Below are positions 1-64,000 of a DNA stretch of 64,000 nt, in pieces; position 1 is the stretch's first letter; each line of letters starts with the position of its first letter. Position numbers and translations under genes: made by a program. The notes under the pieces were generated by a model. That model searched no databases. It was not told where the DNA came from and saw only the letters and a program-made list of their open reading frames with translations. Source of the DNA: Clostridia bacterium (lineage in GTDB: Bacteria > Bacillota > Clostridia > RGIG6154); contig JAFQRW010000008.1 of the NCBI GenBank assembly GCA_017409875.1, positions 102,920 through 166,919 of the forward strand, written 5' to 3'.

Positions 1-973
1 AATTCGGAGTGTTTTTGGAGTATTTGCCAATGTACGGAACAGAATCTAAGCTCATACAGTCCTGAGTTGACCAACTGTATTTTAACTTTGCATCGGGATA
101 ATATTTATCTTTAACTTTGTTAAGCTCGTGCCAGTTTTCGCCGTGTTTTCCCGTTCTGTGGCTTCCGCCGCCTAAAAGCAGAAGATTGTTGTGAAAGCTA
201 AACGATAGTCCTTTTAAGTTTTCATCAACATACATTCCGCGTAAAGAAGGTGTGTTTTCAAATGCCGAAACATAACTTCTGTGTTGGTAGAGCTTTAAAA
301 AATAGTTCCCGTGTGTGTTAATAAAAGGGAAGTGGGTTGTAACAATAATTTTTTTTGCAGTGATTTTACCTGTGTCTGAAATTGCAGAGGTTGGCTTTAT
401 ATCACGTATAAAAGTGTTTTCGTATATATTTAAATCTTTTGAAATTTCGGCGATAAATTTAACAGGGTTAAACTGCGCCTGATTTTTAAAGCAAATTGCA
501 CCGCTTGTATTAAACGGAAGTTCGTTTGTTTGTGCAAACTCAGCAGGAAATCCTAAAGACCAAGCCGCCTCAACTTCGTTTTCGATTTTTTTGCGGTCAT
601 TTACTGAATACGTGTAAGAATCTTTAATTTCAAAATCGCAATCTAAATCAGAGCACATTTTTTTGTATTCTTCCAGAGCATCCTGGTTTGCCTTAAAGTA
701 CATCATAGCTTTTTCTTTTCCAAATTCTTTTATAAGCTTGCTGTATATAAGTCCGTGCGCAAATGTTATTTTTGCAGTAGTATTTTTTGTTATGCCTGAG
801 GCTATGCGGTTTGCTTCAACCAAAATATAATCTATGCCTGCCTGCTTTAAAAAATAAGCACACAAAATTCCACAAAGCCCGCCGCCAATAATTAAAACAT
901 CTGTTTTTTTGTTACCGTTAAGTTTTTCAAATTGTGGCAAATCGGTCTTATCAGTCCACAGTGATTTGTTCAT
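1..973 (-). CDS. FAD-dependent oxidoreductase (DAO family), C-terminus cut by window edge
   Basis: The gene starts at an ATG preceded by GGAGG and runs off the left edge after 324 codons, so the C-terminus is missing. The N-terminus holds a dinucleotide-binding fold at about residues 25-50 (DVLIIGGGLCG, the GxGxxG-type FAD motif, followed by an acidic residue in LVEANRI). Later parts resemble DAO/glycine-oxidase-like flavoproteins, with YSV, HFPF and a GGGSHRTG segment near the cut. Relatives of this type in Firmicutes often carry a C-terminal Rieske 2Fe-2S domain; whether this one does cannot be seen. It probably oxidises an amine or a small electron donor in the cytoplasm; the substrate is unknown. 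Confidence 0.8.
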   Translation of the reverse strand, partial: MNKSLWTDKTDLPQFEKLNGNKKTDVLIIGGGLCGILCAYFLKQAGIDYILVEANRIASGITKNTTAKITFAHGLIYSKLIKEFGKEKAMMYFKANQDALEEYKKMCSDLDCDFEIKDSYTYSVNDRKKIENEVEAAWSLGFPAEFAQTNELPFNTSGAICFKNQAQFNPVKFIAEISKDLNIYENTFIRDIKPTSAISDTGKITAKKIIVTTHFPFINTHGNYFLKLYQHRSYVSAFENTPSLRGMYVDENLKGLSFSFHNNLLLLGGGSHRTGKHGENWHELNKVKDKYYPDAKLKYSWSTQDCMSLDSVPYIGKYSKNTPN

Positions 974-1131
974 AGAAATCCTCCTTTAAATACAAGAATA
1001 ATATACCCAATTTGTAAAAAAATAAAAAATTTTTCAAAAATGTGGAACTTTTTTGATTTTGGGTAGTCTAAGCAACGTAACCGATAAGGAGTTACCGAAA
1101 AATTTTATCTTATAAATGGAGGAAAAAGAAG

Positions 1132-1830
1132 ATGAACATTAAAAAAAGAATTTTAGCAGCTGTTGCTGCAGTAAGTATGCTTGCAAGTTTTGCAGCAGTA
1201 GCAGAGGAAGCAAATGATGTAATGCTTATTTCAGAACCGGCAGTTGAAGAACAGGCTATGGTAAACGGTGCAACACTTTGGGGTGTTAACGTACAGGTTT
1301 TAGATGAAATCACAATGATGCCTCTTCGTGAAGTAGCAGAAGGTTTTGGTTATACAGTTAACTGGAACGACGAAGATTGGTCAATAGAACTTGTAAAAGG
1401 CGCTTCATACATAACAATGGCAATCGGTGATGATGCTTACGCATTCTCACGTATGGCGCACAGACCGCTTGGCAAAGCACCTACTTTGATTGATGACAAA
1501 ACATATGTTCCGATTGACTTTGTGTCAGAAATGCTTGGCGGATATGCAGTAGCTGAAGAAGAAGGAACATACAAGTTTGTAAGCCCTTCAATCGTAACAG
1601 TTAAAAGCTTTACAGAAGAAGGTTCTTTATTAGTAGAAGATGAAGTTCGTGGTGAAGTTGTTGTTCACATTGGCGAAGAAACAAAAATCTTTGCAGGAGA
1701 CAAAGAAGTAGGTAAAGAAGAAATTAAAGAAGGCATGCTCCTTGGTGTTGAATATGGTATGGCTATGACAATGAGCCTCCCACCGCAGACAACTGCTGAA
1801 AGAATTATCATTCAGAATATTGCTGAATAG
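1132..1830 (+). CDS. Secreted stalk-domain (copper amine oxidase N-terminal-like) protein
   Basis: A 232-residue protein with an N-terminal signal peptide (MNIKKR, then a hydrophobic Ala/Val stretch and AxA cleavage near residue 24). Residues 35-140 contain the paired pattern of the copper-amine-oxidase N-terminal-like 'stalk' domain: MMPLREVAEGFGYTVNW and later YVPIDFVSEMLGG. Residues 150-232 form a small beta-rich tail. Domains of this type are common in secreted clostridial proteins and are thought to be structural or wall-associated; the copper enzyme itself is absent. GGAGG at 1118-1122 sets the start. It is a single-gene unit closed by a strong terminator. The exact role is unknown. Confidence 0.85.
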   Translation: MNIKKRILAAVAAVSMLASFAAVAEEANDVMLISEPAVEEQAMVNGATLWGVNVQVLDEITMMPLREVAEGFGYTVNWNDEDWSIELVKGASYITMAIGDDAYAFSRMAHRPLGKAPTLIDDKTYVPIDFVSEMLGGYAVAEEEGTYKFVSPSIVTVKSFTEEGSLLVEDEVRGEVVVHIGEETKIFAGDKEVGKEEIKEGMLLGVEYGMAMTMSLPPQTTAERIIIQNIAE

Positions 1831-1859
1831 TAGATACATAAACATTCTCCTTAAAAAAA

Positions 1860-1889
1860 GGCTGAAAGCATAAGCTTTCAGCCTTTTTT
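1860..1889. terminator. Bidirectional intrinsic terminator
   Basis: Ten-base-pair stem GGCTGAAAGC/GCTTTCAGCC with an ATAA loop, flanked by A-rich sequence on one side and T6 on the other. It separates the plus-strand stalk-domain gene from the minus-strand feo genes and can serve both. Confidence 0.9.
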
Positions 1890-1899
1890 GTATAAATGT

Positions 1900-2073
1900 T
1901 TATTGTTCCTTTGGTTTGCCACAAGTGCAAGGGGAGTTGCCTGCTTTGTTTTGACAGCATCCGCTGACAGGACAACCTATGCATTTTGCACCGTTTTTCT
2001 TTTGTTTAACGATATAAAATATTGCCAAAGCCAAAATAGCAATAATAACAAGTGTTGCAATGATATTTTTCAT
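1900..2073 (-). CDS. FeoB-associated Cys-rich membrane miniprotein
   Basis: A 57-residue protein directly downstream of feoB. The N-terminus is one membrane helix (about residues 3-21, Ile/Leu/Ala rich), followed by KQKK and a Cys-rich tail with CIGC, GCC and CTC (six cysteines). This is the composition of the 'FeoB-associated Cys-rich membrane protein' family found next to feoB in Firmicutes. A role in handling ferrous iron at the cytoplasmic mouth of FeoB is inferred from context and not proven. The start ATG is preceded by AAGGAGTT and lies 14 nt after the feoB stop, so it is likely co-transcribed. Confidence 0.85.
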   Translation of the reverse strand: MKNIIATLVIIAILALAIFYIVKQKKNGAKCIGCPVSGCCQNKAGNSPCTCGKPKEQ

Positions 2074-2087
2074 TTAAAACAACTCCT

Positions 2088-4094
2088 TCAGGCAGCTTTC
2101 TTTGAGCTTAAAGTGTATTCAGCTTTTAGCTCTTTGTTAGTTTTCCTGATAAGACCTATAATAATGGCTACCATAACCAAAACTGCAATCAAGCCAGGGA
2201 TAAAGCCTGCACCTAATGTGCCAAGCTCAAATAAAGAACCAATTTGATACACTAAAAATGCGATTGTATAACCTGTGCAAAGCTGAAGCAAAATGCCGCC
2301 CCAAAGCCATTTTGCGCTTTTCATTTCAGCGTTCATAGCACCGATTGCTGCAAAGCAAGGCGGCGTGTAAAGATTAAACATAAGGCAAGCTAAAGCTGCT
2401 GCTTTTGTAAGACCCAGAATAGTTGCAACTTCGTTTGCACCGCCAACTAACGCTAATTCCTCTGTATCGATAAAGTTTGAAATTGCATAAACTGAAGCAA
2501 GAGTTCCAACAACATTTTCTTTTGCAATAAAGCCTGTAACGGCAGCGGCAGCCATTTGCCACGTGCCAATTCCCAGTGGGATAAGTAAAAATGCAACAGG
2601 AGATGCAATAGAAGCAAGGATTGAAGTGCTTGTCATACCTTCGTCAACAAGCTGAAAGCTCCAGTTATAAGCTTGCATGATAGTAACGGCTGCGTTGCAT
2701 ACCAAAATGATGGTACCAGCTTTAACTATGTAAGCCCATCCGCGTGAGCACATTGATTTAAACGCAAGACTGAGGCTTGGAATTTTGTATTCAGGAAGCT
2801 CAATAATAAAGAATGATTTTCTTGCTTTATGACCTGCAATTTTGTTAACTAAGAGCGCGCCTAAGAAAATCAAAGCAATACCAACAAAGTACATTAAAGT
2901 ACCAACCCATGAAGCATCACCAAAGAATACACCTGCAAAAAGTGCAATAACAGGGAGTTTAGCACCGCATGGCATAAATGGTGTGAGCATTGCAGTAGCT
3001 CTTCTTTCTCTTTCATTTCTGATTGTGCGTGATGCCATAATGCCGGGAATTGCACAGCCTGTACCGACAACAAAAGGAATAACCGATTTGCCTGAAAGTC
3101 CTACTTTTTTGAAAATCGGGTCTAAAACCACAGTTGCGCGCGCCATATAACCACAGTCTTCCAAAAGTGCAATAAGGAAGTACATAACCATCACAAGCGG
3201 TAAAAAGCCTACAACTGCGCTTACGCCGCCGATGATACCGTCAACAACAACTGTTTGTAGTATTGGAGCGGTACCTTGCATCCAGCCTGCAACAATTTCG
3301 CCGAAACCGTCGATTATCGGGCAAAGAACACTTTCGGCAAGCCACGGACCAACCCAAGCCTGTGAAATCTGGAATACCAAAAACATAACGATTGCAAAAA
3401 CAGGAAGACCAATCCATGGTTTTGTTAAAACTGCGTCAATTCTATCTTGTGTATTTGTGTTTTTTGACAAAACCTTTCTTGTTTCAACATCTGCTACAAT
3501 TTTATTTACAAATTTAAAACGGTTTCTGTCGTCAGCTTCAACAACAGCTTTGTCGGTTAAATCTATATCACCTTGAACGTAAGGTGCTTTTTGTGTAGTG
3601 CCTGTTAATGAAATAGCAGTATCAACAACTTCTTTTAAGCCTTTATTGTTTGTTGAAATCGTTTCAATAACAGGACAGCAAAGCTTTTCTGAAAGCAGTT
3701 TTATATTAATTGTTGTTTCCTTTTTTGTGTTAATATCACTTTTATTTAATGCAACGACAACGGGAATTCCAAGCTCTAAAAGCTGTGTTGTAAAAAACAA
3801 GCTTCTGCTCAGATTTGTTGCGTCAACGATATTTATAATTGCATCAGGCTTTTCATTTTTTACATAACTGCTTGTGATGCTTTCTTCCGATGTGAAAGGG
3901 GACATTGAGTACGCACCGGGAAGGTCGACTGCAATTAGTTCTTTCGCTCCGTTGTAATGGCTCTTTTTGATAAGACTTTCTCTCTTATCAACGGTAACAC
4001 CTGCCCAGTTTCCAACACGTTCATTCTTTCCCGTTAAAGCATTGTACATGGTGGTTTTACCGCTGTTTGGATTACCTGCTAAGGCAATTCTCAT
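2088..4094 (-). CDS. feoB: Ferrous iron transporter FeoB
   Basis: A 668-residue Fe(II) permease of the cytoplasmic membrane. The N-terminal G domain has G1 GNPNSGKT (residues 7-14), G3 DLPG and G4 NKSD. Residues from about 225 on form the membrane part with two Gate regions, including the conserved Cys motifs GTGCAIPG and FMPCGAKLP. The length is near the short end of the family, since the C-terminal cytoplasmic tail is brief and Lys-rich. It follows feoA on the same strand with its own DtxR-type operator upstream, and precedes the Cys-rich miniprotein. It is expected to be repressed by iron through the divergent regulator at 4594. Confidence 0.97.
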   Translation of the reverse strand: MRIALAGNPNSGKTTMYNALTGKNERVGNWAGVTVDKRESLIKKSHYNGAKELIAVDLPGAYSMSPFTSEESITSSYVKNEKPDAIINIVDATNLSRSLFFTTQLLELGIPVVVALNKSDINTKKETTINIKLLSEKLCCPVIETISTNNKGLKEVVDTAISLTGTTQKAPYVQGDIDLTDKAVVEADDRNRFKFVNKIVADVETRKVLSKNTNTQDRIDAVLTKPWIGLPVFAIVMFLVFQISQAWVGPWLAESVLCPIIDGFGEIVAGWMQGTAPILQTVVVDGIIGGVSAVVGFLPLVMVMYFLIALLEDCGYMARATVVLDPIFKKVGLSGKSVIPFVVGTGCAIPGIMASRTIRNERERRATAMLTPFMPCGAKLPVIALFAGVFFGDASWVGTLMYFVGIALIFLGALLVNKIAGHKARKSFFIIELPEYKIPSLSLAFKSMCSRGWAYIVKAGTIILVCNAAVTIMQAYNWSFQLVDEGMTSTSILASIASPVAFLLIPLGIGTWQMAAAAVTGFIAKENVVGTLASVYAISNFIDTEELALVGGANEVATILGLTKAAALACLMFNLYTPPCFAAIGAMNAEMKSAKWLWGGILLQLCTGYTIAFLVYQIGSLFELGTLGAGFIPGLIAVLVMVAIIIGLIRKTNKELKAEYTLSSKKAA

Positions 4095-4150
4095 TCTTTA
4101 TTCCTCCTCTTGCTGTAGACATCTTAAAAACATTTTTTACTTATTTAGTG

Positions 4151-4166
4151 GTTAGTGCGAGCTAAC
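4151..4166. promoter_or_regulatory. DtxR-type operator upstream of feoB
   Basis: Inverted repeat GTTAG-N6-CTAAC. The same arms and spacing occur upstream of feoA at 4457-4472, and they resemble the core of DtxR/IdeR boxes (TTAGGTTAG dyads). It lies 57 nt upstream of the feoB start, suggesting a separate iron-repressed promoter for feoB. Confidence 0.7.
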
Positions 4167-4183
4167 TTCGTGCCAAAATATAT

Positions 4184-4213
4184 ACGGCAGCACTTTTTAA
4201 AGTGCACTGCCGT
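4184..4213 (-). terminator. Hairpin between feoA and feoB
   Basis: ACGGCAG...CTGCCGT arms abut the feoA stop codon. On the minus strand the stem is followed by TATATATTTT, so it may end or attenuate feoA transcripts before the feoB promoter. The T-run is imperfect. Confidence 0.45.
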
Positions 4214-4426
4214 TTATATAATAATTGCTTCTGCTAATTGGTTATCTATATTATATCTGCCGTCTTTAATAGAAATAATACATCCGCCTTTAACGTGGTT
4301 GATAACAGTAACAGATTCTCCGCTGTAACAACCTAAGGTAAAAAGAAATGAGTTTAATTCTTCATCATCGGTCTTAATGTCTTTAATTATGTATTCTATG
4401 CCAACCTGAGCCTCGGTTAAATTCAT
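4214..4426 (-). CDS. feoA: Ferrous iron transport protein FeoA
   Basis: A 70-residue cytoplasmic SH3-like protein with the FeoA pattern: N-terminal LTEAQVG, central LGCYSGESVTVIN and C-terminal DGRYNIDNQLAEAI. FeoA is a small partner needed for FeoB activity. GAGGTG sits 5 nt before the ATG. It is read from a TTGACA-N17-TAAAAT promoter, with an operator dyad just past the -10 box, and is divergent from the DtxR-type regulator. Confidence 0.93.
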   Translation of the reverse strand: MNLTEAQVGIEYIIKDIKTDDEELNSFLFTLGCYSGESVTVINHVKGGCIISIKDGRYNIDNQLAEAIII

Positions 4427-4456
4427 TTTTTCACCTCTTTAAAACTAAATCAAGCG

Positions 4457-4472
4457 GTTAGTCTTTGCTAAC
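4457..4472. promoter_or_regulatory. DtxR-type operator at the feoA start site
   Basis: Inverted repeat GTTAG-N6-CTAAC placed immediately downstream of the feoA -10 box (4480-4485, minus strand), where a bound repressor would block initiation. It matches the box before feoB in both arms and spacing. Confidence 0.75.
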
Positions 4473-4479
4473 TTATGGT

Positions 4480-4508
4480 ATTTTAACACGAATTATTAGG
4501 CTTGTCAA
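4480..4508 (-). promoter_or_regulatory. feoA promoter
   Basis: On the minus strand TTGACA (4503-4508) and TAAAAT (4480-4485) are separated by 17 bp. Confidence 0.8.
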
Positions 4509-4533
4509 TACTTTTTTGGAATAAATTATGTTT

Positions 4534-4562
4534 TTGACAAATTTTCTTTTGTATGATAAAAT
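4534..4562 (+). promoter_or_regulatory. Promoter of the DtxR-type regulator gene
   Basis: TTGACA (4534-4539), 17-bp spacer, TAAAAT (4557-4562), 31 nt before the start codon. No operator dyad is seen over this promoter itself. Confidence 0.75.
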
Positions 4563-4593
4563 ATTTATATATTAAATCTATGAGGTACAAGTC

Positions 4594-4965
4594 ATGATTA
4601 TTAAAGAATCAGCAGAAAATTATCTTGAAACAATATATATGCTTAATAAAAAAAACGGGTATGTAAGAAGCATTGATATTGCAAATGAGCTTGGATTTTC
4701 AAAACCCAGCATTTCTGTTGCAATGAAGGGCTTTCGTGAAGACGGATATATTTACGTAGATACAGACGGTAAGATTACACTCACACAAAAGGGAACTGAA
4801 GTAGCAGAACGTGTTTATGAACGCCACCAGGTGATTGCAAAAGCACTTATGGCATTAGGAGTTGACGAGCAGACTGCATTTGAAGACAGCTGTAAATTAG
4901 AACACGATTTAAGCGACAAAAGCTTTGAGAAGATAAAAGAGCATTTTGAAAAATATAACAAATAA
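4594..4965 (+). CDS. DtxR/MntR-family metal-dependent repressor
   Basis: A 123-residue DNA-binding protein. Residues 1-60 are the winged helix-turn-helix of the DtxR family (SAENYLETIYML, then IANELGFSKPSISVAMKGF). Residues 65-120 are the metal-binding dimerisation domain with ERH, a CKLEHDLS segment and a final helix. The C-terminal SH3-like domain of DtxR/IdeR is absent, as in MntR-sized members. It is divergent from feoA, and two identical dyads flank the feo genes, so it most likely represses feoAB with Fe(II) as co-repressor. Mn(II) as the effector cannot be ruled out from sequence. GAGGTAC precedes the ATG. Confidence 0.92.
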   Translation: MIIKESAENYLETIYMLNKKNGYVRSIDIANELGFSKPSISVAMKGFREDGYIYVDTDGKITLTQKGTEVAERVYERHQVIAKALMALGVDEQTAFEDSCKLEHDLSDKSFEKIKEHFEKYNK

Positions 4966-4970
4966 AAAAA

Positions 4971-4996
4971 CAAGCCTTAAAGGCTTGTTTTTTTTT
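4971..4996 (+). terminator. Intrinsic terminator after the DtxR-type gene
   Basis: CAAGCCT-TAA-AGGCTTG stem followed by nine T residues. The T-run ends exactly at the partial tRNA-Thr copy that starts at 4996. Confidence 0.9.
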
Positions 4997-5187
4997 GGAG
5001 CTGGTAATGCGACAAATACGCTTTGCGTATTTCCTGCTTGTCCACCCAATTGCATTCGCAACTTGGTACCGGACTGCGCACCACTCACCTAAAAACGACT
5101 CCCAATCGTTTTCTTAACGGTTCGTGCCCTCGTAGCGTTCAAGTCGCATCATTTGTAAAAAAAGCATCCCAAAAGGGATGCTTTTAT
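4996..5187. repeat. Partial duplication of the tRNA-Thr 3' end with intervening element
   Basis: Bases 4996-5013 are an exact 18-nt copy of the 3' end of tRNA-Thr including its CCA (5188-5205), same orientation, 192 nt apart. Next to the copy is a palindrome (AAATACGC/GCGTATTT, 5014-5032). Near the tRNA side, about 5132-5150, the T-arm sequence appears again in opposite orientation (GCGTTCAAGTCGCAT). The block between has no open frame and is less AT-rich than its surroundings. It looks like a short insertion at a tRNA 3' end, or the residue of one. Confidence 0.6.
5161..5186 (-). terminator. Terminator of tRNA-Thr
   Basis: Stem AAAGCATCCC/GGGATGCTTT with a 4-nt loop. On the minus strand it follows the tRNA CCA by a few bases and is followed by a T-run. 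Confidence 0.85.
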
Positions 5188-5263
5188 TGGAGCTGGTAAT
5201 GCGACTTGAACGCACGACCCCTTCATTACGAGTGAAGTGCTCTACCGACTGAGCTATACCAGC
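5188..5263 (-). tRNA. tRNA-Thr (CGT)
   Basis: A 76-nt cloverleaf with encoded CCA: acceptor GCTGGTA/TACCAGC, anticodon stem CTTCA/TGAAG, loop CTCGTAA with anticodon CGT, and T-loop TTCAAGT. It lies downstream of rpmB on the same strand. I see no clear promoter of its own, so read-through from rpmB is possible. Confidence 0.95.
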
Positions 5264-5333
5264 ATGTTAATAAAAAGTCCAAAGATTAAATAACGGTTTT
5301 CACTAAAAGTGAAAACCGCAAAATGCAATCGGT

Positions 5334-5362
5334 AAAGGTTAATCTTTCTGATTAACCTTTAA
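5334..5362 (-). terminator. Hairpins downstream of rpmB
   Basis: An 11-bp stem (AAAGGTTAATC/GATTAACCTTT) just after the rpmB stop, with a second stem CGGTTTTCAC/GTGAAAACCG at 5293-5317. Neither has a clean T-run, so partial read-through into tRNA-Thr is plausible. Confidence 0.5.
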
Positions 5363-5369
5363 ATTTTAA

Positions 5370-5558
5370 TTACATAGCTCTTGTAACTTTTCCCGAACGC
5401 AAACATCTTGTGCAAACGTTAACAGTTTTTCTAGTACCATTAACAACAGCTTTAACCTTTCTGATGTTAGGTTTCCAAGCTCTGTTTGTTCTGATGTGAG
5501 AGTGAGAAATATTTATTCCGAATACAACGCCTTTGCCGCAGATATCGCATTTTGCCAT
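5370..5558 (-). CDS. rpmB: 50S ribosomal protein L28
   Basis: A 62-residue protein with the L28 pattern: MAKCDICGKG, then SHSHIRTNRAWKPN, and CTRCLRSGKV at the C-terminus. The two CxxC pairs show it is the zinc-binding (C+) form. It is a structural part of the large ribosomal subunit. GAGGTG precedes the start. A promoter TTGCAT-N17-TACAAT lies at 5606-5634 on the minus strand. Confidence 0.97.
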   Translation of the reverse strand: MAKCDICGKGVVFGINISHSHIRTNRAWKPNIRKVKAVVNGTRKTVNVCTRCLRSGKVTRAM

Positions 5559-5605
5559 GTATGATACACCTCCTCAAAAATCCGTACAAATCTAAAGTAC
5601 ACCAT

Positions 5606-5634
5606 ATTGTAACACAAAAAAATATAAAATGCAA
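5606..5634 (-). promoter_or_regulatory. rpmB promoter
   Basis: On the minus strand TTGCAT (5629-5634), 17-bp spacer, TACAAT (5606-5611). Confidence 0.65.
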
Positions 5635-5684
5635 GCTATTTTTTTATTTTTTATATCAAAATTTTATTAAAACTCCTTTGATTG

Positions 5685-5713
5685 TTGATTTTTGCCTTGC
5701 TCTATGGTAAACT
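5685..5713 (+). promoter_or_regulatory. comEC promoter
   Basis: TTGATT (5685-5690), 17-bp spacer, TAAACT (5708-5713), about 30 nt before the start codon. Confidence 0.55.
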
Positions 5714-5743
5714 TTTAAAGATTCTTGCGTTTGGGAGTTAATT

Positions 5744-8026
5744 ATGAGAAGAAGGTATTTGTGCATTGCTGTAAGCATGTTTGCAGCGGGAATTTTATGC
5801 TTTGGCGCTCCTTTTAATCTGTTCTGGATTATTTTTGGTGTATTTATGCTCTTGGGAGTAGTTTTATTAATAAAATCTAAAAAAGTCTTTTTAATTATTC
5901 TTTCTGTCATGTTCTTAACGGGCGGTCTTTACGGAAATTATACGCAAAATGCTTATAAAAAGTCTCCACTTTATGAGTACACTCAAAAGCCATGCAGAGG
6001 AAAGATGTTTGTTGAAGAAATTGAAACAAAATCTAAAGACTATGTGACTGTTAAAGCAACAGTTACTTTAGTTGACGACAAAAAGGTAAATGAAACGATA
6101 CGTTTTACAATATTTGATTTAAGTGATATCAGGGTAAACACTGTTATATACTTTGATGAACTGAAGTTTCAAATTCCTGATATACAAAGAAATCGTGGAG
6201 GATTTAACTACAACAAGTATTTAAAGTCCAAAGGAATATATTTTACAGCTTCAGCCTCAAGAAGTAATTTAAGAGCAATGGGAAGCGACGGCTTTTTTAT
6301 TTTAAGACATTTAAGAACATTAAAGCAGCAGATTGACTATCGCGCACAAGAGGTTTTTGGAGAAAGCTATGCAATGCAGATAATGCCTGCAATTTTAGTT
6401 GGCAATGATATTTCGCTTTCTGATGAGATAAATGACCTGTTTAGTGTCGCAGGGTTAACACATATTTTGGTTGCTTCCGGTATGCACGTTGCGGCTGTTA
6501 TTGCAATTTGTGCAATATTGTTTTATCCTCTTCGCAAACGCAGACTTATTTATAATATATTATCTATAACTGCTTTGCTTATGTTCGGAGGAATAGTAGG
6601 ACTTCAACCATCAATAGTGCGTGCCATTACTGCATACATAATATATTTTATTGCAAGAAACACTTTGAAAAGTGCAGACCGGCTTACTGTGCTTTTTGAA
6701 GCTATGCTTGTAATTTTGCTTATTAATCCTATGAATATATACAATTTAAGCTTTCTTTTATCGTTTGGAGCTGTTTTTGGAATTATAATATTTACTCCGC
6801 ATATTATAAGATGTGCCGGATGGTTTTTTTATGCATCGTCAGTTAGGACTGCCAAATATAACGCATCGAGGTTATTTGATATGATAATAACTGCTGCTGC
6901 AATTTGTATTTCTGCTCAAATCGGGGTGCTGCCGATTTTGATTTGGGCTGTCAATGGTACAGCAGTACTGTCTTTATTTGTAAATGTGGTTGTTTCGCTT
7001 GCAACACCGCTTTTGTATGCTTTCGGAGTAATTGCACTTATTACAAACACACAGCCGTTTGTAATGATTACTGAGTTTTTGTGTGATAGTTTAGTAAAAG
7101 GTGCCAAGATTACTGCAATGATACCGGGGAACAATATAAGTTTGCCACAGTCTGATTTAATAACTGCATGTGCTATTTTGTTTGTGGTTTTCTTAATTTT
7201 AAGATGTAAAACAGACTGGTTTAAGAAATTATTCGAGCCGTGTGTTTATATTTGTGTATTGTTTGCACTTTTAGGGTGCGTACTTAGCTCGTATATTCCT
7301 GAAAACAAAGCGATGGTTACATTTTTAAATGTAAATCAAGGCGACTGTGCGATAATAAGAATTCATTCAAATAAGACGATTGTTATAGATACCGGAACGG
7401 AAAATATGTGTGAATACGAATTGATTTCATATTTGAAGCGGGCAGGTATCGGTAAAATAGATGCACTGATTTTATCTCATGGTGATAATGACCATTCAGG
7501 TGGAGCAAAAATACTTACAGAGTCGGTAAAAGTAGAAAAAATAATTACAAGCAAATTTTTTGACCCCGAAATTGAGGGCGTTTTACATACCGCTTTAAAT
7601 CGGGGTGATGAGTTTGATATAGGCAAGGCGCATTTTACTGTTATCAGCCCTGATGAAAACGGAAAGTATTCTGACAAAAACGACTCATCTTTAGTTTTAA
7701 GAATGGATTTTGGCGAAAGCTCATTTTTGTTTACAGGCGATATAAGTACAGAAGTGGAAAATACATTGACAAATATTGATGCTGATGTTTTGAAAGTTTC
7801 ACACCATGGTTCGAAAAGTTCCAGCGGTGAAAACTTTTTAAAAGAGGTCTCACCTGAATTTTCTGTTGTTTCTGTTGATAAGGATAATTCGTACGGACAT
7901 CCTGATTCTAAAGTGATTGAAAGGCTTTTAAATCTTCCTTGCCAGGTTTTAAGGACGGATAAAGATTATACAATAACATTTGTAGCAGACGTAAACGGTG
8001 AATTTTCATTGACAAAAGGTCTTTGA
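5744..8026 (+). CDS. comEC: DNA internalisation-related competence protein ComEC/Rec2
   Basis: A 760-residue membrane protein of normal family length. It has N-terminal TM helices and a soluble OB-like segment (about 90-190). The Competence domain with many TM helices (about 200-450) includes VAGLTHILVASGMHV. A C-terminal metallo-beta-lactamase-like domain starts near residue 520, with VNQGDC, IDTG and HGDNDHSGG (about 579). ComEC forms the channel that takes up single-stranded DNA, and the C-terminal domain is the likely nuclease. Other com genes are not in this window. cysK follows 31 nt downstream. Confidence 0.95.
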   Translation: MRRRYLCIAVSMFAAGILCFGAPFNLFWIIFGVFMLLGVVLLIKSKKVFLIILSVMFLTGGLYGNYTQNAYKKSPLYEYTQKPCRGKMFVEEIETKSKDYVTVKATVTLVDDKKVNETIRFTIFDLSDIRVNTVIYFDELKFQIPDIQRNRGGFNYNKYLKSKGIYFTASASRSNLRAMGSDGFFILRHLRTLKQQIDYRAQEVFGESYAMQIMPAILVGNDISLSDEINDLFSVAGLTHILVASGMHVAAVIAICAILFYPLRKRRLIYNILSITALLMFGGIVGLQPSIVRAITAYIIYFIARNTLKSADRLTVLFEAMLVILLINPMNIYNLSFLLSFGAVFGIIIFTPHIIRCAGWFFYASSVRTAKYNASRLFDMIITAAAICISAQIGVLPILIWAVNGTAVLSLFVNVVVSLATPLLYAFGVIALITNTQPFVMITEFLCDSLVKGAKITAMIPGNNISLPQSDLITACAILFVVFLILRCKTDWFKKLFEPCVYICVLFALLGCVLSSYIPENKAMVTFLNVNQGDCAIIRIHSNKTIVIDTGTENMCEYELISYLKRAGIGKIDALILSHGDNDHSGGAKILTESVKVEKIITSKFFDPEIEGVLHTALNRGDEFDIGKAHFTVISPDENGKYSDKNDSSLVLRMDFGESSFLFTGDISTEVENTLTNIDADVLKVSHHGSKSSSGENFLKEVSPEFSVVSVDKDNSYGHPDSKVIERLLNLPCQVLRTDKDYTITFVADVNGEFSLTKGL

Positions 8027-8057
8027 AGCAATATAATTTATATAGGAAGTGATTTAA

Positions 8058-8975
8058 ATGAAAATATATAAAAATATATCAGAGTTAATTGGCAAAACAC
8101 CTCTTATGGAGCTTTCAGGGTTTAATAATTCAGATGCGTTAATGCTTGCAAAACTTGAGTATTTTAATCCGGCAGGAAGTGTTAAAGACAGAGTTGCGGC
8201 AAAAATGATTGAAGATGCTGAAAAAAAAGGTCTTTTGAAAAAAGGCTCTGTAATAATAGAGCCTACAAGCGGAAATACAGGCATAGGCCTTGCTGCAGTT
8301 GCGGCATCTAAAGGATATAAGGTTATTCTTACCATGCCTGAGACCATGAGTGTAGAAAGAAGAAAACTTCTTTTGGCTTATGGTGCTCAGATTGTTCTAA
8401 CAGACGGGGGAAAAGGCATGAATGGTGCCATTGAAAAGGCAAACGAGCTTTCAAAATCTATACCAGAAAGCTTGGTTATGGGACAATTTGAAAACCCTGC
8501 AAATCCGCAGGCACACAGAGAAACCACCGGCCCTGAAATATGGGAAGATACAGACGGGAAAATTGATTTTTTTGTGGCAGGCGTAGGAACAGGCGGAACG
8601 ATTACAGGAATCGGTGAGTATTTAAAGTCAAAAAATCCTGATATAAAAATTGTTGCAGTTGAACCGTTTGACTCTCCGTATTTGTCAGAAGGCAGAGCAG
8701 GGGCACACGGCTTGCAGGGAATTGGAGCGGGTTTTGTTCCTGAAATTTTAAATACTGCAGTGTATGATGAGATTATTAAAGTAAAGACCGATGAAGCCTA
8801 TATAGCAAGCAAAACTCTTGCAAAAACAGAAGGGCTTTTAGTGGGAATAACATCGGGAGCGGCACTTCATGCGGCATCGATTTTAGCACAAAGGCAAGAA
8901 AACAAAGGAAAAGTAATTGTTGCACTGCTGCCTGATACAGGGGACAGATACCTGTCTACCGCAATGTTTGACTAA
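8058..8975 (+). CDS. cysK: Cysteine synthase (O-acetylserine thiol-lyase)
   Basis: A 305-residue PLP enzyme that makes cysteine from O-acetylserine and sulfide. The PLP lysine lies in GSVKDR (about residue 43), the substrate-binding loop is PTSGNTGIG (about 70), and the phosphate-binding glycine loop is GVGTGGTITG (about 177). Length and order match CysK. GGAAGTG precedes the ATG. It is the second gene after comEC and may share its transcript. Confidence 0.96.
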   Translation: MKIYKNISELIGKTPLMELSGFNNSDALMLAKLEYFNPAGSVKDRVAAKMIEDAEKKGLLKKGSVIIEPTSGNTGIGLAAVAASKGYKVILTMPETMSVERRKLLLAYGAQIVLTDGGKGMNGAIEKANELSKSIPESLVMGQFENPANPQAHRETTGPEIWEDTDGKIDFFVAGVGTGGTITGIGEYLKSKNPDIKIVAVEPFDSPYLSEGRAGAHGLQGIGAGFVPEILNTAVYDEIIKVKTDEAYIASKTLAKTEGLLVGITSGAALHAASILAQRQENKGKVIVALLPDTGDRYLSTAMFD

Positions 8976-8987
8976 AAATTACATTTC

Positions 8988-9016
8988 TTGACTTTATTGC
9001 TCGGGTATGATAAACT
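8988..9016 (+). promoter_or_regulatory. Promoter of the response regulator gene
   Basis: TTGACT (8988-8993), 17-bp spacer, TAAACT (9011-9016). Because the upstream in-frame TTG at 8988 is part of the -35 box, it is not a plausible start codon. Confidence 0.6.
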
Positions 9017-9041
9017 TAAAGTAGTGAAAGGTGGCGATAGC

Positions 9042-9740
9042 TTGAACAAGAGAATTCTTGTTGTTGATGATGAACAGGCGATTGTCGACATTTTAAAATT
9101 TAATTTGTCAAGAGAGGGTTATGAGGTTATAGAGTGTTATGACGGTAAGTCGGGCTACGAGATGGCACTATCTGAAAAACCTGACCTCATACTGCTTGAT
9201 GTAATGCTTCCTGAAATGGATGGTTTTGAGGTGTGCAAAAAGCTTAGAAATGAGATTTCAACACCTATTATTATGATTACTGCAAGAACAGAAGAAATTG
9301 ATAAGGTGTTGGGGTTAGAGCTTGGCGCAGACGATTATATAACAAAACCGTTTGGTGTAAGGGAGCTTATGGCGCGTGTTAAAGCAAACTTAAGAAGAAC
9401 GGTTGTGCGTGAATCAGGTGCAGATGATGGTAATGTATTAACATTTGGTGAGCTTAAAATTGATTTTGAAAGCTATGAAGTTAAAAAAGGCGATAAAGAG
9501 CTTGAGCTTACAACCAGAGAATTTGAACTGTTAAAGTTTTTATCGGCAATTCCAGGCAAGATTGTTTCAAGAGAGACTCTTTTGGAAAAGGTTTGGGGTT
9601 ATGAGTATTATGGTGATGGCAGAACAGTTGACGTTACTGTAAGACGTCTTCGTGAAAAGATTGAGGAAAATCCGGCAGAGCCACAGTACATAGTCACAAA
9701 ACGAGGAGTAGGGTACTACTTTAACAAACAACCCAAATAA
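9042..9740 (+). CDS. OmpR/PhoB-family response regulator (orphan)
   Basis: A 232-residue regulator. The receiver domain has acidic pair DD (residues 8-9), phospho-acceptor Asp in LLDVMLPEMDG (about 52), Thr in ITART and Lys in TKPF. The C-terminal winged helix (about 130-230) ends with the typical TVDVTVRRLREKIE and RGVGYYF. Start chosen at TTG 9042 after AAGGTGG; the longer in-frame reading overlaps the promoter. It is similar in layout to WalR/PhoP. No histidine kinase gene is adjacent, since a tRNA follows, so its partner must lie elsewhere. Confidence 0.93.
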   Translation: MNKRILVVDDEQAIVDILKFNLSREGYEVIECYDGKSGYEMALSEKPDLILLDVMLPEMDGFEVCKKLRNEISTPIIMITARTEEIDKVLGLELGADDYITKPFGVRELMARVKANLRRTVVRESGADDGNVLTFGELKIDFESYEVKKGDKELELTTREFELLKFLSAIPGKIVSRETLLEKVWGYEYYGDGRTVDVTVRRLREKIEENPAEPQYIVTKRGVGYYFNKQPK

Positions 9741-9765
9741 AAATTTTTAATTTTAGTATAAAAGC

Positions 9766-9794
9766 TTGACATTTCACATAATATATGATATACT
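9766..9794 (+). promoter_or_regulatory. Promoter of initiator tRNA
   Basis: TTGACA (9766-9771), 17-bp spacer, TATACT (9789-9794), 30 nt upstream of the mature tRNA. Confidence 0.85.
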
Positions 9795-9824
9795 ATTTAA
9801 GCTGTGAAAAGCAAGCTTATATAT

Positions 9825-9901
<77 letters not shown>

Positions 9902-9903
9902 TA

Positions 9904-9932
9904 AATCCTCGTTCGTAAGAATGAGGATTTTT
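9904..9932 (+). terminator. Terminator of tRNA-fMet
   Basis: Stem AATCCTC(g)TTC/GAA(t)GAGGATT with GTAA loop and short T-run. Confidence 0.8.
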
Positions 9933-9953
9933 ACTTTATAACGGAGGTTTGTT

Positions 9954-10559
9954 ATGATAAAAAACTATATCTTTGATTTTGGAAATGTTATCGCAAAGTT
10001 TTGCCCAGATGACCTCACAGCTTGCTATGTTTCTGACCCACATCAGAGAAGAATCGTAAGCGATGTTGTTTTTGATCGCTTGTATTGGGCAAAGCTTGAT
10101 GAGGGAAGTATTACTGATGATGAAGTAAAAAAGCAAATATCCTTGAGATTGCCTGAAGATTTAAGAGAAGTATCTTGTATGGTTTATGATAATTGGGTAA
10201 AAAATCTTACACCTGTAGATGGTATGCAGAAACTGATTTCAGATATAAAAAAGAATGATAAAAAACTGTATTTGTTGTCCAACATAAGTATAGGATTTGC
10301 AAACAACTATAAAAATGTAACATGGCTAAAAGAAATTTTTTCAAAATTTGACGGATTGGTATTTTCTGGGCCGATAGGCATGGTAAAACCTAATAAAAAC
10401 ATTTTTGAATTCATTTTGGAAAAATTTGAATTAAACAGTGATGAATGTATTTTTGTTGATGATTGTGTAATGAATATAAATGGAGCAGAAAATGCAGGAA
10501 TAAAAGGGTATTTCTTTGACGGAGACTCAGAAAAATTGAGAAAGTTTCTGCAGATGTAA
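9954..10559 (+). CDS. HAD-superfamily hydrolase (subfamily IA)
   Basis: A 201-residue phosphatase-like protein. Motif I is IFDFGNV near the N-terminus (nucleophile Asp, in the DxGNV variant seen in YihX-like members). Motif II Ser is in LLSNIS (about residue 108), the conserved Lys in MVKPNK (about 143), and motif III in IFVDDC (about 164). The cap domain lies between motifs I and II. The YihX-like pattern suggests a small sugar phosphate substrate such as glucose-1-phosphate, and malQ lies next downstream, but the substrate is inferred. GGAGG precedes the start. Confidence 0.88.
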   Translation: MIKNYIFDFGNVIAKFCPDDLTACYVSDPHQRRIVSDVVFDRLYWAKLDEGSITDDEVKKQISLRLPEDLREVSCMVYDNWVKNLTPVDGMQKLISDIKKNDKKLYLLSNISIGFANNYKNVTWLKEIFSKFDGLVFSGPIGMVKPNKNIFEFILEKFELNSDECIFVDDCVMNINGAENAGIKGYFFDGDSEKLRKFLQM

Positions 10560-10589
10560 AAGTTAAATTAAAGTAAGAGGAGTAATTTT

Positions 10590-12017
10590 ATGGAGCGAAA
10601 AAGTGGTGTTTTAATGCATATTTCATCTCTGTTTGGCGATTATTCTACAGGAAGCTTTGGAAGCGAAGCAAAATACTTTGTTGGTTTTTTATCTGAGTGC
10701 GGTTTTTCGTACTGGCAGGTACTGCCGTTTTGTATGATTGATGAGTGCAATTCACCCTATAAATCATATTCAACATTCGGTGGCAATCCGTATTTTGTGG
10801 ATTTAAATATATTGCATCAAAAGGGCCTGATAACAAATGATGAGCTTAGTGAAGCAAAACAGCAAAACCCTTACGTGTGTGAATATGTAAGGCTTTATCA
10901 TACCCGTGTTAAGCTTTTAACCGAGGCATCAAAAAGAGTTAAAGACAGAAATAGCATAGAAAGCTTTATTGCATCTGACGAGTACCTTTCGAGTTTTTGT
11001 AAGTTTATGGCACTAAAGGCAGTCAACAATGAACTGCCGTGGTATGAATGGGAAAACAATATAATTGATGAAGATATTTTGTTTGCCTGGAAATTTATTC
11101 AATACGAATTTTTCAACCAGTGGCAAGACATAAAAGATTACGCAAATAAAAAAGGAATTAAGATTGTCGGAGACATTCCTATTTATGTTTCTCTTGACAG
11201 TTGCGATGTATGGAGTAATAAAAAGCAGTATTGCTTAGATGAACAAAACAGACCAACCTTGGTAGCAGGTGTTCCACCTGATTATTTTGACCAAAACGGT
11301 CAGCTTTGGGGAAATCCTTTATATAACTGGGTGGAAATGGAAAAAGACGGATTTAAATGGTGGTGCGACAGAATAAAGCATACTGCAAAGCTGTTTGATG
11401 CCATCAGGATTGACCATTTCAGAGGCATTGAATCATACTGGGCTGTACCATTTGGAGCAGAAACTGCAAAAGAAGGACATTGGGTGAAAGGACCTGGCAT
11501 CAAGCTTGTGGATGCAATTAAGTCAGCAGTTAAAGATACGCAAATCATCGCAGAAGATTTGGGGGACATAACCCCTGAGGTAGAACAACTCGTAAAGGCG
11601 AGTGGATTCCCCGGGATGAGAGTTTTTCAGTTTGGTTTTTTGAGTGAGGGAGATAATCTTCACCGACCGCATAATTATCCAAAAAACTGTATTGCGTACA
11701 CGGGAACACATGACAACAATACCCTTTTGGGATATCTTTGGGAACTTGATGATAAAAACAGAAATGCTATGCTTAAATACTGTGGTCATACCGGCGATTG
11801 GGCAAGCGGATGTGAAAGCATAATAAGGACAATGTTTTCAAGCCATGCAAGCCTTGTGATAATGCCTGTGCAGGACTTACTTGGTTACGGCTCTGATACA
11901 AGGCTTAATATACCCGGAAAAGCCGATGGAAACTGGCAGTACCGCATTACAAAAGATCAGCTTGACAGTATAGATAAAAATCGATTTAAAGAACTTAACA
12001 GAGTATATTCAAGATAA
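10590..12017 (+). CDS. malQ: 4-alpha-glucanotransferase (amylomaltase)
   Basis: A 475-residue GH77 enzyme that transfers alpha-1,4-glucan segments in maltodextrin and glycogen metabolism. Typical blocks: N-terminal RKSGVLMHISSL, then PYKSYSTFGGNPYFVD, IRIDHFRG (nucleophile Asp, about residue 274), IAEDLGD (acid/base Glu, about 320) and TGTHDNNT (about 372). Slightly shorter than the usual 490-500 residues but complete in motifs. It is 30 nt after the HAD hydrolase gene and probably co-transcribed. Confidence 0.95.
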   Translation: MERKSGVLMHISSLFGDYSTGSFGSEAKYFVGFLSECGFSYWQVLPFCMIDECNSPYKSYSTFGGNPYFVDLNILHQKGLITNDELSEAKQQNPYVCEYVRLYHTRVKLLTEASKRVKDRNSIESFIASDEYLSSFCKFMALKAVNNELPWYEWENNIIDEDILFAWKFIQYEFFNQWQDIKDYANKKGIKIVGDIPIYVSLDSCDVWSNKKQYCLDEQNRPTLVAGVPPDYFDQNGQLWGNPLYNWVEMEKDGFKWWCDRIKHTAKLFDAIRIDHFRGIESYWAVPFGAETAKEGHWVKGPGIKLVDAIKSAVKDTQIIAEDLGDITPEVEQLVKASGFPGMRVFQFGFLSEGDNLHRPHNYPKNCIAYTGTHDNNTLLGYLWELDDKNRNAMLKYCGHTGDWASGCESIIRTMFSSHASLVIMPVQDLLGYGSDTRLNIPGKADGNWQYRITKDQLDSIDKNRFKELNRVYSR

Positions 12018-12050
12018 AAAAGATGGTGTAAACCTTTACACCATCTTTTT
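12017..12050. terminator. Bidirectional terminator between malQ and upp
   Basis: Stem AAAGATGGTGTAAA/TTTACACCATCTTT with a 2-nt loop core and T-runs on both strands. Confidence 0.88.
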
Positions 12051-12069
12051 ATTTTTTGTAAATTCCAAA

Positions 12070-12699
12070 TTATTTTGTTCCGAAGATTCTGTCACCTGCA
12101 TCGCCAAGACCGGGAACGATATAACATTTATCGTTAAGTCCTTCATCGACATTTGCACAAAAGATTTCAATATCCGGATGTGCTTTGGAAAGGGCGTTAA
12201 TGCCCTCTGGTGCTGCGATAAGACAGAGAAATTTAATGTTAGTTGCACCGTATGATTTTATTTGCCCGATAGCATCTATTGCAGAGCCACCTGTTGCAAG
12301 CATTGGGTCAACAACTACTACAAGTCTTTGGTTTATATCAGCGGGAAGCTTGCAGTAGTATTCACAAGGCTGCATGGTAACTTCATCACGATACATTCCA
12401 ATATGACCAACTTTTGCAGTAGGCACTAAACGGAGCATGCCGCTAACCATACCAAGGCCTGCACGCAAAATAGGAACTATGGCAATATCCTTGCCTTTAA
12501 TCATTTTTTGAGTAGTCTTTTTAATAGGAGTTTCAATTTCAACATCCTCAAGAGGCAAGTCTCTTAATGATTCGTAGCACATAAGCATTGTGATTTCTTC
12601 TACAAGCTCACGAAATTCCTTGTTAGTAGTAGAGGTTTGACGCAATATTGTAGTTTTGTGCTGAATAAGCGGATGATCAAATGTTACAACTTTGCTCAT
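12070..12699 (-). CDS. upp: Uracil phosphoribosyltransferase
   Basis: A 209-residue enzyme that converts uracil and PRPP to UMP. Family blocks include the N-terminal [21 protein letters not shown], the PRPP loop [13 protein letters not shown] (about residue 130) and the C-terminal [16 protein letters not shown]. It follows the uracil permease gene by 10 nt, making a salvage operon. GGAGG precedes the ATG. Confidence 0.97.
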
Positions 12700-12709
12700 G
12701 ATGTCCTCC

Positions 12710-14038
12710 TTATTGTTCTTTTGCTTTTGATACTAATATATTTGTTAAAATACCAAGAATCAAAGCACAAGCGATTGAGGTGATTGTGATTTGACCAAAG
12801 GTTAATGAGAGACCACCGATACCTGTGATTAAAATAACTGCAACTACAAAGAGGTTTTTGTTTTCACCAAGGTTAACGCTCTGAATCATTTTAAGACCTG
12901 ATACAGCGATAAAACCATAAAGTGAAATACAAACACCGCCCATTACGCAGTTAGGAATTGTTGCTAAAAATGTTACAAAAGGAGCAATAAATGATGCTAC
13001 TATTGCAATGATAGCAGTTGTTAAAATTGTGATAACAGAAGCGTTACCTGTAATAGCTACACAACCTACAGATTCGCCGTATGTTGTATTTGGGCAACCT
13101 CCGAAAATTGCTCCTGCAACAGAGCCAATACCGTCACCTAAAAGTGTTCTGTGAAGACCGGGTTCTTCTAAAAGCTCTGTTCCAATGATAGTACTTAAGT
13201 TTTTGTGGTCTGCAATATGTTCTGCAAATACAACAAATGCAACAGGAATATAAGCAACTGCAACAGTTGCAATATAAGCTGCATCAATTTCTTTTATACC
13301 TTTTAGTGCCTGAACAAATGTGAAGTCAGGGTACCACTGCATATTATTAAATGCTGAAAAATCAATAATCATTAAAGCCTGGTTTCCAGTGTTAATACCG
13401 ATTAATGTTAAGATAGCAGCGAGAGCGTAACCTGCAACAATACCGATGATAAAAGGAATGAGCTTAATCATATTTTTACCATATACTGAGCAAATTATAA
13501 CAACTGCAAGAGTTACAAGACCGCATATAATACATACATAAGGCGATGCAACTGAAGCACCGTCTACTAAAACTTTACCAACCTGAAGGTCGCTGATTGC
13601 AGCACCTGCGAGTGAAAGACCGATTAAAGCAACAGTAGGTCCGATAACAACAGGGGGCATAAGTTTGTTTATCCATTTAACGCCCGCAAACTTAACAATG
13701 ATTGCAAGAATAACATAAACAAGACCTGCAAAAGCTGCACCTAAAATAAGTCCTGCATAACCTGATGCCAATGATACACTACCGGCAAATGCTGCAAACA
13801 TTGAGCCAATAAATGCAAATGAAGAACCGAGGAAAACAGGACTCTTAAACTTTGTGAATAAAAGGTACACAATAGTACCTACGCCGGCACCGAAAAGTGC
13901 CGCTGAATGTGACATTCCGTTGCCGATAATTGCAGGAACTGCAATTGTAGCAGCAAGGATTGCCAAAAGCTGTTGAAGTGCAAACACTAAAAGTTTGCCG
14001 AATGATGGTTTGTCGCTTACTCCGTAAACCAATTTCAT
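12710..14038 (-). CDS. uraA: Uracil permease (NCS2 family)
   Basis: A 442-residue, many-helix membrane transporter of the nucleobase-ascorbate/NCS2 family, close to PyrP/UraA. Motifs include FGAGVGT and [10 protein letters not shown] in the N-terminal half, [13 protein letters not shown] (conserved Glu, about residue 245) and [11 protein letters not shown] (about 295). Its product imports uracil for the adjacent upp gene. GGGAGGAATAT precedes the ATG. The leader is about 70 nt and shows no obvious PyrR attenuator. Confidence 0.93.
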
Positions 14039-14114
14039 TTTGATATTCCTCCCTTTATAGCTTAACGCTATGAATTAAATTTAGATAAAAAACGACAGTT
14101 TTCTACTATATAAA

Positions 14115-14143
14115 ATAATATCTTAAATTGAGCATTTTGTCAA
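14115..14143 (-). promoter_or_regulatory. uraA-upp promoter
   Basis: On the minus strand TTGACA (14138-14143), 17-bp spacer, TATTAT (14115-14120). It lies just beyond the edge of the tRNA-Ser partial copy. Confidence 0.8.
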
Positions 14144-14164
14144 TGATTTTTTATGCCGATTAAA

Positions 14165-14382
14165 GGAGAAAGAGGGATTCTGCCCGTTTGCAACATCAAT
14201 TCAATTTCGCCACATTTTGAGTGTCTCATTTCATTGTGTTGCGGCACAGCCCTTGCGTGCTCGCTTCATCTGCCACCGGCAGCGCTCGCTACGCGGACAC
14301 CCTCTTGCCGAGCCGGCGCTCGGGTTTGTTAAAAATCACTTTTCGCCAAGCAAAAAAGACACCATAAAGGTGTCTTTTTGCT
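14165..14382. repeat. Partial duplication of the tRNA-Ser 3' end with intervening element
   Basis: Bases 14165-14180 repeat exactly the 16 nt at 14387-14402 (acceptor and T-arm end of tRNA-Ser GCT) in the same orientation, 222 nt apart. The copy lacks the discriminator and CCA. The sequence between is markedly GC-richer than its surroundings (about 14230-14330), contains several short GC palindromes, and has no convincing gene. The layout is the same as at tRNA-Thr (4996-5205) but the sequence is different. Confidence 0.6.
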
Positions 14383-14387
14383 TGGCG
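14344..14387 (-). terminator. Terminator of tRNA-Ser (GCT), stem reaching into the tRNA end
   Basis: Inverted repeat of about 19 bp: CGCCAAGCAAAAA...GACACC pairs with GGTGTCTTTTTGCTTGGCG around an ATAAA loop. The last arm includes the discriminator and CCA of the tRNA. Confidence 0.8.
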
Positions 14388-14476
14388 GAGAAAGAGGGAT
14401 TCGAACCCTCGCGCCGGGAGTCCCCGACCTAACGGTTTAGCAAACCGCCCCCTTCGGCCGACTTGGGTATTTCTCC
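14383..14476 (-). tRNA. tRNA-Ser (GCT)
   Basis: A 94-nt class II tRNA with encoded CCA: acceptor GGAGAAA/TTTCTCC, anticodon loop TTGCTAA, long variable arm, T-loop TTCGAAT. It follows tRNA-Ser (TGA) by 27 nt on the same strand. Confidence 0.95.
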
Positions 14477-14503
14477 GAATAAAAATATTTTGTTAAAAAA
14501 AAG

Positions 14504-14590
14504 TGGCGGAGAGGGTGAGATTCGAACTCACGGCCCTTACGAGTCACTGGTTTTCAAGACCAGCTCCTTAAACCACTCGGACACCTCTCC
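14504..14590 (-). tRNA. tRNA-Ser (TGA)
   Basis: An 87-nt class II tRNA with encoded CCA: acceptor GGAGAGG/CCTCTCC, anticodon stem CTGGT/ACCAG with loop CTTGAAA, and a long variable arm. It is the first gene of the two-tRNA unit. Confidence 0.95.
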
Positions 14591-14603
14591 ACAGCACTCC
14601 GTT

Positions 14604-14632
14604 ATTTTACCATAAGGCATTTGGTTTGTCAA
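14604..14632 (-). promoter_or_regulatory. Promoter of the tRNA-Ser pair
   Basis: On the minus strand TTGACA (14627-14632), 17-bp spacer, TAAAAT (14604-14609). Confidence 0.85.
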
Positions 14633-14659
14633 TACTTTTTTAAAAAAATTTGAGATAAT

Positions 14660-15499
14660 TTAAAATTCAGCAATATACAAATTACCTTCTGCATCTCCAA
14701 TATAGCAGACTCCGTCCCAAAAATCAACCATTTCAGGCTCAATGCCTATCCCTGCTTCAGGAAGATTTATATACGTTTCCTGTTTTTTATTTGCTGTGTC
14801 TATAATTCTTAAAGCGGGAGGGTTGTTTATACTATTTGTAAATCCCTCCAGGGAGTAAATTTTATCATTGTCAAAGCACGCTCCCTGCACAAAGTGATGA
14901 TATTCGCAATCAAATTGTTCTTTTATATCCTGTATGCCAAGTGTTACTTTTTTTACATTGTACTTTACATCGGTTATTCCATCGCAAAGCTTTGGAAGAT
15001 CAAAAGAAAAATATCGTGTAATATTACTTTCGTCAATCATGGTAAATGCATAATATTTGCTATCTTTTCTGTCAATAGTGAAATTCCCGAAAGGTCTTAC
15101 ATCTTCGATAGAAGACCTCCAATACTTAATATATTCAACAAAGCCTATTTCTATCATCTGAACAAGTGTTGAAGAAAACTGGTTGTTATCTTTATGTAAT
15201 CTGTAGGCAAGGCATACACCTTTTAGCTTGTCCTCTGCTCCTGCGTAGTTGTTATATATGTTTGTGTACAAAATAGGAAATTCATCCCCACTGCTATTGA
15301 ATTCATTTCCAAACATAACTGCGTTACTATGTGGGTTGATAACATCAGCTTTATCTAATGTAAAAGTGCATAATTCGGCATCTAAATTGGATAAGTCATA
15401 CACAAAACAATGTCCCGTGGAATCAAAGCGGAACAAATAGTTGTTCTATATTGCACCATCTTGGTGACCGCCGATTTGTAATATTTTTTTAATTTTAAT
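14660..15499 (-). pseudogene. Decayed gene of unknown function (lost start, in-frame TAG)
   Basis: The open part (15436 to 14660, 258 codons) has no Shine-Dalgarno site before its first possible start. Reading upstream in the same frame gives KIKKILQIGGHQDGAI, a TAG at 15446-15448, then NNYLFRFDSTG. The reading continues sensibly across the stop, where Trp (TGG) would fit. Further up, GAGGTG is followed at normal spacing by ATT (15499) where ATG would be expected. Two lesions therefore suggest an inactivated gene. The product looks like a soluble beta-rich protein (repeated VYDL, DNDKIYSLEG, WDGVCYIGDAEGNLYIAEF segments, propeller-like). No family is recognised. It lies downstream of dtd. Confidence 0.65.
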
Positions 15500-15513
15500 A
15501 TAAGCACCTCATG

Positions 15514-15963
15514 TTATAATATTTCTTTACTGTCAAGTACTAAAGTAAATGGTCCGTCATTTACCAAAGATACTTTCATTTCTGCACCGAAGACTCCGCA
15601 ACCCGTATTTTCAAAAAGCTCATCGCATCTTTTTTTGATATGCTCATAAAGCTCTTCTGCCATATCAGGACTTCCTGCATTGACAAAGCTCGGTCTGTTT
15701 CCTTTTTTGCAGTCTGCGTAAAGCGTAAACTGGGAAACAACCAAAACTTCTCCGCCTACCTGGTCAATGCTTAAATTAATTTTCCCGTCCTCATCTTCAA
15801 ATATCCTAAGCCTTGAAATTTTTTCAATCATTTTGTCCGCAATCTCTTTGTTATCCTGATTTGAAATGCCGACAAGCAAAAGATAGCCTTTGCCGATTTG
15901 GCCTGTTATTTTGCCTTCTACCTCCACTTTGGCTTCAAGCACTCTTTGTAAAACTATTTTCAA
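15514..15963 (-). CDS. dtd: D-aminoacyl-tRNA deacylase
   Basis: A 149-residue enzyme that removes D-amino acids from mischarged tRNA. Family motifs: N-terminal KIVLQRVLEAKVEV, the catalytic SQFTLYAD (about residue 77-84) and the C-terminal cross-subunit motif VNDGPFTL (the GP motif). Start taken as TTG 15963 after GAGGTGAG, which gives the usual family length; a longer reading would include the ribosome binding site. A promoter TTGAAT-N17-TATAAT lies at 16002-16030 on the minus strand. Confidence 0.94.
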   Translation of the reverse strand: MKIVLQRVLEAKVEVEGKITGQIGKGYLLLVGISNQDNKEIADKMIEKISRLRIFEDEDGKINLSIDQVGGEVLVVSQFTLYADCKKGNRPSFVNAGSPDMAEELYEHIKKRCDELFENTGCGVFGAEMKVSLVNDGPFTLVLDSKEIL

Positions 15964-16001
15964 TTTTCTCACCTCATAATCTAAAAACAAAGCTTTACAT
16001 A

Positions 16002-16030
16002 ATTATATCGGATTATTTGTAATTATTCAA
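16002..16030 (-). promoter_or_regulatory. dtd promoter
   Basis: On the minus strand TTGAAT (16025-16030), 17-bp spacer, TATAAT (16002-16007). Confidence 0.7.
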
Positions 16031-16103
16031 GTGTGTACAGGACAATTATTAATAAAATGCGATAAACAAAAATAGCATCGTTCATTTTTTTATATTGTAT
16101 ATA

Positions 16104-16134
16104 AACCCCACCTGCTGTATAGCGGGTGGGGTTT
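16104..16134 (-). terminator. Terminator of the NfeD-SPFH operon
   Basis: Stem AAACCCCACC/GGTGGGGTTT with an 11-nt loop, immediately after the SPFH gene stop on the minus strand. Confidence 0.75.
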
Positions 16135-16139
16135 GTGTT

Positions 16140-17027
16140 TTATTTATTATCTTCTTCTACGATACCTTTTAGTGATGCGGCAAGGCCTGCTAAGGACTGA
16201 ATTTCTGACGGGATAATTATTTTTGTAGCTTTACCGTCAGCTACCACCTGAAGCGCTTCTAAACTTTTGACTGCGATTACACTCTGGCTTGGTGCAGCAT
16301 CATTTAACATTTTAATACCTTCTGCAGTTGCGTTTTGCACTTTTAAGATTGCTTCTGCTTCACCTTCTGCCTTTTTAATTGCAGACTCTTTCTGAGCTTC
16401 TGCTGCCAAAATAGCAGCTTCTTTTTGTCCTTCTGCAACCAAGATTGCGGATTTTTTCTCACCTTCTGCAATTAAGATTGCTTCACGTCTTTCACGTTCA
16501 GCTTTCATCTGCTTTTCCATTGCATCTCTTATTTCTTTAGGTGGTAAGATGTTTTTAAGTTCAACACGGTTGATTTTTATTCCCCATGGGTCGGTTGCTT
16601 CGTCTAATATTGCACGCATTTTTGTGTTTACAATCTCGCGCGAGGTTAAAGTTTCATCCAATTCCAAGTCACCTATAATGTTACGAAGAGTTGTAGCTGT
16701 TAAGTTTTCAATAGCTGACATTGGATGGTTTACACCATAGGTATACATTTTAGGGTCGGTAATCTGATAATATACAACAGTGTCAATCTGCATTGTTACA
16801 TTATCTTTTGTAATAACGGGCTGAGGTGCAAAGTCTACAACCTGTTCTTTTAAAGAAACTCTTTTTCTTACCTGTTCAATAAATGGAATTTTAAAATGAA
16901 GTCCAACATCCCAGGTAGCGTGAAACGCACCAAGACGCTCTACTACATAAGCTTCTGCCTGAGGGACAATCTTAATGTTTGCAACAATAATTATTATTGC
17001 CAGTAAAAACAAAACTAAAAATATCAT
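16140..17027 (-). CDS. SPFH/band-7 (stomatin-like) membrane protein
   Basis: A 295-residue protein with one N-terminal membrane anchor (about residues 1-20). The SPFH domain covers about 20-190 (VPQAEAYVVERLGAF, then DPWGIKINRVELKNI). A helical Ala/Glu-rich segment with repeated AEGEKKSA, AEGQKEAA and AEAQKESA blocks (about 180-235) should form a coiled coil. Stomatin-like proteins assemble rings at membrane microdomains. It is the partner of the NfeD-like gene 13 nt upstream, a widely conserved pair. Function is structural or proteostatic by analogy with QmcA/FloT-type proteins. Confidence 0.92.
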   Translation of the reverse strand: MIFLVLFLLAIIIIVANIKIVPQAEAYVVERLGAFHATWDVGLHFKIPFIEQVRKRVSLKEQVVDFAPQPVITKDNVTMQIDTVVYYQITDPKMYTYGVNHPMSAIENLTATTLRNIIGDLELDETLTSREIVNTKMRAILDEATDPWGIKINRVELKNILPPKEIRDAMEKQMKAERERREAILIAEGEKKSAILVAEGQKEAAILAAEAQKESAIKKAEGEAEAILKVQNATAEGIKMLNDAAPSQSVIAVKSLEALQVVADGKATKIIIPSEIQSLAGLAASLKGIVEEDNK

Positions 17028-17040
17028 ATCAATACACTCC

Positions 17041-17475
17041 TTATTTTACAATCAGGTGAACACCTTCAATTTTCTCAATGGTAACAAATTCATCTTTTTC
17101 GATGTTTGAAGAGTCAACAGATTTTGCTGACCACACTTTTCCACCCACTTTTACCTGACCTTTTCCTTCAATAGGGTTAATTGCTTCAACAACAACGCCT
17201 TTTTGACCTAACACTAAGTCTGCGTTGGTTTTAACGTGTGTTTTGATAATCTTGTTTTTAACAAGAGGTCTTGTAATCAAAAGCGCAAGTGAGGAAGCTA
17301 TAATAAATATTATTATCTGATAAATAAAACCTATACCAAAATATGATGCTACAAGTGCGGCTAATGCACCTACAGAAAACCAGATAATAACCAATCCTGC
17401 GGTTAAAGCCTCTACCACTAGAGTAACCACTAAAATAATCAGCCAGATTATTGGGTATGCAATAGGAAAACTCAC
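17041..17475 (-). CDS. NfeD-family membrane protein
   Basis: A 144-residue protein with three or four N-terminal membrane segments (about residues 5-70). A C-terminal OB-fold of the NfeD type (about 85-140) contains VLGQKGVVVEAINPIEGKGQVKVGGKVWSA. It is the short form without the ClpP-like protease domain. Its position directly before the SPFH gene is the standard pairing, and the OB domain is thought to help organise SPFH assemblies. GGAGGG precedes the start. Promoter at 17500-17528. Confidence 0.9.
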   Translation of the reverse strand: MSFPIAYPIIWLIILVVTLVVEALTAGLVIIWFSVGALAALVASYFGIGFIYQIIIFIIASSLALLITRPLVKNKIIKTHVKTNADLVLGQKGVVVEAINPIEGKGQVKVGGKVWSAKSVDSSNIEKDEFVTIEKIEGVHLIVK

Positions 17476-17499
17476 AATAAACCCTCCTTTTCTAAGTAA

Positions 17500-17528
17500 A
17501 GTATATCATAAAATACTTAATTATGCAA
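17500..17528 (-). promoter_or_regulatory. Promoter of the NfeD-SPFH operon
   Basis: On the minus strand TTGCAT (17523-17528), 17-bp spacer, TATACT (17500-17505). Confidence 0.7.
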
Positions 17529-17594
17529 TATTGTGTTTTTAATTGGAAAACATAGGCGGATTATGACTTCAAAAAAGTTTATTTTGCAGATTAG

Positions 17595-17627
17595 TTGACA
17601 TAATTTTTTAAAATAATGGGTTATAAT
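17595..17627 (+). promoter_or_regulatory. spoIIE promoter with 21-bp spacer
   Basis: TTGACA (17595-17600) and TATAAT (17622-17627) are both consensus but separated by 21 bp, unlike the 17 bp seen elsewhere in the window. Spo0A-activated sigma-A promoters of Bacillus spoIIE and spoIIG are known for such over-long spacing. No perfect 0A box (TGTCGAA) is seen beside it. Confidence 0.75.
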
Positions 17628-17659
17628 TTGAGGTAAAATAAGCTTTAAGGTGGTTTAAA

Positions 17660-19984
17660 ATGTACCAAAGAGCAGCGCTTCATATAAAAAACAAGATTTT
17701 AAGCATATTTAAAAGTATAAGAATAAATGAGATTATAATGCTGATCACCGGATTTCTGCTGGGAGGAGCAAATGTTTTTGAGGGGATAGCAGTCTTTGGT
17801 GTTGCAAGCAGTATTTCTTATATGAAAAAGGGTTTTAAAGCGTTTTGTCTTGCTTTCCCTGTTTTAGGATATTTAATAAGTTATCAGGGTATCTTTAAAA
17901 CAAAATATATTATTTCGTGTGTTTGTTTATGTGTTTTAAGAGAAATTTTACATAAATTAAAAAAAGACAAAATTTTTGAAATATCGGCGCTTTGTGTTTA
18001 TCCGATAGTAGCGCTTACACAAATGTTTATATCGGGATTTAGTATATATGATACGTTTGTGCTTGCTATTGAGTGTGGGATTTTATATTATTTTGTTTCA
18101 TTTTATGACAGCTTTTTAAATTATTTTTCTTCTAAAATGTTAAGAAGAACCATGAAACAAAGCGAGCTTTTGGCAATTATACTTGTAGCGGTGGTTTGTA
18201 TGACAGCAGGAGGGAGTATTGAGCTTCCGCTTGGTGTAAATCCTGTAGGTGTAATCTCAGTTTTTATAATAATGTTTTGTGCATTGGAGTTTTCGCTGGG
18301 AGTTACGGCAATTTCAGGGATTGTACTTGGACTGGCAGTATCTGTTACAAATGAAAATATGATTTTTTGTATAGGCTCTTACTCGGTTTCTGCACTTTTA
18401 GGAGGTTTAGCTAAAAAATATGGAAAAGCGGGCATTGTTTTTACGTTTATAATAACAAATGCTTTAGTAACCTTTTATGTAAATGGTTCTAATGAGGTTT
18501 TGATTAATCTTTTTGATATTTTAACAGCATCAGCAGTTTTTGCAGTTTTTCCGAAAGCAATTTTTTGTACTGTCAGGGATAATTTAATGCTTTTGATGGC
18601 GTCGGAAAAGACGAGGGAGGCAAGGAGACTTCAGATGATAAAGGAATTTACGTACAGAAAAATGTCAAAGCTGTCAAGTGCATTCTCAGGACTGGCAGAA
18701 TCTTTAAATCTATGCGGCAGTAAAAAATTAAAACCAAGAGAAGAAACAAAAATGCTGGCACATAACGTTGCTGAACGTGTCTGTAAACGGTGCAAAAACT
18801 TAGGTCATTGCTGGGGTAAAAATTCGGCAGAAACATTTGATGCTTTGGTTAGTTTGCTGGCAGCAATAGAAAGAAGAGGATGGGCTGAAAGTTACGATTT
18901 GCCAAGCTCATTTAAAAATATGTGCTACAGTTATCAGGCGCTTGTTTTAGAAACAAACAAGGTTTATGAGCTTTATCGGGTAAATATGGTATGGGAAAAT
19001 AAATTGTCTGAAAATAAAGCGATTATTTCTCAGCAACTTGAATCAATGAGCGAAATTGTAAAAGATTTGGCGGTTGAGCTAAAAGACAGTTTTAGCTTTG
19101 AAACAGCTCTGGAAAAAGATATTATTATGATTTTAGACGAGCTTGGAATAAAAATTAAGGAGGTTGCAGTAATTCCGGACAAAAACAATCATTATCGGGT
19201 AATGGTTACGGTAAAAGACTGCGATGGAAAGTATCTTTGTGAGAGAATTATGCTTACTGCTATTGAAAAAATTGTCGGCAGAAAAATGAAAGTAAGTCAT
19301 TCTGCTTGCAAAGACGGATTATGTATGGCAGAGTATACTGAGAAAGAAAAGTTTGGCATAAGCACGGGAATTTCAAGAATAAGACCGGACAATGAAACAG
19401 TCAGCGGTGACAGTTATGCAGTGATAACCCCCGGAGAGGGCAAAACAATTATTGCACTAAGCGACGGAATGGGAGTGGGGCAAAAGGCGGCAGAAGAAAG
19501 CAAGGCGGCAATAGATTTGTTAGACAAGCTTTTAAATGCAGGGATTGACAGAGATGCTGCTATTAAGTTGATTAATTCAGTGCTTATCTTAAAATCTTAT
19601 GATGAAAGCTTTGCAACACTTGATATGCTTGTGTTTGATATGTATACCGGTATAGGAGAGTTTATCAAAACAGGCGGAGTTGCATCATACATTAAAAGGG
19701 GAAATAATGTTATAACCGTAAATTCAGGAAGTTTGCCAACAGGGATTATCGGAACATGCGATGCAAGCAATTACAAAGTTGCGTTAAAAGAAGGCGATGT
19801 TGTGGTGATTTTATCAGATGGGGTTACTGATGCCCTGAGGGGAGACAGTGTGATTACAGATACACTTAAAAATACTGATATTACTGATATGAAATTGCTT
19901 TCAGACCTTATTATGTCAAAGGCTACAGAAAAACTAATAAGACCAAGAGATGATATGACAGTAATTTCTTCATTGATACAATGA
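17660..19984 (+). CDS. spoIIE: Stage II sporulation protein E (serine phosphatase)
   Basis: A 774-residue membrane phosphatase that dephosphorylates the anti-anti-sigma factor SpoIIAA to release sigma-F in the forespore. About ten TM helices fill residues 25-310. A central helical region (about 320-550) carries VCKRCKNLGHCW. The C-terminal PP2C domain (about 565-774) has SGDSYA, ALSDGMGVGQKAAEES and DGVTDALRG metal-binding motifs. Length is a little below the Bacillus protein (827). AAGGTGG precedes the ATG. With spoIIR in the same window this shows a spore-former. Confidence 0.95.
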   Translation: MYQRAALHIKNKILSIFKSIRINEIIMLITGFLLGGANVFEGIAVFGVASSISYMKKGFKAFCLAFPVLGYLISYQGIFKTKYIISCVCLCVLREILHKLKKDKIFEISALCVYPIVALTQMFISGFSIYDTFVLAIECGILYYFVSFYDSFLNYFSSKMLRRTMKQSELLAIILVAVVCMTAGGSIELPLGVNPVGVISVFIIMFCALEFSLGVTAISGIVLGLAVSVTNENMIFCIGSYSVSALLGGLAKKYGKAGIVFTFIITNALVTFYVNGSNEVLINLFDILTASAVFAVFPKAIFCTVRDNLMLLMASEKTREARRLQMIKEFTYRKMSKLSSAFSGLAESLNLCGSKKLKPREETKMLAHNVAERVCKRCKNLGHCWGKNSAETFDALVSLLAAIERRGWAESYDLPSSFKNMCYSYQALVLETNKVYELYRVNMVWENKLSENKAIISQQLESMSEIVKDLAVELKDSFSFETALEKDIIMILDELGIKIKEVAVIPDKNNHYRVMVTVKDCDGKYLCERIMLTAIEKIVGRKMKVSHSACKDGLCMAEYTEKEKFGISTGISRIRPDNETVSGDSYAVITPGEGKTIIALSDGMGVGQKAAEESKAAIDLLDKLLNAGIDRDAAIKLINSVLILKSYDESFATLDMLVFDMYTGIGEFIKTGGVASYIKRGNNVITVNSGSLPTGIIGTCDASNYKVALKEGDVVVILSDGVTDALRGDSVITDTLKNTDITDMKLLSDLIMSKATEKLIRPRDDMTVISSLIQ

Positions 19985-20003
19985 GTTTATTTTTTCTATT
20001 AAG

Positions 20004-20032
20004 TTGACAAATTTCGCTAAAAATTGTATAAT
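20004..20032 (+). promoter_or_regulatory. fba promoter
   Basis: TTGACA (20004-20009), 17-bp spacer, TATAAT (20027-20032): a perfect sigma-A promoter, fitting a highly expressed glycolytic gene. Confidence 0.9.
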
Positions 20033-20061
20033 TATTGAAGAAAATATTTGGAGGTTGTTTT

Positions 20062-20925
20062 ATGTTAGTATCAGCTAAAGAAGTTCTTGCTAAAGCAAAG
20101 AACGAAAAATATGCAGTAGGTCAGTTTAACATTAATAATTTAGAGTGGACAAAGGCAATTCTGCTTACAGCTCAGGAATGTAATTCACCTGTAATTTTGG
20201 GCGTTTCTGAGGGTGCAGGTAAATATATGTGCGGATTCAAAACGGTTGCAGATATGGTTAAGGCAATGGTAGAATCACTTGGCATTACAGTTCCTGTTAT
20301 TCTTCATCTTGACCACGGCAGCTATGAGGGAGCTAAAAAAGCTATCGAAGCAGGCTTTTCTTCAGTAATGTTTGACGGTTCTCATTACGGTATCGAAGAA
20401 AACATTGAAAAAACAAAAGAAATAATTGCTCTTGCAAATTCAAAAGGTATTTCAGTTGAAGCCGAAGTAGGTTCTATCGGCGGCGAAGAAGACGGTGTTG
20501 TTGGCGCAGGTGAGGTTGCAGATCCTAATGAATGTAAAATGATTGCAGATTTAGGTGTTGATATTTTAGCTGCAGGTATCGGCAATATTCACGGTAAATA
20601 TCCTGCAAACTGGGCAGGTCTTAACTTTGAAGTTTTGGCAGAAATTGAAAAAGCAACATCGCCAATGCCATTAGTACTTCACGGCGGAACTGGTATCCCT
20701 GCCGATATGATTAAAAAGGCTATTTCATTAGGCGTATCAAAAATCAATGTTAACACAGAGTGCCAAATAGCATTTGCAGATGCTACAAGAAAATATATAG
20801 AAGCAGGTAAAGATTTGGAAGGCAAAGGCTTTGACCCAAGAAAATTGCTTGCTCCAGGATTTGAGGCTATTAAAGCTACAGTTAAAGAAAAAATGGAACT
20901 TTTTGGTTCAATAAACAAAGCGTAA
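20062..20925 (+). CDS. fba: Class II fructose-bisphosphate aldolase
   Basis: A 287-residue zinc-dependent aldolase that cleaves fructose-1,6-bisphosphate. Motifs: VGQFNINNLEW at the N-terminus, HLDHGSYEGAKKAIEAGFSSVMFDGSH (shown in parts: catalytic Asp and Zn His near 82-84), EVGSIGGEEDGV, and HGGTGIP (about 210). Start ATG 20062 follows TTTGGAGG; an upstream in-frame TTG is too near the -10 box. It is monocistronic with its own terminator. Confidence 0.96.
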   Translation: MLVSAKEVLAKAKNEKYAVGQFNINNLEWTKAILLTAQECNSPVILGVSEGAGKYMCGFKTVADMVKAMVESLGITVPVILHLDHGSYEGAKKAIEAGFSSVMFDGSHYGIEENIEKTKEIIALANSKGISVEAEVGSIGGEEDGVVGAGEVADPNECKMIADLGVDILAAGIGNIHGKYPANWAGLNFEVLAEIEKATSPMPLVLHGGTGIPADMIKKAISLGVSKINVNTECQIAFADATRKYIEAGKDLEGKGFDPRKLLAPGFEAIKATVKEKMELFGSINKA

Positions 20926-20941
20926 GAATTATAAAAAAACT

Positions 20942-20972
20942 AATCCCGAAAGCTATTTGCTTTCGGGATTTT
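20942..20972. terminator. Terminator between fba and the minus-strand operon
   Basis: Stem AATCCCGAAAGC/GCTTTCGGGATT with TATTT loop, T-run on the plus strand. It also lies just after the end of the 901-residue gene on the minus strand. Confidence 0.9.
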
Positions 20973-20982
20973 AATTTTTTTG

Positions 20983-23688
20983 TTATGGCATAAGCCAACC
21001 AAATTGTCCGGGTGACACATCACCTTTACCAAGCGTGCAAACAGGATTAGGCTCTTGTGCCCATATACTCGTAAAACGACCAATTTCGTGACCGATTCTG
21101 AGTTTCATAGGGATATCCTTTGTCCAATTAATGTCAGTTCTTTTTAATGTAACGATAAAGTGCATTCCATTTGATGGAATTTTTGTGATTTGCCATACTT
21201 TTTCAAGTTTTTCAAGTCCGCCGTCAATTATCAATGCGTGATAAAGCGGATTGTTATCGCTATGCTTAAATTCAATGTCTTTTGTTATTTCTACTGTAGG
21301 ATAAACATGCATTAAAACAAATTCAGGAGTAAACCTTACACCAAATTTAGCATCGCTCTTAAATTCAAAGTAAAGATTTTCTTTGTCGTAAGCTGCTTTA
21401 AAATATGATTTATCGTCAGTAAGAGCAAGCCACTTAGCGTTATCTAAAGAACCTTTGCCCATCTGATAGTGGGGGACACCATCTTCTATACCTTTATAGT
21501 ATTCCAAAGGTGGAAGGCCTTCTTCAATTCTTTGAGAAACTTTTGGAAATTCAGTTGCAAGCAACTTTTCAAGCTGTAAAACTCTGTCTTTAAGTTTAAG
21601 AGGGAAAAACTTGAAGTTTTCAGCCTCTGAGTGATAACCAAGTCTTTTGTCTGTATTGCAAAGAGGTATCATTTCTTTGGTTAAAGCAATTTCTTGTTTA
21701 ACAATTTCTTCCATTTGTGAAAGAATTTCTTTTAAATTACCCTCTTCAAAGCCAAGTTTTTCACGAAGCTGATAGAATTTTATAATATTATGACCGCTTT
21801 TAAACAAAACGCCCAGTGCTTTTGCGCAGGTGATTTGTTCAGTATAATTGTAGCAATCACTTTGTGGAATACCTTCAAGCTCTTTTATGCCCGCACTCCA
21901 TTTTTCAGACATCTCAGATGTTAAAATATCTGCTTCTTGTAAAGTGTGGATGCCTACAAGCCCCTCATCAATTCTGTCACCGTCACATCGGTCTGTAGAC
22001 ATCCATGATCTTGGAAGAGAGAAGTTTTTAGGTATAAGATGAAGCTGCCATACAACGCTGTCGTGCATAGGACCGTAGTAACTGAACATAATGTTTGTGG
22101 GATAGTTTTTGTATCCCTCAGTAAAGAGTTTCCATGCTTTTACCACTTGTTTTGCATGTGTCCTGCCCCAATAAATTGACGCTAAGTGTTCTGAGAAACT
22201 GTCTTCATTTGAAAAATCATGTAAAAACGAGAGTTCTCCTGCCGCTTTTGACATAAGGCTTGGGTAGTTGCCGAAATACCAGCATTCCATTACGCCTTTG
22301 ACACCAAGTTCATGCGCACCTTTAAATTTTTCAAATATAAGTCCAGGAACGGGAAGATATGGTACGCTCGCAACCTCGTGTGAACAACAAATCTGCATTT
22401 TTGCAAAAAGTTTTTTTCCGTATTTTTTGCAGGCATTTGCTGTATTTATAAATAAATCAGAAGGACCTGCATAAGAAAGCCAGTAATCCATTGCTAAACG
22501 CTTTTTGTCAAGTTGCTCAGGCGTTCCCATGTCATCAAAATTCTGCATTAAATATGCTTCTTCGGGAGCATATTTTACATAATCCTCAATATCTTTTGTT
22601 TCCCATTCACGATGCCCGTATGTCCAGCTTACAAATTTGATGTCGGATTTTGCGCGTCTGAATCCTTCACAGAAAAACTCTACAGTATCTGCTAAAATTT
22701 TGCCTCTTGGTATATGTGAACAGTGAGGACAGTCGTTTGTTGCAGAATTGGAGCAGTTTGTAGGTCTTTCTCCGACTGTGATATTTATATATCCGCCAAG
22801 CCCTGGCAAAAGCTCTGCCATTGTTTTGGTTGAATCTATGCAGTAAGCTTTTCCAAACTCTGTTTCAGTGCAAAATGTGTACTCGGTTGTCCATAATACT
22901 GTACCTTTAACCTGAGGATAATTTTTTATTATATCTCCGTTTACAGATAAGCATGATACAGGTTCTATTGCAAAAACATATACTTTTATGCCGTATCTTG
23001 CACATTTTTTTATGATATTTCTTAATTTTTCAATTCTTGATTCAAAGCCCTTGCCGTACTCTTTAATCATACCCGGGGGCAAAATGTCCATAAATCTTGT
23101 GTAAATCCAAAGTCCGTTAGTTCCGTCATGTGCAAGACGGTTTAAATATTCTTCAGGATAATAATCAATGTCATCTGAAAGCTCGTCACCATTTTTAGGC
23201 GGACGGTTTGTAGGACTGAAGAAACCTCTTGTTATTCTGTCTTCAATATGAGGGAACCTGGAAATTGTCTTTTCTTTCAGGAACGGACCTTCGTTTTTTG
23301 AAAGTTCATCTTCTATCCATACAAGAGCACGTCTTATACCTTCGGTATCTCCGGCTGAAACGGTAATACCATTTTTTGTGATTTTAACTTCATAGCTTTC
23401 AAAAACAGAAGTTTTTTGATGCACAATATTCACAGGAAATTTGTTGCCGCTTATTTTACATACATTTAAAAAAGCATTAAAGTCTTCGTATGCGGTTTCT
23501 AACAGGTTTTCAGGGTCAGGGAATGCAGGATTTAAATACATTCCGTCAGCTGAAAACTCATTTTCCTGCATAGCACCAAGCCCCCAATTCATAGGGGGCT
23601 CTTTATGAACATGTGCTTTTAAAAGCTCTATAAATTCACACTCAGGTTGTGCATTAAAGAATTCGTCAAAAATGTGTTCACGTAGCAT
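20983..23688 (-). CDS. Large cytoplasmic glycoside-hydrolase-like protein, family unassigned
   Basis: A 901-residue protein without signal peptide. Residues about 90-150 resemble the N-terminal alpha/beta domain of GH20/GH67/GH84-type enzymes (NGITVSAGDTEGIRRALVWIEDEL). Residues about 160-560 look like a TIM barrel, with RITRGFF, DGTNGLWIYTRF, IKVYVFAIEP, a Cys-rich CPHCSH loop, SWTYGHREWE and VMECWYFGNYPS. A helical region follows. Residues about 740-900 resemble a DOMON/CBM9-like beta sandwich (AAYDKENLYFEFKSDA). The catalytic acids cannot be assigned with confidence. It is the last gene of the four-gene operon divergent from the AraC regulator and probably acts on an imported glycoside or amino sugar derivative. 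Confidence 0.6.
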   Translation of the reverse strand: MLREHIFDEFFNAQPECEFIELLKAHVHKEPPMNWGLGAMQENEFSADGMYLNPAFPDPENLLETAYEDFNAFLNVCKISGNKFPVNIVHQKTSVFESYEVKITKNGITVSAGDTEGIRRALVWIEDELSKNEGPFLKEKTISRFPHIEDRITRGFFSPTNRPPKNGDELSDDIDYYPEEYLNRLAHDGTNGLWIYTRFMDILPPGMIKEYGKGFESRIEKLRNIIKKCARYGIKVYVFAIEPVSCLSVNGDIIKNYPQVKGTVLWTTEYTFCTETEFGKAYCIDSTKTMAELLPGLGGYINITVGERPTNCSNSATNDCPHCSHIPRGKILADTVEFFCEGFRRAKSDIKFVSWTYGHREWETKDIEDYVKYAPEEAYLMQNFDDMGTPEQLDKKRLAMDYWLSYAGPSDLFINTANACKKYGKKLFAKMQICCSHEVASVPYLPVPGLIFEKFKGAHELGVKGVMECWYFGNYPSLMSKAAGELSFLHDFSNEDSFSEHLASIYWGRTHAKQVVKAWKLFTEGYKNYPTNIMFSYYGPMHDSVVWQLHLIPKNFSLPRSWMSTDRCDGDRIDEGLVGIHTLQEADILTSEMSEKWSAGIKELEGIPQSDCYNYTEQITCAKALGVLFKSGHNIIKFYQLREKLGFEEGNLKEILSQMEEIVKQEIALTKEMIPLCNTDKRLGYHSEAENFKFFPLKLKDRVLQLEKLLATEFPKVSQRIEEGLPPLEYYKGIEDGVPHYQMGKGSLDNAKWLALTDDKSYFKAAYDKENLYFEFKSDAKFGVRFTPEFVLMHVYPTVEITKDIEFKHSDNNPLYHALIIDGGLEKLEKVWQITKIPSNGMHFIVTLKRTDINWTKDIPMKLRIGHEIGRFTSIWAQEPNPVCTLGKGDVSPGQFGWLMP

Positions 23689-23700
23689 TTGCTCACCTCG

Positions 23701-24435
23701 TTATTTAATAGCCTGCTTTAAGTATTCGAGTGAAAGCTTAACCATTTCATCGCCGATTTCTTTGCTTGCCTCTTTTGCACTTGCAGTAAACCAGTGCTTG
23801 ATATCGCCAAGTCTTTCAAGTTTAACGGCATCAGGATAAAGTGACATTAAAATTGAACACTCATACTTGCCTGCATGGTCATAGCCTGTAGCGTTTTGGA
23901 CCTCAGTACTCATTGTAGGAATAACTTTTATCCAGGAGAACGGATCATCACCGCCACCAACATTTTCATAGTAGTCAGCGTAGTTTTCGCTGCCCCACCA
24001 GCCTCTGCCCTGAGTTTTTTCAAGGTATCTCATAATTGCTCTTTGTGATGCTTTCATATAAGATAAGGTCATTGGTTTTAAGTTTTCCTGTTCAAACTGA
24101 TGATGAATTACAACATAAATATTTCTCTGCCCTGCTTCTAACATTGCAGTAAAAATCTGCATAAGATATGCTTCAAATACATCTTCTTCGATATGAACAG
24201 TGCCGCTTGTTTCGTCAGCGACAGCATAACTTGACGGACTGTAATAGATTGATGGTGCAATCATAATTTCTTTTTCCTCGGCAAGTTTTTTAACAAGACC
24301 TTCCGCAACTAAAGTATCACAACCGTATGAACAATGCGGACCGTGATATTCAACAGTGCCGCCACAGATAACAAAAGGCAATCTGTTTTCTTTAACTTTG
24401 TTAAATTCTTTAGGAAAACTCATATTAAGTTCCAT
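23701..24435 (-). CDS. Creatininase-family amidohydrolase
   Basis: A 244-residue protein of the creatininase family. The metal-binding motif is GTVEYHGPHCSYGCDT (Glu, His and Asp in the canonical E-x-H...D spacing, about residues 28-40). A second block VVIHHQFEQEN (about 110) and GYDHAGKYECS (about 185, like the family's HAGEFETS) complete the active site. Family members hydrolyse cyclic or linear amides such as creatinine or formamidopyrimidines, using two metal ions. The true substrate is not evident. GGGAGG precedes the ATG. It lies between the ASRT-like gene and the large hydrolase-like gene. Confidence 0.85.
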   Translation of the reverse strand: MELNMSFPKEFNKVKENRLPFVICGGTVEYHGPHCSYGCDTLVAEGLVKKLAEEKEIMIAPSIYYSPSSYAVADETSGTVHIEEDVFEAYLMQIFTAMLEAGQRNIYVVIHHQFEQENLKPMTLSYMKASQRAIMRYLEKTQGRGWWGSENYADYYENVGGGDDPFSWIKVIPTMSTEVQNATGYDHAGKYECSILMSLYPDAVKLERLGDIKHWFTASAKEASKEIGDEMVKLSLEYLKQAIK

Positions 24436-24452
24436 ACTATCTACCTCCCGTG

Positions 24453-24824
24453 TTATTCACTGTAGCCTAATGTTGTGTAGAAAGCAAGATTTGGCTGTGT
24501 GTTGTCAAGTCTGCCATACTGTACAACAATATTGCAGTTTGATGTGAGTTTCATAGCGTACTGTGTTTCAAACGGTACAACAAAACCACCCATGTCTGAA
24601 GGCCTGTTTGTTCTGAAACATCTTACCCTGCCTGCTCCTACAGTCCATTTGATTTCTTCGTATGCGTCTTTGTCTGTAAAGAAAAGCTTTACAGCAATTT
24701 CAGCATCGACATCGCTGTCATTTACAACAATTACGGATTCATGTCCCTTTGCAACGCCTTCTCCTTCAGGAGGAAGCTCGCAGTCAGGGAGTATCCATAC
24801 TTTTTTTCCTGCTCCGTTAGCCAT
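24453..24824 (-). CDS. ASRT-family ('sensory rhodopsin transducer') protein
   Basis: A 123-residue all-beta protein matching the Anabaena sensory rhodopsin transducer family: GKKVWILPDCELPPEGEG at the N-terminus, HESVIVVNDSD, FFTDKD, and NIVVQYGRLDN near the C-terminus. No rhodopsin gene is present. In non-photosynthetic bacteria this small fold is thought to bind carbohydrate or DNA, so the historical name should not be taken as function. Start ATG 24824 overlaps the stop of the upstream M24 gene by 8 nt, implying translational coupling. Confidence 0.8.
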   Translation of the reverse strand: MANGAGKKVWILPDCELPPEGEGVAKGHESVIVVNDSDVDAEIAVKLFFTDKDAYEEIKWTVGAGRVRCFRTNRPSDMGGFVVPFETQYAMKLTSNCNIVVQYGRLDNTQPNLAFYTTLGYSE

Positions 24825-25989
24825 CGATTTCAATAATTCCTTTCTTTAAGTAATCTGTCATTGAAGTACAGCCGTCTTTAGTAACAGCGATACCTTTTTC
24901 CCAACGGCAACCGAATGTAGGACCTGAGATGAATGTGTCAACCTGGAATGTCATATTTTCTTCCAAGAGATAATCACTTGTTGTTTCCATCCAAGGAGCT
25001 TCTACTTCAATCATACCTGTACCGTGGCAAGGACCATATACGAAGTTGTCTTTCATACCATTTTCTTCGTAAAGTTTATAGAAGTCTTTAGCAATATCGC
25101 TTGCTAAAACACCTGCTTTGATTCTGTCAACTGTCCAGTTATGAGCCTGGAGACAGAATTCAACAATTCTTCTTCTTTCGCCTTCCAATTTGCCCATTAC
25201 AACAGGGAGACCTACTGCAGGTGAGTAACCGTCAATTTTAGCAGAAAGGTTAAGCTGAACGATGTCACCTTTGTTGATTGTTTTGTAGCTTGAGCGGCTG
25301 ATAGCATGGCGTGTTGATGCTTCTGAGAATACATACATAGGAAGACCTTCGTATTCTGCGCCTTCTTCGTAAATAACTCTCTGTGCGATACCAACCATCT
25401 GAAGTTCTGTAACACCCGGTTTTAAGTGCTTAATAACTTCATCTGTTGCAAGGTCAACAATTCTGAAACCTTCTTTGATACAAGCAAGTTCGTTTACAGA
25501 TTTGATTTTTCTGAGTTCAACCATAATGTCGTTGCATCTTGAAATTTCAGCTTTAGGGAAACTGTCTTTTAAGCCTTCATAGATTGGAAGTGTACATTCA
25601 ACATAGCTTCCAAGACCAATTTTAATGTTTTCGCCTGTAACGCCGATTGCTTTGAATACATCGTTAAATGTATCAGCACGAAGTTCAGGGTAAGCAGGGT
25701 CTGCTGATTCTCTGAATTCTTTTAAAACAAAAATTTTGTCAATTTTACCGAAGTCCTTTGCAAAAATTGCTGATTCAGGACCTACTAAAAGTGCAGCATC
25801 TCCGTTTGCTGAAATAGCAACGCCCGCACGTTCAAAAAGGGGCCAGAAACCACTAAAGTATCTTGCGTTAGCATAGTCTGATTCTGTACTTGACACAACC
25901 ATTACGTCAAGTCCTTTTTTGCGGATAAGTTCCGCAGCTCTTTTAATTCTTTCTTTGTACTCATAATCCGGTATACAAATTCTTGCCAT
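24817..25989 (-). CDS. M24-fold (creatinase/aminopeptidase P-like) protein with degenerate metal site
   Basis: A 390-residue protein with a creatinase N-terminal domain (about 10-150) and a pita-bread C-terminal domain (about 160-385). A catalytic-type His is kept in STRHAIS and CHGTG, and a Glu in RWEKGIAV. The two metal Asp of the motif (D-x-G...GY..D) are replaced, in VQLNLSAKIDGYSPA, by Asn and Ala, and the ligand Glu before them in VDTF is also changed. Metal-free M24 relatives include creatinase (creatine amidinohydrolase). It is the first gene of an operon that also contains a creatininase-family gene. A true peptidase function seems unlikely; the substrate is unknown. GGAGG precedes the ATG. 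Confidence 0.8.
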   Translation of the reverse strand: MARICIPDYEYKERIKRAAELIRKKGLDVMVVSSTESDYANARYFSGFWPLFERAGVAISANGDAALLVGPESAIFAKDFGKIDKIFVLKEFRESADPAYPELRADTFNDVFKAIGVTGENIKIGLGSYVECTLPIYEGLKDSFPKAEISRCNDIMVELRKIKSVNELACIKEGFRIVDLATDEVIKHLKPGVTELQMVGIAQRVIYEEGAEYEGLPMYVFSEASTRHAISRSSYKTINKGDIVQLNLSAKIDGYSPAVGLPVVMGKLEGERRRIVEFCLQAHNWTVDRIKAGVLASDIAKDFYKLYEENGMKDNFVYGPCHGTGMIEVEAPWMETTSDYLLEENMTFQVDTFISGPTFGCRWEKGIAVTKDGCTSMTDYLKKGIIEIDG

Positions 25990-26046
25990 TTTAAAAAACC
26001 TCCTTTAGTGTTTGATTACATTATACTACATTTAAAACAAATTGTA

Positions 26047-26077
26047 TTTGCAGTATTTTAAAATTTTTTTGCACAAT
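26047..26077. promoter_or_regulatory. Possible AraC-type direct-repeat operator
   Basis: TTTGCA-type half-sites at 26047 (TTTGCAGTATT) and 26068 (TTTGCACAATATT) lie in direct repeat 21 bp apart. They sit between the divergent AraC gene and the catabolic operon, upstream of a -10 box (TATAAT, minus strand, near 26020) that lacks a good -35. Confidence 0.4.
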
Positions 26078-26094
26078 ATTAAATTTTTTTAATA

Positions 26095-26123
26095 TTGACT
26101 AAAGCAATTTTGTATGATATACT
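26095..26123 (+). promoter_or_regulatory. Promoter of the AraC-family gene
   Basis: TTGACT (26095-26100), 17-bp spacer, TATACT (26118-26123). An in-frame ATG at 26114 lies inside this promoter and is therefore not the start. Confidence 0.7.
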
Positions 26124-26143
26124 CAAATTTAGAGGTGGATGAA

Positions 26144-27019
26144 ATGCAGTTTAAACTTAAAAAGTTTAAAAAGGCTGTAAACGTATCAAAGATAGCAAAC
26201 ATTCATTATTTTGAATTTACAGGAAAATATGAAACTTTTAAAGATAAACACGAATTCCGTGAGCTTGTTTATGTTGACAGCGGGAAGATACGTGTTGAGT
26301 CTGAAAATTTCAGTGGCGTACTTGGTGCAGGAAGATTTGTAATACATAAAGAAGGTGAGGTACACTCACTTATCTGTTTTAAAGATGCTGCCCCAAGTGT
26401 TATCATTATAGGGTTTGAATGCTTTTCACCCGAGCTTGACGGATTTGCATACCGTGATACACCGCTTTCTGAAACTAACCAGAGGCTTCTTGCAGACATA
26501 ATAAAAGAAGGAAGAACGGTTTTTATGCCGCCTTATGATCAGCCTAATGTTAAAGATATGAAAAAAAGAAAGAATTACCCGTTTGGTGCGGACCAGATGA
26601 TAAAGCTAAAGCTTGAAACACTTTTGATTGAACTTGTAAGAAGCGCCGAAACCGTTTCTTTTGATACAGATAAAAGCGCGGTAAATCCAAAGCTGGAGGA
26701 GATTTATAACTATATAAACGAAAACTTCAGACTTAGCATAACTTTAGATGAGCTTTGCTTTCTGTGCGGAACAAACAAGACAACGCTTTGCTCAACATTT
26801 AAAAATGCTTATGGCGACACAATAGTAAACTACATAAACAAACTCAGAATTAAAGAGGCAAAAAAACTGTTGAGAGAGGGAAATCTTAACCTGACTCAGA
26901 TTGCAGAACGCACAGGATTTTCTTCAGTTCACTATTTCAGCAGGCTATTTAAACAAAGGGAGAATATGTCGCCTACAGAGTATATCAAAACGGTAAAATC
27001 AAAGCTTGAGATAAGTTAG
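26144..27019 (+). CDS. AraC-family transcriptional regulator
   Basis: A 291-residue regulator. The N-terminal half is a cupin-type sensing domain (HEFRELVYVDSGKIRV, then HKEGEVHSL). The C-terminal 100 residues are two helix-turn-helix motifs of AraC type (LDELCFLCGTNKTTLCSTFK and LTQIAERTGFSSVHYFSRLFK, ending MSPTEYIK). Start ATG 26144 follows AGAGGTGG. Divergent orientation from the M24/creatininase operon and the paired half-sites between them make it the likely activator of that operon in response to its substrate. Confidence 0.92.
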   Translation: MQFKLKKFKKAVNVSKIANIHYFEFTGKYETFKDKHEFRELVYVDSGKIRVESENFSGVLGAGRFVIHKEGEVHSLICFKDAAPSVIIIGFECFSPELDGFAYRDTPLSETNQRLLADIIKEGRTVFMPPYDQPNVKDMKKRKNYPFGADQMIKLKLETLLIELVRSAETVSFDTDKSAVNPKLEEIYNYINENFRLSITLDELCFLCGTNKTTLCSTFKNAYGDTIVNYINKLRIKEAKKLLREGNLNLTQIAERTGFSSVHYFSRLFKQRENMSPTEYIKTVKSKLEIS

Positions 27020-27037
27020 CAGTTACTAAAATTTGTG

Positions 27038-27066
27038 TTGACAATAATCAGCGCATGTGATATTAT
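27038..27066 (+). promoter_or_regulatory. Promoter of the malate dehydrogenase/malic enzyme operon
   Basis: TTGACA (27038-27043), 17-bp spacer, TATTAT (27061-27066). It lies only 19 nt after the AraC gene. Confidence 0.85.
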
Positions 27067-27087
27067 ATATATGTACGGAGACTTGGA

Positions 27088-27125
27088 GTGCACTTATCTT
27101 AACGGGGTAAGTGTGCTTTTTTTTT
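27088..27125 (+). terminator. Intrinsic terminator inside the leader (attenuator)
   Basis: An 11-bp stem (27088-27098 with 27106-27116), 7-nt loop, followed by nine T residues. It lies about 15 nt after the expected transcription start of the 27038 promoter and 20 nt before the start codon of the next gene, so it sits in that gene's leader. It could also serve as the terminator of the AraC gene. Confidence 0.8.
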
Positions 27126-27144
27126 ATTGTGAAGGAGGAAAAAA

Positions 27145-28257
27145 ATGGCAAAAACAAACATAGTAGATTGGAAAACAATCACAAATTTCGTGGTTGATGC
27201 ATTTGTGGGATACGGAATCCCCAAAGAGGATGCTGAAATTTGTGCAGATGTTCTTCTTGAATCTGATAAAAGGGGTATTGAATCACATGGTGTAAACCGT
27301 TTCAAACCGATTTATCTTGACAGAATAAGAGATGGAATTCAAAATCCGGTTACAAATTTTGAAATTATCAAAGAAACACCTACAACAGCAGTTGTTGACG
27401 GCCATGATGGCATGGGCCAGGTAATTGGTTATAAAGCTATGAAAATGGCAATTAGCAAGGCTAAAGAATATGGTATGGGTATGGTCGTTGTGCGTAACTC
27501 CTGCCATTATGGTATTGCAGGATATTATCCTTCAATGGCATGTAAAGAAGGCTGCATTGGTATGACAGGAACAAATGCACGTCCTTCAGTTGCACCTACA
27601 TTCGGTGTAGAAGGAATGTTTGGTACAAACCCGCTTACAATCGGCATACCTACAGATGAAGATTTTGATTTTCTTATTGACTGCGCTTCATCAATTACTC
27701 AAAATGGTAAAGTAGAGTATTATGAAAGAATAAATAAAGACGTTGCCCCCGGAACCATTATTGGTTTAGGTGGTGAAGCTATAGAAGGCGATGCAGGCGA
27801 AGCTCTTAAAATGATTCGTAACGGTACAGCTGCACTTACAACTTTGGGCGGTATTGGCGAAGCTCTTGGCGGATACAAAGGTTATGGATATGCTATGGTA
27901 GTTGAGCTTCTTTCAGCAGTGCTTCAGGACGGCGCATACGGAAAAGCGTTAGATGGCAAAGATGCAGACGGAAACAAAGTTCCTTATCATCTCGGACATT
28001 TCTTTATAGCTATTGATACAAACCACTTTTTGGGAGAAGAAGCGTGCAGAAAAAAAGCCGGTGATATTATCCGTGCAGTTCGTAATTCTAAAAAAGCTCC
28101 AGGACAGGAAAGAATATATTCAGCAGGTGAAAAAGAACATCTCGTTCGTCTTGCGCGTAAAGACGGTGTTCCGATAAACGAATCAGTTCAGAAAGAAATA
28201 ATTGCTGTGCGTGACGAACTTGGTCTTTCACAGTATAAGTTCCCATGGGAGGATTAA
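27145..28257 (+). CDS. Malate/L-lactate dehydrogenase family (LDH2/MDH2) oxidoreductase
   Basis: A 370-residue NAD(P)-dependent dehydrogenase of the LDH2/MDH2 family, unrelated in fold to classical MDH. Conserved blocks: ESHGVNRF (His, about residue 48), VVVRNSCHYGIAGYY (catalytic His about 116), TNARPSVAP, GTNPLTIG and the Gly-rich GIGEALGGYKGYG. The family includes malate, sulfolactate, ureidoglycolate and 2,3-diketogulonate dehydrogenases; the malic enzyme next in the operon favours malate. The leader contains a terminator hairpin. GAAGGAGG precedes the ATG. Confidence 0.88.
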   Translation: MAKTNIVDWKTITNFVVDAFVGYGIPKEDAEICADVLLESDKRGIESHGVNRFKPIYLDRIRDGIQNPVTNFEIIKETPTTAVVDGHDGMGQVIGYKAMKMAISKAKEYGMGMVVVRNSCHYGIAGYYPSMACKEGCIGMTGTNARPSVAPTFGVEGMFGTNPLTIGIPTDEDFDFLIDCASSITQNGKVEYYERINKDVAPGTIIGLGGEAIEGDAGEALKMIRNGTAALTTLGGIGEALGGYKGYGYAMVVELLSAVLQDGAYGKALDGKDADGNKVPYHLGHFFIAIDTNHFLGEEACRKKAGDIIRAVRNSKKAPGQERIYSAGEKEHLVRLARKDGVPINESVQKEIIAVRDELGLSQYKFPWED

Positions 28258-28260
28258 TCG

Positions 28261-29433
28261 ATGGATGTCAGACAAGAATCATTAAAAAAGCATTACGACT
28301 GGAAAGGTAAGATAGAAGTAATATCCCGTGCACCAATTAATACCAAAGAGGATCTTTCTTTAGCATATACTCCAGGTGTTGCAGAGCCGTGTGTTGTGAT
28401 AAGTCAGGATGTAGATAAGTCTTATGAGCTTACCCGCCGTTCAAATCTTGTTGCGGTTGTAACTGACGGAACAGCAATTTTAGGACTTGGAGATATTGGA
28501 CCTGAAGCAGGTATGCCTGTAATGGAAGGCAAATGTGCGCTTTTTAAAGAGTTCGCTGATGTTGACGCTTTTCCACTTTGTATCAAGTCTAAAGATGTAG
28601 ACGAGATAGTTCGTACAATATATTTGCTTTCAGGAAGCTTTGGGGGTGTAAATCTTGAAGATATTTCTGCACCGCGTTGCTTTGAAATAGAGAAAAAATT
28701 AAAAGAAATCTGTGATATCCCGATTTTCCATGATGACCAGCATGGAACTGCTATTGTAGTTGCTGCAGCGCTTATTAATGCGCTTAAGCTTGTAAAAAAG
28801 GATATCGGCGCAGTAAAAGTGGTAATTAACGGAGCAGGTTCAGCAGGTATTGCTATAGGAAAACATCTTATGAGTATCGGTGTTAAAAACCTTACTTTCT
28901 GTGACCGTCACGGAATTATTTGTGAGGGTGATGCCAATAATAATGTGGCACAGGAAGAAATGGCTAAGGTGACCAATCTTGAACATAAAAAAGGCAGCCT
29001 TGCTGATGCTCTTGCTGGCGCGGATGTGTTTGTAGGTGTTTCAGCACCAAATCTTGTTAATGAAGAAATGGTAAAATCAATGGCGTCTGATGCAATTTTA
29101 TTCCCGATGGCTAATCCCACACCGGAAATTATGCCTGATATAGCAAAAGCAGCAGGAGCAAGGGTTGTAGGAACAGGTCGTTCAGACTTTTCTAATCAGA
29201 TTAACAATGTTTTGGCGTTCCCCGGTATTTTCCGCGGAGCACTGGATTGCAGAGCAACCTGCATAAATGAGGAAATGAAGGTGGCAACCTCTTATGCTTT
29301 GGCGTCGCTCATTCCTGATGATGAAATAACTGAAGAAAACATTATTGTTTCGCCGCTTGATAAAAGGGTAGCTAAGGCAGTTGCACAAGCTGTTATAAAA
29401 ACTGCCAAAGAGACAGGCGTTTCAAGAATATAA
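28261..29433 (+). CDS. NAD(P)-dependent malic enzyme
   Basis: A 390-residue enzyme that decarboxylates malate to pyruvate. N-terminal domain with AYTPGVAEPC and the catalytic Lys/Tyr region, the metal site in PIFHDDQHGTA (about residues 153-163), and a Rossmann motif VINGAGSAGIAIGKHL (about 190). It is the short bacterial form without a phosphotransacetylase domain. It starts 3 nt after the dehydrogenase stop; its GGGAGG site is within the end of that gene. Together they would route malate/oxaloacetate to pyruvate. Confidence 0.95.
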   Translation: MDVRQESLKKHYDWKGKIEVISRAPINTKEDLSLAYTPGVAEPCVVISQDVDKSYELTRRSNLVAVVTDGTAILGLGDIGPEAGMPVMEGKCALFKEFADVDAFPLCIKSKDVDEIVRTIYLLSGSFGGVNLEDISAPRCFEIEKKLKEICDIPIFHDDQHGTAIVVAAALINALKLVKKDIGAVKVVINGAGSAGIAIGKHLMSIGVKNLTFCDRHGIICEGDANNNVAQEEMAKVTNLEHKKGSLADALAGADVFVGVSAPNLVNEEMVKSMASDAILFPMANPTPEIMPDIAKAAGARVVGTGRSDFSNQINNVLAFPGIFRGALDCRATCINEEMKVATSYALASLIPDDEITEENIIVSPLDKRVAKAVAQAVIKTAKETGVSRI

Positions 29434-29454
29434 AGTCCATATAAGGCTTAATTT

Positions 29455-29490
29455 AAAAAGGCAATTCTTTTTTAAAGAGTTGCCTTTTTT
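29455..29490 (+). terminator. Terminator of the malic enzyme operon
   Basis: AAAAAGGCAA(t)TCTTT / AAAGA(g)TTGCCTTTTTT hairpin ending in a T-run. Confidence 0.85.
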
Positions 29491-29567
29491 GTGTATTAGT
29501 GTTATAATTGTTGCGTACAGAATTTCATTAAAGATTGTAAAATAATATCGACGAAGGGATAAATAAT

Positions 29568-30803
29568 ATGCAGCAATATAGACTTACAAAGAATGCCTGC
29601 TATCTTACAGGTATGACAATGGCGATATCGGCTAATTTATCACCTGTTTTGTTTTTAACATTCAGAGATATGTATGATTTGTCTTATACTTTGCTTGGCT
29701 TTTTGGTGGTAATTAATTTTTTCACACAATTATTTGTTGATTTGATATTTACATTTTTCACTAAATATTTTAACATACATAAAGCAGTAAAGATTACACC
29801 TTTTATCGTGTTTGTCGGCTTGATATTATATGCAATTCTGCCAAGAATTTTCCCTGATATGGCATTTTTGTGGATTGTGATAGGCACAGTAATATTTTCT
29901 GTTGCCTCGGGGTTAAGTGAGGTTTTGATGAGCCCGGTAATTGCTGCAATTCCGAGTGAAAATCCCGAACGGGAAATGAGCAAGCTGCACTCAATGTATG
30001 CATGGGGTGTAGTAGGTGTAGTAATACTGAGCACATTATTTTTATTAGTTTTTGGCAGCAGGAATTGGATGTATCTTGCTTTACTTTGGTCAGTTGTACC
30101 GTTGACGGCATTTATAATGTTTCTAAAATCAAAGCTTCCTCAGATGGATAATTTTGGGGAAAAACAAAATCAAACGAAAATCTTTAATAAAGGCATTATA
30201 TTATGCGCAGTATGCATATTTTTTGGTGGAGCGGCAGAATGTACAATGAGTCAATGGGCATCAGGATTTATTGAAAACGCCATAGGAGTTCCAAAAGTTT
30301 ATGGAGATATTATAGGCGTTGCTTTATTCGCAGCTTTATTGGGAACAGGAAGAACTCTGTATTCCAAATATGGTAAAAAAATTATCAACATTTTGTTGTT
30401 TGGTATGCTTGGTGCGGGCATTTGCTATTTAACGGCAAGCTTGTCGCTGAGTCCTGCAGTCGGAATTATAGCGTGTGCTTTGACTGGAATTTTTACAGCT
30501 ATGTTGTGGCCGGGAACTTTGATTTATGTAGAAGAAAAGTTCCAAAATGTAGGGGTAGCTATTTATGCGCTGATGGCTGCCGGCGGAGATATGGGAGCAT
30601 CTGTCGCACCGCAGTTAGTTGGAATTGTATCTGATAAATTCAGTTTGACGAATTGGGCCTTAAAAATTTCAGAAATGTTTCAGATAAGTACAGAACAAGT
30701 TGGTATGAGAGCAGGATTGCTTGTAGCAGGATTTTTCCCGATTGCGGGTGTGTTGTGTATACTTTGTATGAAAAAATATTTTAAAAACCACAGCAAGAAT
30801 TAG
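29568..30803 (+). CDS. MFS transporter (sugar/fucose permease-like)
   Basis: A 411-residue polytopic protein with about 12 membrane helices in two halves split near residue 195-210. Sequence style (long loop with EREMSKLHSMYAWGVVG, and WPGTLIYVEEKFQNVGVAIYALMAAGGDMGAS in the second half) resembles FucP/NanT-like sugar permeases of the major facilitator superfamily. Substrate unknown; its position after the catabolic operons suggests import of a sugar or organic acid. AAGGGAT precedes the ATG. A terminator separates it from the malic enzyme gene. Confidence 0.82.
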   Translation: MQQYRLTKNACYLTGMTMAISANLSPVLFLTFRDMYDLSYTLLGFLVVINFFTQLFVDLIFTFFTKYFNIHKAVKITPFIVFVGLILYAILPRIFPDMAFLWIVIGTVIFSVASGLSEVLMSPVIAAIPSENPEREMSKLHSMYAWGVVGVVILSTLFLLVFGSRNWMYLALLWSVVPLTAFIMFLKSKLPQMDNFGEKQNQTKIFNKGIILCAVCIFFGGAAECTMSQWASGFIENAIGVPKVYGDIIGVALFAALLGTGRTLYSKYGKKIINILLFGMLGAGICYLTASLSLSPAVGIIACALTGIFTAMLWPGTLIYVEEKFQNVGVAIYALMAAGGDMGASVAPQLVGIVSDKFSLTNWALKISEMFQISTEQVGMRAGLLVAGFFPIAGVLCILCMKKYFKNHSKN

Positions 30804-30887
30804 TTGATGTAAGCATTTTGTGTTTTACAAGCTATCGCGAAAAAGATTGGGACTCAAGATTATAAGGTTTTTATGGTGGAGGATTTT

Positions 30888-31622
30888 ATGTTTAATGCTG
30901 AAAAAATAGCAAATCAGTGTATAGAGTGGATAAGAGATTTCTTTGAGAAAAACGGAAAAGGTTGCAACGCTGTTGTAGGAATTTCAGGTGGAAAAGACAG
31001 CTCTGTTGCAGCGGCTCTTTGCGTAAAAGCACTTGGCAAAGAAAGAGTAATAGGTGTTTTAATGCCGTGTGGACAGCAACATGATATTGATATGGCAAAA
31101 CTTTTAGTTGAGCATCTTGGCATAAAAAATTATGTCATAAATATAAAAGACGCAGTTGATGGTGTAAAAAACAACTTGCCAGATGATTTGAATATTTCGT
31201 CTCAGACGGTAACAAACCTGCCGGCAAGAATACGAATGACTACTCTTTATGCTGTTTCACAGTCGGTAAACGGCAGGGTGGTTAACACCTGTAATTTGTC
31301 AGAGGACTGGGTGGGATATTCAACCCGTTATGGTGATGCTGCAGGCGATTTTTCGCCTATGGCACATTTAACTGTTACCGAGGTCAAAGAAATAGGAAGA
31401 TTTTTGGGACTTCCTGAGGTGTTGGTTGAAAAAGTTCCTATAGACGGATTAAGCGGAAAAACCGACGAAGAAAACTTAGGCTTTACCTATGCAGAGCTTG
31501 ACAGATACATCAGAACAGGTGAAATTGTAAATAAGGAATTAAAAGAAATTATTGATAAAAGGCACAAGGCAAATCTGTTTAAGCTGGAGCTTATGCCAAG
31601 TTTTAAACCTGAAGATATTTAA
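30888..31622 (+). CDS. nadE: NH3-dependent NAD+ synthetase
   Basis: A 244-residue enzyme that amidates deamido-NAD+ with ammonia and ATP, in the last step of NAD synthesis. The PP-loop is GISGGKDSS (about residue 33-41). Further motifs are NLPARIRMTTLYA, CNLSEDWVGYSTRYGD and KVPIDGLSGKTDEE. No glutaminase domain is present, hence the ammonia-using form. Start ATG 30888 follows GGTGGAGG; an in-frame ATG 15 nt upstream overlaps this site. Confidence 0.95.
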   Translation: MFNAEKIANQCIEWIRDFFEKNGKGCNAVVGISGGKDSSVAAALCVKALGKERVIGVLMPCGQQHDIDMAKLLVEHLGIKNYVINIKDAVDGVKNNLPDDLNISSQTVTNLPARIRMTTLYAVSQSVNGRVVNTCNLSEDWVGYSTRYGDAAGDFSPMAHLTVTEVKEIGRFLGLPEVLVEKVPIDGLSGKTDEENLGFTYAELDRYIRTGEIVNKELKEIIDKRHKANLFKLELMPSFKPEDI

Positions 31623-31707
31623 AAAATCACTGTCCGTTTTATGACACACATAAAATGTTATACTTTAATCACAAAGAAAATATAAAGTTTTCTAAGGAGG
31701 TTAAAGT

Positions 31708-31836
31708 ATGAATATTTTGATTGGTTTTACAGCTATAGTTTTAAGCATATTTTTGGTGGGGCATAAGTTAAGTGTCAGAAAAAGCGGATATACACTTTTG
31801 CAGACACTATTTTTTGCATATGCAACAAAAGAATAA
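31708..31836 (+). CDS. 42-residue membrane miniprotein, unknown function
   Basis: Short reading frame with a strong ribosome binding site (AAGGAGG, 7 nt before ATG) and a -10 box TATACT at 31659-31664. The product has a hydrophobic helix at residues 3-17 (ILIGFTAIVLSIFLVG), then a basic segment HKLSVRKSG and a second hydrophobic stretch. It is closed by a terminator 26 nt later, so it is a self-contained transcription unit. No family is recognised. Confidence 0.65.
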   Translation: MNILIGFTAIVLSIFLVGHKLSVRKSGYTLLQTLFFAYATKE

Positions 31837-31862
31837 GGACTGCTTGTTTATTTTCATAATAA

Positions 31863-31891
31863 AAACGCTCTTCTTTTTTAGAAGAGCGTTT
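31863..31891. terminator. Bidirectional terminator
   Basis: AAACGCTCTTC/GAAGAGCGTTT stem between the convergent miniprotein and phosphodiesterase genes. Confidence 0.85.
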
Positions 31892-31894
31892 GTG

Positions 31895-32437
31895 TTATAT
31901 TTTGAAACTATTGTAAACGTTTTGCTGTAAATCCTTCCAGAAAAATTCACCGTTTTCTAAAATCACATATCCGTGAGGGGAGTTTTCTTTTGGCACAGAT
32001 ACCGAGCCTGGGTTAAGATAAAAGTTTTGTCCGAATTTTTCACAAGCGGGAACGTGGGTATGCCCGTGAAGCAAGATGTCTCCTTTTTTAAGCGTGGGTG
32101 GATTGTCTATATTAAATTTATGTCCGTGTGTTATAAAAATCATTGTTTTTTGGTGATACAAAATTGCATAATCTGCAAGGATAGGAAAATCAAGCACCAT
32201 CTGGTCTACTTCTGTATCGCAGTTGCCTCGTACACACAGAATATCATCTTTGATTTCGTTTAATTTGTTTATAACTTCTTTGGGGTTGTATTCATCGGGC
32301 AGGTCGTTCCTTGGCCCGTGATATAAAATATCGCCCAAAAGGATTAGCTTGTCGGGATTTTCCTTTTTATAGCAATCAAGCAACTGATTTGTATATTTTA
32401 AGCTGCCGTGAATATCGGAAGCTATCATTAGTTTCAT
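31895..32437 (-). CDS. YfcE/MJ0936-type metallophosphodiesterase
   Basis: A 180-residue calcineurin-like phosphoesterase. Metal motifs in order: SDIHGS (N-terminus), LLGDILYHG, RGNCD, FITHGHKF and LHGHTHVP. It is the small YfcE/MJ0936 form that hydrolyses phosphodiesters with Mn(II) or Ni(II); the cellular substrate is not known. Start ATG 32437 after AAGGGG fits the family's N-terminal (M)KLMIASDIHG; the longer frame has no ribosome site. Confidence 0.92.
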   Translation of the reverse strand: MKLMIASDIHGSLKYTNQLLDCYKKENPDKLILLGDILYHGPRNDLPDEYNPKEVINKLNEIKDDILCVRGNCDTEVDQMVLDFPILADYAILYHQKTMIFITHGHKFNIDNPPTLKKGDILLHGHTHVPACEKFGQNFYLNPGSVSVPKENSPHGYVILENGEFFWKDLQQNVYNSFKI

Positions 32438-32503
32438 TTTGTTTGCCCCTTTTATAATTTTTAAATAAAGTTTATCACAAAAAAACATTAATGTCAAAAA
32501 TGC

Positions 32504-32532
32504 TTGAAAATAAATGTAATTTATGGTAAACT
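32504..32532 (+). promoter_or_regulatory. Promoter of the SulP gene
   Basis: TTGAAA (32504-32509), 17-bp spacer, TAAACT (32527-32532). Confidence 0.65.
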
Positions 32533-32566
32533 GTCTTGGTATTTTAAGATAAACGGAGGTTAGATA

Positions 32567-34210
32567 ATGAAGACTTTCAGTCCAAAACTTTTTAGTGAAC
32601 TTAAAAACTACAATTCAAAGAAATTGCTTAGTGACGTTGTAGCAGGTATTATTGTTGCAATTATTGCTCTTCCGCTTTCAATAGCACTTGCAATCGCGTC
32701 AGGTGTATCACCCGAACAGGGACTTTATACTGCTATTGTTGCAGGTTTTGTTATTGCATTTTTAGGTGGCAGCAAGGTTAATATTTCAGGACCAACAGCA
32801 GCATTTGCAACTATTGTTGCAGGGATTGTGGCAGCTTATGGAACAGGCGGACTTGTTGTTGCTACCATTATGGCAGGAATTATCCTGATTTTAATGGGTG
32901 TTTTAAGGCTTGGAGTTTTGATAAAATACATACCTTATACCATTACAACAGGATTTACAGCAGGCATTGCTGTAACTATTGTAATAGGTCAGATAAAAGA
33001 CTTTATGGGTCTTACTTTCCCGGAAGGTGCTCACGCAGTTGAAACTATGGAAAAGCTTTCTTGTGTGGCAAATTCGATTGCTACAGTAAACTGGCAGGCA
33101 GTTTTGGTGGGCGTAATTGCAATTTTAATTTTAATATTATGGCCGAAAGTAAGCAAAAAAATTCCCGGTTCTTTAATTGCGGTTGTAGCAGGTGTTATAA
33201 TTGTAAAAGTGTTTAATCTCAAGGTTAATACAATCGGCGATTTATATACTATTTCACGTTCGCTTCCTGCTTTTTCTTTGCCCGATGTGAACTTTAAAAT
33301 GATAGGTGAGCTTATTCCGAGTGCATTTACTATTGCAATTTTAGCGGCTATTGAATCGCTCCTTTCATGTGTGGTTTCTGACGGTATGATTTCAGACAGA
33401 CACAACTCTAACACAGAGCTTATTGCTCAAGGTGCCGGAAACATTTGTTCGGGACTTTTTGGAGGAATCCCTGCAACAGGTGCTATTGCAAGAACTGCGG
33501 CAAATGTTAAGAACGGAGGCAAAACACCTGTTGCAGGCATAGTGCATGCTATTGTGTTATTACTTATTTTAGTGGTTTTAATGCCTTATGCGGCGTGGAT
33601 TCCAATGCCTGTAATTGCGGCGGTACTCTTTATAGTTGCATATAATATGAGTGAGTGGCGTCAATTTGTAAAAATTTGTAAAACAGCACCCAAAAGTGAC
33701 ATTGCTGTACTTGCTCTTACATTTGTTTTGACGGTTGTGTTTGATTTGGTGGTAGCTATTGAAATTGGCCTTTTAGTGGCAGTAATTATGTTTATGAAGA
33801 GAATGGCAGATGTTACACACATACGTCCATGGACAGAAGCTGATGAAGCTGCTCAAAGCGACAACGGAAGATTAAAAGAAATCCCTGATAAAGCACAGGT
33901 GTTTGAAATTAACGGACCTATGTTTTTTGCAACAAGTGAGATTGTTTCTTCCATACCCGTAAAGACAGGAACAAAAGTAGTTATTCTAAGAATGAGAAAT
34001 GTCCCTGCACTTGATGTATCGGCACTTGAGTCGCTTAATAAGGTGTATGATTTTTGCAGTGAAAAAGAAATTGAAGTTTTGTTTTCACACGTAAATGAAC
34101 AACCACTTTCGGTAATGAAAAAATCTGGCTTTTATGATAAAGCAGGACAAGATAAATTTATGTCAAACATTGATGAAGCTCTAAAAAAAGCAAAAAATAT
34201 ATGTAAATAA
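32567..34210 (+). CDS. SulP-family anion transporter
   Basis: A 547-residue membrane carrier with the SulP core (about residues 20-400; LPLSIALAIASGVSPEQGLYTAI near the N-terminus, shown here as family signature, and GGIPATGAIARTAAN). A C-terminal cytoplasmic STAS domain covers about 440-545 (VFEINGPMFFATSE, LRMRNVPALDVSALESL). SulP proteins carry sulfate, bicarbonate or dicarboxylates; the substrate here is unknown. GGAGG precedes the ATG. Single gene with terminator. Confidence 0.92.
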   Translation: MKTFSPKLFSELKNYNSKKLLSDVVAGIIVAIIALPLSIALAIASGVSPEQGLYTAIVAGFVIAFLGGSKVNISGPTAAFATIVAGIVAAYGTGGLVVATIMAGIILILMGVLRLGVLIKYIPYTITTGFTAGIAVTIVIGQIKDFMGLTFPEGAHAVETMEKLSCVANSIATVNWQAVLVGVIAILILILWPKVSKKIPGSLIAVVAGVIIVKVFNLKVNTIGDLYTISRSLPAFSLPDVNFKMIGELIPSAFTIAILAAIESLLSCVVSDGMISDRHNSNTELIAQGAGNICSGLFGGIPATGAIARTAANVKNGGKTPVAGIVHAIVLLLILVVLMPYAAWIPMPVIAAVLFIVAYNMSEWRQFVKICKTAPKSDIAVLALTFVLTVVFDLVVAIEIGLLVAVIMFMKRMADVTHIRPWTEADEAAQSDNGRLKEIPDKAQVFEINGPMFFATSEIVSSIPVKTGTKVVILRMRNVPALDVSALESLNKVYDFCSEKEIEVLFSHVNEQPLSVMKKSGFYDKAGQDKFMSNIDEALKKAKNICK

Positions 34211-34224
34211 CGGTATATATAAGT

Positions 34225-34258
34225 AGACTGCAACGCAAAGTTATGGTGCAGTCTTTTT
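34225..34258 (+). terminator. Terminator after the SulP gene
   Basis: AGACTGCA/TGCAGTCT stem with T-rich tail. Confidence 0.8.
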
Positions 34259-34272
34259 ATTTTTCAAAAGGA

Positions 34273-34301
34273 TTGAAAAAAATGTAGATTTGTGATATAC
34301 T
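34273..34301 (+). promoter_or_regulatory. Promoter of the hydratase gene
   Basis: TTGAAA (34273-34278), 17-bp spacer, TATACT (34296-34301). Confidence 0.7.
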
Positions 34302-34347
34302 GTAAAATAGATTGTTATACATTGATGAAAAGAAAGGAACTCACAAA

Positions 34348-36594
34348 ATGATAAAGCTTTTAAATGACGGACAGTTTTTGATTAATGCAGATACACTTTC
34401 AAAAGAAGCTGCACTTTCAAAGGAAGAAGCCAAGAAAAACACATTAGCTTATCGCATCTTAGAAAGTCACAACACTTCAGGAAATATGGATAAGCTTAAA
34501 ATAAAGTTTGATGCTATGGCATCACACGATATAACTTATGTAGGTATTATTCAAACAGCAAGAGCAAGCGGACTTAACGAATTTTCGCTCCCTTATGTTC
34601 TTACAAACTGCCACAACAGCTTGTGTGCAGTGGGCGGAACAATAAATGAAGATGACCACGTTTTTGGACTTTCTGCCGCAGTAAAATACGGCGGAATTTA
34701 TGTTCCTGCTCATCAGGCGGTAATTCATCAGTATATTCGTGAGATGATGGCAGGCTCAGGTAAGATGATTTTAGGTTCTGACAGTCATACAAGGTACGGT
34801 GCTCTTGGCACTATGGCTATAGGAGAGGGTGGTCCTGAGCTTGTAAAGCAGCTTTTAAATAAAACTTACGATATTGATATGCCGGATGTTGTGGCAATTT
34901 ATTTAGAAGGCGATGTAAAACCAGGTGTAGGCCCGCAGGACGTTGCGCTTGCAATCATAGGTGCAGTATTTAAAAACGGATTTGTAAAAAATTCTGTTAT
35001 GGAATTTGTAGGCCCTGGCGTTAAAAATCTGCCTATTGAATTCAGAATAGGTATTGATGTTATGACAACTGAAACAACCTGTCTTTCATCAATATGGGTA
35101 ACAGATGACAAAACAGAGGAATATTTTGAAAAACGCGGAAGAAAACAAGACTATAAAGAGCTTGTTCCGGGTGATGTTGCATATTATGACAGAGTGGTTA
35201 AAGTTGACCTTTCAAAGGTTAAACCAATGATTGCAATGCCGTTTCATCCTAGCAATGTTTACACAGTTGAAGATGTTGTAAACAATCCTTATGATATTTT
35301 GAAAAAAGTTGAAGATGAAGCAAAAGTTCAGCTTGAAGGTACAAATGTTGACTTTAAGCTTACTGATAAAATTATAGACGGAAAAGTTAAAGTAGAACAA
35401 GGTATAATTGCAGGTTGTGCAGGCGGCACATTTGATAATCTTTGTGCGGCGGCCGACATTTTAAAGGGCAAATCAATAGGAAACGGCGAGTTTGCCATGA
35501 GTGTTTATCCTGCAAGCCAGCCTGTGTTTATCGGGCTTACTCAAAATGATGTTATCACACAACTTATGCTCTCTGGTGTTACAGTTAAAACTGCATTTTG
35601 CGGTCCTTGTTTTGGTGCAGGTGATGTTCCTGCAAATAACGGGCTGTCTATCAGACACTCAACAAGAAACTTCCCGAACAGAGAAGGCTCAAAACCGTCT
35701 GGCGGTCAGATTGCATCTGTTGCACTTATGGATGCACGCTCTATTGCTGCAACTGCTGCAAATAAAGGCTTCTTAACTGCGGCTACCGACCTTGATGTAG
35801 AATACAACGTTCCTGAGTTTAACTTTGACGATACAGTATATAAAAACAGAGTATATAACGGTTTTGGAAATGCCAAGCCTGAAGAACAATTAAAATTTGG
35901 ACCTAACATTGCAGACTGGCCTCAAATGAGCGAGCTTACTGACAATCTTTTGTTGAAGGTTGCTTGCGTGATTAACGACCCTGTTACTACAACAGATGAG
36001 CTTATCCCATCGGGCGAGACTTCATCATACCGTTCAAATCCTTTAAAGCTTGCTGAATTTACTTTGTCAAGAAAAGCACCCGACTATGTAGAAAGTGCAA
36101 AGGCTGTTCAGGTTGCAGAAAAAGCAAGACTTTCAGGCAAATGCCCGATAGATGCGTATACAGAGCTTGAAGAAGTGTTCAAAAAAGCTGAAAAATATGC
36201 ACAAAATATTAAAAATACAGGTATCGGTAGTTTAGTATATGCAGTAAAACCGGGCGATGGCTCAGCAAGAGAACAGGCAGCTTCGTGCCAGAAGGTTTTA
36301 GGCGGTTGGGCAAACATTGCAAAAGAATATGCAACCAAACGCTACAGAAGTAATCTTATTAACTGGGGTATGCTTCCGTTTATTATAAAACAGGAAGTAA
36401 ACTTTGAAAAAGATGATTACATCTTCATTCCTGACATAAAAAATGCAGTTAAAAATAAGATTTCTGACATAAATGCTTACGTTATCGGAAAAGACGTAAA
36501 AGAACTTAAGTTAGAGCTTTCAAATCTTACTGATGACGAAAGACAGATTATTTTATCAGGTTGTCTTATAAATTATTATAAAGACACAAAATAA
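34348..36594 (+). CDS. Aconitase-superfamily hydratase (YbhJ-like)
   Basis: A 748-residue 4Fe-4S hydro-lyase. The substrate and cluster motifs are present: [20 protein letters not shown] (about residue 142), one Cys ligand in [10 protein letters not shown] (about 356), two in [10 protein letters not shown] (about 417/420), and [10 protein letters not shown] in the swivel domain (about 640). The sequence style is that of the hydratase/YbhJ branch rather than housekeeping AcnA/AcnB, so citrate/isocitrate may not be its substrate. Start ATG 34348 after AAAGGAA; the longer frame begins near the promoter. recR follows 19 nt later. Confidence 0.85.
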
Positions 36595-36613
36595 AGTTTA
36601 AGTTGGTGTAAAA

Positions 36614-37219
36614 ATGGATTATTATGCAGCGACCGTAGAAAAGTTAATAGAAGAATTCAGAAAAATGCCGGGAGTAGGAAGAAAGTCTGCCCAGCGCATG
36701 GCGTTTTATGTTTTAGGGCTTTCTGAAGAAAAGGCAGGCTCTTTGGTTACTGCAATTTGCGAGGCTAAGCAAAAAGTGGGATATTGCAGTATATGCTGCA
36801 ATTTAACTGATGAACAGCCTTGTAAGATTTGTGCAGATTTAAAAAGAGACAAATCTTTAATTTGCGTGGTGGAATCTCCGCAGGATGTTGTAGCAATGGA
36901 AAAGACAGGCGAGTTTAAAGGGCTTTATCACGTTCTTCACGGCGTCATTTCACCTATGGACGGAGTAAAACCGGAGGACATAAGAATCAAAGAGCTTGCC
37001 ATAAGACTGGCAGATAACCAGGTTAAAGAAGTTATAATTGCGACCAATCCGAATATTGAGGGAGAAGCAACAGGTTCATATATTGCACGGCTTATTTTGC
37101 CGCTTGGCATTAAAGTTACAAGAATTGCAAAAGGAATACCGATAGGTGGAGATATTGAATATGCCGACCAGGTTACTTTAAGTAAAGCTTTGGAAAACAG
37201 AACTGAAATTAAGGGGTGA
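36614..37219 (+). CDS. recR: Recombination protein RecR
   Basis: A 201-residue protein acting with RecF/RecO in loading RecA on gapped DNA. N-terminal HhH ([17 protein letters not shown]), a zinc finger of four Cys (CSICCN...CKIC, about residues 57-75), and a Toprim domain ([37 protein letters not shown]). Length is normal. It is in the same run as the hydratase and amidohydrolase genes; the usual dnaX/ybaB neighbours are missing here. Confidence 0.97.
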
Positions 37220-37224
37220 GATAA

Positions 37225-38511
37225 ATGCTTTTTGAAAAAATTACTTTGATTGATGAAAATTTTGATGTTAAAGAAAATATGTTTGTTGCAACTGAAAAAG
37301 ACAAAATAGCATACATCTCACAGCTTCCGCCGCAAAAGGATTACGGTCAGAAAATTTGCGGTAAAAATAAGCTTTTAACAAACGGATGGTTTAATTGCCA
37401 TACTCATCTTCCAATGACTCTACTTAGAGGATATGCAGAAAATTTAAAGCTTCAGGACTGGCTTAACACAAAGGTTTTCCCTTTTGAAGCCAAAATGAAT
37501 GAAGAAGATGTTTACTATGCTGCGCTTTTAGGCATTGCTGAGATGTTTCGCTTTGGAACTGTCAGCGCAACAGAGATGTATTTTCACCCTCTTTCCATTT
37601 TAGAGGCAGCAAAAAAAGCGGGAATTAAATTAAATCTTTGCACAGGCACAACAGAGTTTGGTGACGGGGGACTAAAGGATAATAAAAACTTTAATGAAGA
37701 ATTAGATCTTCATGAAAGATGCAGTAAAATGGGAAATGATAAAATTAAGGCAGATTTTTCCCTTCATTCAGAATACATTACCACCGAAAAAATAGTTAAA
37801 GAGCTTGGTGAGTATTTAAAAGGTAAGAACGAAAGAGTTCATGTTCACGTTTCTGAAACAAAAAAAGAAACTGACGAGTGTATTGCACGCCATGGACTTA
37901 CACCGACGGCTTACCTGGAAAAATGCGGAATTATGAATGCAAAAGTTAATGCTGCTCACTCTGTATGGCTAACAGATGAAGATTTAAGCATTTATAAAGC
38001 CAACGGCGTTACAGCGGTTCATAATCCTATGAGCAATTTAAAGTTAGGCAGCGGTTTTGCGAGAATAGAAAAAATGCTTGAAATGGGAATCAATGTTGCC
38101 CTTGGCACAGACGGAGTTGCAAGCAACAACAACTTTAATCTGTTTGAAGATTTAAGGTTTGCGGCAATAATGCACAATCCATTGAATGAAAATTATTCAG
38201 TTATAAATCCAAAAACACTTGTAAAAATGGGAACTCTAAACGGTGCCTATTCACAGGACAGGTGCGATTGCGGGTGTATAAAAGAAGGAAACAAGGCAGA
38301 TTTTGCAATTTATGATTTGAATGAGGTTTCAATGAAGCCTTGCCACAACCTCTTAAATAGTTTTGTTTATTCTATGCCGGGCGGAGCTGTTCTTATGACG
38401 GTGGTTGACGGTGAGATTGTTTATGGAAACGGAAAGTTTACAACTATTGATATCGATGATGTTATAAGAAAAACAGAGCAATCAAGAAAGAGAATTTTAT
38501 CTGAAATTTAA
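37225..38511 (+). CDS. Amidohydrolase, MTA/SAH deaminase-like
   Basis: A 428-residue metal-dependent deaminase of the MtaD/SsnA/TrzN group. Metal and catalytic residues: NCHTHLPMTLLRG (about residue 57), HVHVSETKKE (His about 210), AAHSVWL (His about 246) and LGTDGVASNN (Asp about 294). Members remove the 6-amino group of 5'-methylthioadenosine or S-adenosylhomocysteine, or of guanine/triazine analogues. The family assignment is firm, the substrate less so. GGGGTGA lies over the recR stop, so the two genes are coupled. Confidence 0.88.
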   Translation: MLFEKITLIDENFDVKENMFVATEKDKIAYISQLPPQKDYGQKICGKNKLLTNGWFNCHTHLPMTLLRGYAENLKLQDWLNTKVFPFEAKMNEEDVYYAALLGIAEMFRFGTVSATEMYFHPLSILEAAKKAGIKLNLCTGTTEFGDGGLKDNKNFNEELDLHERCSKMGNDKIKADFSLHSEYITTEKIVKELGEYLKGKNERVHVHVSETKKETDECIARHGLTPTAYLEKCGIMNAKVNAAHSVWLTDEDLSIYKANGVTAVHNPMSNLKLGSGFARIEKMLEMGINVALGTDGVASNNNFNLFEDLRFAAIMHNPLNENYSVINPKTLVKMGTLNGAYSQDRCDCGCIKEGNKADFAIYDLNEVSMKPCHNLLNSFVYSMPGGAVLMTVVDGEIVYGNGKFTTIDIDDVIRKTEQSRKRILSEI

Positions 38512-38516
38512 AAAAT

Positions 38517-38545
38517 GTCGCACCACTTTCATGGTGCGACAAAGT
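38517..38545 (-). terminator. Terminator of the rubredoxin gene
   Basis: Nine-bp stem GTCGCACCA/TGGTGCGAC with 6-nt loop. On the minus strand it is followed by ATTTTTT. It may also end the plus-strand amidohydrolase transcript. Confidence 0.8.
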
Positions 38546-38549
38546 TTGA

Positions 38550-38711
38550 TTATTCTATAATTTCAAATTCGTCAAGTCCTGCTCCGCATAACGGACAGAC
38601 AAAATCGTCAGGCAATTCGTTAAAAGGAGTGCCGGGCTCTATATCCGAGTCTGTTTCGCCGGATTCAGGATCGTACACATACCCACACAATACACATTCA
38701 TATTTATCCAT
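38550..38711 (-). CDS. Rubredoxin
   Basis: A 53-residue iron protein with the two metal loops [11 protein letters not shown] (Cys 6 and 9) and VCPLCGAG (Cys 39 and 42), plus the usual aromatic Tyr/Phe positions. It is a one-electron carrier, in anaerobes commonly feeding oxygen- or peroxide-reducing enzymes. AGGAGG lies 7 nt before the ATG. It is the only minus-strand gene between the amidohydrolase and ispE genes and has its own terminator. Confidence 0.96.
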
Positions 38712-38793
38712 TTTTCTTCCTCCTTGATGTTAAGTAAAAATATAGAATTGTTGTTGGGGCACTTGCAAATACACAATGAAAGGAAGATTGTTT

Positions 38794-39654
38794 TTGGATA
38801 AGATGATTGTAAAAACACATCCCAAAATTAATATTTCACTGGATGTACTTTCAAAAAGAACTGACGGTTATCACGAGCTTAAAATGATTATGCAAAGCCT
38901 TGCAATTTGTGATTTGGTTAGCATTGAACTTACAAACAGTGGTGAAATTGAAGTTGGAACTAATGTTAAATATCTTCCAAACGACAAGTCCAATATTGCA
39001 TATAAGGCAGCTGCCTTGTTTATAGACTATTTTAACATAAAAAACACCGGTGTCAAGATATTTATAGAAAAAAATATTCCTGTTGCGGCAGGAATGGCAG
39101 GTGGCAGCAGTAATGCGGCCGGCGTTTTAAATGCATTAAATCAAATGACGGGAATAAATTGTGATTTAAAAACCTTAATGGAAATCGGCGTTAAAGCAGG
39201 GGCAGACGTGCCATATTGCATTTACGGAAAAACGGCGCTGGCAGAAGGAATAGGAGAAATATTAACGCCTGTAAAGCAGTTTCCCGAAACGGTTATATGT
39301 CTTGCAAAACCCGATGTATCTGTCAGTACGGCAGAGGTGTTTAAAAGCCTTGATGCTAAAAAACTTACGGAGCATCCTGATACAAAAGGCATTATTGAGG
39401 CTATTGAAAACGGCGATATTTACTCTGTGAGCAGGAGAATGTATAATGTGCTTGAAACTGTTACTGCTAAAAAGTATCCTATAATAAATGAACTTAAAGG
39501 AATAATGCTTGATAATGGTGCATTAGGAACTTTAATGACAGGAAGCGGACCTACAGTTTTCGGGTTATTTGAAGATGAAAAACAAGCACAAAATGCTTCA
39601 GAAGAATTGAAAAAGCACGTTTCATATACGTGCGTCACAAAAACACTTGTATAA
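38794..39654 (+). CDS. ispE: 4-diphosphocytidyl-2-C-methyl-D-erythritol kinase
   Basis: A GHMP kinase (about 286 residues) of the MEP isoprenoid pathway. N-terminal KTHPKINISLDV, the ATP loop PVAAGMAGGSSNAAGVL (about residues 90-106), and C-terminal LMTGSGPTVFGLF. Start is uncertain: AAAGGAAG at 38778-38785 favours TTG 38794 (8-nt spacing). ATG 38776 has no ribosome site and ATG 38803 is too far from it. spoIIR follows 47 nt later with its own sigma-F-like promoter overlapping the ispE stop. Confidence 0.94.
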   Translation: MDKMIVKTHPKINISLDVLSKRTDGYHELKMIMQSLAICDLVSIELTNSGEIEVGTNVKYLPNDKSNIAYKAAALFIDYFNIKNTGVKIFIEKNIPVAAGMAGGSSNAAGVLNALNQMTGINCDLKTLMEIGVKAGADVPYCIYGKTALAEGIGEILTPVKQFPETVICLAKPDVSVSTAEVFKSLDAKKLTEHPDTKGIIEAIENGDIYSVSRRMYNVLETVTAKKYPIINELKGIMLDNGALGTLMTGSGPTVFGLFEDEKQAQNASEELKKHVSYTCVTKTLV

Positions 39655-39677
39655 GATTTAAAAAAACCGTCTATAAT
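39649..39677 (+). promoter_or_regulatory. Sigma-F-like promoter of spoIIR
   Basis: GTATA (39649-39653), 15-nt spacer, GTCTATAAT (39669-39677), close to the sigma-F pattern GYATA-N15-GGNNANANT. It lies about 25 nt before spoIIR, which in Bacillus is a sigma-F gene. Confidence 0.6.
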
Positions 39678-39701
39678 CATCTTGTAAAGAGGTGACTTAA
39701 A

Positions 39702-40310
39702 ATGAAAAAATTTACGGTAATATTTTTTATTGCGGCACTCTTGGTAAGTGTCGCATTTTATTATGCAGATGCTAAAACCAACGATATAACAAATGGTGTT
39801 TTGCGGCTTCATATCTTAGCAAACAGCGATTTAAATACCGACCAGAATATTAAGCTTAAAATCCGTGACAGAGTTATAAAAAAGTATGGCTTGACTTTGC
39901 AAAATACAAATACTGCACAACAAGCAGAAGAATTGGTTTTAAATAATCTTACGCACATAAAAAATGATGTAAATCTGTGGCTTAGTGAAATGGGCGCAGA
40001 TTACAAAGCAGACGCATATATTTCATATTCAGATTTCCCAACCAAAAATTATGAAAAAATAAAACTTCCTGCGGGAAATTACAAGGCACTGAAAATTGTT
40101 TTAGGAGAAGGTAAAGGTAAAAATTGGTGGTGCGTGATGTTCCCACCATTTTGCTTTACCGACGGAACAATAAAGCAGGTAAGCGATAAAGAGTATGAAA
40201 AACTAAAAGAGCAGATAGGCAAAGGTGCCTTTGAGCTTGTAACAGATAACAGCGGAAAGTTTTTGTTAAAATTTAAAATTGTAGAGCTTGTAAATAATAT
40301 CATAGGTTGA
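39702..40310 (+). CDS. spoIIR: Stage II sporulation protein R
   Basis: A 202-residue secreted signalling protein made in the forespore, which triggers SpoIIGA to process pro-sigma-E in the mother cell. Signal peptide/anchor at residues 4-24, then the family block LRLHILANSDLNTDQNIKLK (about 34-53) and NWWCVMFPPFCFTDG (about 140). GAGGTG precedes the ATG. Its presence confirms sporulation potential. Confidence 0.95.
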   Translation: MKKFTVIFFIAALLVSVAFYYADAKTNDITNGVLRLHILANSDLNTDQNIKLKIRDRVIKKYGLTLQNTNTAQQAEELVLNNLTHIKNDVNLWLSEMGADYKADAYISYSDFPTKNYEKIKLPAGNYKALKIVLGEGKGKNWWCVMFPPFCFTDGTIKQVSDKEYEKLKEQIGKGAFELVTDNSGKFLLKFKIVELVNNIIG

Positions 40311-40335
40311 CTTTTTTCGCGAAAAATGATACAAT
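40307..40335 (+). promoter_or_regulatory. thrS promoter
   Basis: TTGACT (40307-40312, overlapping the spoIIR stop), 17-bp spacer, TACAAT (40330-40335). The leader is only about 30 nt, leaving no room for a T-box. Confidence 0.75.
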
Positions 40336-40374
40336 AACAAAAATTAAGTTAAATTTGGCGAAAGGATGATTTTG

Positions 40375-42138
40375 ATGAACTATGATGACGAATTGAGTGT
40401 GTTAAGACATACTGCATCTCACGTTATGGCGCAGGCTGTTTTAAGACTTTATCCGGATACTTTGCTTGCAATTGGTCCTGCTATTGATGACGGATTTTAT
40501 TATGATTTTGATACTGCCACACCGTTTACCAATGACGATTTGGAAAAAATCGAAGCAGAAATGAAAAAAATTGCAAAAGAAAACTTAAAAATTGAAAGGT
40601 TTGAACTTCCTAAAAAAGAAGCTTTAGAGCTTATGAAGGATCAGCCTTATAAGATTGAGCTTATCAATGATCTTCCAGAGGGGGAGGCAATTTCTTTCTA
40701 CAAGCAGGGAGAATTTACCGACCTTTGTGCAGGTCCGCATCTTAACTATACTTCAAAGGTTAAAGCGTTTAAGCTTTTAAGTGTTACAGGTGCTTACTGG
40801 AGAGGTAATGAAAAAAATAAAATGCTCCAGAGAATTTATGCAACTGCATTTACAAACAAAGATGATTTGAATGAACATTTAGAGCAGATGGAAGAGGCAA
40901 GAAAGCGTGACCACAACAAACTGGGACGCGAACTCGGAATATTTACCACCTGTGACCTTATCGGTCAGGGACTTCCGATTATGCTTCCTAAAGGCGCAAA
41001 AATCCTTCAGATATTACAGAGATTTGTTGAGGATACAGAAGAAAGACACGGCTGGCTCAGAACCAAAACTCCTTATATGGCTAAAAGCGACCTTTACAAG
41101 CTTTCAGGACACTGGGACCATTACCAGGACGGTATGTTTGTAATGGGAGATGAGGCTGTAGACAAAGAAGTATTTGCATTACGTCCTATGACCTGTCCGT
41201 TCCAGTATCAGGCATATCTTAATGAGATGAGAAGCTACAGAGATTTACCGCTACGTTATGGTGAAACTTCAACACTTTTCAGAAACGAAGCATCAGGCGA
41301 AATGCACGGTCTTATCAGAGTAAGACAGTTTACTATTTCAGAAGGACACCTGATGTGCAGACCTGATCAGCTTGAACAGGAATTTAAAACGTGTCTTGAA
41401 ATGGCTAACTATATGCTCAAAACTTTGGGACTTTATGAAGATGTGTCATACAGATTTTCACAGTGGGATCCCGATGATAAAGAAAAATATATCGGAACTG
41501 CCGAGCAGTGGGATGAAGCGCAAAGCACAATGCAAAACATCTTGGATAAGCTTGGTATTGATTACAAAATCGGTATAGGTGAAGCGGCGTTTTACGGCCC
41601 TAAGCTTGACATCCAGATTAAGAATGTATTTGGCAAAGAAGATACTTTAATAACTATTCAGATAGACCAGATGCTTGCTGAAAAATTTGGTATGGAATAT
41701 GTGGATTCTGACGGAACTAAGAAAAATCCTTATATTATTCACAGAACTTCAATCGGTTGTTATGAAAGAACTTTAGCGCTCTTGATTGAAAAATATGCAG
41801 GAGCATTCCCAGCATGGCTTGCACCAACTCAGGTTAAGCTTATTCCTATTTCTGAAAAACAGGCAGACTATATAGCTGATGTAAAAGCTAAGCTTGAAAA
41901 AGCAGGCTTTAGAGTTGAGGCTGACTACAGAAACGAAAAAATGGGATATAAAATCAGACAGGCTCAGCTTGAAAAAATTCCTTATATGCTTATTGCAGGC
42001 GATAAAGAAATTGAAGACGGCAAGGTTGCAGTTCGTTCAAGAGAGGGCGGAGATTTAGGCACAATGACTGTTGAAGAGTTTATTGAAAAGCTTACAAAAG
42101 AAACAACTGTTGAAGATTTTAAACCTACAGAGCTTTAA
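40375..42138 (+). CDS. thrS: Threonyl-tRNA synthetase lacking the TGS domain
   Basis: About 587 residues. The protein begins directly at the editing region (DELSVLRHTASHVMAQAV; HxxxH zinc/editing motif near residue 12-16), so the roughly 60-residue N-terminal TGS domain of standard ThrRS is absent. The class II catalytic core has motif 2 GETSTLFRNEASGEMHGL and motif 3 GCYERTLALLIEKY. The anticodon-binding domain occupies the last 100 residues. ATG 40375 is 8 nt after AAAGGA. No upstream extension could encode the TGS part, because the promoter and spoIIR lie there. Confidence 0.95.
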   Translation: MNYDDELSVLRHTASHVMAQAVLRLYPDTLLAIGPAIDDGFYYDFDTATPFTNDDLEKIEAEMKKIAKENLKIERFELPKKEALELMKDQPYKIELINDLPEGEAISFYKQGEFTDLCAGPHLNYTSKVKAFKLLSVTGAYWRGNEKNKMLQRIYATAFTNKDDLNEHLEQMEEARKRDHNKLGRELGIFTTCDLIGQGLPIMLPKGAKILQILQRFVEDTEERHGWLRTKTPYMAKSDLYKLSGHWDHYQDGMFVMGDEAVDKEVFALRPMTCPFQYQAYLNEMRSYRDLPLRYGETSTLFRNEASGEMHGLIRVRQFTISEGHLMCRPDQLEQEFKTCLEMANYMLKTLGLYEDVSYRFSQWDPDDKEKYIGTAEQWDEAQSTMQNILDKLGIDYKIGIGEAAFYGPKLDIQIKNVFGKEDTLITIQIDQMLAEKFGMEYVDSDGTKKNPYIIHRTSIGCYERTLALLIEKYAGAFPAWLAPTQVKLIPISEKQADYIADVKAKLEKAGFRVEADYRNEKMGYKIRQAQLEKIPYMLIAGDKEIEDGKVAVRSREGGDLGTMTVEEFIEKLTKETTVEDFKPTEL

Positions 42139-42145
42139 AAATTAC

Positions 42146-42172
42146 CCCCCGGCGTAAACGTCGGGGATTTTT
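42146..42172 (+). terminator. thrS terminator
   Basis: CCCCGGCG-TAAA-CGTCGGGG stem followed by ATTTTTT. Confidence 0.88.
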
Positions 42173-42206
42173 TGTTATTTAGGCTAAAAAATACAAATAC
42201 ATTTGA

Positions 42207-42235
42207 TTGACATAAAATGGTATTTATGGTACAAT
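42207..42235 (+). promoter_or_regulatory. Promoter of the beta-helix protein gene
   Basis: TTGACA (42207-42212), 17-bp spacer, TACAAT (42230-42235). Confidence 0.8.
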
Positions 42236-42271
42236 CATTTTATATATAAAACAAAAGGAGTGTTTCTTAAA

Positions 42272-44035
42272 GTGAAAAAAGTTTTATGCTTTGCATTGGC
42301 TTTAGCTATGCTTATTTCAAGCGTTCCTGCCTTTGCAGCAGAGCAAAAGGTTGTAACTGTAAACAATATGCAGGATATGGTTTCTGCTATTGCGTCAAAC
42401 ACCAAAATCATAATTGAAGCAGGCAATTATATTGCACCTGCAGGGTGGGAAGGCAATGAATATGGCTACCACACAGGAATTCGTATTAAAGATGTAGAAA
42501 ATCTCACTTTTGAAGCAAAAGGAAATGTTGAAATCAAACTTAATTTAGGTTATGTTCCTGTTTTTGAAATTGAAGACTCAAAAAATATCACTTTTATCGG
42601 TTTAAGTCTTGGTCACGATGTTCCTGAGGGTGGTTGTGAAGGTGATGGAGATGTTATTTTTGCTTTAAACTCTAAAAACATCACAATTGATAACTGTGAT
42701 TTATGGGGTTGTGGTATTGTAGGCATTGTTGCAAATTACTCAGAAAATATTAATGTTACCAACACAACAATCCGTGATTGTGCAGTTGCAGCGGTAAGAT
42801 GCGACTATATGAAAGGCAATGTAGTTCTTGATACATGTCAGATTTTAAGAAACACATATTATGCTAAAGAAGAACCTATGGAGTGGACAGCGTGTTTCAC
42901 TTGGCGTCAAAGTTCAGGAGATACTGATGCAGGCAAGTTTATAATTAAAAATTCTATAATTGAAGGCAATTACAGCGCAAACCTTTATGATGATAAGTAT
43001 TCCGACAAGCTTGAATCTTCAAACAAAATTGAGTTTGTAAATTGTACATTTAAAAATAATGCATGGGATAAAGTGGAAAATGAAGCTCCGGCTGAAGAGC
43101 CTGAACAGGAATATATTGAGCCTGAATATGAAGAACCTGCTCCTGAGCTTCCACCTGAAGAATACTATGACGAACCTGAAAAATATGATGAAAGCATAAT
43201 TTCTGTTTCTGGCATTACAGGCTATGATGAAACCCGTCAGGTACTGTATGATAATATAGTTGCATTGTGCACAGCGCCTGTTGTTATTACTGCTAAAAAA
43301 GACCTTATGAATATGGCAGTCTCAAAGGTTGAAAAAATTGGTGGTAAGTGGGTTGAAACAAGATATTTTGACAGCTATGCAATAAATCTTGGCGATACTA
43401 CTAAAAACTGGTATCCGGCTCAAGGATTTGAAAATGTTGATGAAGATTATTATGAATATACCGGAACTGAAGAATTTTTTGAAGGATTTGAACCTGTAAA
43501 AAAAGGCAAAAGTGTAAGTTTTAAAGATCAGGGAATGTATTATATGTGGGCTGAAACCGAAGCAGGTGAATACACAGGTCTTACATTTGAAATTAAAGAT
43601 GCAACAGCAGCTTATACAGATTCAAAGGTTCTAGTTGACGGCAAACAAATCAAATTTGAAGCATATAATATAAATGATAACAACTATTTCAAGCTTCGTG
43701 ATATTGCTTTTGCACTTACCAATCACGGAACAGGACTCAATGTGTTTAATGTTAAATGGGACGAAGCTAAAAATATGATTAACCTTGTTTCCGGCGAAAA
43801 ATATACTGCAGTTGGCGGCGAACTCAAAGAAGGCGATGGTAAAAACAAGAAATATGAAATCAGCACAAGCGCCCTTATGAAAGACGGAAGAAATGCTACA
43901 TTAACTGCATTTTTAATCAATGGAAATAACTATTTTAAACTTCGTGATTTAGGAAAACTATTTGATTTCAATGTATCATGGGACGAGGCAAATAACTGCA
44001 TCCTTATTGATTCAACTGCATCATATCGTGAATAA
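42272..44035 (+). CDS. Secreted right-handed beta-helix protein with C-terminal stalk domain
   Basis: About 587 residues from GTG 42272 (AAAGGAG upstream). Signal peptide MKKVLCFALALAML...AFAAE. Residues 30-290 show pectate-lyase-like beta-helix rungs (repeated ENLTFEAK, SKNITIDNCDLWG, SENINVTNTTIRDC). A Pro/Glu/Tyr-rich acidic linker follows (about 295-335), then a mixed region. The C-terminal 140 residues are a stalk-type domain with two NYFKLRD repeats. It is probably a surface polysaccharide-binding or -cleaving protein. Upstream in-frame starts fall within the promoter. Confidence 0.85.
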   Translation: MKKVLCFALALAMLISSVPAFAAEQKVVTVNNMQDMVSAIASNTKIIIEAGNYIAPAGWEGNEYGYHTGIRIKDVENLTFEAKGNVEIKLNLGYVPVFEIEDSKNITFIGLSLGHDVPEGGCEGDGDVIFALNSKNITIDNCDLWGCGIVGIVANYSENINVTNTTIRDCAVAAVRCDYMKGNVVLDTCQILRNTYYAKEEPMEWTACFTWRQSSGDTDAGKFIIKNSIIEGNYSANLYDDKYSDKLESSNKIEFVNCTFKNNAWDKVENEAPAEEPEQEYIEPEYEEPAPELPPEEYYDEPEKYDESIISVSGITGYDETRQVLYDNIVALCTAPVVITAKKDLMNMAVSKVEKIGGKWVETRYFDSYAINLGDTTKNWYPAQGFENVDEDYYEYTGTEEFFEGFEPVKKGKSVSFKDQGMYYMWAETEAGEYTGLTFEIKDATAAYTDSKVLVDGKQIKFEAYNINDNNYFKLRDIAFALTNHGTGLNVFNVKWDEAKNMINLVSGEKYTAVGGELKEGDGKNKKYEISTSALMKDGRNATLTAFLINGNNYFKLRDLGKLFDFNVSWDEANNCILIDSTASYRE

Positions 44036-44044
44036 TTGATTGAT

Positions 44045-44068
44045 AAAACCACCCGAAAGGGTGGTTTT
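44045..44068 (+). terminator. Terminator of the beta-helix gene
   Basis: AAAACCACCC-GAAA-GGGTGGTTTT. Confidence 0.88.
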
Positions 44069-44076
44069 GTTGTAAA

Positions 44077-44103
44077 AAATCCACGCATAATTTGCGTGGA
44101 TTT
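44077..44103 (-). terminator. Terminator of the RNase J-MATE operon
   Basis: AAATCCACGC/GCGTGGATTT stem just past the MATE gene stop on the minus strand, with a T-run on that strand. Confidence 0.8.
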
Positions 44104-44105
44104 AA

Positions 44106-45440
44106 TTATTCTTTAATTGATTTAAAAAAGTTAAATGTAAGAGGTACTGCAAGAAGAACCGTCAAAACATCACCTATTGGTTGTGCTAGCTGAATTCCTG
44201 TAATTCCAAAGAAATAGGAGAGTATTAAAACAAGCGGAATAAGTGTAAGTCCTTGTCTTGCGGCGGCGAGTAGAGATGCACTTACTGCCTTTCCTACAGA
44301 CTGAAGCATCATATTTGAAATTACAATCCAGGAATTCAGAGGAAAGGTTATTGCCTGATAGATAAGGGCAGGAGCACCTACTGCTACTACTGCACTATCT
44401 TCTCTGAACAGATGAACAAGCTGAGGAGCAAACGTAATCATTGCTATGGCAAGCACTACCAAAAATGCAAAAGAGTATTTTACACAGAACCAAAACGCCT
44501 CTTTTAATCTTCCATAAAGCTTAGCACCGTAATTAAATCCGCAAATAGGTTGGAAGCCTTGTCCGAAACCAATCATTGCCGAGTTTGCAAACATTATTAT
44601 TCTGTTTACTATTGACATTCCGGCAATGGCACTGTCGCCAAAAGCACCGGCAGAAAAATTAAGTACTATTGTTCCTATACTTGCTAAGCCTTGTCTGCAA
44701 AGCGAGGGAAACCCACCTAATATAATTTCTTTTATATAGTAAATGCTTGGCTTAAAGCATCTTATGTCAATTTTTATGTTAGAACCCTTTGAAGTAAGAT
44801 AAAGAAGAATGCTAAAACTTACGGTCTGACTTAAAACTGTTGCAAGCGCAGCCCCTTTAACTCCCATTTTTAAAACAAAAATAAATAGTGGGTCTAATGC
44901 AATGTTTATAAGTCCTCCTGTTACAATGCCTATCATACCATAAAATGAACTGCCTTGAAATCTGAGCTGATTGTTAAGCACAAAAGATGATGCCATTATC
45001 GGAAAGCCGATTAAAATATAAAACATATAATCTTTAGCATATGGATAAATGGTATCGGTAGAGCCTAGCAGATAGGCAAGAGGTTTTAGAAAAATTAAGC
45101 CTGTAATTCCAAGAATTACGCAAAGTATGAAGCATAAGAAAAATCCGTTAGCAGCCATAATCTTTGCAGATTTAAAGTCTTCTTCGCCCAGTTTTCTTGA
45201 TATATAATTTCCTGAACCGTGTCCAAAGAAAAAACCTATTGCCTGAATAACTGCCATAAGTGAAAACGCAACTCCAACTGAAGCAGTTGCAGATGTGTTT
45301 ATTCTGCCAACGAAAAATGTGTCTGCCATGTTGTAAACAGAAGTTATAAGCATACTGAATATTGCAGGGGCAGAAAGCTCCAGCATCAATTTAGGAATTG
45401 GTGCTGTTGTCATGTGAACAAATTTTTCGTGCTGAGTCAT
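44106..45440 (-). CDS. MATE-family efflux transporter
   Basis: A 444-residue protein with 12 membrane helices in two MatE halves. N-terminal LMLELSAPAIFSMLITSVYNMADTFFVGR (family signature, here described, not exclusive) and a second half beginning near residue 230 with GGFPSLCRQGLAS. These proteins export cationic drugs or metabolites using Na+ or H+. Its GGAGG site lies at the end of the RNase J gene 6 nt upstream, so the two are one operon. Confidence 0.9.
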   Translation of the reverse strand: MTQHEKFVHMTTAPIPKLMLELSAPAIFSMLITSVYNMADTFFVGRINTSATASVGVAFSLMAVIQAIGFFFGHGSGNYISRKLGEEDFKSAKIMAANGFFLCFILCVILGITGLIFLKPLAYLLGSTDTIYPYAKDYMFYILIGFPIMASSFVLNNQLRFQGSSFYGMIGIVTGGLINIALDPLFIFVLKMGVKGAALATVLSQTVSFSILLYLTSKGSNIKIDIRCFKPSIYYIKEIILGGFPSLCRQGLASIGTIVLNFSAGAFGDSAIAGMSIVNRIIMFANSAMIGFGQGFQPICGFNYGAKLYGRLKEAFWFCVKYSFAFLVVLAIAMITFAPQLVHLFREDSAVVAVGAPALIYQAITFPLNSWIVISNMMLQSVGKAVSASLLAAARQGLTLIPLVLILSYFFGITGIQLAQPIGDVLTVLLAVPLTFNFFKSIKE

Positions 45441-45446
45441 AAAAAA

Positions 45447-47111
45447 TCAAACCTCCATAATTACAGGCAGTATCATGGGACTTCTTTTTGTTTCTACGTA
45501 AAGATACTGGCTTAATGCGTTCTTAACCGCAGTTTTTATGGAGTTCCAGTCGTGGTTGTTTTTTGATGTGCAATTTAATATTGCGTCACGCGCCCGTATG
45601 CGTGCCTGTTCCATTAAATCTTCTGACTCTCTTACATATACAAATCCTCTTGAAATAACATCAGGACCTGATACAATTTCATTTGTGGAAGAGTCAATTC
45701 CCACAACAACAACTATAAGTCCGTCTTCTGAGAGCAGTTTTCTGTCTCTTATTACAATGTTTCCGACATCTCCTACACCTGAACCGTCTACAAAAACTCT
45801 GCCTGCAGGTACACTTCCCGTTATTTTGGCAGATGAACTGTCAAGCTCTAAAACCTGACCTATTTTCATAATAAATGTATGGTCTTCAGCCATACCCATT
45901 TTGTGTGCCAGTTGTGCGTGCTGCATCAAATGGCGGTATTCGCCATGCACAGGGATGAAGTATTTTGGCTTAGTTACAGAAAGAATTATTTTTAATTCTT
46001 CCTGACATGCGTGACCTGAAACATGAATGTCGGCTATGGATTTGTAAATAACTTCTGCACCGTGCTTAAACAGTTCGTCAATAACTTTTGCAACAAGCTT
46101 TTCGTTGCCGGGAATTGGACTTGCTGAAATAATAACAAGGTCGCCTCTTTTGATTTCAACTTTTTTGTGGTCTAAAGTTGCAATTCTTGAAAGAGCCGCC
46201 ATAGGTTCGCCCTGACTTCCTGTTGTTATAATAACAAGCTGATTGTCGGGATACTTGTTAATGTCTGAAAGTTCAATCAGCACCCCTTTCGGAACTTTTA
46301 AATAGCCCAGTTCATAAGCGGCAGTAACAACACTTTCCATACTTCTTCCTGATACTGCAACTTTTCTGTGGTGCTTAGCCGCACATGTAATAATCTGCTG
46401 AACTCTGTGCACGTTTGATGCAAAAGTAGCTACAATTATTCTTGATTCGCAGGATGAAAAAAGGTCTTCAAATGTTTCACCGACTTTTCTTTCTGACATT
46501 GAAAATCCTGGACGCTCAACATTTGTGCTGTCGGATAAAAGCGCCAAAACACCTTTTTTACCAAGCTCACCAAATCGTGCAAGGTCTAATATTTCACCGT
46601 CTATAGGTGTTGAGTCTATCTTAAAGTCGCCTGTGTGAACTATAATACCCACAGGCGTATGAAGTGCAATGGCCACAGAGTCTGCAATACTGTGATTTGT
46701 ACGGATAAATTCAACGCCGAATGAACCGAGTTTGATTTTGTCGCCTGCATTTACTGAATTTAACTTTGCAGTAGATGAAAGTCCGTGTTCTTTGAGCTTT
46801 TTCTCCAATATGCCAAGGGTAAGCCTTGTGCCATAAATCGGAATATTAATATCTTTCAAAAGATATGGAATAGCACCGATATGGTCTTCGTGACCATGGG
46901 TTAATACAAGACCTTTGATTTTTTCGCGGTTTTTCTGAAGATACGACATATCGGGGATAACAAGGTCAATCCCGAACATATCGTCATCAGGAAAAGCTAC
47001 ACCGCAATCTAAGATAAGAATTTCGTCTTTGAATTCAAAAAGTGTGAGGTTTTTACCGATTTCCTCCAAACCTCCCAAGGGAATAATTTTAATTTTACTT
47101 TTTTTTGCCAC
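45447..47111 (-). CDS. rnj: Ribonuclease J
   Basis: A 554-residue MBL-fold/beta-CASP RNase with endo- and 5' exonuclease activity in mRNA decay. Start GTG after GGAGG. Metal motif LTHGHEDHIGA (about residues 73-83), HTGDFKID, the beta-CASP block with ATFASNVHR, and SGHACQEELK. The C-terminal domain is present. The promoter at 47285-47313 implies a leader of about 165 nt. Confidence 0.95.
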   Translation of the reverse strand: MAKKSKIKIIPLGGLEEIGKNLTLFEFKDEILILDCGVAFPDDDMFGIDLVIPDMSYLQKNREKIKGLVLTHGHEDHIGAIPYLLKDINIPIYGTRLTLGILEKKLKEHGLSSTAKLNSVNAGDKIKLGSFGVEFIRTNHSIADSVAIALHTPVGIIVHTGDFKIDSTPIDGEILDLARFGELGKKGVLALLSDSTNVERPGFSMSERKVGETFEDLFSSCESRIIVATFASNVHRVQQIITCAAKHHRKVAVSGRSMESVVTAAYELGYLKVPKGVLIELSDINKYPDNQLVIITTGSQGEPMAALSRIATLDHKKVEIKRGDLVIISASPIPGNEKLVAKVIDELFKHGAEVIYKSIADIHVSGHACQEELKIILSVTKPKYFIPVHGEYRHLMQHAQLAHKMGMAEDHTFIMKIGQVLELDSSSAKITGSVPAGRVFVDGSGVGDVGNIVIRDRKLLSEDGLIVVVVGIDSSTNEIVSGPDVISRGFVYVRESEDLMEQARIRARDAILNCTSKNNHDWNSIKTAVKNALSQYLYVETKRSPMILPVIMEV

Positions 47112-47284
47112 AATAGTCCTCCAATCCGTAATAAAACAAGCCTGCTTTTTAAAAAAGGGCTTAAAGTTATGTAGTATTTTGAAAAATAATAAGCAAACCG
47201 AAAGTGTTTTAAAAGCATCATATTTCCGCTCAAAATGCTCTTTATCTTTCGATTTTTTTATAATCCGAACAAAATCTTAACCAA

Positions 47285-47313
47285 ATTATACCACAAATGG
47301 AGCGATTTTGCAA
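47285..47313 (-). promoter_or_regulatory. rnj promoter
   Basis: On the minus strand TTGCAA (47308-47313), 17-bp spacer, TATAAT (47285-47290). Confidence 0.75.
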
Positions 47314-47542
47314 TACGGTAACAGTAAAATATTTCCCCTAAATATTTATAATATTCGCAGAAATTTCACAATTAATACATCTATAATACAAAAATTTCAG
47401 TTATAATTAAAGCTGTTGAAAGAAGTGGCAAACTTTAATGTTTGCCTACATTTTTTCATTTCATAACACTCCCTTTTAAGAAAAACAAACAGGCAGCAAA
47501 AGCTGCCTGTTTGTTTTTTTGCGTAAAATGCCCCCAAAACAC
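47314..47542 (+). other. Intergenic region with two orphan terminator-like hairpins
   Basis: No protein gene is supported between the divergent rnj and thrC promoters. The region holds two hairpins: GGCAAAC-TTTAAT-GTTTGCC at 47427-47446 followed by TACATTTTTT, and AACAAACAGGCAGC-AAAA-GCTGCCTGTTTGTT at 47484-47515 followed by a T-run. -10-like boxes TATAAT at 47382 and 47402 have no clear -35. It may encode a small RNA, but this is only a candidate. Confidence 0.4.
47484..47520 (+). terminator. Strong intrinsic terminator without an obvious gene
   Basis: A 14-bp stem with AAAA loop followed by TTTTTTT. The nearest plus-strand gene end upstream is more than 3 kb away. Confidence 0.8.
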
Positions 47543-47571
47543 TTGATTTTTTTGAAAAATTGTTATAAAAT
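47543..47571 (+). promoter_or_regulatory. thrC promoter
   Basis: TTGATT (47543-47548), 17-bp spacer, TAAAAT (47566-47571). Confidence 0.65.
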
Positions 47572-47619
47572 GATATGTTGAATAATGATGTGTGTTTTTT
47601 ACGAAAGGAATGTTTAAAC

Positions 47620-49122
47620 ATGAATTATCACAGCACCAGGAATAAAGAAATTTCTTGCACGGCAGGTCAGGCGATTATTAAAGGCCTTTCTCCTGACGGT
47701 GGACTTTTTGTCCCTGATTTCATTCCTGAATTTTCATTAGATGAAATTTCAAAAATGGCGCAAATGACATATAAAGAAAGAGCATACGCGGTTTTATCAA
47801 AATATCTTACCGATTTTTCAGAGGATGATTTGAAAAACTGTATCGCGAGTGCTTATACTAAGCAAAAGTTCGGTACAGACTCAATCGCACCTTCTTACAG
47901 ATTAAGAAAGGGCGAGTATATTTTAGAATTGTGGCACGGTCCTACATGTGCATTTAAGGATATGGCACTTCAGATACTTCCGCATCTTTTAGTTACGTCA
48001 ATTAAAAAAGAGGGGGTAAACAAAGAGGTTGTTATTTTGGTTGCAACATCGGGTGATACAGGTAAAGCGGCATTAGAGGGTTTTGCTGATGTTGACGGAA
48101 CAAGAATAAGTGTGTTTTACCCAAACGACGGCGTTTCAAAAACTCAGAAGCTTCAGATGGTTACACAGTCAGGAAACAATGTAAATGTAGCAGCTGTTAA
48201 CGGCAATTTTGATGACGCTCAGTCAGGTGTAAAAGCCATTTTTACAGATAAAGATTTTGAAAACCTTGCAAACACACATAATTTTATGCTTTCTTCTGCA
48301 AATTCAATTAACTGGGGAAGATTGGCACCGCAGATTGTTTACTATTTTTCAAGCTATGCTGATTTGATTAAAGGTCAGGAAATAAACTGTGGCGAAAAGA
48401 TTAATATTGTAGTCCCGACAGGAAACTTTGGTAATATTTTAGCTGCGTATTACGCAAAAAAAATGGGACTTCCGGTTAACAAGCTTATATGTGCGTCTAA
48501 CAGCAATAACGTGCTTACCGATTTTATAGAAACAGGTATTTATGACAGAAACAGAAAGTTTAACTTAACTATTTCTCCGTCTATGGATATATTAATTTCA
48601 AGCAATCTTGAAAGATTTTTGTATGATGTTTCAGGAAACAATAACCAAGAAATTGCAGATTATATGAAAAAGCTTGCCGAGGACGGAAAGTATGAGGTAA
48701 GTGATAAGATTAAACAAAAGCTTGCTGAAATATTCAGCGCCGGCTTTGCATCTGATGACGAAACAAAACAGACAATTAAAGCGGTATTTGATAAATATGG
48801 ATACACTATGGATACTCATACAGCAGTTGCTTATGCAGTGTATAAAAAGTATGTTTCAAAGACAAATGACGAAACAAAGACAATTATTGCATCTACAGCA
48901 AGTCCGTTTAAATTCAGTTCAAGTGTTATGCAGGCACTTACCGGTGATAACTCATACGGAAAAAATATGGATGAGTTTGATATTTTAGAAGCACTTAGCG
49001 AAAAATCAGAAGAAAAAGTTCCAAAAGCATTACAAGAGCTTAAAACCAAACCCGTTATTTTTGACGTTACTTGCCAGAAAGATGAATTAATGCAGGTAAT
49101 CAAAGATTTTTTAAGACTTTAA
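47620..49122 (+). CDS. thrC: Threonine synthase
   Basis: A 500-residue PLP enzyme that converts O-phosphohomoserine to threonine. N-terminal NYHSTRNKEISCTAGQAI, then GGLFVPD, the PLP lysine in GPTCAFKDMALQ (about residue 105) and VATSGDTGKAALEG. This is the long, fungal/E. coli-like form. Start ATG 47620 after GAAAGGAATG; the longer frame starts inside the promoter. A phosphoesterase gene follows 24 nt later. Confidence 0.96.
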   Translation: MNYHSTRNKEISCTAGQAIIKGLSPDGGLFVPDFIPEFSLDEISKMAQMTYKERAYAVLSKYLTDFSEDDLKNCIASAYTKQKFGTDSIAPSYRLRKGEYILELWHGPTCAFKDMALQILPHLLVTSIKKEGVNKEVVILVATSGDTGKAALEGFADVDGTRISVFYPNDGVSKTQKLQMVTQSGNNVNVAAVNGNFDDAQSGVKAIFTDKDFENLANTHNFMLSSANSINWGRLAPQIVYYFSSYADLIKGQEINCGEKINIVVPTGNFGNILAAYYAKKMGLPVNKLICASNSNNVLTDFIETGIYDRNRKFNLTISPSMDILISSNLERFLYDVSGNNNQEIADYMKKLAEDGKYEVSDKIKQKLAEIFSAGFASDDETKQTIKAVFDKYGYTMDTHTAVAYAVYKKYVSKTNDETKTIIASTASPFKFSSSVMQALTGDNSYGKNMDEFDILEALSEKSEEKVPKALQELKTKPVIFDVTCQKDELMQVIKDFLRL

Positions 49123-49146
49123 AAGCTTGAAAAGGGGACAAAAAAA

Positions 49147-49827
49147 TTGTCGATATATGCTATTTCCGATCTTCACTTGTCTTTTGACACACAAAAGCCG
49201 ATGGACAAATTCGGCAAACTTTGGGAAGACTATGAAGAGCGTATGAAATATAACTGGAACAGGATTGTTAAAGAAAACGACCTTGTTTTAATTGCCGGAG
49301 ATGTGTCGTGGGCGACATATTTGTCGGAAGCTGTCGAGGACTTTAAGTTTATTGACGGCCTTAATGGGGAAAAATTAATATCAAAAGGAAATCACGACTA
49401 TTGGTGGGAAAGTTTAACAAAGCTTAACGGTTTTGCAAAAGATAACGGATTCAAAACAGTTAATTTTATCCACAACACGGCGTTTAAGTATGAGGACTTT
49501 GTTATTTGTGCCGCCAAAGGATATGATTTTAACACAGAAAAAAGACTTTGCGACAGAGAAAATATCAGAGTAAGGCTTTCACTTGAAGAGGGTATAAAAA
49601 AGGGCGGAAAAATTATTTTAATGCTTCACTACCCTCCGTTTGATAAAAGCGGCAAACTGTATGAGCCTTTAAAGCAAATGTTTGAAGAGTTTGAGGTTAA
49701 TATGTGTGTTTATGGGCATCTTCATGCTCATGCACATGCTTTTGCGGTCAATGAAAAGGTTGAAAATACTGAACTTAGACTGACTTCCTGCGATTTTCTT
49801 GAATTTAAACCATTAAAATTACAGTAA
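49147..49827 (+). CDS. Calcineurin-like metallophosphoesterase
   Basis: A 226-residue protein starting at TTG after AAGGGG. Metal-binding motifs in order: AISDLHLS (N-terminus), LIAGDVSWA, SKGNHDYWW, LMLHYPPF and VYGHLHAHAHA. It belongs to the YkuE/YpbG-like clade of predicted phosphohydrolases; the substrate is unknown. It shares the direction of thrC and may be co-transcribed. Confidence 0.9.
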   Translation: MSIYAISDLHLSFDTQKPMDKFGKLWEDYEERMKYNWNRIVKENDLVLIAGDVSWATYLSEAVEDFKFIDGLNGEKLISKGNHDYWWESLTKLNGFAKDNGFKTVNFIHNTAFKYEDFVICAAKGYDFNTEKRLCDRENIRVRLSLEEGIKKGGKIILMLHYPPFDKSGKLYEPLKQMFEEFEVNMCVYGHLHAHAHAFAVNEKVENTELRLTSCDFLEFKPLKLQ

Positions 49828-49831
49828 AATG

Positions 49832-49860
49832 TTGCAATTACTGACAAATTGTGGTACAAT
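49832..49860 (+). promoter_or_regulatory. tig promoter
   Basis: TTGCAA (49832-49837), 17-bp spacer, TACAAT (49855-49860). Confidence 0.75.
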
Positions 49861-49909
49861 TTACTAAAAAATTTATACATTGACGATTAATATTTTGGAG
49901 GAGTTATAA

Positions 49910-51394
49910 ATGAGTACAAAATTAATTAAAAAAGAAGGCTTTACTGTTGAATTTGATATGACAGTTTCAGCTGAAACTTTTGAAAAGGGAATGCAGTTTT
50001 CTTACAAGAAAAATGTAAAGCACATGAACATCCCTGGCTTCAGAAAAGGTAAAGCACCCAGAAAATACATAGAAAGAATATATTCAGAAGCAGTTTTTTA
50101 TGATGATGCTGTAAACAATATTTTCCCTGAATGCTATACAGAGGCTGTTAAAGAACTTTCTTTAGAACCTGTAGATATGCCAAATGTTGATATAAAAGAA
50201 ATCGGTTCAGGCAAAGAACTTGTTTTAAATGTTAAAGTAGATGTAAAACCTGATGTACAAATCGGTGAATATAAAGGCATTGAAGTTACAGAAAAGAAAT
50301 ATACTGTTAAAGCAGACGAAGTAAATGCAGAAATCGAAAGAATGAGAGACAGAAACTCAAGAATGATTACCGTTGAAGACAGAGCAGTTAAAAGCGGCGA
50401 TACAGCAGTAATTGACTACGAAGGCTTTGTTGACGGTGTAGCATTTGCTGGAGGCAAAGGCGAAAACCATGAGCTCGTTATCGGTTCAAACACATTTATT
50501 CCGGGCTTTGAAGATCAGATTATCGGAGCAAAAACAGGTGATGAAATTGACGTTAATGTTACTTTCCCTGAAGAGTATCATGCAGAAGAATTAAAAGGAA
50601 AAGCTGCTGTATTTAAAGTAAAGGTTAATCAGATTAAAGTTAAAGAGCTTCCTGAACTTGATGATGAATTTGCAAAAGATGTCAGCGAATTTGATACATT
50701 AGATGCTCTTAAAAAAGATATTAAAGCTAAGCTTACAAAGCAAAACGAAGCTCGTGCTAAGGGCGAAATGGAAAACGAAGCTATTGAAAAGCTTGTTGAA
50801 ACATTAAAGGGCGAAATTCCAAACGGAATGATTGAGTCAAGAGCAGAAAGCTTGGTACAGGACTTTGAAATGAGACTTTCACAGCAGGGTATGCCACTTG
50901 ATATGTATATGAAGTACACAGGTCTTACATTGGATGCTATGAAACAGCAGTTTAAGCCACAGGCAGAAATGGCTGTTAAGAGCACATTGGTTCTTGAAAA
51001 AGTTGCACAGCTTGAAAAAATTGAAATTAAAGATAAAGACGTTGATTCCAAGATTGAAGAAATGGCAAAAAGCTACAACATGGAAACCGACAAGCTTAAA
51101 GAACTTTTAAGAGACGAAGATAAAGAAAATATCAAGAAAGACCTTGCTCTTGAAAAAGCTGTTAAAGTTATTTTGGATAATGCAAATTATGTAAAAGAAG
51201 CTGCTAAAAAACCTGCCGCTAAGAAGACAACAGAAAAAGCTGCAACAAAGTCAACTGCAACAAAAACAACTACTGCTAAAAAAACCACTGCAAAAAAGAC
51301 AACAGCAGCAAAAGAAACAAAAGAAACAACAGCTAAAAAACCTGCTGCAAAGAAGACAACAACCACAAAAAAAGCAGCAAAAACTGAAGAATAA
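49910..51394 (+). CDS. tig: Trigger factor with a Lys/Ala/Thr-rich C-terminal tail
   Basis: A 494-residue ribosome-bound chaperone. The N-terminal ribosome-binding domain has the signature GFRKGKAP (about residues 43-50). The FKBP-like PPIase domain covers about 150-240 (VIDYEGFVDG, LVIGSNTFIPGFE). The C-terminal chaperone arms run to about 425. The last 65-70 residues are a low-complexity tail of AAKKTT/TAKKTT repeats like histone H1 or Hc1, which normal trigger factor (about 430 residues) lacks. It is followed by clpP and clpX, the conserved cluster. Confidence 0.95.
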   Translation: MSTKLIKKEGFTVEFDMTVSAETFEKGMQFSYKKNVKHMNIPGFRKGKAPRKYIERIYSEAVFYDDAVNNIFPECYTEAVKELSLEPVDMPNVDIKEIGSGKELVLNVKVDVKPDVQIGEYKGIEVTEKKYTVKADEVNAEIERMRDRNSRMITVEDRAVKSGDTAVIDYEGFVDGVAFAGGKGENHELVIGSNTFIPGFEDQIIGAKTGDEIDVNVTFPEEYHAEELKGKAAVFKVKVNQIKVKELPELDDEFAKDVSEFDTLDALKKDIKAKLTKQNEARAKGEMENEAIEKLVETLKGEIPNGMIESRAESLVQDFEMRLSQQGMPLDMYMKYTGLTLDAMKQQFKPQAEMAVKSTLVLEKVAQLEKIEIKDKDVDSKIEEMAKSYNMETDKLKELLRDEDKENIKKDLALEKAVKVILDNANYVKEAAKKPAAKKTTEKAATKSTATKTTTAKKTTAKKTTAAKETKETTAKKPAAKKTTTTKKAAKTEE

Positions 51395-51408
51395 TTAAAT
51401 CTGCAATG

Positions 51409-51434
51409 CGGCTGCCTTTTGCTTTTGGCAGCCG
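51409..51434 (+). terminator. Hairpin between tig and clpP
   Basis: CGGCTGCC/GGCAGCCG stem with 10-nt loop. There is no T-run, so it may be a processing or weak termination site. Confidence 0.4.
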
Positions 51435-51463
51435 TACATATTAAAAGAAAGGAATGTGAAATT

Positions 51464-52045
51464 ATGAGCTTAGTACCAATGGTAGTTGAACAAACAAGCA
51501 GAGGAGAAAGATCTTACGATATATTCTCAAGACTTTTAAACGACAGAATTATTTTCTTAAGCGAGGAAGTTAACGATACCACAGCAAGCTTGGTTGTAGC
51601 ACAGATGTTATTCTTAGAAGGTGCAGATCCTGATAAAGACATTAATTTTTATATTAACAGTCCGGGCGGCTCAATAACTGCAGGTATGGCAATTTATGAT
51701 ACAATGCAGTATATCAAGTGCGATGTATCTACAATTTGTATAGGTATGGCTGCCAGTATGGGTGCATTTTTGTTAAGTGCAGGTACAAAGGGAAAAAGAT
51801 TTGCACTTCCTAACAGCGAAATTATGATTCATCAGCCTTTGGGCGGAATGCAAGGTCAGGCAACTGATATAAAAATTCATGCTGACAGAATTATCAGAAT
51901 GAAAAGCACTTTAAATCAGATTTTAAGTGAAAGAACAGGTCAGCCTTTAGAAGTTATCGAAAAAGATACAGAAAGAGATAACTTTATGACTGCAATAGAG
52001 GCTAAAAATTACGGACTTATAGATAAAGTTATTGAACACAGATAG
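51464..52045 (+). CDS. clpP: ATP-dependent Clp protease proteolytic subunit
   Basis: A 193-residue serine protease. N-terminal [23 protein letters not shown] region, catalytic Ser in [11 protein letters not shown] (about residue 98), catalytic His in MIHQPLGG (about 123) and Asp in DTERDN. It forms 14-mers fed by ClpX or other Clp ATPases. Start ATG 51464 after AAAGGAATG gives the normal length. Confidence 0.97.
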
Positions 52046-52116
52046 GTATTTTTGTGCTGAAATTTGTGTACTATAAGTATGTAGTTTGATTTTGCAAAGA
52101 AATGGAGTTTGGTGTA

Positions 52117-53421
52117 ATGGTCAAAGACGATAGAAATCAGGTGCGTTGCTCGTTTTGCGGAAAAACAGAGGAGCAGGTAATGCGTCTGGTTGCCGGACCT
52201 GGTGTTTATATCTGCAACGAGTGTATTGAGCTTTGCAGCGATATTATTTTCGAAGAAGAAAGAAACTTTGATATGTCTGAGCAAATTGCTGAGATATCAG
52301 AGCTTCCTAAGCCTTTGGATATTTTAAATGCTTTAAATGACTATGTTATTGGTCAGGAGCAGGCGAAAAAGACTCTTGCAGTTGCAGTCTATAACCACTA
52401 CAAAAGAATAAACAGCGCAGAAAAAGAAGATAAAAGCAGCGATGTTGAGCTGCAAAAGAGTAATATCTTAATGTTAGGACCGACAGGCTCAGGAAAAACA
52501 CTGCTTGCATCTACTTTAGCTAAAATTTTAAATGTACCTTTTGCTATTGCAGATGCTACAAGTCTTACTGAGGCCGGATATGTCGGAGAAGATGTTGAAA
52601 ACATACTTTTGAAGCTTATTCAGGCTGCAGATTATGATATTTCGCTTGCAGAAAAAGGCATTATTTATATTGATGAGGTTGATAAGATTTCCAAAAAGTC
52701 AGAAAATCCGTCAATAACCCGTGATGTAAGCGGCGAGGGTGTGCAACAAGCACTTTTGAAAATTTTGGAAGGCACAGTTGCATCAGTTCCTCCTCAGGGC
52801 GGCAGAAAACATCCGCATCAGGAATTTATTCAGATAGATACCACAAATATATTGTTTATATGTGGCGGTGCGTTTGACGGACTTGAAAAAATAATCGAAA
52901 AACGTATGGGGAATAAAGTTTTAGGATTTGGAGCAGATGTTAAGGGAAATGGTTTTGTCAAAAGCGGGGAGTATAAGAACGTTCTTCCTGAAGACTTGCT
53001 CAAGTTTGGACTTATCCCTGAATTTGTAGGCCGTTTGCCTGTTGTTGTTACTTTAGATAAGCTGGATGAGGAAAGCCTGATCAGAATTTTGGAAGAACCT
53101 AAAAATGCACTTGTAAAACAGTACAAAAAGTTATTTGAATATGATGATTGCATTTTGGAATTTGAGCCGGAATCTTTAAAGGCTATTGCTAAAAAAGCAC
53201 TCGAAAGAAAAACCGGTGCAAGAGGACTTCGTGCAATCATAGAAAGTGCTATTACAGATGTAATGTTTGACATACCATCACGTGATGATGTTGAAAAATG
53301 CATTGTAACTAAAGAAATGATTGCAGAGGGAGCAAAGCCGGAGCTTGTTTTAAATCCCGAAAAATTACCGAAGAGAAAACAAAAATCTCAGATGGTTAAT
53401 AAAAAAAATGAAACTGCATAG
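52117..53421 (+). CDS. clpX: ClpX ATPase subunit of the Clp protease
   Basis: About 434 residues. N-terminal zinc-binding domain CSFCGK...CNECIELC (about residues 10-38), Walker A GPTGSGKT (about 116-123), Walker [10 protein letters not shown], sensor and the GYVGEDVE pore loop, and the RGLRAIIE C-terminal domain. Start chosen at ATG 52117 (GGAG 9 nt upstream), since [13 protein letters not shown] matches the family start. ClpX unfolds tagged proteins for ClpP encoded just upstream. Confidence 0.96.
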
Positions 53422-53428
53422 CTTTCAT

Positions 53429-53458
53429 TTGCGACCTCTTACCAAAGAGGTCGCAATT
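53429..53458 (+). terminator. clpX terminator-like hairpin
   Basis: Twelve-bp stem TTGCGACCTCTT/AAGAGGTCGCAA with ACCA loop; short T-run. Confidence 0.7.
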
Positions 53459-53476
53459 TGACTTTTGGAGGATAAT

Positions 53477-54094
53477 ATGAGAATAAAACTTATAGTAACA
53501 CAGCCGTTTGGACAAAACTGCTATGTGGTAAGTGATGATGAGAATAGGGCTGTTATAATTGACCCGGGTGCCAGCGAAGAAAAAATTTCTTTATATTTAA
53601 TGCAAAACGCTTTAAAACCCCAGGCAATTTTGCTTACACATGGGCATTTTGACCATGTAGGTGCAGTGAACTTGCTTTCAAAAGAGTATAATTTACCGGT
53701 ATATGCGAATATATATGAAAAAGGAATTCTATCAAATCCGTCTAAAATATATGTGTTTGGTGGCGGTGGAGAGGCTGTAAAGGTTGATAACTGGTTTGAA
53801 AACGGGGATGTTTTGGAGTTTGGCGATTTAACCTTTAAAGCACTTCATACACCCGGCCATACTGTAGGAAGCAGTTGCTTTTTATTAAAAGACAATCTTT
53901 TTTCAGGTGATACATTGTTTCGTGAATCAATAGGCAGATGTGATTTAGAGGGTGGTTCGTTTGAAACAATACTGTCTTCCATAAAGAATAAAATTTATAC
54001 ACTTGATGACAATACAAATGTTTATCCCGGTCACGGAGATATGACAGATGTTGGATTTGAAAAAATTTATAATCCCTATGTAAGAGGAGAATGA
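53477..54094 (+). CDS. MBL-fold hydrolase (glyoxalase II-like, YqgX type)
   Basis: A 205-residue metallo-beta-lactamase-fold hydrolase. THGHFDHVGA (about residue 54), HTPGHTVGS (about 129), FSGDTLF and YPGHGDMT are the metal motifs of the glyoxalase II-like group. The C-terminal glyoxalase II helical domain is missing, as in YqgX/YcbL proteins. Thioester or related hydrolysis is inferred. Start ATG 53477 after GGAGG. Confidence 0.9.
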   Translation: MRIKLIVTQPFGQNCYVVSDDENRAVIIDPGASEEKISLYLMQNALKPQAILLTHGHFDHVGAVNLLSKEYNLPVYANIYEKGILSNPSKIYVFGGGGEAVKVDNWFENGDVLEFGDLTFKALHTPGHTVGSSCFLLKDNLFSGDTLFRESIGRCDLEGGSFETILSSIKNKIYTLDDNTNVYPGHGDMTDVGFEKIYNPYVRGE

Positions 54095-54095
54095 T

Positions 54096-55001
54096 ATGGT
54101 ACTTAACAGCTTAACAAAAGTAAATGAATATGTATCATTAGGACAGCAACAGGAGCTTGTTTTGTTGTGTGAAACAAGACATAAACAGGAAATTGATAAT
54201 ATTTATAAAAAAATAATTGAAAAAGGTTCACATGTTATTTTAGTAACAGGTCCTTCGTCTTCCGGAAAAACAACTTTTTCAAATGTTCTTTCCAATAAAT
54301 TCGAGGTTCCTCCGCTTGTGCTTTCGGTTGATAACTTTTTCTATGGTGGTGACGAAATTGACAAAACTGACAGCAACTATGAAACCTTTGAAAGCATTGC
54401 AGGGGTTAATGTTGAACTTTTGAATGAGTGTATTTATTCGCTTTTAAGATACGAACCTACAAACGTACCAAGGTTTGATTTTACAGCAAACAGAAATATA
54501 AAAAATGACAGAGTGGTTACCCTTAGACAAGGACAGGAGATTATTTTGGAGGGAACACATGCGTTTAATGAGGTTTTTGTTCCAAAACTTGACGGCAAAG
54601 AAAAATTTAAGGCATTTATATATGTTGGCGAGGATTTTGATTTAGGTGGCGGCGAGGTTTTAACAGGCAGGGATATCAGGCTTATAAGACGTTCAGTAAG
54701 AGACCAGCTATATCGTGGAAGTAAGGTGGACAGAACACAAACGCTCTGGGGGAATGTAGTAAGATTTGAAAAAGATTTTATAATGCCATATTTAGAAAGT
54801 GCAGACAGTGTGTTTAATACATTTTTAGCGTATGAACCATGTATTATGAAAACATATCTTGATGCGTTTTTAAGAGAGTGCAGCGACTTAAATTACACTA
54901 AATATATTCGTTCATTAAATGAAAAGATTTCAGAATTTAAAGCCATTGATGAAGGCTTAATTCCTAAAGAATCGCTTTTAAAGGAATTTATCAGAAGATA
55001 G
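54096..55001 (+). CDS. Uridine kinase/phosphoribulokinase-family nucleoside kinase (short form)
   Basis: A 301-residue P-loop kinase with GPSSSGKTTF (about residues 50-59), LSVDNFFY and EGTHAFN, plus the RLIRRSVRDQLYRG-type lid. Many Firmicutes carry a roughly 550-residue version in which TGS and ThrRS-like domains precede this kinase; here only a 45-residue stub remains before the P-loop. Probably phosphorylates a nucleoside. It starts 1 nt after the MBL gene stop, implying coupling. Confidence 0.83.
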   Translation: MVLNSLTKVNEYVSLGQQQELVLLCETRHKQEIDNIYKKIIEKGSHVILVTGPSSSGKTTFSNVLSNKFEVPPLVLSVDNFFYGGDEIDKTDSNYETFESIAGVNVELLNECIYSLLRYEPTNVPRFDFTANRNIKNDRVVTLRQGQEIILEGTHAFNEVFVPKLDGKEKFKAFIYVGEDFDLGGGEVLTGRDIRLIRRSVRDQLYRGSKVDRTQTLWGNVVRFEKDFIMPYLESADSVFNTFLAYEPCIMKTYLDAFLRECSDLNYTKYIRSLNEKISEFKAIDEGLIPKESLLKEFIRR

Positions 55002-55034
55002 AGGTAATTTTAATAAAATAATTTACAAAAAGCC

Positions 55035-55063
55035 TTGACATTTATATTAAATGTTGCTATAAT
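55035..55063 (+). promoter_or_regulatory. Promoter of the tRNA-Gly/Arg/His operon
   Basis: TTGACA (55035-55040), 17-bp spacer, TATAAT (55058-55063): perfect consensus. Confidence 0.92.
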
Positions 55064-55086
55064 ATAAAAGTCGCAAGGCTCTAAAT

Positions 55087-55160
55087 GCGGGTGTAGTTCA
55101 ATGGTAGAACCCCAGCCTTCCAAGCTGGTCGTGTGGGTTCGATTCCCATCACCCGCTCCA
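55087..55160 (+). tRNA. tRNA-Gly (TCC)
   Basis: A 74-nt cloverleaf with encoded CCA; acceptor GCGGGTG/CACCCGC, anticodon loop CTTCCAA, T-loop TTCGATT. Confidence 0.95.
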
Positions 55161-55163
55161 TAT

Positions 55164-55240
55164 GCGCCTGTAGCTCAGCTGGATAGAGCAATTGCCTTCT
55201 AAGCAATGGGCCAGGAGTTCGAATCTCTTCAGGCGCGCCA
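55164..55240 (+). tRNA. tRNA-Arg (TCT)
   Basis: A 77-nt cloverleaf with encoded CCA; acceptor GCGCCTG/CAGGCGC, anticodon stem TTGCC/AGCAA region with loop TTCTAA, T-loop TTCGAAT. Confidence 0.94.
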
Positions 55241-55277
55241 AATATCGTTTAGTGCCTTAAAGGTACTAACGATATTT
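55241..55277 (+). terminator. Hairpin after tRNA-Arg
   Basis: AATATCGTTTAGTGCC / AGGTACTAACGATATT stem with short T-run; probably a partial terminator or processing site, since tRNA-His follows 34 nt later without a clear promoter. Confidence 0.6.
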
Positions 55278-55310
55278 TGATATAAAAGCCTTTTGCGACA
55301 AATTTAATAT

Positions 55311-55388
<78 letters not shown>

Positions 55389-55391
55389 AAA

Positions 55392-55431
55392 AGAAACGAC
55401 AATTTTCGTAAGAAAGTTGTCGTTTCTTTTT
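55392..55431 (+). terminator. Terminator of the tRNA operon
   Basis: AAGAAACGACAA / TTGTCGTTTCTT stem followed by TTTT. Confidence 0.85.
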
Positions 55432-55434
55432 GTA

Positions 55435-55522
55435 CTCTTATCTTTTCACTATTCTCTCTTCACTGTTCTCTAAAAATTGTCATTTCCAGATAAGAGATAA
55501 AAGAGAATAGAGAGGAGAAAAG
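55435..55522. repeat. CT-rich imperfect inverted repeat flanking the four-helix-bundle gene
   Basis: CTCTTAT (55435) pairs with ATAAGAG (55490), CTTTTC (55442) with GAAAAG (55517), and CTATTCTCT (55449) with AGAGAATAG (55502). The strand switches from pyrimidine-rich to purine-rich half way. It is not a terminator and has no gene. Confidence 0.5.
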
Positions 55523-55544
55523 GTAGTTTTGCTATGCAAAACAT

Positions 55545-55572
55545 TGATTTATGCATAGATTTATGTTATACT
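55545..55572 (+). promoter_or_regulatory. Promoter of the four-helix-bundle gene
   Basis: TTGATT (55545-55550), 16-bp spacer, TATACT (55567-55572), 19 nt before the start. Confidence 0.6.
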
Positions 55573-55590
55573 CAACTTGAGGTGAAAATA

Positions 55591-55944
55591 ATGGAAAGCC
55601 CGCTTTTAAACAAATCATTGGAATTTGCAACAAAAATCGTGTTGTTTTATGAAACGTATTCAAAGTCTAAAAAAGATACGACTATTGCAAAACAACTTCT
55701 TCGAAGTGCAACAAGTGTTGGTGCAAATATCAATGAAGCGATTTATGGAAATAGCAGACCTGATTTTATTGCTAAACTGCATATTTCTTTAAAAGAAGTA
55801 AGCGAAAGTATATATTGGCTAACGCTTTTGAGAAACACTAAGTTATTTGAGTATGATTATGATAATTCGATCACACTTGCAGAAGAAATTAAAAAAATGC
55901 TTATTTCGTCAATAAATACCGCAAAACAAAACATGGATAAATAA
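55591..55944 (+). CDS. Four-helix-bundle protein (S23/bAvd-like)
   Basis: A 117-residue helical protein of the 'S23 / four helix bundle' family. Typical pattern: N-terminal LLNKSLEFATKIV, then QLLRSATSVGANINEA, KLHISLKEVSESIYWL and ITLAEEIKKMLISSI. Relatives are encoded in 23S rRNA intervening sequences and as accessory proteins (bAvd) of diversity-generating retroelements; no reverse transcriptase is nearby. GAGGTG lies 6 nt before the ATG. Function unknown; probably accessory. Confidence 0.85.
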   Translation: MESPLLNKSLEFATKIVLFYETYSKSKKDTTIAKQLLRSATSVGANINEAIYGNSRPDFIAKLHISLKEVSESIYWLTLLRNTKLFEYDYDNSITLAEEIKKMLISSINTAKQNMDK

Positions 55945-55949
55945 AACAA

Positions 55950-55974
55950 GCTGCCACAACTTTGGCAGTTTTTT
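55950..55974 (+). terminator. Terminator of the four-helix-bundle gene
   Basis: CTGCCA/TGGCAG stem followed by TTTTTT. Confidence 0.8.
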
Positions 55975-55975
55975 C

Positions 55976-56004
55976 TTGCAATTTGTTTACATATATGTTA
56001 TACT
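55976..56004 (+). promoter_or_regulatory. Promoter of the structured RNA / coiled-coil gene
   Basis: TTGCAA (55976-55981), 17-bp spacer, TATACT (55999-56004). The expected start (6-8 nt later) falls at the first base of the long hairpin at 56011. Confidence 0.75.
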
Positions 56005-56010
56005 GTATTT

Positions 56011-56170
56011 GCGACACAACTTAATATTTAGACAAACTATGGGAGAAGTATTTTTATTTCGGTAAAAATGCATTCTCTATTTTGGCTTTCTCTTATAGTT
56101 TGTCAAAGTTGTGTCGCAGCAATTGGAGTTATGCATTTTTCAGTGCGTGGCTTCGGCTGCGCACTTTTTT
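56011..56170 (+). ncRNA. Long-hairpin leader or small RNA ending in an intrinsic terminator
   Basis: The outer stem pairs 56011-56022 with 56106-56117 (12 bp, perfect), 56031-56040 with 56095-56104 (10 bp, perfect) and 56041-56048 with 56087-56094 (8 bp including G-U pairs). An inner hairpin pairs 56050-56056 with 56063-56069. A second domain at 56142-56165 is a terminator. The RNA would be about 160 nt when terminated, or a leader of about 178 nt for the gene at 56189. I cannot match it to a named RNA family from memory. Confidence 0.65.
56142..56170 (+). terminator. UUCG-capped terminator inside the leader
   Basis: Ten-bp stem AGTGCG.../...CGCACT closed by C(TTCG)G and followed by TTTTTT, 19 nt before the start codon at 56189. 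Confidence 0.88.
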
Positions 56171-56188
56171 AATTTTGGAGGTATTTTT

Positions 56189-57106
56189 ATGAATAAAGAT
56201 CAATTGAAAAGTTATCTGGAAAAGTTGATTGAACTTGAAAAAGATAGATTTATGACAAAGGAATTGATTTCAAAAATTGACTCCCACAAAGTTGAGCCGA
56301 TACTAAAGTCTTATTGGGAAGAGATTGAGGAAAGACCTGTAATATATGAAGACGGATTTAGCTTTAAGCATCCTATATCTATTGCTTGCGGAGCAATATG
56401 CGCAATTCTCTCTATGGTTATAATGGGGATATTTGACATTGTTGTTCCACCTGTACCGATTGTATGCTATTTTCTTGGAGCGTTCTTTTTAGGGAAATTA
56501 GTTTATTCGGTTATGTATAAAGAAAAGATAGAGGAGATAAATGAGCGTAAACGTAAAGCTGAAAGAATTGCAGCACAGAGAAAAAAGCAGCAAAAAGACG
56601 CAAATATTCGTATAAAAAAAGAAAATCAGGAAGCCGAAAGAATAGCTGATGAAAAAAATTATATTTTAAATCAGGTGAGTTGGAAACTTAAAAATATATA
56701 TAGCCAACTAGAACAAAAATTGAAAGAATTATATTTAAATGATATCATCTATCCCAAATATAGAAATATTATTTCACTTTTGTGTTTTTATGAATATATT
56801 GATTCGGGTAGATGCTCAACTTTAGAAGGTGCTGATGGGGCATATAATCTATTTGAATTTGAACAACGAATGAATAAAATTTCAATTCAATTGGATACTA
56901 TTATTTCTAGTTTAAATGAGATAATGAATATTCATTATCAACTCTATACTGTTTTTAATCAAATAAATACAAGATTAACAGAGATGGATGAGAAATTAAA
57001 AACGATAGTGGGTGAGGTGGAAAGTATAGGTAGGGAGGCGGCAAATGCGAAAATGTTAGCATTTGCTGCAGCATATCACTCAAATGTGTTAGGAGATAAT
57101 AGTAAA
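56189..57106 (+). CDS. Two-TM coiled-coil membrane protein, unknown family
   Basis: A 305-residue protein from ATG 56189 (GGAGG upstream). Residues 1-60 are charged and helical. Two adjacent membrane helices lie at about 65-85 and 90-108. Residues 112-160 are a strongly charged Lys/Glu/Arg helix (RKRKAERIAAQRKKQQK). The C-terminal half contains YRNIISLLCFYEYIDSGRC, then STLEGADGAYNLFEFE, and a final coiled coil with IDTIISSLNEI-like heptads. The SGRC...LEG..GAYN...E block looks like a conserved core. No enzymatic motif is seen. A terminator (57121-57148) closes the unit. Location after a structured RNA suggests linked regulation. Confidence 0.75.
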
Positions 57107-57120
57107 TAATACTAATAAAA

Positions 57121-57148
57121 AAACAACTCCATCAGGAGTTGTTTTTTT
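57121..57148 (+). terminator. Terminator of the coiled-coil gene
   Basis: AAACAACTCC-ATCA-GGAGTTGTTT followed by a T-run. Confidence 0.9.
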
Positions 57149-57243
57149 ATGCAGAATATAAGAGAGAGTCGAACACCGAGTGCTATTTACTTTTTTTAGA
57201 TAATATGTTAAAATTAAGCAAATAGATTGGGGGTATATATTTT

Positions 57244-57774
57244 ATGACACTTACTGATTTCATCGCTCAGGGGTTTGGCATAATCGGACTTATAATTACG
57301 GTGCTTTCGTTTCAATGTAAGGGAAATACAAAGTTTTTTATAATGCAGGCTTTAGGCGGGTTTATGTATTTTTTGAACTTTGCCTTAATTGGTGCTCTCG
57401 CTGGTGCACTCTTTAATCTTACCAATATGGTACGTGGAGCGCTTCTTTCAAAAGATGATAAAAAGGTGTGGAAAGTTGTTACAATTTGCTCCCTTTATAC
57501 AGTGTGTTATGTAGTTTCTGTTATTCTTGCAAAGGGAGATACATTCCAGATTTTCTTGGCAACACTTCCGTTTATAACACTTTTTATTATGAGTATACTT
57601 ATGTGGAAAGGCAATGCAAAACACATCCGATATTTTCAGATCATTTTCATGTCTCCGTCGTGGATTGTTCATAACATTTTTAATTTTACCTTAGGTGGAC
57701 TTATATGCGAAACAATGAATATGTGTTCGGCAATAATTTTTCTTATCAGAAATAAATTAAACCAGTCAAAATAA
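57244..57774 (+). CDS. YgjV-family inner membrane protein
   Basis: A 176-residue membrane protein with about six hydrophobic segments. It matches the YgjV pattern: N-terminal QGFGIIGLIITVLSFQCKG, then FLNFALIGALAGALFNL and a C-terminal region with PSWIVHNIFNFTLGG. Function is unknown. It is a single gene; its terminator overlaps the stop codon and is shared with tyrA on the other strand. Confidence 0.85.
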   Translation: MTLTDFIAQGFGIIGLIITVLSFQCKGNTKFFIMQALGGFMYFLNFALIGALAGALFNLTNMVRGALLSKDDKKVWKVVTICSLYTVCYVVSVILAKGDTFQIFLATLPFITLFIMSILMWKGNAKHIRYFQIIFMSPSWIVHNIFNFTLGGLICETMNMCSAIIFLIRNKLNQSK

Positions 57775-57786
57775 CTTGACTGGTTT
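57759..57786. terminator. Bidirectional terminator overlapping the YgjV stop
   Basis: AAACCAGTCAA / TTGACTGGTTT stem with T/A-rich flanks, between convergent genes. Confidence 0.85.
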
Positions 57787-57790
57787 TATT

Positions 57791-58627
57791 TTATTTCTTG
57801 TCAATTTCATCTTTAAGTTCTGAGCCTTCTTTTAACAGTTGCTGCAAAAGCTCTGAGTTGCCATCTGAAAGTGCATCTTTATATTTTGTAAGCTCGGTTA
57901 TTATGTTATCGATTTCAAAAATAAGATGATCTGAGTTTTTCAAAAACAAATCTGCCCACATTTTGGGGTTTAAATGCGCAACTCTTGTAAGGTCTTTATA
58001 AGAACCCGCAGAATATCCCTGATGCGACTTGGCAGTAGGACTTTTAACATACGCATTTGAAACAACATGTGCAAGCTGTGATGTGAATGCTATTATTTCA
58101 TCATGTTTTTGGGCTGTTGAAAAAGTAACATTTTTAAATCCAAGCAATAAAAACAAATCACGAAGTCTTGCCATAAATTTTATATCGTTGTTATGTTCCG
58201 GAACAAGCACCATAGAAGCTCCTGTAAACATTGTGTGGGTAGCGGAAGTAAAACCTGAAAACTGTGTTCCTGCCATAGGATGCCCACCAACAAAAGTAAA
58301 ACCGTGCTTTTTTGCCAGTTTAAATCCCTCGTTGCAAACAGCCTGTTTTACACCGCAACAATCAATTACAATAGTATTTTTTGAGATGAATTTTACGTTT
58401 TGCTCAAGATACTTTATGCAAGCTTTGGGATATAGTGCTAAAAATAAGTATTCACATTCTTTTAAATTGTCGTTTGAAAGTGTACCGTCAATGGCATAAA
58501 TAAGACCTGCACGTTTTATTGTCATTTCGTCACAGTCAGTGCCTAAGACAGTATAATCGGTACGGAATTTAAATGTTTTGGCTAAAGAACCGCCAATTAA
58601 ACCTAATCCAACAATGCCGACTGTCAT
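57791..58627 (-). CDS. tyrA: Prephenate dehydrogenase
   Basis: A 278-residue NAD(P)-dependent enzyme of tyrosine synthesis. Rossmann motif VGIVGLGLIGGSLA (residues 2-15), then GTDCDE, catalytic-region GGHPMAGTQFSG (His about 148) and SAGSYKDLTRVA. No ACT domain, so feedback control may rest with the DAHP synthase. It starts directly after the aroF stop; GGGAGG lies in the end of aroF. Confidence 0.94.
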   Translation of the reverse strand: MTVGIVGLGLIGGSLAKTFKFRTDYTVLGTDCDEMTIKRAGLIYAIDGTLSNDNLKECEYLFLALYPKACIKYLEQNVKFISKNTIVIDCCGVKQAVCNEGFKLAKKHGFTFVGGHPMAGTQFSGFTSATHTMFTGASMVLVPEHNNDIKFMARLRDLFLLLGFKNVTFSTAQKHDEIIAFTSQLAHVVSNAYVKSPTAKSHQGYSAGSYKDLTRVAHLNPKMWADLFLKNSDHLIFEIDNIITELTKYKDALSDGNSELLQQLLKEGSELKDEIDKK

Positions 58628-59626
58628 TTAAAGCGCCTCCCTGATTTTGTTTACAGCAATGCATAAATCTTCGAACTGTTCAGGAGTAAGGGATTGAGCT
58701 CCGTCGCAAAGTGCTTTTGAAGGATTGTTATGAACTTCTATCATAAGTCCGTCTGCACCTGCTGCAACTGCTGCCAGAGACAGTGTTTTTACATATCTTG
58801 AAATGCCGCACGCGTGGCTTGGGTCAACAACTACAGGTAAGTGGCTGAGCTCTTTAATAACAGGAATTGCAGATAAATCAAGAGTGTTTCTTGTAGCGGT
58901 TTCAAATGTGCGTATTCCACGCTCGCAAAGGATAATATCTTCGTTGCCGCCGGCCATTATATATTCAGCACTCATTAAAAATTCCTGAATTGTATTTGCA
59001 AGACCGCGTTTTAAAAGAATAGGTTTTTTTGTTTTGCCGAGCTCTTTTAACAACTCGAAGTTTTGCATATTTCTTGCGCCGACTTGTATTATATCAACAT
59101 TTTCAAACAAAGGAAGATGTGATGCGTCCATAATTTCTGTTATAATAGGAAGACCTGTTATCTTTCGTGCATATTCTAAAAGTTCAATTCCGTCTGCACG
59201 AAGCCCCTGAAACGCATAAGGAGATGTTCTGGGTTTGAAAGCACCGCCTCTTAAAATTCCCGCACCGCTTTTTGAAATAGCGCTTGCAATTTCGGTTATT
59301 TGTTCAGGACTTTCTATTGAACATGGACCTGCTATAATCTGGAAATTGCCTCCGCCGATTTTGACTCCGTTTATATCAATAATGCTGTTGTCGGGGTGAA
59401 ATTTTCTGTTTGCGTTTTTGAATGGTTCACCGATTCTTTTTACGGATGATACTATATCAAGACTTTGCAAAAATTGTTCATCAATTCCGGTAGTATTACC
59501 AATAAGACCTAAAACTGTCTGATAATGACCTTCTGAAATGTGGACTTTAATGCCTTGATCGTTAAGCCATGAAGTTAAATTGTCGATATTTTCTTTAGGT
59601 GCATTTTCTCTTAAAACTACTATCAT
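58628..59626 (-). CDS. aroF: 3-deoxy-7-phosphoheptulonate synthase (type I-beta)
   Basis: A 332-residue first enzyme of the shikimate pathway (PEP plus erythrose-4-phosphate). An N-terminal ferredoxin-like regulatory domain (about residues 1-65) resembles that of Thermotoga DAHP synthase and probably binds Tyr/Phe. The barrel has GPCSIESPEQ (about 97), FKPRTSPYAFQGL, and DPSHACG (about 265). AAGGAGG precedes the ATG. First gene of an aroF-tyrA operon. Confidence 0.95.
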   Translation of the reverse strand: MIVVLRENAPKENIDNLTSWLNDQGIKVHISEGHYQTVLGLIGNTTGIDEQFLQSLDIVSSVKRIGEPFKNANRKFHPDNSIIDINGVKIGGGNFQIIAGPCSIESPEQITEIASAISKSGAGILRGGAFKPRTSPYAFQGLRADGIELLEYARKITGLPIITEIMDASHLPLFENVDIIQVGARNMQNFELLKELGKTKKPILLKRGLANTIQEFLMSAEYIMAGGNEDIILCERGIRTFETATRNTLDLSAIPVIKELSHLPVVVDPSHACGISRYVKTLSLAAVAAGADGLMIEVHNNPSKALCDGAQSLTPEQFEDLCIAVNKIREAL

Positions 59627-59660
59627 TTAAAGGCTCCTCCTTGAAGTGGTTTATTAAAAT

Positions 59661-59689
59661 ATTATACTATTGTACAAAAATTTTGTCAA
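59661..59689 (-). promoter_or_regulatory. aroF-tyrA promoter
   Basis: On the minus strand TTGACA (59684-59689), 17-bp spacer, TATAAT (59661-59666): perfect consensus. Confidence 0.88.
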
Positions 59690-59693
59690 ATAA

Positions 59694-59722
59694 AAATATC
59701 CGCTTTTAAAAAGCGGATATTT
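59694..59722 (-). terminator. Terminator of the small membrane protein gene
   Basis: AAATATCCGCTT / AAGCGGATATTT stem, T-run on the minus strand. Confidence 0.85.
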
Positions 59723-59729
59723 TGGAGAA

Positions 59730-59957
59730 TTATAAGATAGTGTCAGCAATCTTTTTCTTTATTTTGCCTACAGGAACACCGCAGCATGTTTCACTGTAGA
59801 CTTTTTCCTCCTGCATATATTCTGCACCGCCCAATACAATGTGAGCAATGCCGTAGCCGATAAGTCCAGCACCAAACAAAGGGAGTTTGTTTTTTAGTAT
59901 ACAACCGCCTACAAGTACGCTTGTTCCTGCTATTATAGGGGCAACACCTTTATGCAT
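59730..59957 (-). CDS. 75-residue membrane protein, unknown function
   Basis: Start ATG 59957 lies 10 nt after GGAG. Residues 5-50 are two hydrophobic segments rich in Gly/Ala (GVAPIIAGTSVLVGGCIL and LPLFGAGLIGYGIAHIVLG) with a short KNK turn. The C-terminal tail carries TCCG and a Lys-rich end. No family recognised. Single gene with its own terminator. Confidence 0.65.
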   Translation of the reverse strand: MHKGVAPIIAGTSVLVGGCILKNKLPLFGAGLIGYGIAHIVLGGAEYMQEEKVYSETCCGVPVGKIKKKIADTIL

Positions 59958-60104
59958 AATTATACATCTCCTATACATTGTGATTTTTTGCTCTGTCTTC
60001 CAAAAATGCCATTAAATACATTTGTTTTACTTTAATTCGTTGAAATTTGAGCAAAATTTATTATTATTTTTACTAAAAAAGTTTAAAAATATGCAATTTA
60101 GGTA

Positions 60105-60133
60105 TTGATATTTTTTACTATTTATTGTAAAAT
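60105..60133 (+). promoter_or_regulatory. pfkA promoter
   Basis: TTGATA (60105-60110), 17-bp spacer, TAAAAT (60128-60133). The leader of about 70 nt contains an inverted repeat GCTAA-N7-TTAGC at 60164-60180. Confidence 0.65.
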
Positions 60134-60209
60134 AGTAACGTATTGTGCAAAAACGAATACATAGCTAATATATGGTTAGCTCTTAGTTATATGGAAGGAT
60201 TGTATAAAA

Positions 60210-61340
60210 ATGTCAGAAATCAAAAAAATTGCAATTTTAACTGGCGGTGGAGACTGCCCGGGACTTAACCCTGTTATCAGGGCAGTGGTTAAAACTGCCA
60301 TAGAAAAATATGGTTTGGAAGTTGTTGGAATAAAAAACGGTTACCATGGACTGTATCATAAAGATTTTATTGAACTAGGTCTTAGTGCTGTTGAAGAAAT
60401 CATCAGCGAGGGTGGAACAATCCTTGGAAGTTCAAACAAAGATAATTTGTTTAAATATCCGGTAAGAGATGAAAACAATAAAATTGTAAGAAGTGAGGAC
60501 GGCTCTATTAAATATCACGATGTTTCAGATATTGCTGTTCAAAATCTTAAAGATGCAGGCATAGATGCATTGTTTATTTTAGGAGGAGACGGCACTCTTA
60601 CTTCTGGAAGAGATTTTGCAAGAAAAGGTGTAAATGTTATCGGTATACCAAAAACAATAGATAACGATCTTGCCTGCACAGACTATACATTTGGATTTGA
60701 TACAGCGATAGGTGTAATTACTGATGCTCTTGATAGAATAAGGACAACAGGAAAATCTCATCACAGAGTTATGGTTGCAGAAATAATGGGCAGAGGAGCA
60801 GGTTGGCTTACTCTCCATGGTGGTATCGCAGGTGCGGCAGATGTTATTTTAATACCTGAAATTCCTTATGATATCAATAAAGTTATTGCAAAAATTGAAA
60901 AAGACATAAAAAATGGCAAGGACTTTACTATTATTGCTGCAGCTGAGGGCGCTCATCCGGTAGGTGGCGGTCAGTTTGTAAACGAAATTGTAGAAACAAG
61001 TCCCGATGCTATCAGACTTGGTGGTATTGCAAAGGCAGTAGCTAAAGAAATTGAGTATGCACTTTCTGATTATGAAATTGAAGCACGTTCAAATATTTTA
61101 GGACATATTCAAAGAGGTGGCAGTCCTACAGGTCATGACAGAGTTTTATCTACAAGATACGGTTATGCTGCAGTTGAACTTGCAATGCAAGGCAAGTTTG
61201 GTAATATGGTTACCTTAAACGGTGATAAAATTGTGCATGCTTCTTTGGAAGATGTTATCGGACAAAAAACTAAAAATGTTAATCCGGATTCAGAACTTAT
61301 TCAGGTTGCAAGAGCAATGGGAATTTGCTTTGGTGATTAA
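60210..61340 (+). CDS. pfkA: 6-phosphofructokinase
   Basis: A 376-residue glycolytic kinase. GGGDCPGLN at the N-terminus, the catalytic PKTIDNDL (residues 147-154), the nucleotide-loop GGDGT (125-129) and MGRGAGWL. The Gly of GGDG is the ATP-type residue, while the Lys of PKTIDND is typical of pyrophosphate-dependent or group III enzymes (ATP-PFK has PGTIDND). This mixed pattern is known from ATP-using actinobacterial enzymes, so ATP is more likely, but the phosphoryl donor is not settled. GGAAGGA precedes the ATG. Confidence 0.93.
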   Translation: MSEIKKIAILTGGGDCPGLNPVIRAVVKTAIEKYGLEVVGIKNGYHGLYHKDFIELGLSAVEEIISEGGTILGSSNKDNLFKYPVRDENNKIVRSEDGSIKYHDVSDIAVQNLKDAGIDALFILGGDGTLTSGRDFARKGVNVIGIPKTIDNDLACTDYTFGFDTAIGVITDALDRIRTTGKSHHRVMVAEIMGRGAGWLTLHGGIAGAADVILIPEIPYDINKVIAKIEKDIKNGKDFTIIAAAEGAHPVGGGQFVNEIVETSPDAIRLGGIAKAVAKEIEYALSDYEIEARSNILGHIQRGGSPTGHDRVLSTRYGYAAVELAMQGKFGNMVTLNGDKIVHASLEDVIGQKTKNVNPDSELIQVARAMGICFGD

Positions 61341-61356
61341 TTTGTAGCAAATTTTG

Positions 61357-61422
61357 CTGCTCCTTCATAATATGTAGTGTAGTTTATGTTAAGTAAACTT
61401 TCATTATATATAGAGGGAGCAG
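61357..61422 (+). promoter_or_regulatory. Hairpin that would mask the next ribosome binding site
   Basis: CTGCTCCTTC (61357-61366) pairs over 10 bp with GAGGGAGCAG (61413-61422), which contains the Shine-Dalgarno site of the gene at 61428. An inner hairpin AGTTTA/TAAACT lies at 61381-61399. It may control translation. Confidence 0.4.
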
Positions 61423-61427
61423 TTTTT

Positions 61428-61655
61428 ATGAATGAAAACAGATTAGGTTCAAGATGTTGCAGTTCGCTTTGCTGTCTTGATATTGTAGTAGCCCTGCTCG
61501 CAGCGCTATTTTTATTTGTATTAGGCCTTGTGCTGGGAGTGTCTTTTGTTACAACATTTGTTGAGGCACTCACAGTTCTTATCGCAGCAGGTGCGATTTT
61601 GTTATTGCTGCTTGTAATATTCTTGATATTAAAGTGGTGCAGCTGCAGGTATTAA
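61428..61655 (+). CDS. 75-residue Cys-rich two-TM membrane protein
   Basis: Starts at ATG 61428 after GAGGGAG. N-terminus RLGSRCCSSLCCLD with four cysteines. Two hydrophobic helices follow (about residues 20-38 and 42-68, the second almost entirely Leu/Ile/Val/Ala), ending KWCSCRY. No family recognised. It lies 87 nt after pfkA with no separate promoter seen, and a terminator follows. Confidence 0.65.
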   Translation: MNENRLGSRCCSSLCCLDIVVALLAALFLFVLGLVLGVSFVTTFVEALTVLIAAGAILLLLLVIFLILKWCSCRY

Positions 61656-61661
61656 AAATTA

Positions 61662-61693
61662 AAAGCACGGATTTTAAATCCGTGCTTTTTTAA
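61662..61693 (+). terminator. Terminator of the pfkA/small membrane protein unit
   Basis: AAAGCACGGAT-TTAA-ATCCGTGCTTT followed by T-run. Confidence 0.9.
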
Positions 61694-61726
61694 TTTAAAC
61701 TTTTTAGAAAAATCACGAAAAAATAT

Positions 61727-61755
61727 TGACAAATCGTACATATTTGAATATAATA
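61727..61755 (+). promoter_or_regulatory. Promoter of the cad-like operon
   Basis: TTGACA (from 61727) and TATAAT (ending near 61755) with a spacer of 16-17 bp; the -10 region abuts the operator dyad. Confidence 0.8.
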
Positions 61756-61780
61756 ATATATGAACATACATTCATATATT
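61755..61780. promoter_or_regulatory. ArsR/SmtB-type operator
   Basis: Perfect 10-bp inverted repeat AATATATGAA-N6-TTCATATATT, the typical SmtB/CadC operator style (TGAA...TTCA), located at the transcription start of the operon. Confidence 0.85.
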
Positions 61781-61792
61781 GAGGTGATAGTT

Positions 61793-62173
61793 TTGAATGA
61801 AACAATAAAATGTTGTGAATTTAACCATGTTCATCCTGAAATTGTTGAAAAGGTTAAAAGTAAAATGCCAAAGGATGAATTGCTATACGACTTAGCTGAG
61901 CTTTTTAAAGTTTTTGGGGACACAACCAGAATTAAAATATTAAATGTGCTGTTTGAGTCAGAAATGTGTGTTTGCGATATTGCGCAGCTTTTAAATATGA
62001 CTCATTCTTCCATATCTCATCAGCTAAAAGTACTCAAACAGAACAAACTTGTTAAATTTAGAAAAGACGGAAAAACTGTGTTTTATTCACTGTGCGACAA
62101 TCACATTTATTCTATTTTCAGTCAGGGAATGGAACACATTTTAGAACCAAATGGAGAAAATTTAAATGATTAA
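61793..62173 (+). CDS. ArsR/SmtB-family metal-sensing repressor (CadC-like)
   Basis: About 126 residues from TTG 61793 (GAGGTGA upstream; the longer frame would run through the operator). N-terminal CCEFNHVHPE with Cys pair and His, as in CadC-type alpha3N metal sites. Winged helix with ELFKVFGDTTRIKIL, the ESEMCVCDIAQLL region (CVC motif, metal site on helix 3) and HSSISHQLKVLKQ recognition helix. It likely represses this operon until Cd/Zn/Pb binds. The next gene overlaps its stop. Confidence 0.93.
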   Translation: MNETIKCCEFNHVHPEIVEKVKSKMPKDELLYDLAELFKVFGDTTRIKILNVLFESEMCVCDIAQLLNMTHSSISHQLKVLKQNKLVKFRKDGKTVFYSLCDNHIYSIFSQGMEHILEPNGENLND

Positions 62174-62384
62174 AAGATTTAAGGTTTATAATTTAGAGTG
62201 TGCACATTGTGCGGCAAAAATGGAGAGAGAAATCAAAAAAATGAGCAGCATAAATGATGCAGAGGTTAATTTTATGTTGCAAAGCATTGTAGTTGATTTT
62301 AAAGATGAAAATATAGATGCTGAAATAGGAAAAATTCAAAAAATCTGCAAAAAGATTGAACCTGACTGCGTTGTGAGGGCTTGA
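62166..62384 (+). CDS. Stand-alone heavy-metal-associated domain (CopZ-like)
   Basis: A 72-residue HMA-domain protein with the metal-binding motif LECAHCAAKME (Cys at about residues 12 and 15), a ferredoxin-like fold pattern and NFMLQSIVVDF strand. It overlaps the regulator stop by 8 nt and precedes the P-type ATPase by 4 nt. It probably serves as the metal chaperone, or as a detached N-terminal domain of that ATPase, which lacks one. Confidence 0.9.
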   Translation: MIKRFKVYNLECAHCAAKMEREIKKMSSINDAEVNFMLQSIVVDFKDENIDAEIGKIQKICKKIEPDCVVRA

Positions 62385-62388
62385 TTTT

Positions 62389-64000
62389 ATGAATCATAAA
62401 AGTATTATAAGGCTAGCTATAGGAGCTGCAATCTGCGTGACCGCAATGTTTATTTCTTATTCATACATAAGCGTGGTGTTGTATCTGGTATCTTATGTTA
62501 TAATAGGATTTCCTGTCTTTAAAAAGGCTATAAGAAATGTCTTTTCAGGAAATTTTCTGGATGAAAATTTTCTTATGCTTATAGCATCTTTGGGTGCATT
62601 TTGCTTGAAAGAATATACAGAAGGAGTCGCGGTTGTACTTTTTTACGGAATAGGAGAACTTTTTGAAAAGCACGCAGTAAGAAAATCCAGGGCAGAAGTT
62701 ACAAAGATGATGGATTTAAGCCCCGATTTTGCAAATAAAGAGATAGGTGGCGAAGTTATTACAGTAGCACCTGAAGAAGTTAATATCGGAGATGTTTTAG
62801 TTGTTAAACCCGGTGAAAGATTTCCGCTTGACGGAATAGTTGTGTTTGGGAAAACATCTATTGATACAAAAAGTCTTACCGGTGAGGCTTCTCCTGTCAG
62901 TGTTTCACAAGGCGATGAGGTTTTAAGCGGCAGCGTTAATCTAAGCGGTGTTGTTAAGATAAAAGTAACAAAAAGTTTCAATCAGTCAACTGCATCAAGA
63001 ATTTTAGAGCTTGCCACCGCTGCGGCAAGCAAAAAGGCGGTTTCTGAAAGATTCATAACGAAATTTGCAAGGTTTTATACACCTGTTGTGGTTGTGTGCG
63101 CAATATTGCTTTGGGTTATACCTGTACTACTTGGTCAGCCGTTTATAAAATGGATAAAAAGAGCACTTTTATTTTTGGTTGTTTCTTGCCCTTGTGCACT
63201 CGTCATATCAGTTCCGCTTGCTTTTTTTGCGGCAGTTGGCGGAGCGTCTAAAAAAGGTATTCTGATAAAAGGCGGAAGTTCAATCGAAGCTCTTTCTAAA
63301 ACAAAAATTGCAGTTTTTGATAAAACAGGGACACTTACTCAAGGGGTGTTTGAAATATCACAGATTAATCCGCACGGGGTAACCAAAGACCAACTTTTAA
63401 TGTACGCAGCAATAGCTGAAAGCTTTTCAGATCATCCTATTGCCTGCTCTATTAAAAATGCATACGGCAAGAAACTTGATTTATCAGTTATAGATAAAAG
63501 TGAAGAAATAGCAGGCATGGGTGTAGCAGTAGAAGTTAATGGAGATAAAATTTTTGCAGGAAATGAAAAGCTGATGCAAAAAATAGGCATTACAGCAGAT
63601 GCTCAAAGTGATTTTGGCACCTATGTTCATATAGCACTTAATGATAAATATTTGGGGTATATTGTTATTTCAGACGTAATTAAACAAGATGCCGAACGTG
63701 CAATTAATGAACTAAAAAAGCTTGGAGTAACAAAAACTGTTATGCTCACAGGAGATGCCAAAACTTCTGCACAGAAAGTTTCACAAAAGCTTGGGATTGA
63801 TGAAATGCATCATAGTTTGTTACCACATGACAAGCTTTGTATAATTGAAAAGATTATAAATGACGGTGTTACACTTTATGCAGGCGATGGAATTAACGAT
63901 ACTCCCGTTTTGATGCGCGCAGATGTTGGAGTAGCAATGGGGCTTAACGGTACTGATGCTGCAATGGAGGCGGCGGATGTTGTTTTAATGGGAGATGAGC
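62389..64000 (+). CDS. cadA: Heavy-metal P1B-type ATPase (CadA/ZntA-like), C-terminus cut by window edge
   Basis: 537 codons visible, frame open to the window end. No N-terminal HMA domain. Membrane helices at about 10-90, actuator domain with SLTGEAS (about 163), the CPC metal motif VVSCPCALV (about 265), phosphorylation site DKTGTLT (about 310), HP motif DHPIACS, and hinge AGDGINDTPVLMRADVG near the end. CPC with the Cd/Zn/Pb-type surrounding sequence and a CadC-like regulator indicate efflux of Cd(II), Zn(II) or Pb(II). Confidence 0.94.
   Translation, partial: MNHKSIIRLAIGAAICVTAMFISYSYISVVLYLVSYVIIGFPVFKKAIRNVFSGNFLDENFLMLIASLGAFCLKEYTEGVAVVLFYGIGELFEKHAVRKSRAEVTKMMDLSPDFANKEIGGEVITVAPEEVNIGDVLVVKPGERFPLDGIVVFGKTSIDTKSLTGEASPVSVSQGDEVLSGSVNLSGVVKIKVTKSFNQSTASRILELATAAASKKAVSERFITKFARFYTPVVVVCAILLWVIPVLLGQPFIKWIKRALLFLVVSCPCALVISVPLAFFAAVGGASKKGILIKGGSSIEALSKTKIAVFDKTGTLTQGVFEISQINPHGVTKDQLLMYAAIAESFSDHPIACSIKNAYGKKLDLSVIDKSEEIAGMGVAVEVNGDKIFAGNEKLMQKIGITADAQSDFGTYVHIALNDKYLGYIVISDVIKQDAERAINELKKLGVTKTVMLTGDAKTSAQKVSQKLGIDEMHHSLLPHDKLCIIEKIINDGVTLYAGDGINDTPVLMRADVGVAMGLNGTDAAMEAADVVLMGDE

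Follow-up and report, generated by a model that had tools for sequence, protein, structure and literature searches.

The window, by which we mean the whole 64,000-nucleotide stretch of Clostridia DNA analysed here, contains a compact unit made up of a promoter, a structured leader RNA that ends in an intrinsic terminator, a Shine-Dalgarno (SD) sequence and an open reading frame (ORF) for a 306-residue protein (Table 1). On inspection of the sequence, the promoter, the long hairpin, the UUCG terminator, the SD and the ORF are all found at the positions given in an earlier description made from the letters of this DNA (the sequence-only reading). That reading also described the unit as inserted after a tRNA operon. 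The operon upstream is real, but a gene of the 23S rRNA-intervening-sequence-protein family (PF05635; 55582-55941) intervenes between it and the RNA. The outer stem, P1, begins at the expected start point of the promoter and is followed by an upper stem and an inner hairpin.

Table 1. Elements of the leader and its gene, in window numbering
Feature	Position	Strand	Basis
Extended -10 sigma-A-type promoter, TTGCAA-N17-TATACT, with -10 TG	55976..56004	+	sequence
Whole structured leader RNA	56010..56169	+	covariance model match, 153.8 bits, E 8e-30
P1 5′ arm, GCGACACAACTT	56011..56022	+	two-sided changes in 8/12 P1 pairs, n=29 sequences
P1 3′ arm, AAGTTGTGTCGC	56106..56117	+	covariation count, alignment
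P3 inner hairpin, GUAUUUUUAU-UUCG-GUAAAAAUGC	56048..56071	+	minimum-energy (MFE) fold
Core segment C, AAAAAUGCAUUCUC, partner of segment D	56064..56077	+	cognate energies, two-sided changes
Toggle segment D, GGAGUUAUGCAUUUUU; anti-anti-terminator or 5′ half of antiterminator	56125..56140	+	
Segment E, 3′ half of antiterminator	56142..56156	+	cognate preference; formed in MFE structure
Intrinsic terminator, AGTGCGTGGC-UUCG-GCTGCGCACT-T6	56142..56170	+	two-sided changes in 7/9 pairs
Shine-Dalgarno, GGAGG	56177..56181	+	sequence
ORF of 306-aa protein, ATG at 56189	56189..57109	+	

The segment 56008-56175 has a minimum folding energy of -66.2 kcal/mol, compared with -32.1 +/- 3.6 kcal/mol for shuffled sequences (z = -9.5), and none of 200 shuffles folds as well; the region holds four terminator-like sites where 0.4 are expected. 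The hairpin and terminator of the sequence-only reading are present, but an alternative had been missed: the structure of lowest computed energy places the 3′ part in an antiterminator hairpin, not in the terminator. Segment E overlaps the 5′ strand and loop of the terminator, and AAAAAUGC is contested between the P3 inner hairpin and a pseudoknot.

No Rfam 15 family matches positions 56010-56170 at the gathering threshold, the best sub-threshold matches being at chance level, and the leader RNA has no Rfam match to a T-box. Nor was a conserved upstream ORF suited to leader-peptide attenuation seen on reading the copies; the window's ATGGGAGAAGTATTTTTATTTCGGTAA, which lies in the variable stem, is by this reading not kept in L009, L010 or L011. 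The motif is not described in the literature we consulted, although it could be among the unnamed candidates of a human-microbiome structured-RNA survey with 3161 intergenic motifs, whose main-text passages do not describe it (PMC8040213). A DNA search of 60 relatives matched the RNA in 15 genomes, frequently with several copies each. Alignment of 29 full copies followed, and a covariance model (match threshold E <= 1e-4) matched 99 of 391 Clostridia genomes, spread over 56 of 222 genera. When 398 genomes sampled across the phylum were scanned, which doubles as a specificity control, the only match was the window's own genome, with none outside class Clostridia. Deeper scoring gave 4-28 copies of the RNA per genome, and one genus, which named records suggest is Monoglobus, has 8-33 copies in 10 of 12 genomes. 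The RNA is best read as an uncatalogued, abundant family within a known class, that of attenuators or riboswitch-like RNAs.

The named records returned by an exact-pattern scan are nearly all metagenome-assembled genomes (MAGs) of gut Clostridia, Oscillospiraceae and Monoglobus. One contig titled Bacteroides sp. (L120, JAMPEQ010000012.1) carries the RNA and is probably a mis-binned Clostridia contig. Viral contigs gave neither a pattern match nor a protein relative, and plasmids gave no match. Two fecal 'phage' records match but do not demonstrate carriage by phage: L204 is ordinary chromosome, and L205 carries an integrase. Though deposited as a bacteriophage, L204 (MT835845.1) has YicC and Fe hydrogenases and is probably mislabelled. 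Within its own genome, the window's copy is unique at the DNA level, and three diverged copies lie elsewhere (L211, L217 and L223). These precede a short MKKFVIAFLLS frame, a 447-aa membrane protein that looks by eye like an O-antigen ligase, and a 171-aa protein resembling the target of L199, which is SLOG-like by eye.

RNAalifold applied to the 29 full copies found two-sided changes in 15 of 23 pairs. With P1, the pseudoknot and the terminator taken together, 97.3% of alignment cells are paired (35-53% in slid versions), two-sided changes occur in 18 pairs against 9.0 in shuffles, and 91 cells carry such changes against 23.6, a value reached by none of 500 shuffles. The covariance-model check suggested by the sequence-only reading therefore bears out a conserved structure with covarying stems. 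In the pseudoknot, core C (AAAAAUGCA..CUC) pairs with D (GGAG..UGCAUUUUU), and two-sided changes number 43 versus 7.3 in shuffles. Segment D pairs alternatively with E, the 5′ strand of the terminator; the inner helix of this antiterminator is paired in 92% of cells, and its covariation in the 29-sequence alignment is modest, the values being reached by 9-31 of 500 shuffles. The start of the terminator varies among 100 copies, which renders a fixed-register test of the antiterminator uninformative. By a register-free comparison of 157 copies, cognate duplexes are better than non-cognate ones by 2.04 +/- 0.24 kcal/mol for C:D and by 2.53 +/- 0.24 kcal/mol for D:E, compared with -0.34 to +0.22 kcal/mol for four control pairings. 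Certain diverged copies change both pairings jointly: in L066 and L025, core GCUUUG is matched by CAAAGC, and AAAUCAAAGC by GGCUGUGAUUU, and L211 and L217 from the window's own genome have GCGUAC-type cores in which C, D and E are altered together. The mean energies (antiterminator -19.9, terminator -16.6, C:D -15.3 and P3 -6.3 kcal/mol) describe a balanced switch. Two hallmarks of riboswitches were found, namely a structured 5′ leader that is conserved and tied to the genes behind it, and mutually exclusive folds in the expression platform, of which the antiterminator is the weaker on the alignment. With strong covariation, two mutually exclusive structures and a fixed spacing to the start codon, the attenuator- or riboswitch-like order first recognized from the letters alone holds up well.

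We consider it probable that the leader is a multi-copy cis-regulatory RNA of Clostridia controlling read-through of an intrinsic terminator, and the most fitting label for it is that of a riboswitch-like transcription attenuator. Conservation, covariation, both competing pairings, the spacing of promoter and SD, and the breadth of targets are directly supported by the data. Each gene would be driven by a self-contained module consisting of an extended -10 promoter, an RNA of ~160 nt and an SD. In the proposed ON fold, the inner hairpin P3 would form and D would pair with E as an antiterminator, letting RNA polymerase read into the gene, and in the OFF fold, D would pair with C in a pseudoknot inside the capped hairpin, so that E could form the terminator. 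C would be kept close to D by P1 and the variable stem. Segment D would thereby serve as the toggle, and a signal would act by making C:D more stable or by releasing it; the default fold is something we infer rather than show. The signal may be a small molecule, an ion, an RNA-binding protein or temperature and, if shared, would coordinate surface proteins and small proteins.

The association with genes is regular. A TTGNNN / TGnTATAAT promoter layout lies at a fixed distance upstream of the RNA in 157 copies, and a purine-rich SD position recurs among the gene-linked copies. An SD and an ORF follow within 130 nt in 123 of 174 non-identical copies; the other 51 have no gene at the usual distance, some because the contig ends, others apparently standing alone. 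The 123 target ORFs fall into 57 unrelated protein groups, counting a few short frames that may be spurious. Among 98 non-redundant targets, BspA-type leucine-rich repeats (24) and the copper amine oxidase N-domain (7) were found, and further types include lipoproteins, SLH, CHAP, fn3, dockerin, HtrA, zinc-ribbon membrane, LytTR and AbrB-like proteins. N-termini resembling signal peptides or transmembrane (TM) segments, as judged by a simple hydrophobicity rule rather than by SignalP, occur in 55 of 69 targets (80%) of at least 100 residues, compared with 16% of background ORFs (p = 1e-21); 29 of the 98 targets are shorter than 100 residues. Among the recurrent targets are three small proteins. 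The first, of 61-83 residues and Cys-rich (L010, L014, L023, L076, L096, L117 and L166), combines 'IDVTGI.L.PGN.GKDC.GNG' with a CCCDECNY..CC core and is present in 11 copies in the collection. The second is a soluble protein of 75-78 residues, 'MNIKVELLKNYISDFI...' (L108, L125, L009, L065, L097 and L164), and the third, of ~80 residues, has an AbrB-like N-terminus and a zinc motif (L030, L035, L136 and L137).

One subset of the attenuator reading, which we regard as tentative, is that the RNA may be a true riboswitch for a small molecule or ion, in which the P1/P2 core, an AAUAUU bulge and the CUCURUUU strand would bind a ligand and the C:D pseudoknot would thereby be stabilised. The CUCURUUU strand is ~90% conserved, which goes beyond what pairing explains, as pairing accounts for CUC only; the coupling of the terminator to a pseudoknot, the tandem copies and a regulon as broad as those of second-messenger riboswitches point the same way. 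Against a riboswitch in this strict sense, the stem is weakly conserved, an aptamer junction is not clear, and the target genes give no metabolic clue. The variable stem contains no compact conserved multi-junction of the kind typical for metabolite aptamers, so that direct ligand sensing by the RNA is a conjecture. SAM-II-like pseudoknots contain a U.A-U triple helix. By analogy, and speculatively, such a triple helix might arise in the pseudoknot here from the U-rich CUCURUUU strand together with the A5:U5 helix.

Another subset of the attenuator reading has the switch set in trans by a protein or small RNA, for example by standalone copies, with the RNA itself sensing nothing; this we think rather unlikely. 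It draws on the ~50 gene-less copies, 17 of which have a downstream motif like GCUCUGAUUGUCGCNACACAA that could pair with other copies. This motif is the reverse complement of the 3′ arm plus GGAGC, lies 20-60 nt past the terminator (L105, L163, L161, L190, L198, L203 and others) with the terminator of a convergent gene next, and trails 17 of the 51 gene-less copies versus 8 of the 123 gene-linked ones. However, the arm types (GCGACACAA and GCCAAACAA) differ even inside one locus, so trans pairing would not be uniform, and a trans-acting protein is disfavoured by the lack of a linked protein partner. It is improbable that the leader is uncontrolled, that is, a stabilising 5′ hairpin joined to the ordinary terminator of an unrelated small RNA: a stable small RNA could indeed consist of no more than a strong 5′ hairpin and a terminator, but such an arrangement does not account for conserved, mutually exclusive pairings, balanced energies and a fixed SD spacing.

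An unusual trait of the family is that it appears to travel as a promoter-to-SD module. Near-identical upstream regulatory DNA before non-homologous genes is what defines mobile promoters, and the same pattern was found here. The window's copy (L001) and a copy from another family (L124) are 90.6% identical in a 212-nt stretch reaching from the -35 region to shortly beyond the start of the SD, and the genes behind them are unrelated; L085 and L105 are 94.7% identical over 188 nt with unrelated flanks. Such near-identical units before different genes in different families imply that the whole module is shuffled between genes; for any single pair, mis-binning of a MAG contig is possible, but the pattern recurs. 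Tandem copies each have their own promoter and terminator, and L060 looks like a recombinant that has lost a second copy. Near-identical multi-copy units with unrelated flanks and an inverted-repeat hairpin would also suit a non-autonomous, MITE-like mobile element, whose hairpin would be a DNA feature with incidental effects on neighbouring genes. This account is very improbable: the unit ends at the promoter and the SD, beyond the inverted arms, rather than in terminal inverted repeats; instead of random orientation and distance to genes, 66 of the 123 ORF-bearing copies lie in sense orientation with the start codon 18-23 nt past the terminator; and two alternative pairings covary in an RNA-specific manner, with promoter and terminator conserved. 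Nor was a target-site duplication noticed. It is possible, although we hold it in some doubt, that the RNA switch is a mobile module which spreads within and between gut Clostridia as a complete unit of promoter, sensor RNA for a signal, terminator and SD, placing newly acquired genes for surface and small proteins under one shared signal. The terms mobile promoters and horizontal regulatory transfer are in use for related phenomena (PMC9944727, PMC5890482). Unlike mobile promoters, the moving unit here holds a complete RNA switch and occurs across bacterial families.

The window protein has two TM segments, a coiled coil and the C-terminal core 'KYRN..SFYEYL.SGRC..LEG..GAYN.YE.E.RQ', and it matches no family above Pfam cut-offs. 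A protein scan of genome contigs returned no relative; the small family to which it belongs, marked by a 'YRN..FYEYL.SGRC..LEG..GAYN' core with two TM segments and a coiled coil, is present in 13 of 391 genomes. The sequence-only reading had taken the RNA and this protein for a dedicated pair and named repeated linkage to one protein family as support. Neither expectation survives, as the RNA precedes 57 unrelated protein groups and, among 14 loci encoding homologues of the protein, only the window's and that of G185 have it. The RNA is hence not a partner of the window protein, which is one of many targets. That the two form a type III or type I RNA antitoxin/toxin pair or a defence module, as also proposed, is scarcely credible and is refuted as a general account: the order of promoter, structured RNA, leaky terminator and gene does resemble that of type III ToxI (PMC8860590), but the partners are unrelated, no ToxN/CptN/TenpN-type toxin (ToxN being an endoribonuclease) lies downstream, and tandem repeats like those of ToxI are absent. 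PADLOC gave weak matches to LmuB and LeoBC, probably through coiled-coil similarity, and its matches among the targets are scattered and weak.

The attenuator reading finds its closest parallels among known leaders. Transcriptional riboswitches whose terminators are coupled to pseudoknots, and second-messenger riboswitches with multiple targets such as those for c-di-GMP in Clostridioides difficile (PMC6366702, PMC11477304), share with this RNA a place in the 5′ leader and a choice between terminator and antiterminator; their copies are likewise numerous in a genome and occur in tandem, and their targets include surface and adhesion genes. They differ in sequence and structure (no Rfam match here), and in the present RNA every tandem copy is equipped with a promoter and a terminator of its own. 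The trpB ncRNA motif (RF04312; PMC11109978) likewise has an intrinsic terminator after a stem, and its antiterminator lies in a shoulder of that first stem, but the match to it is at chance level (18.9 bits versus a gathering score of 59, E 2.2).

The RNA brings along a promoter and terminator, is present in about a quarter of the sampled Clostridia and stands before unrelated genes for surface and small proteins, so that it looks like a shared gene-control device of gut bacteria. At up to ~30 copies per genome and without an Rfam entry, it would be an unusually abundant orphan regulatory RNA. Since the switch is compact and brings its own promoter and terminator, its signal can be searched for directly by in vitro transcription. 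The targets, which include BspA-like surface proteins, S-layer proteins, lipoproteins and small proteins, belong to the kinds of protein through which gut commensals encounter their host and neighbours. If whole switches do move between genes, this would be a concrete case of a regulon growing by the shuffling of an RNA control module.
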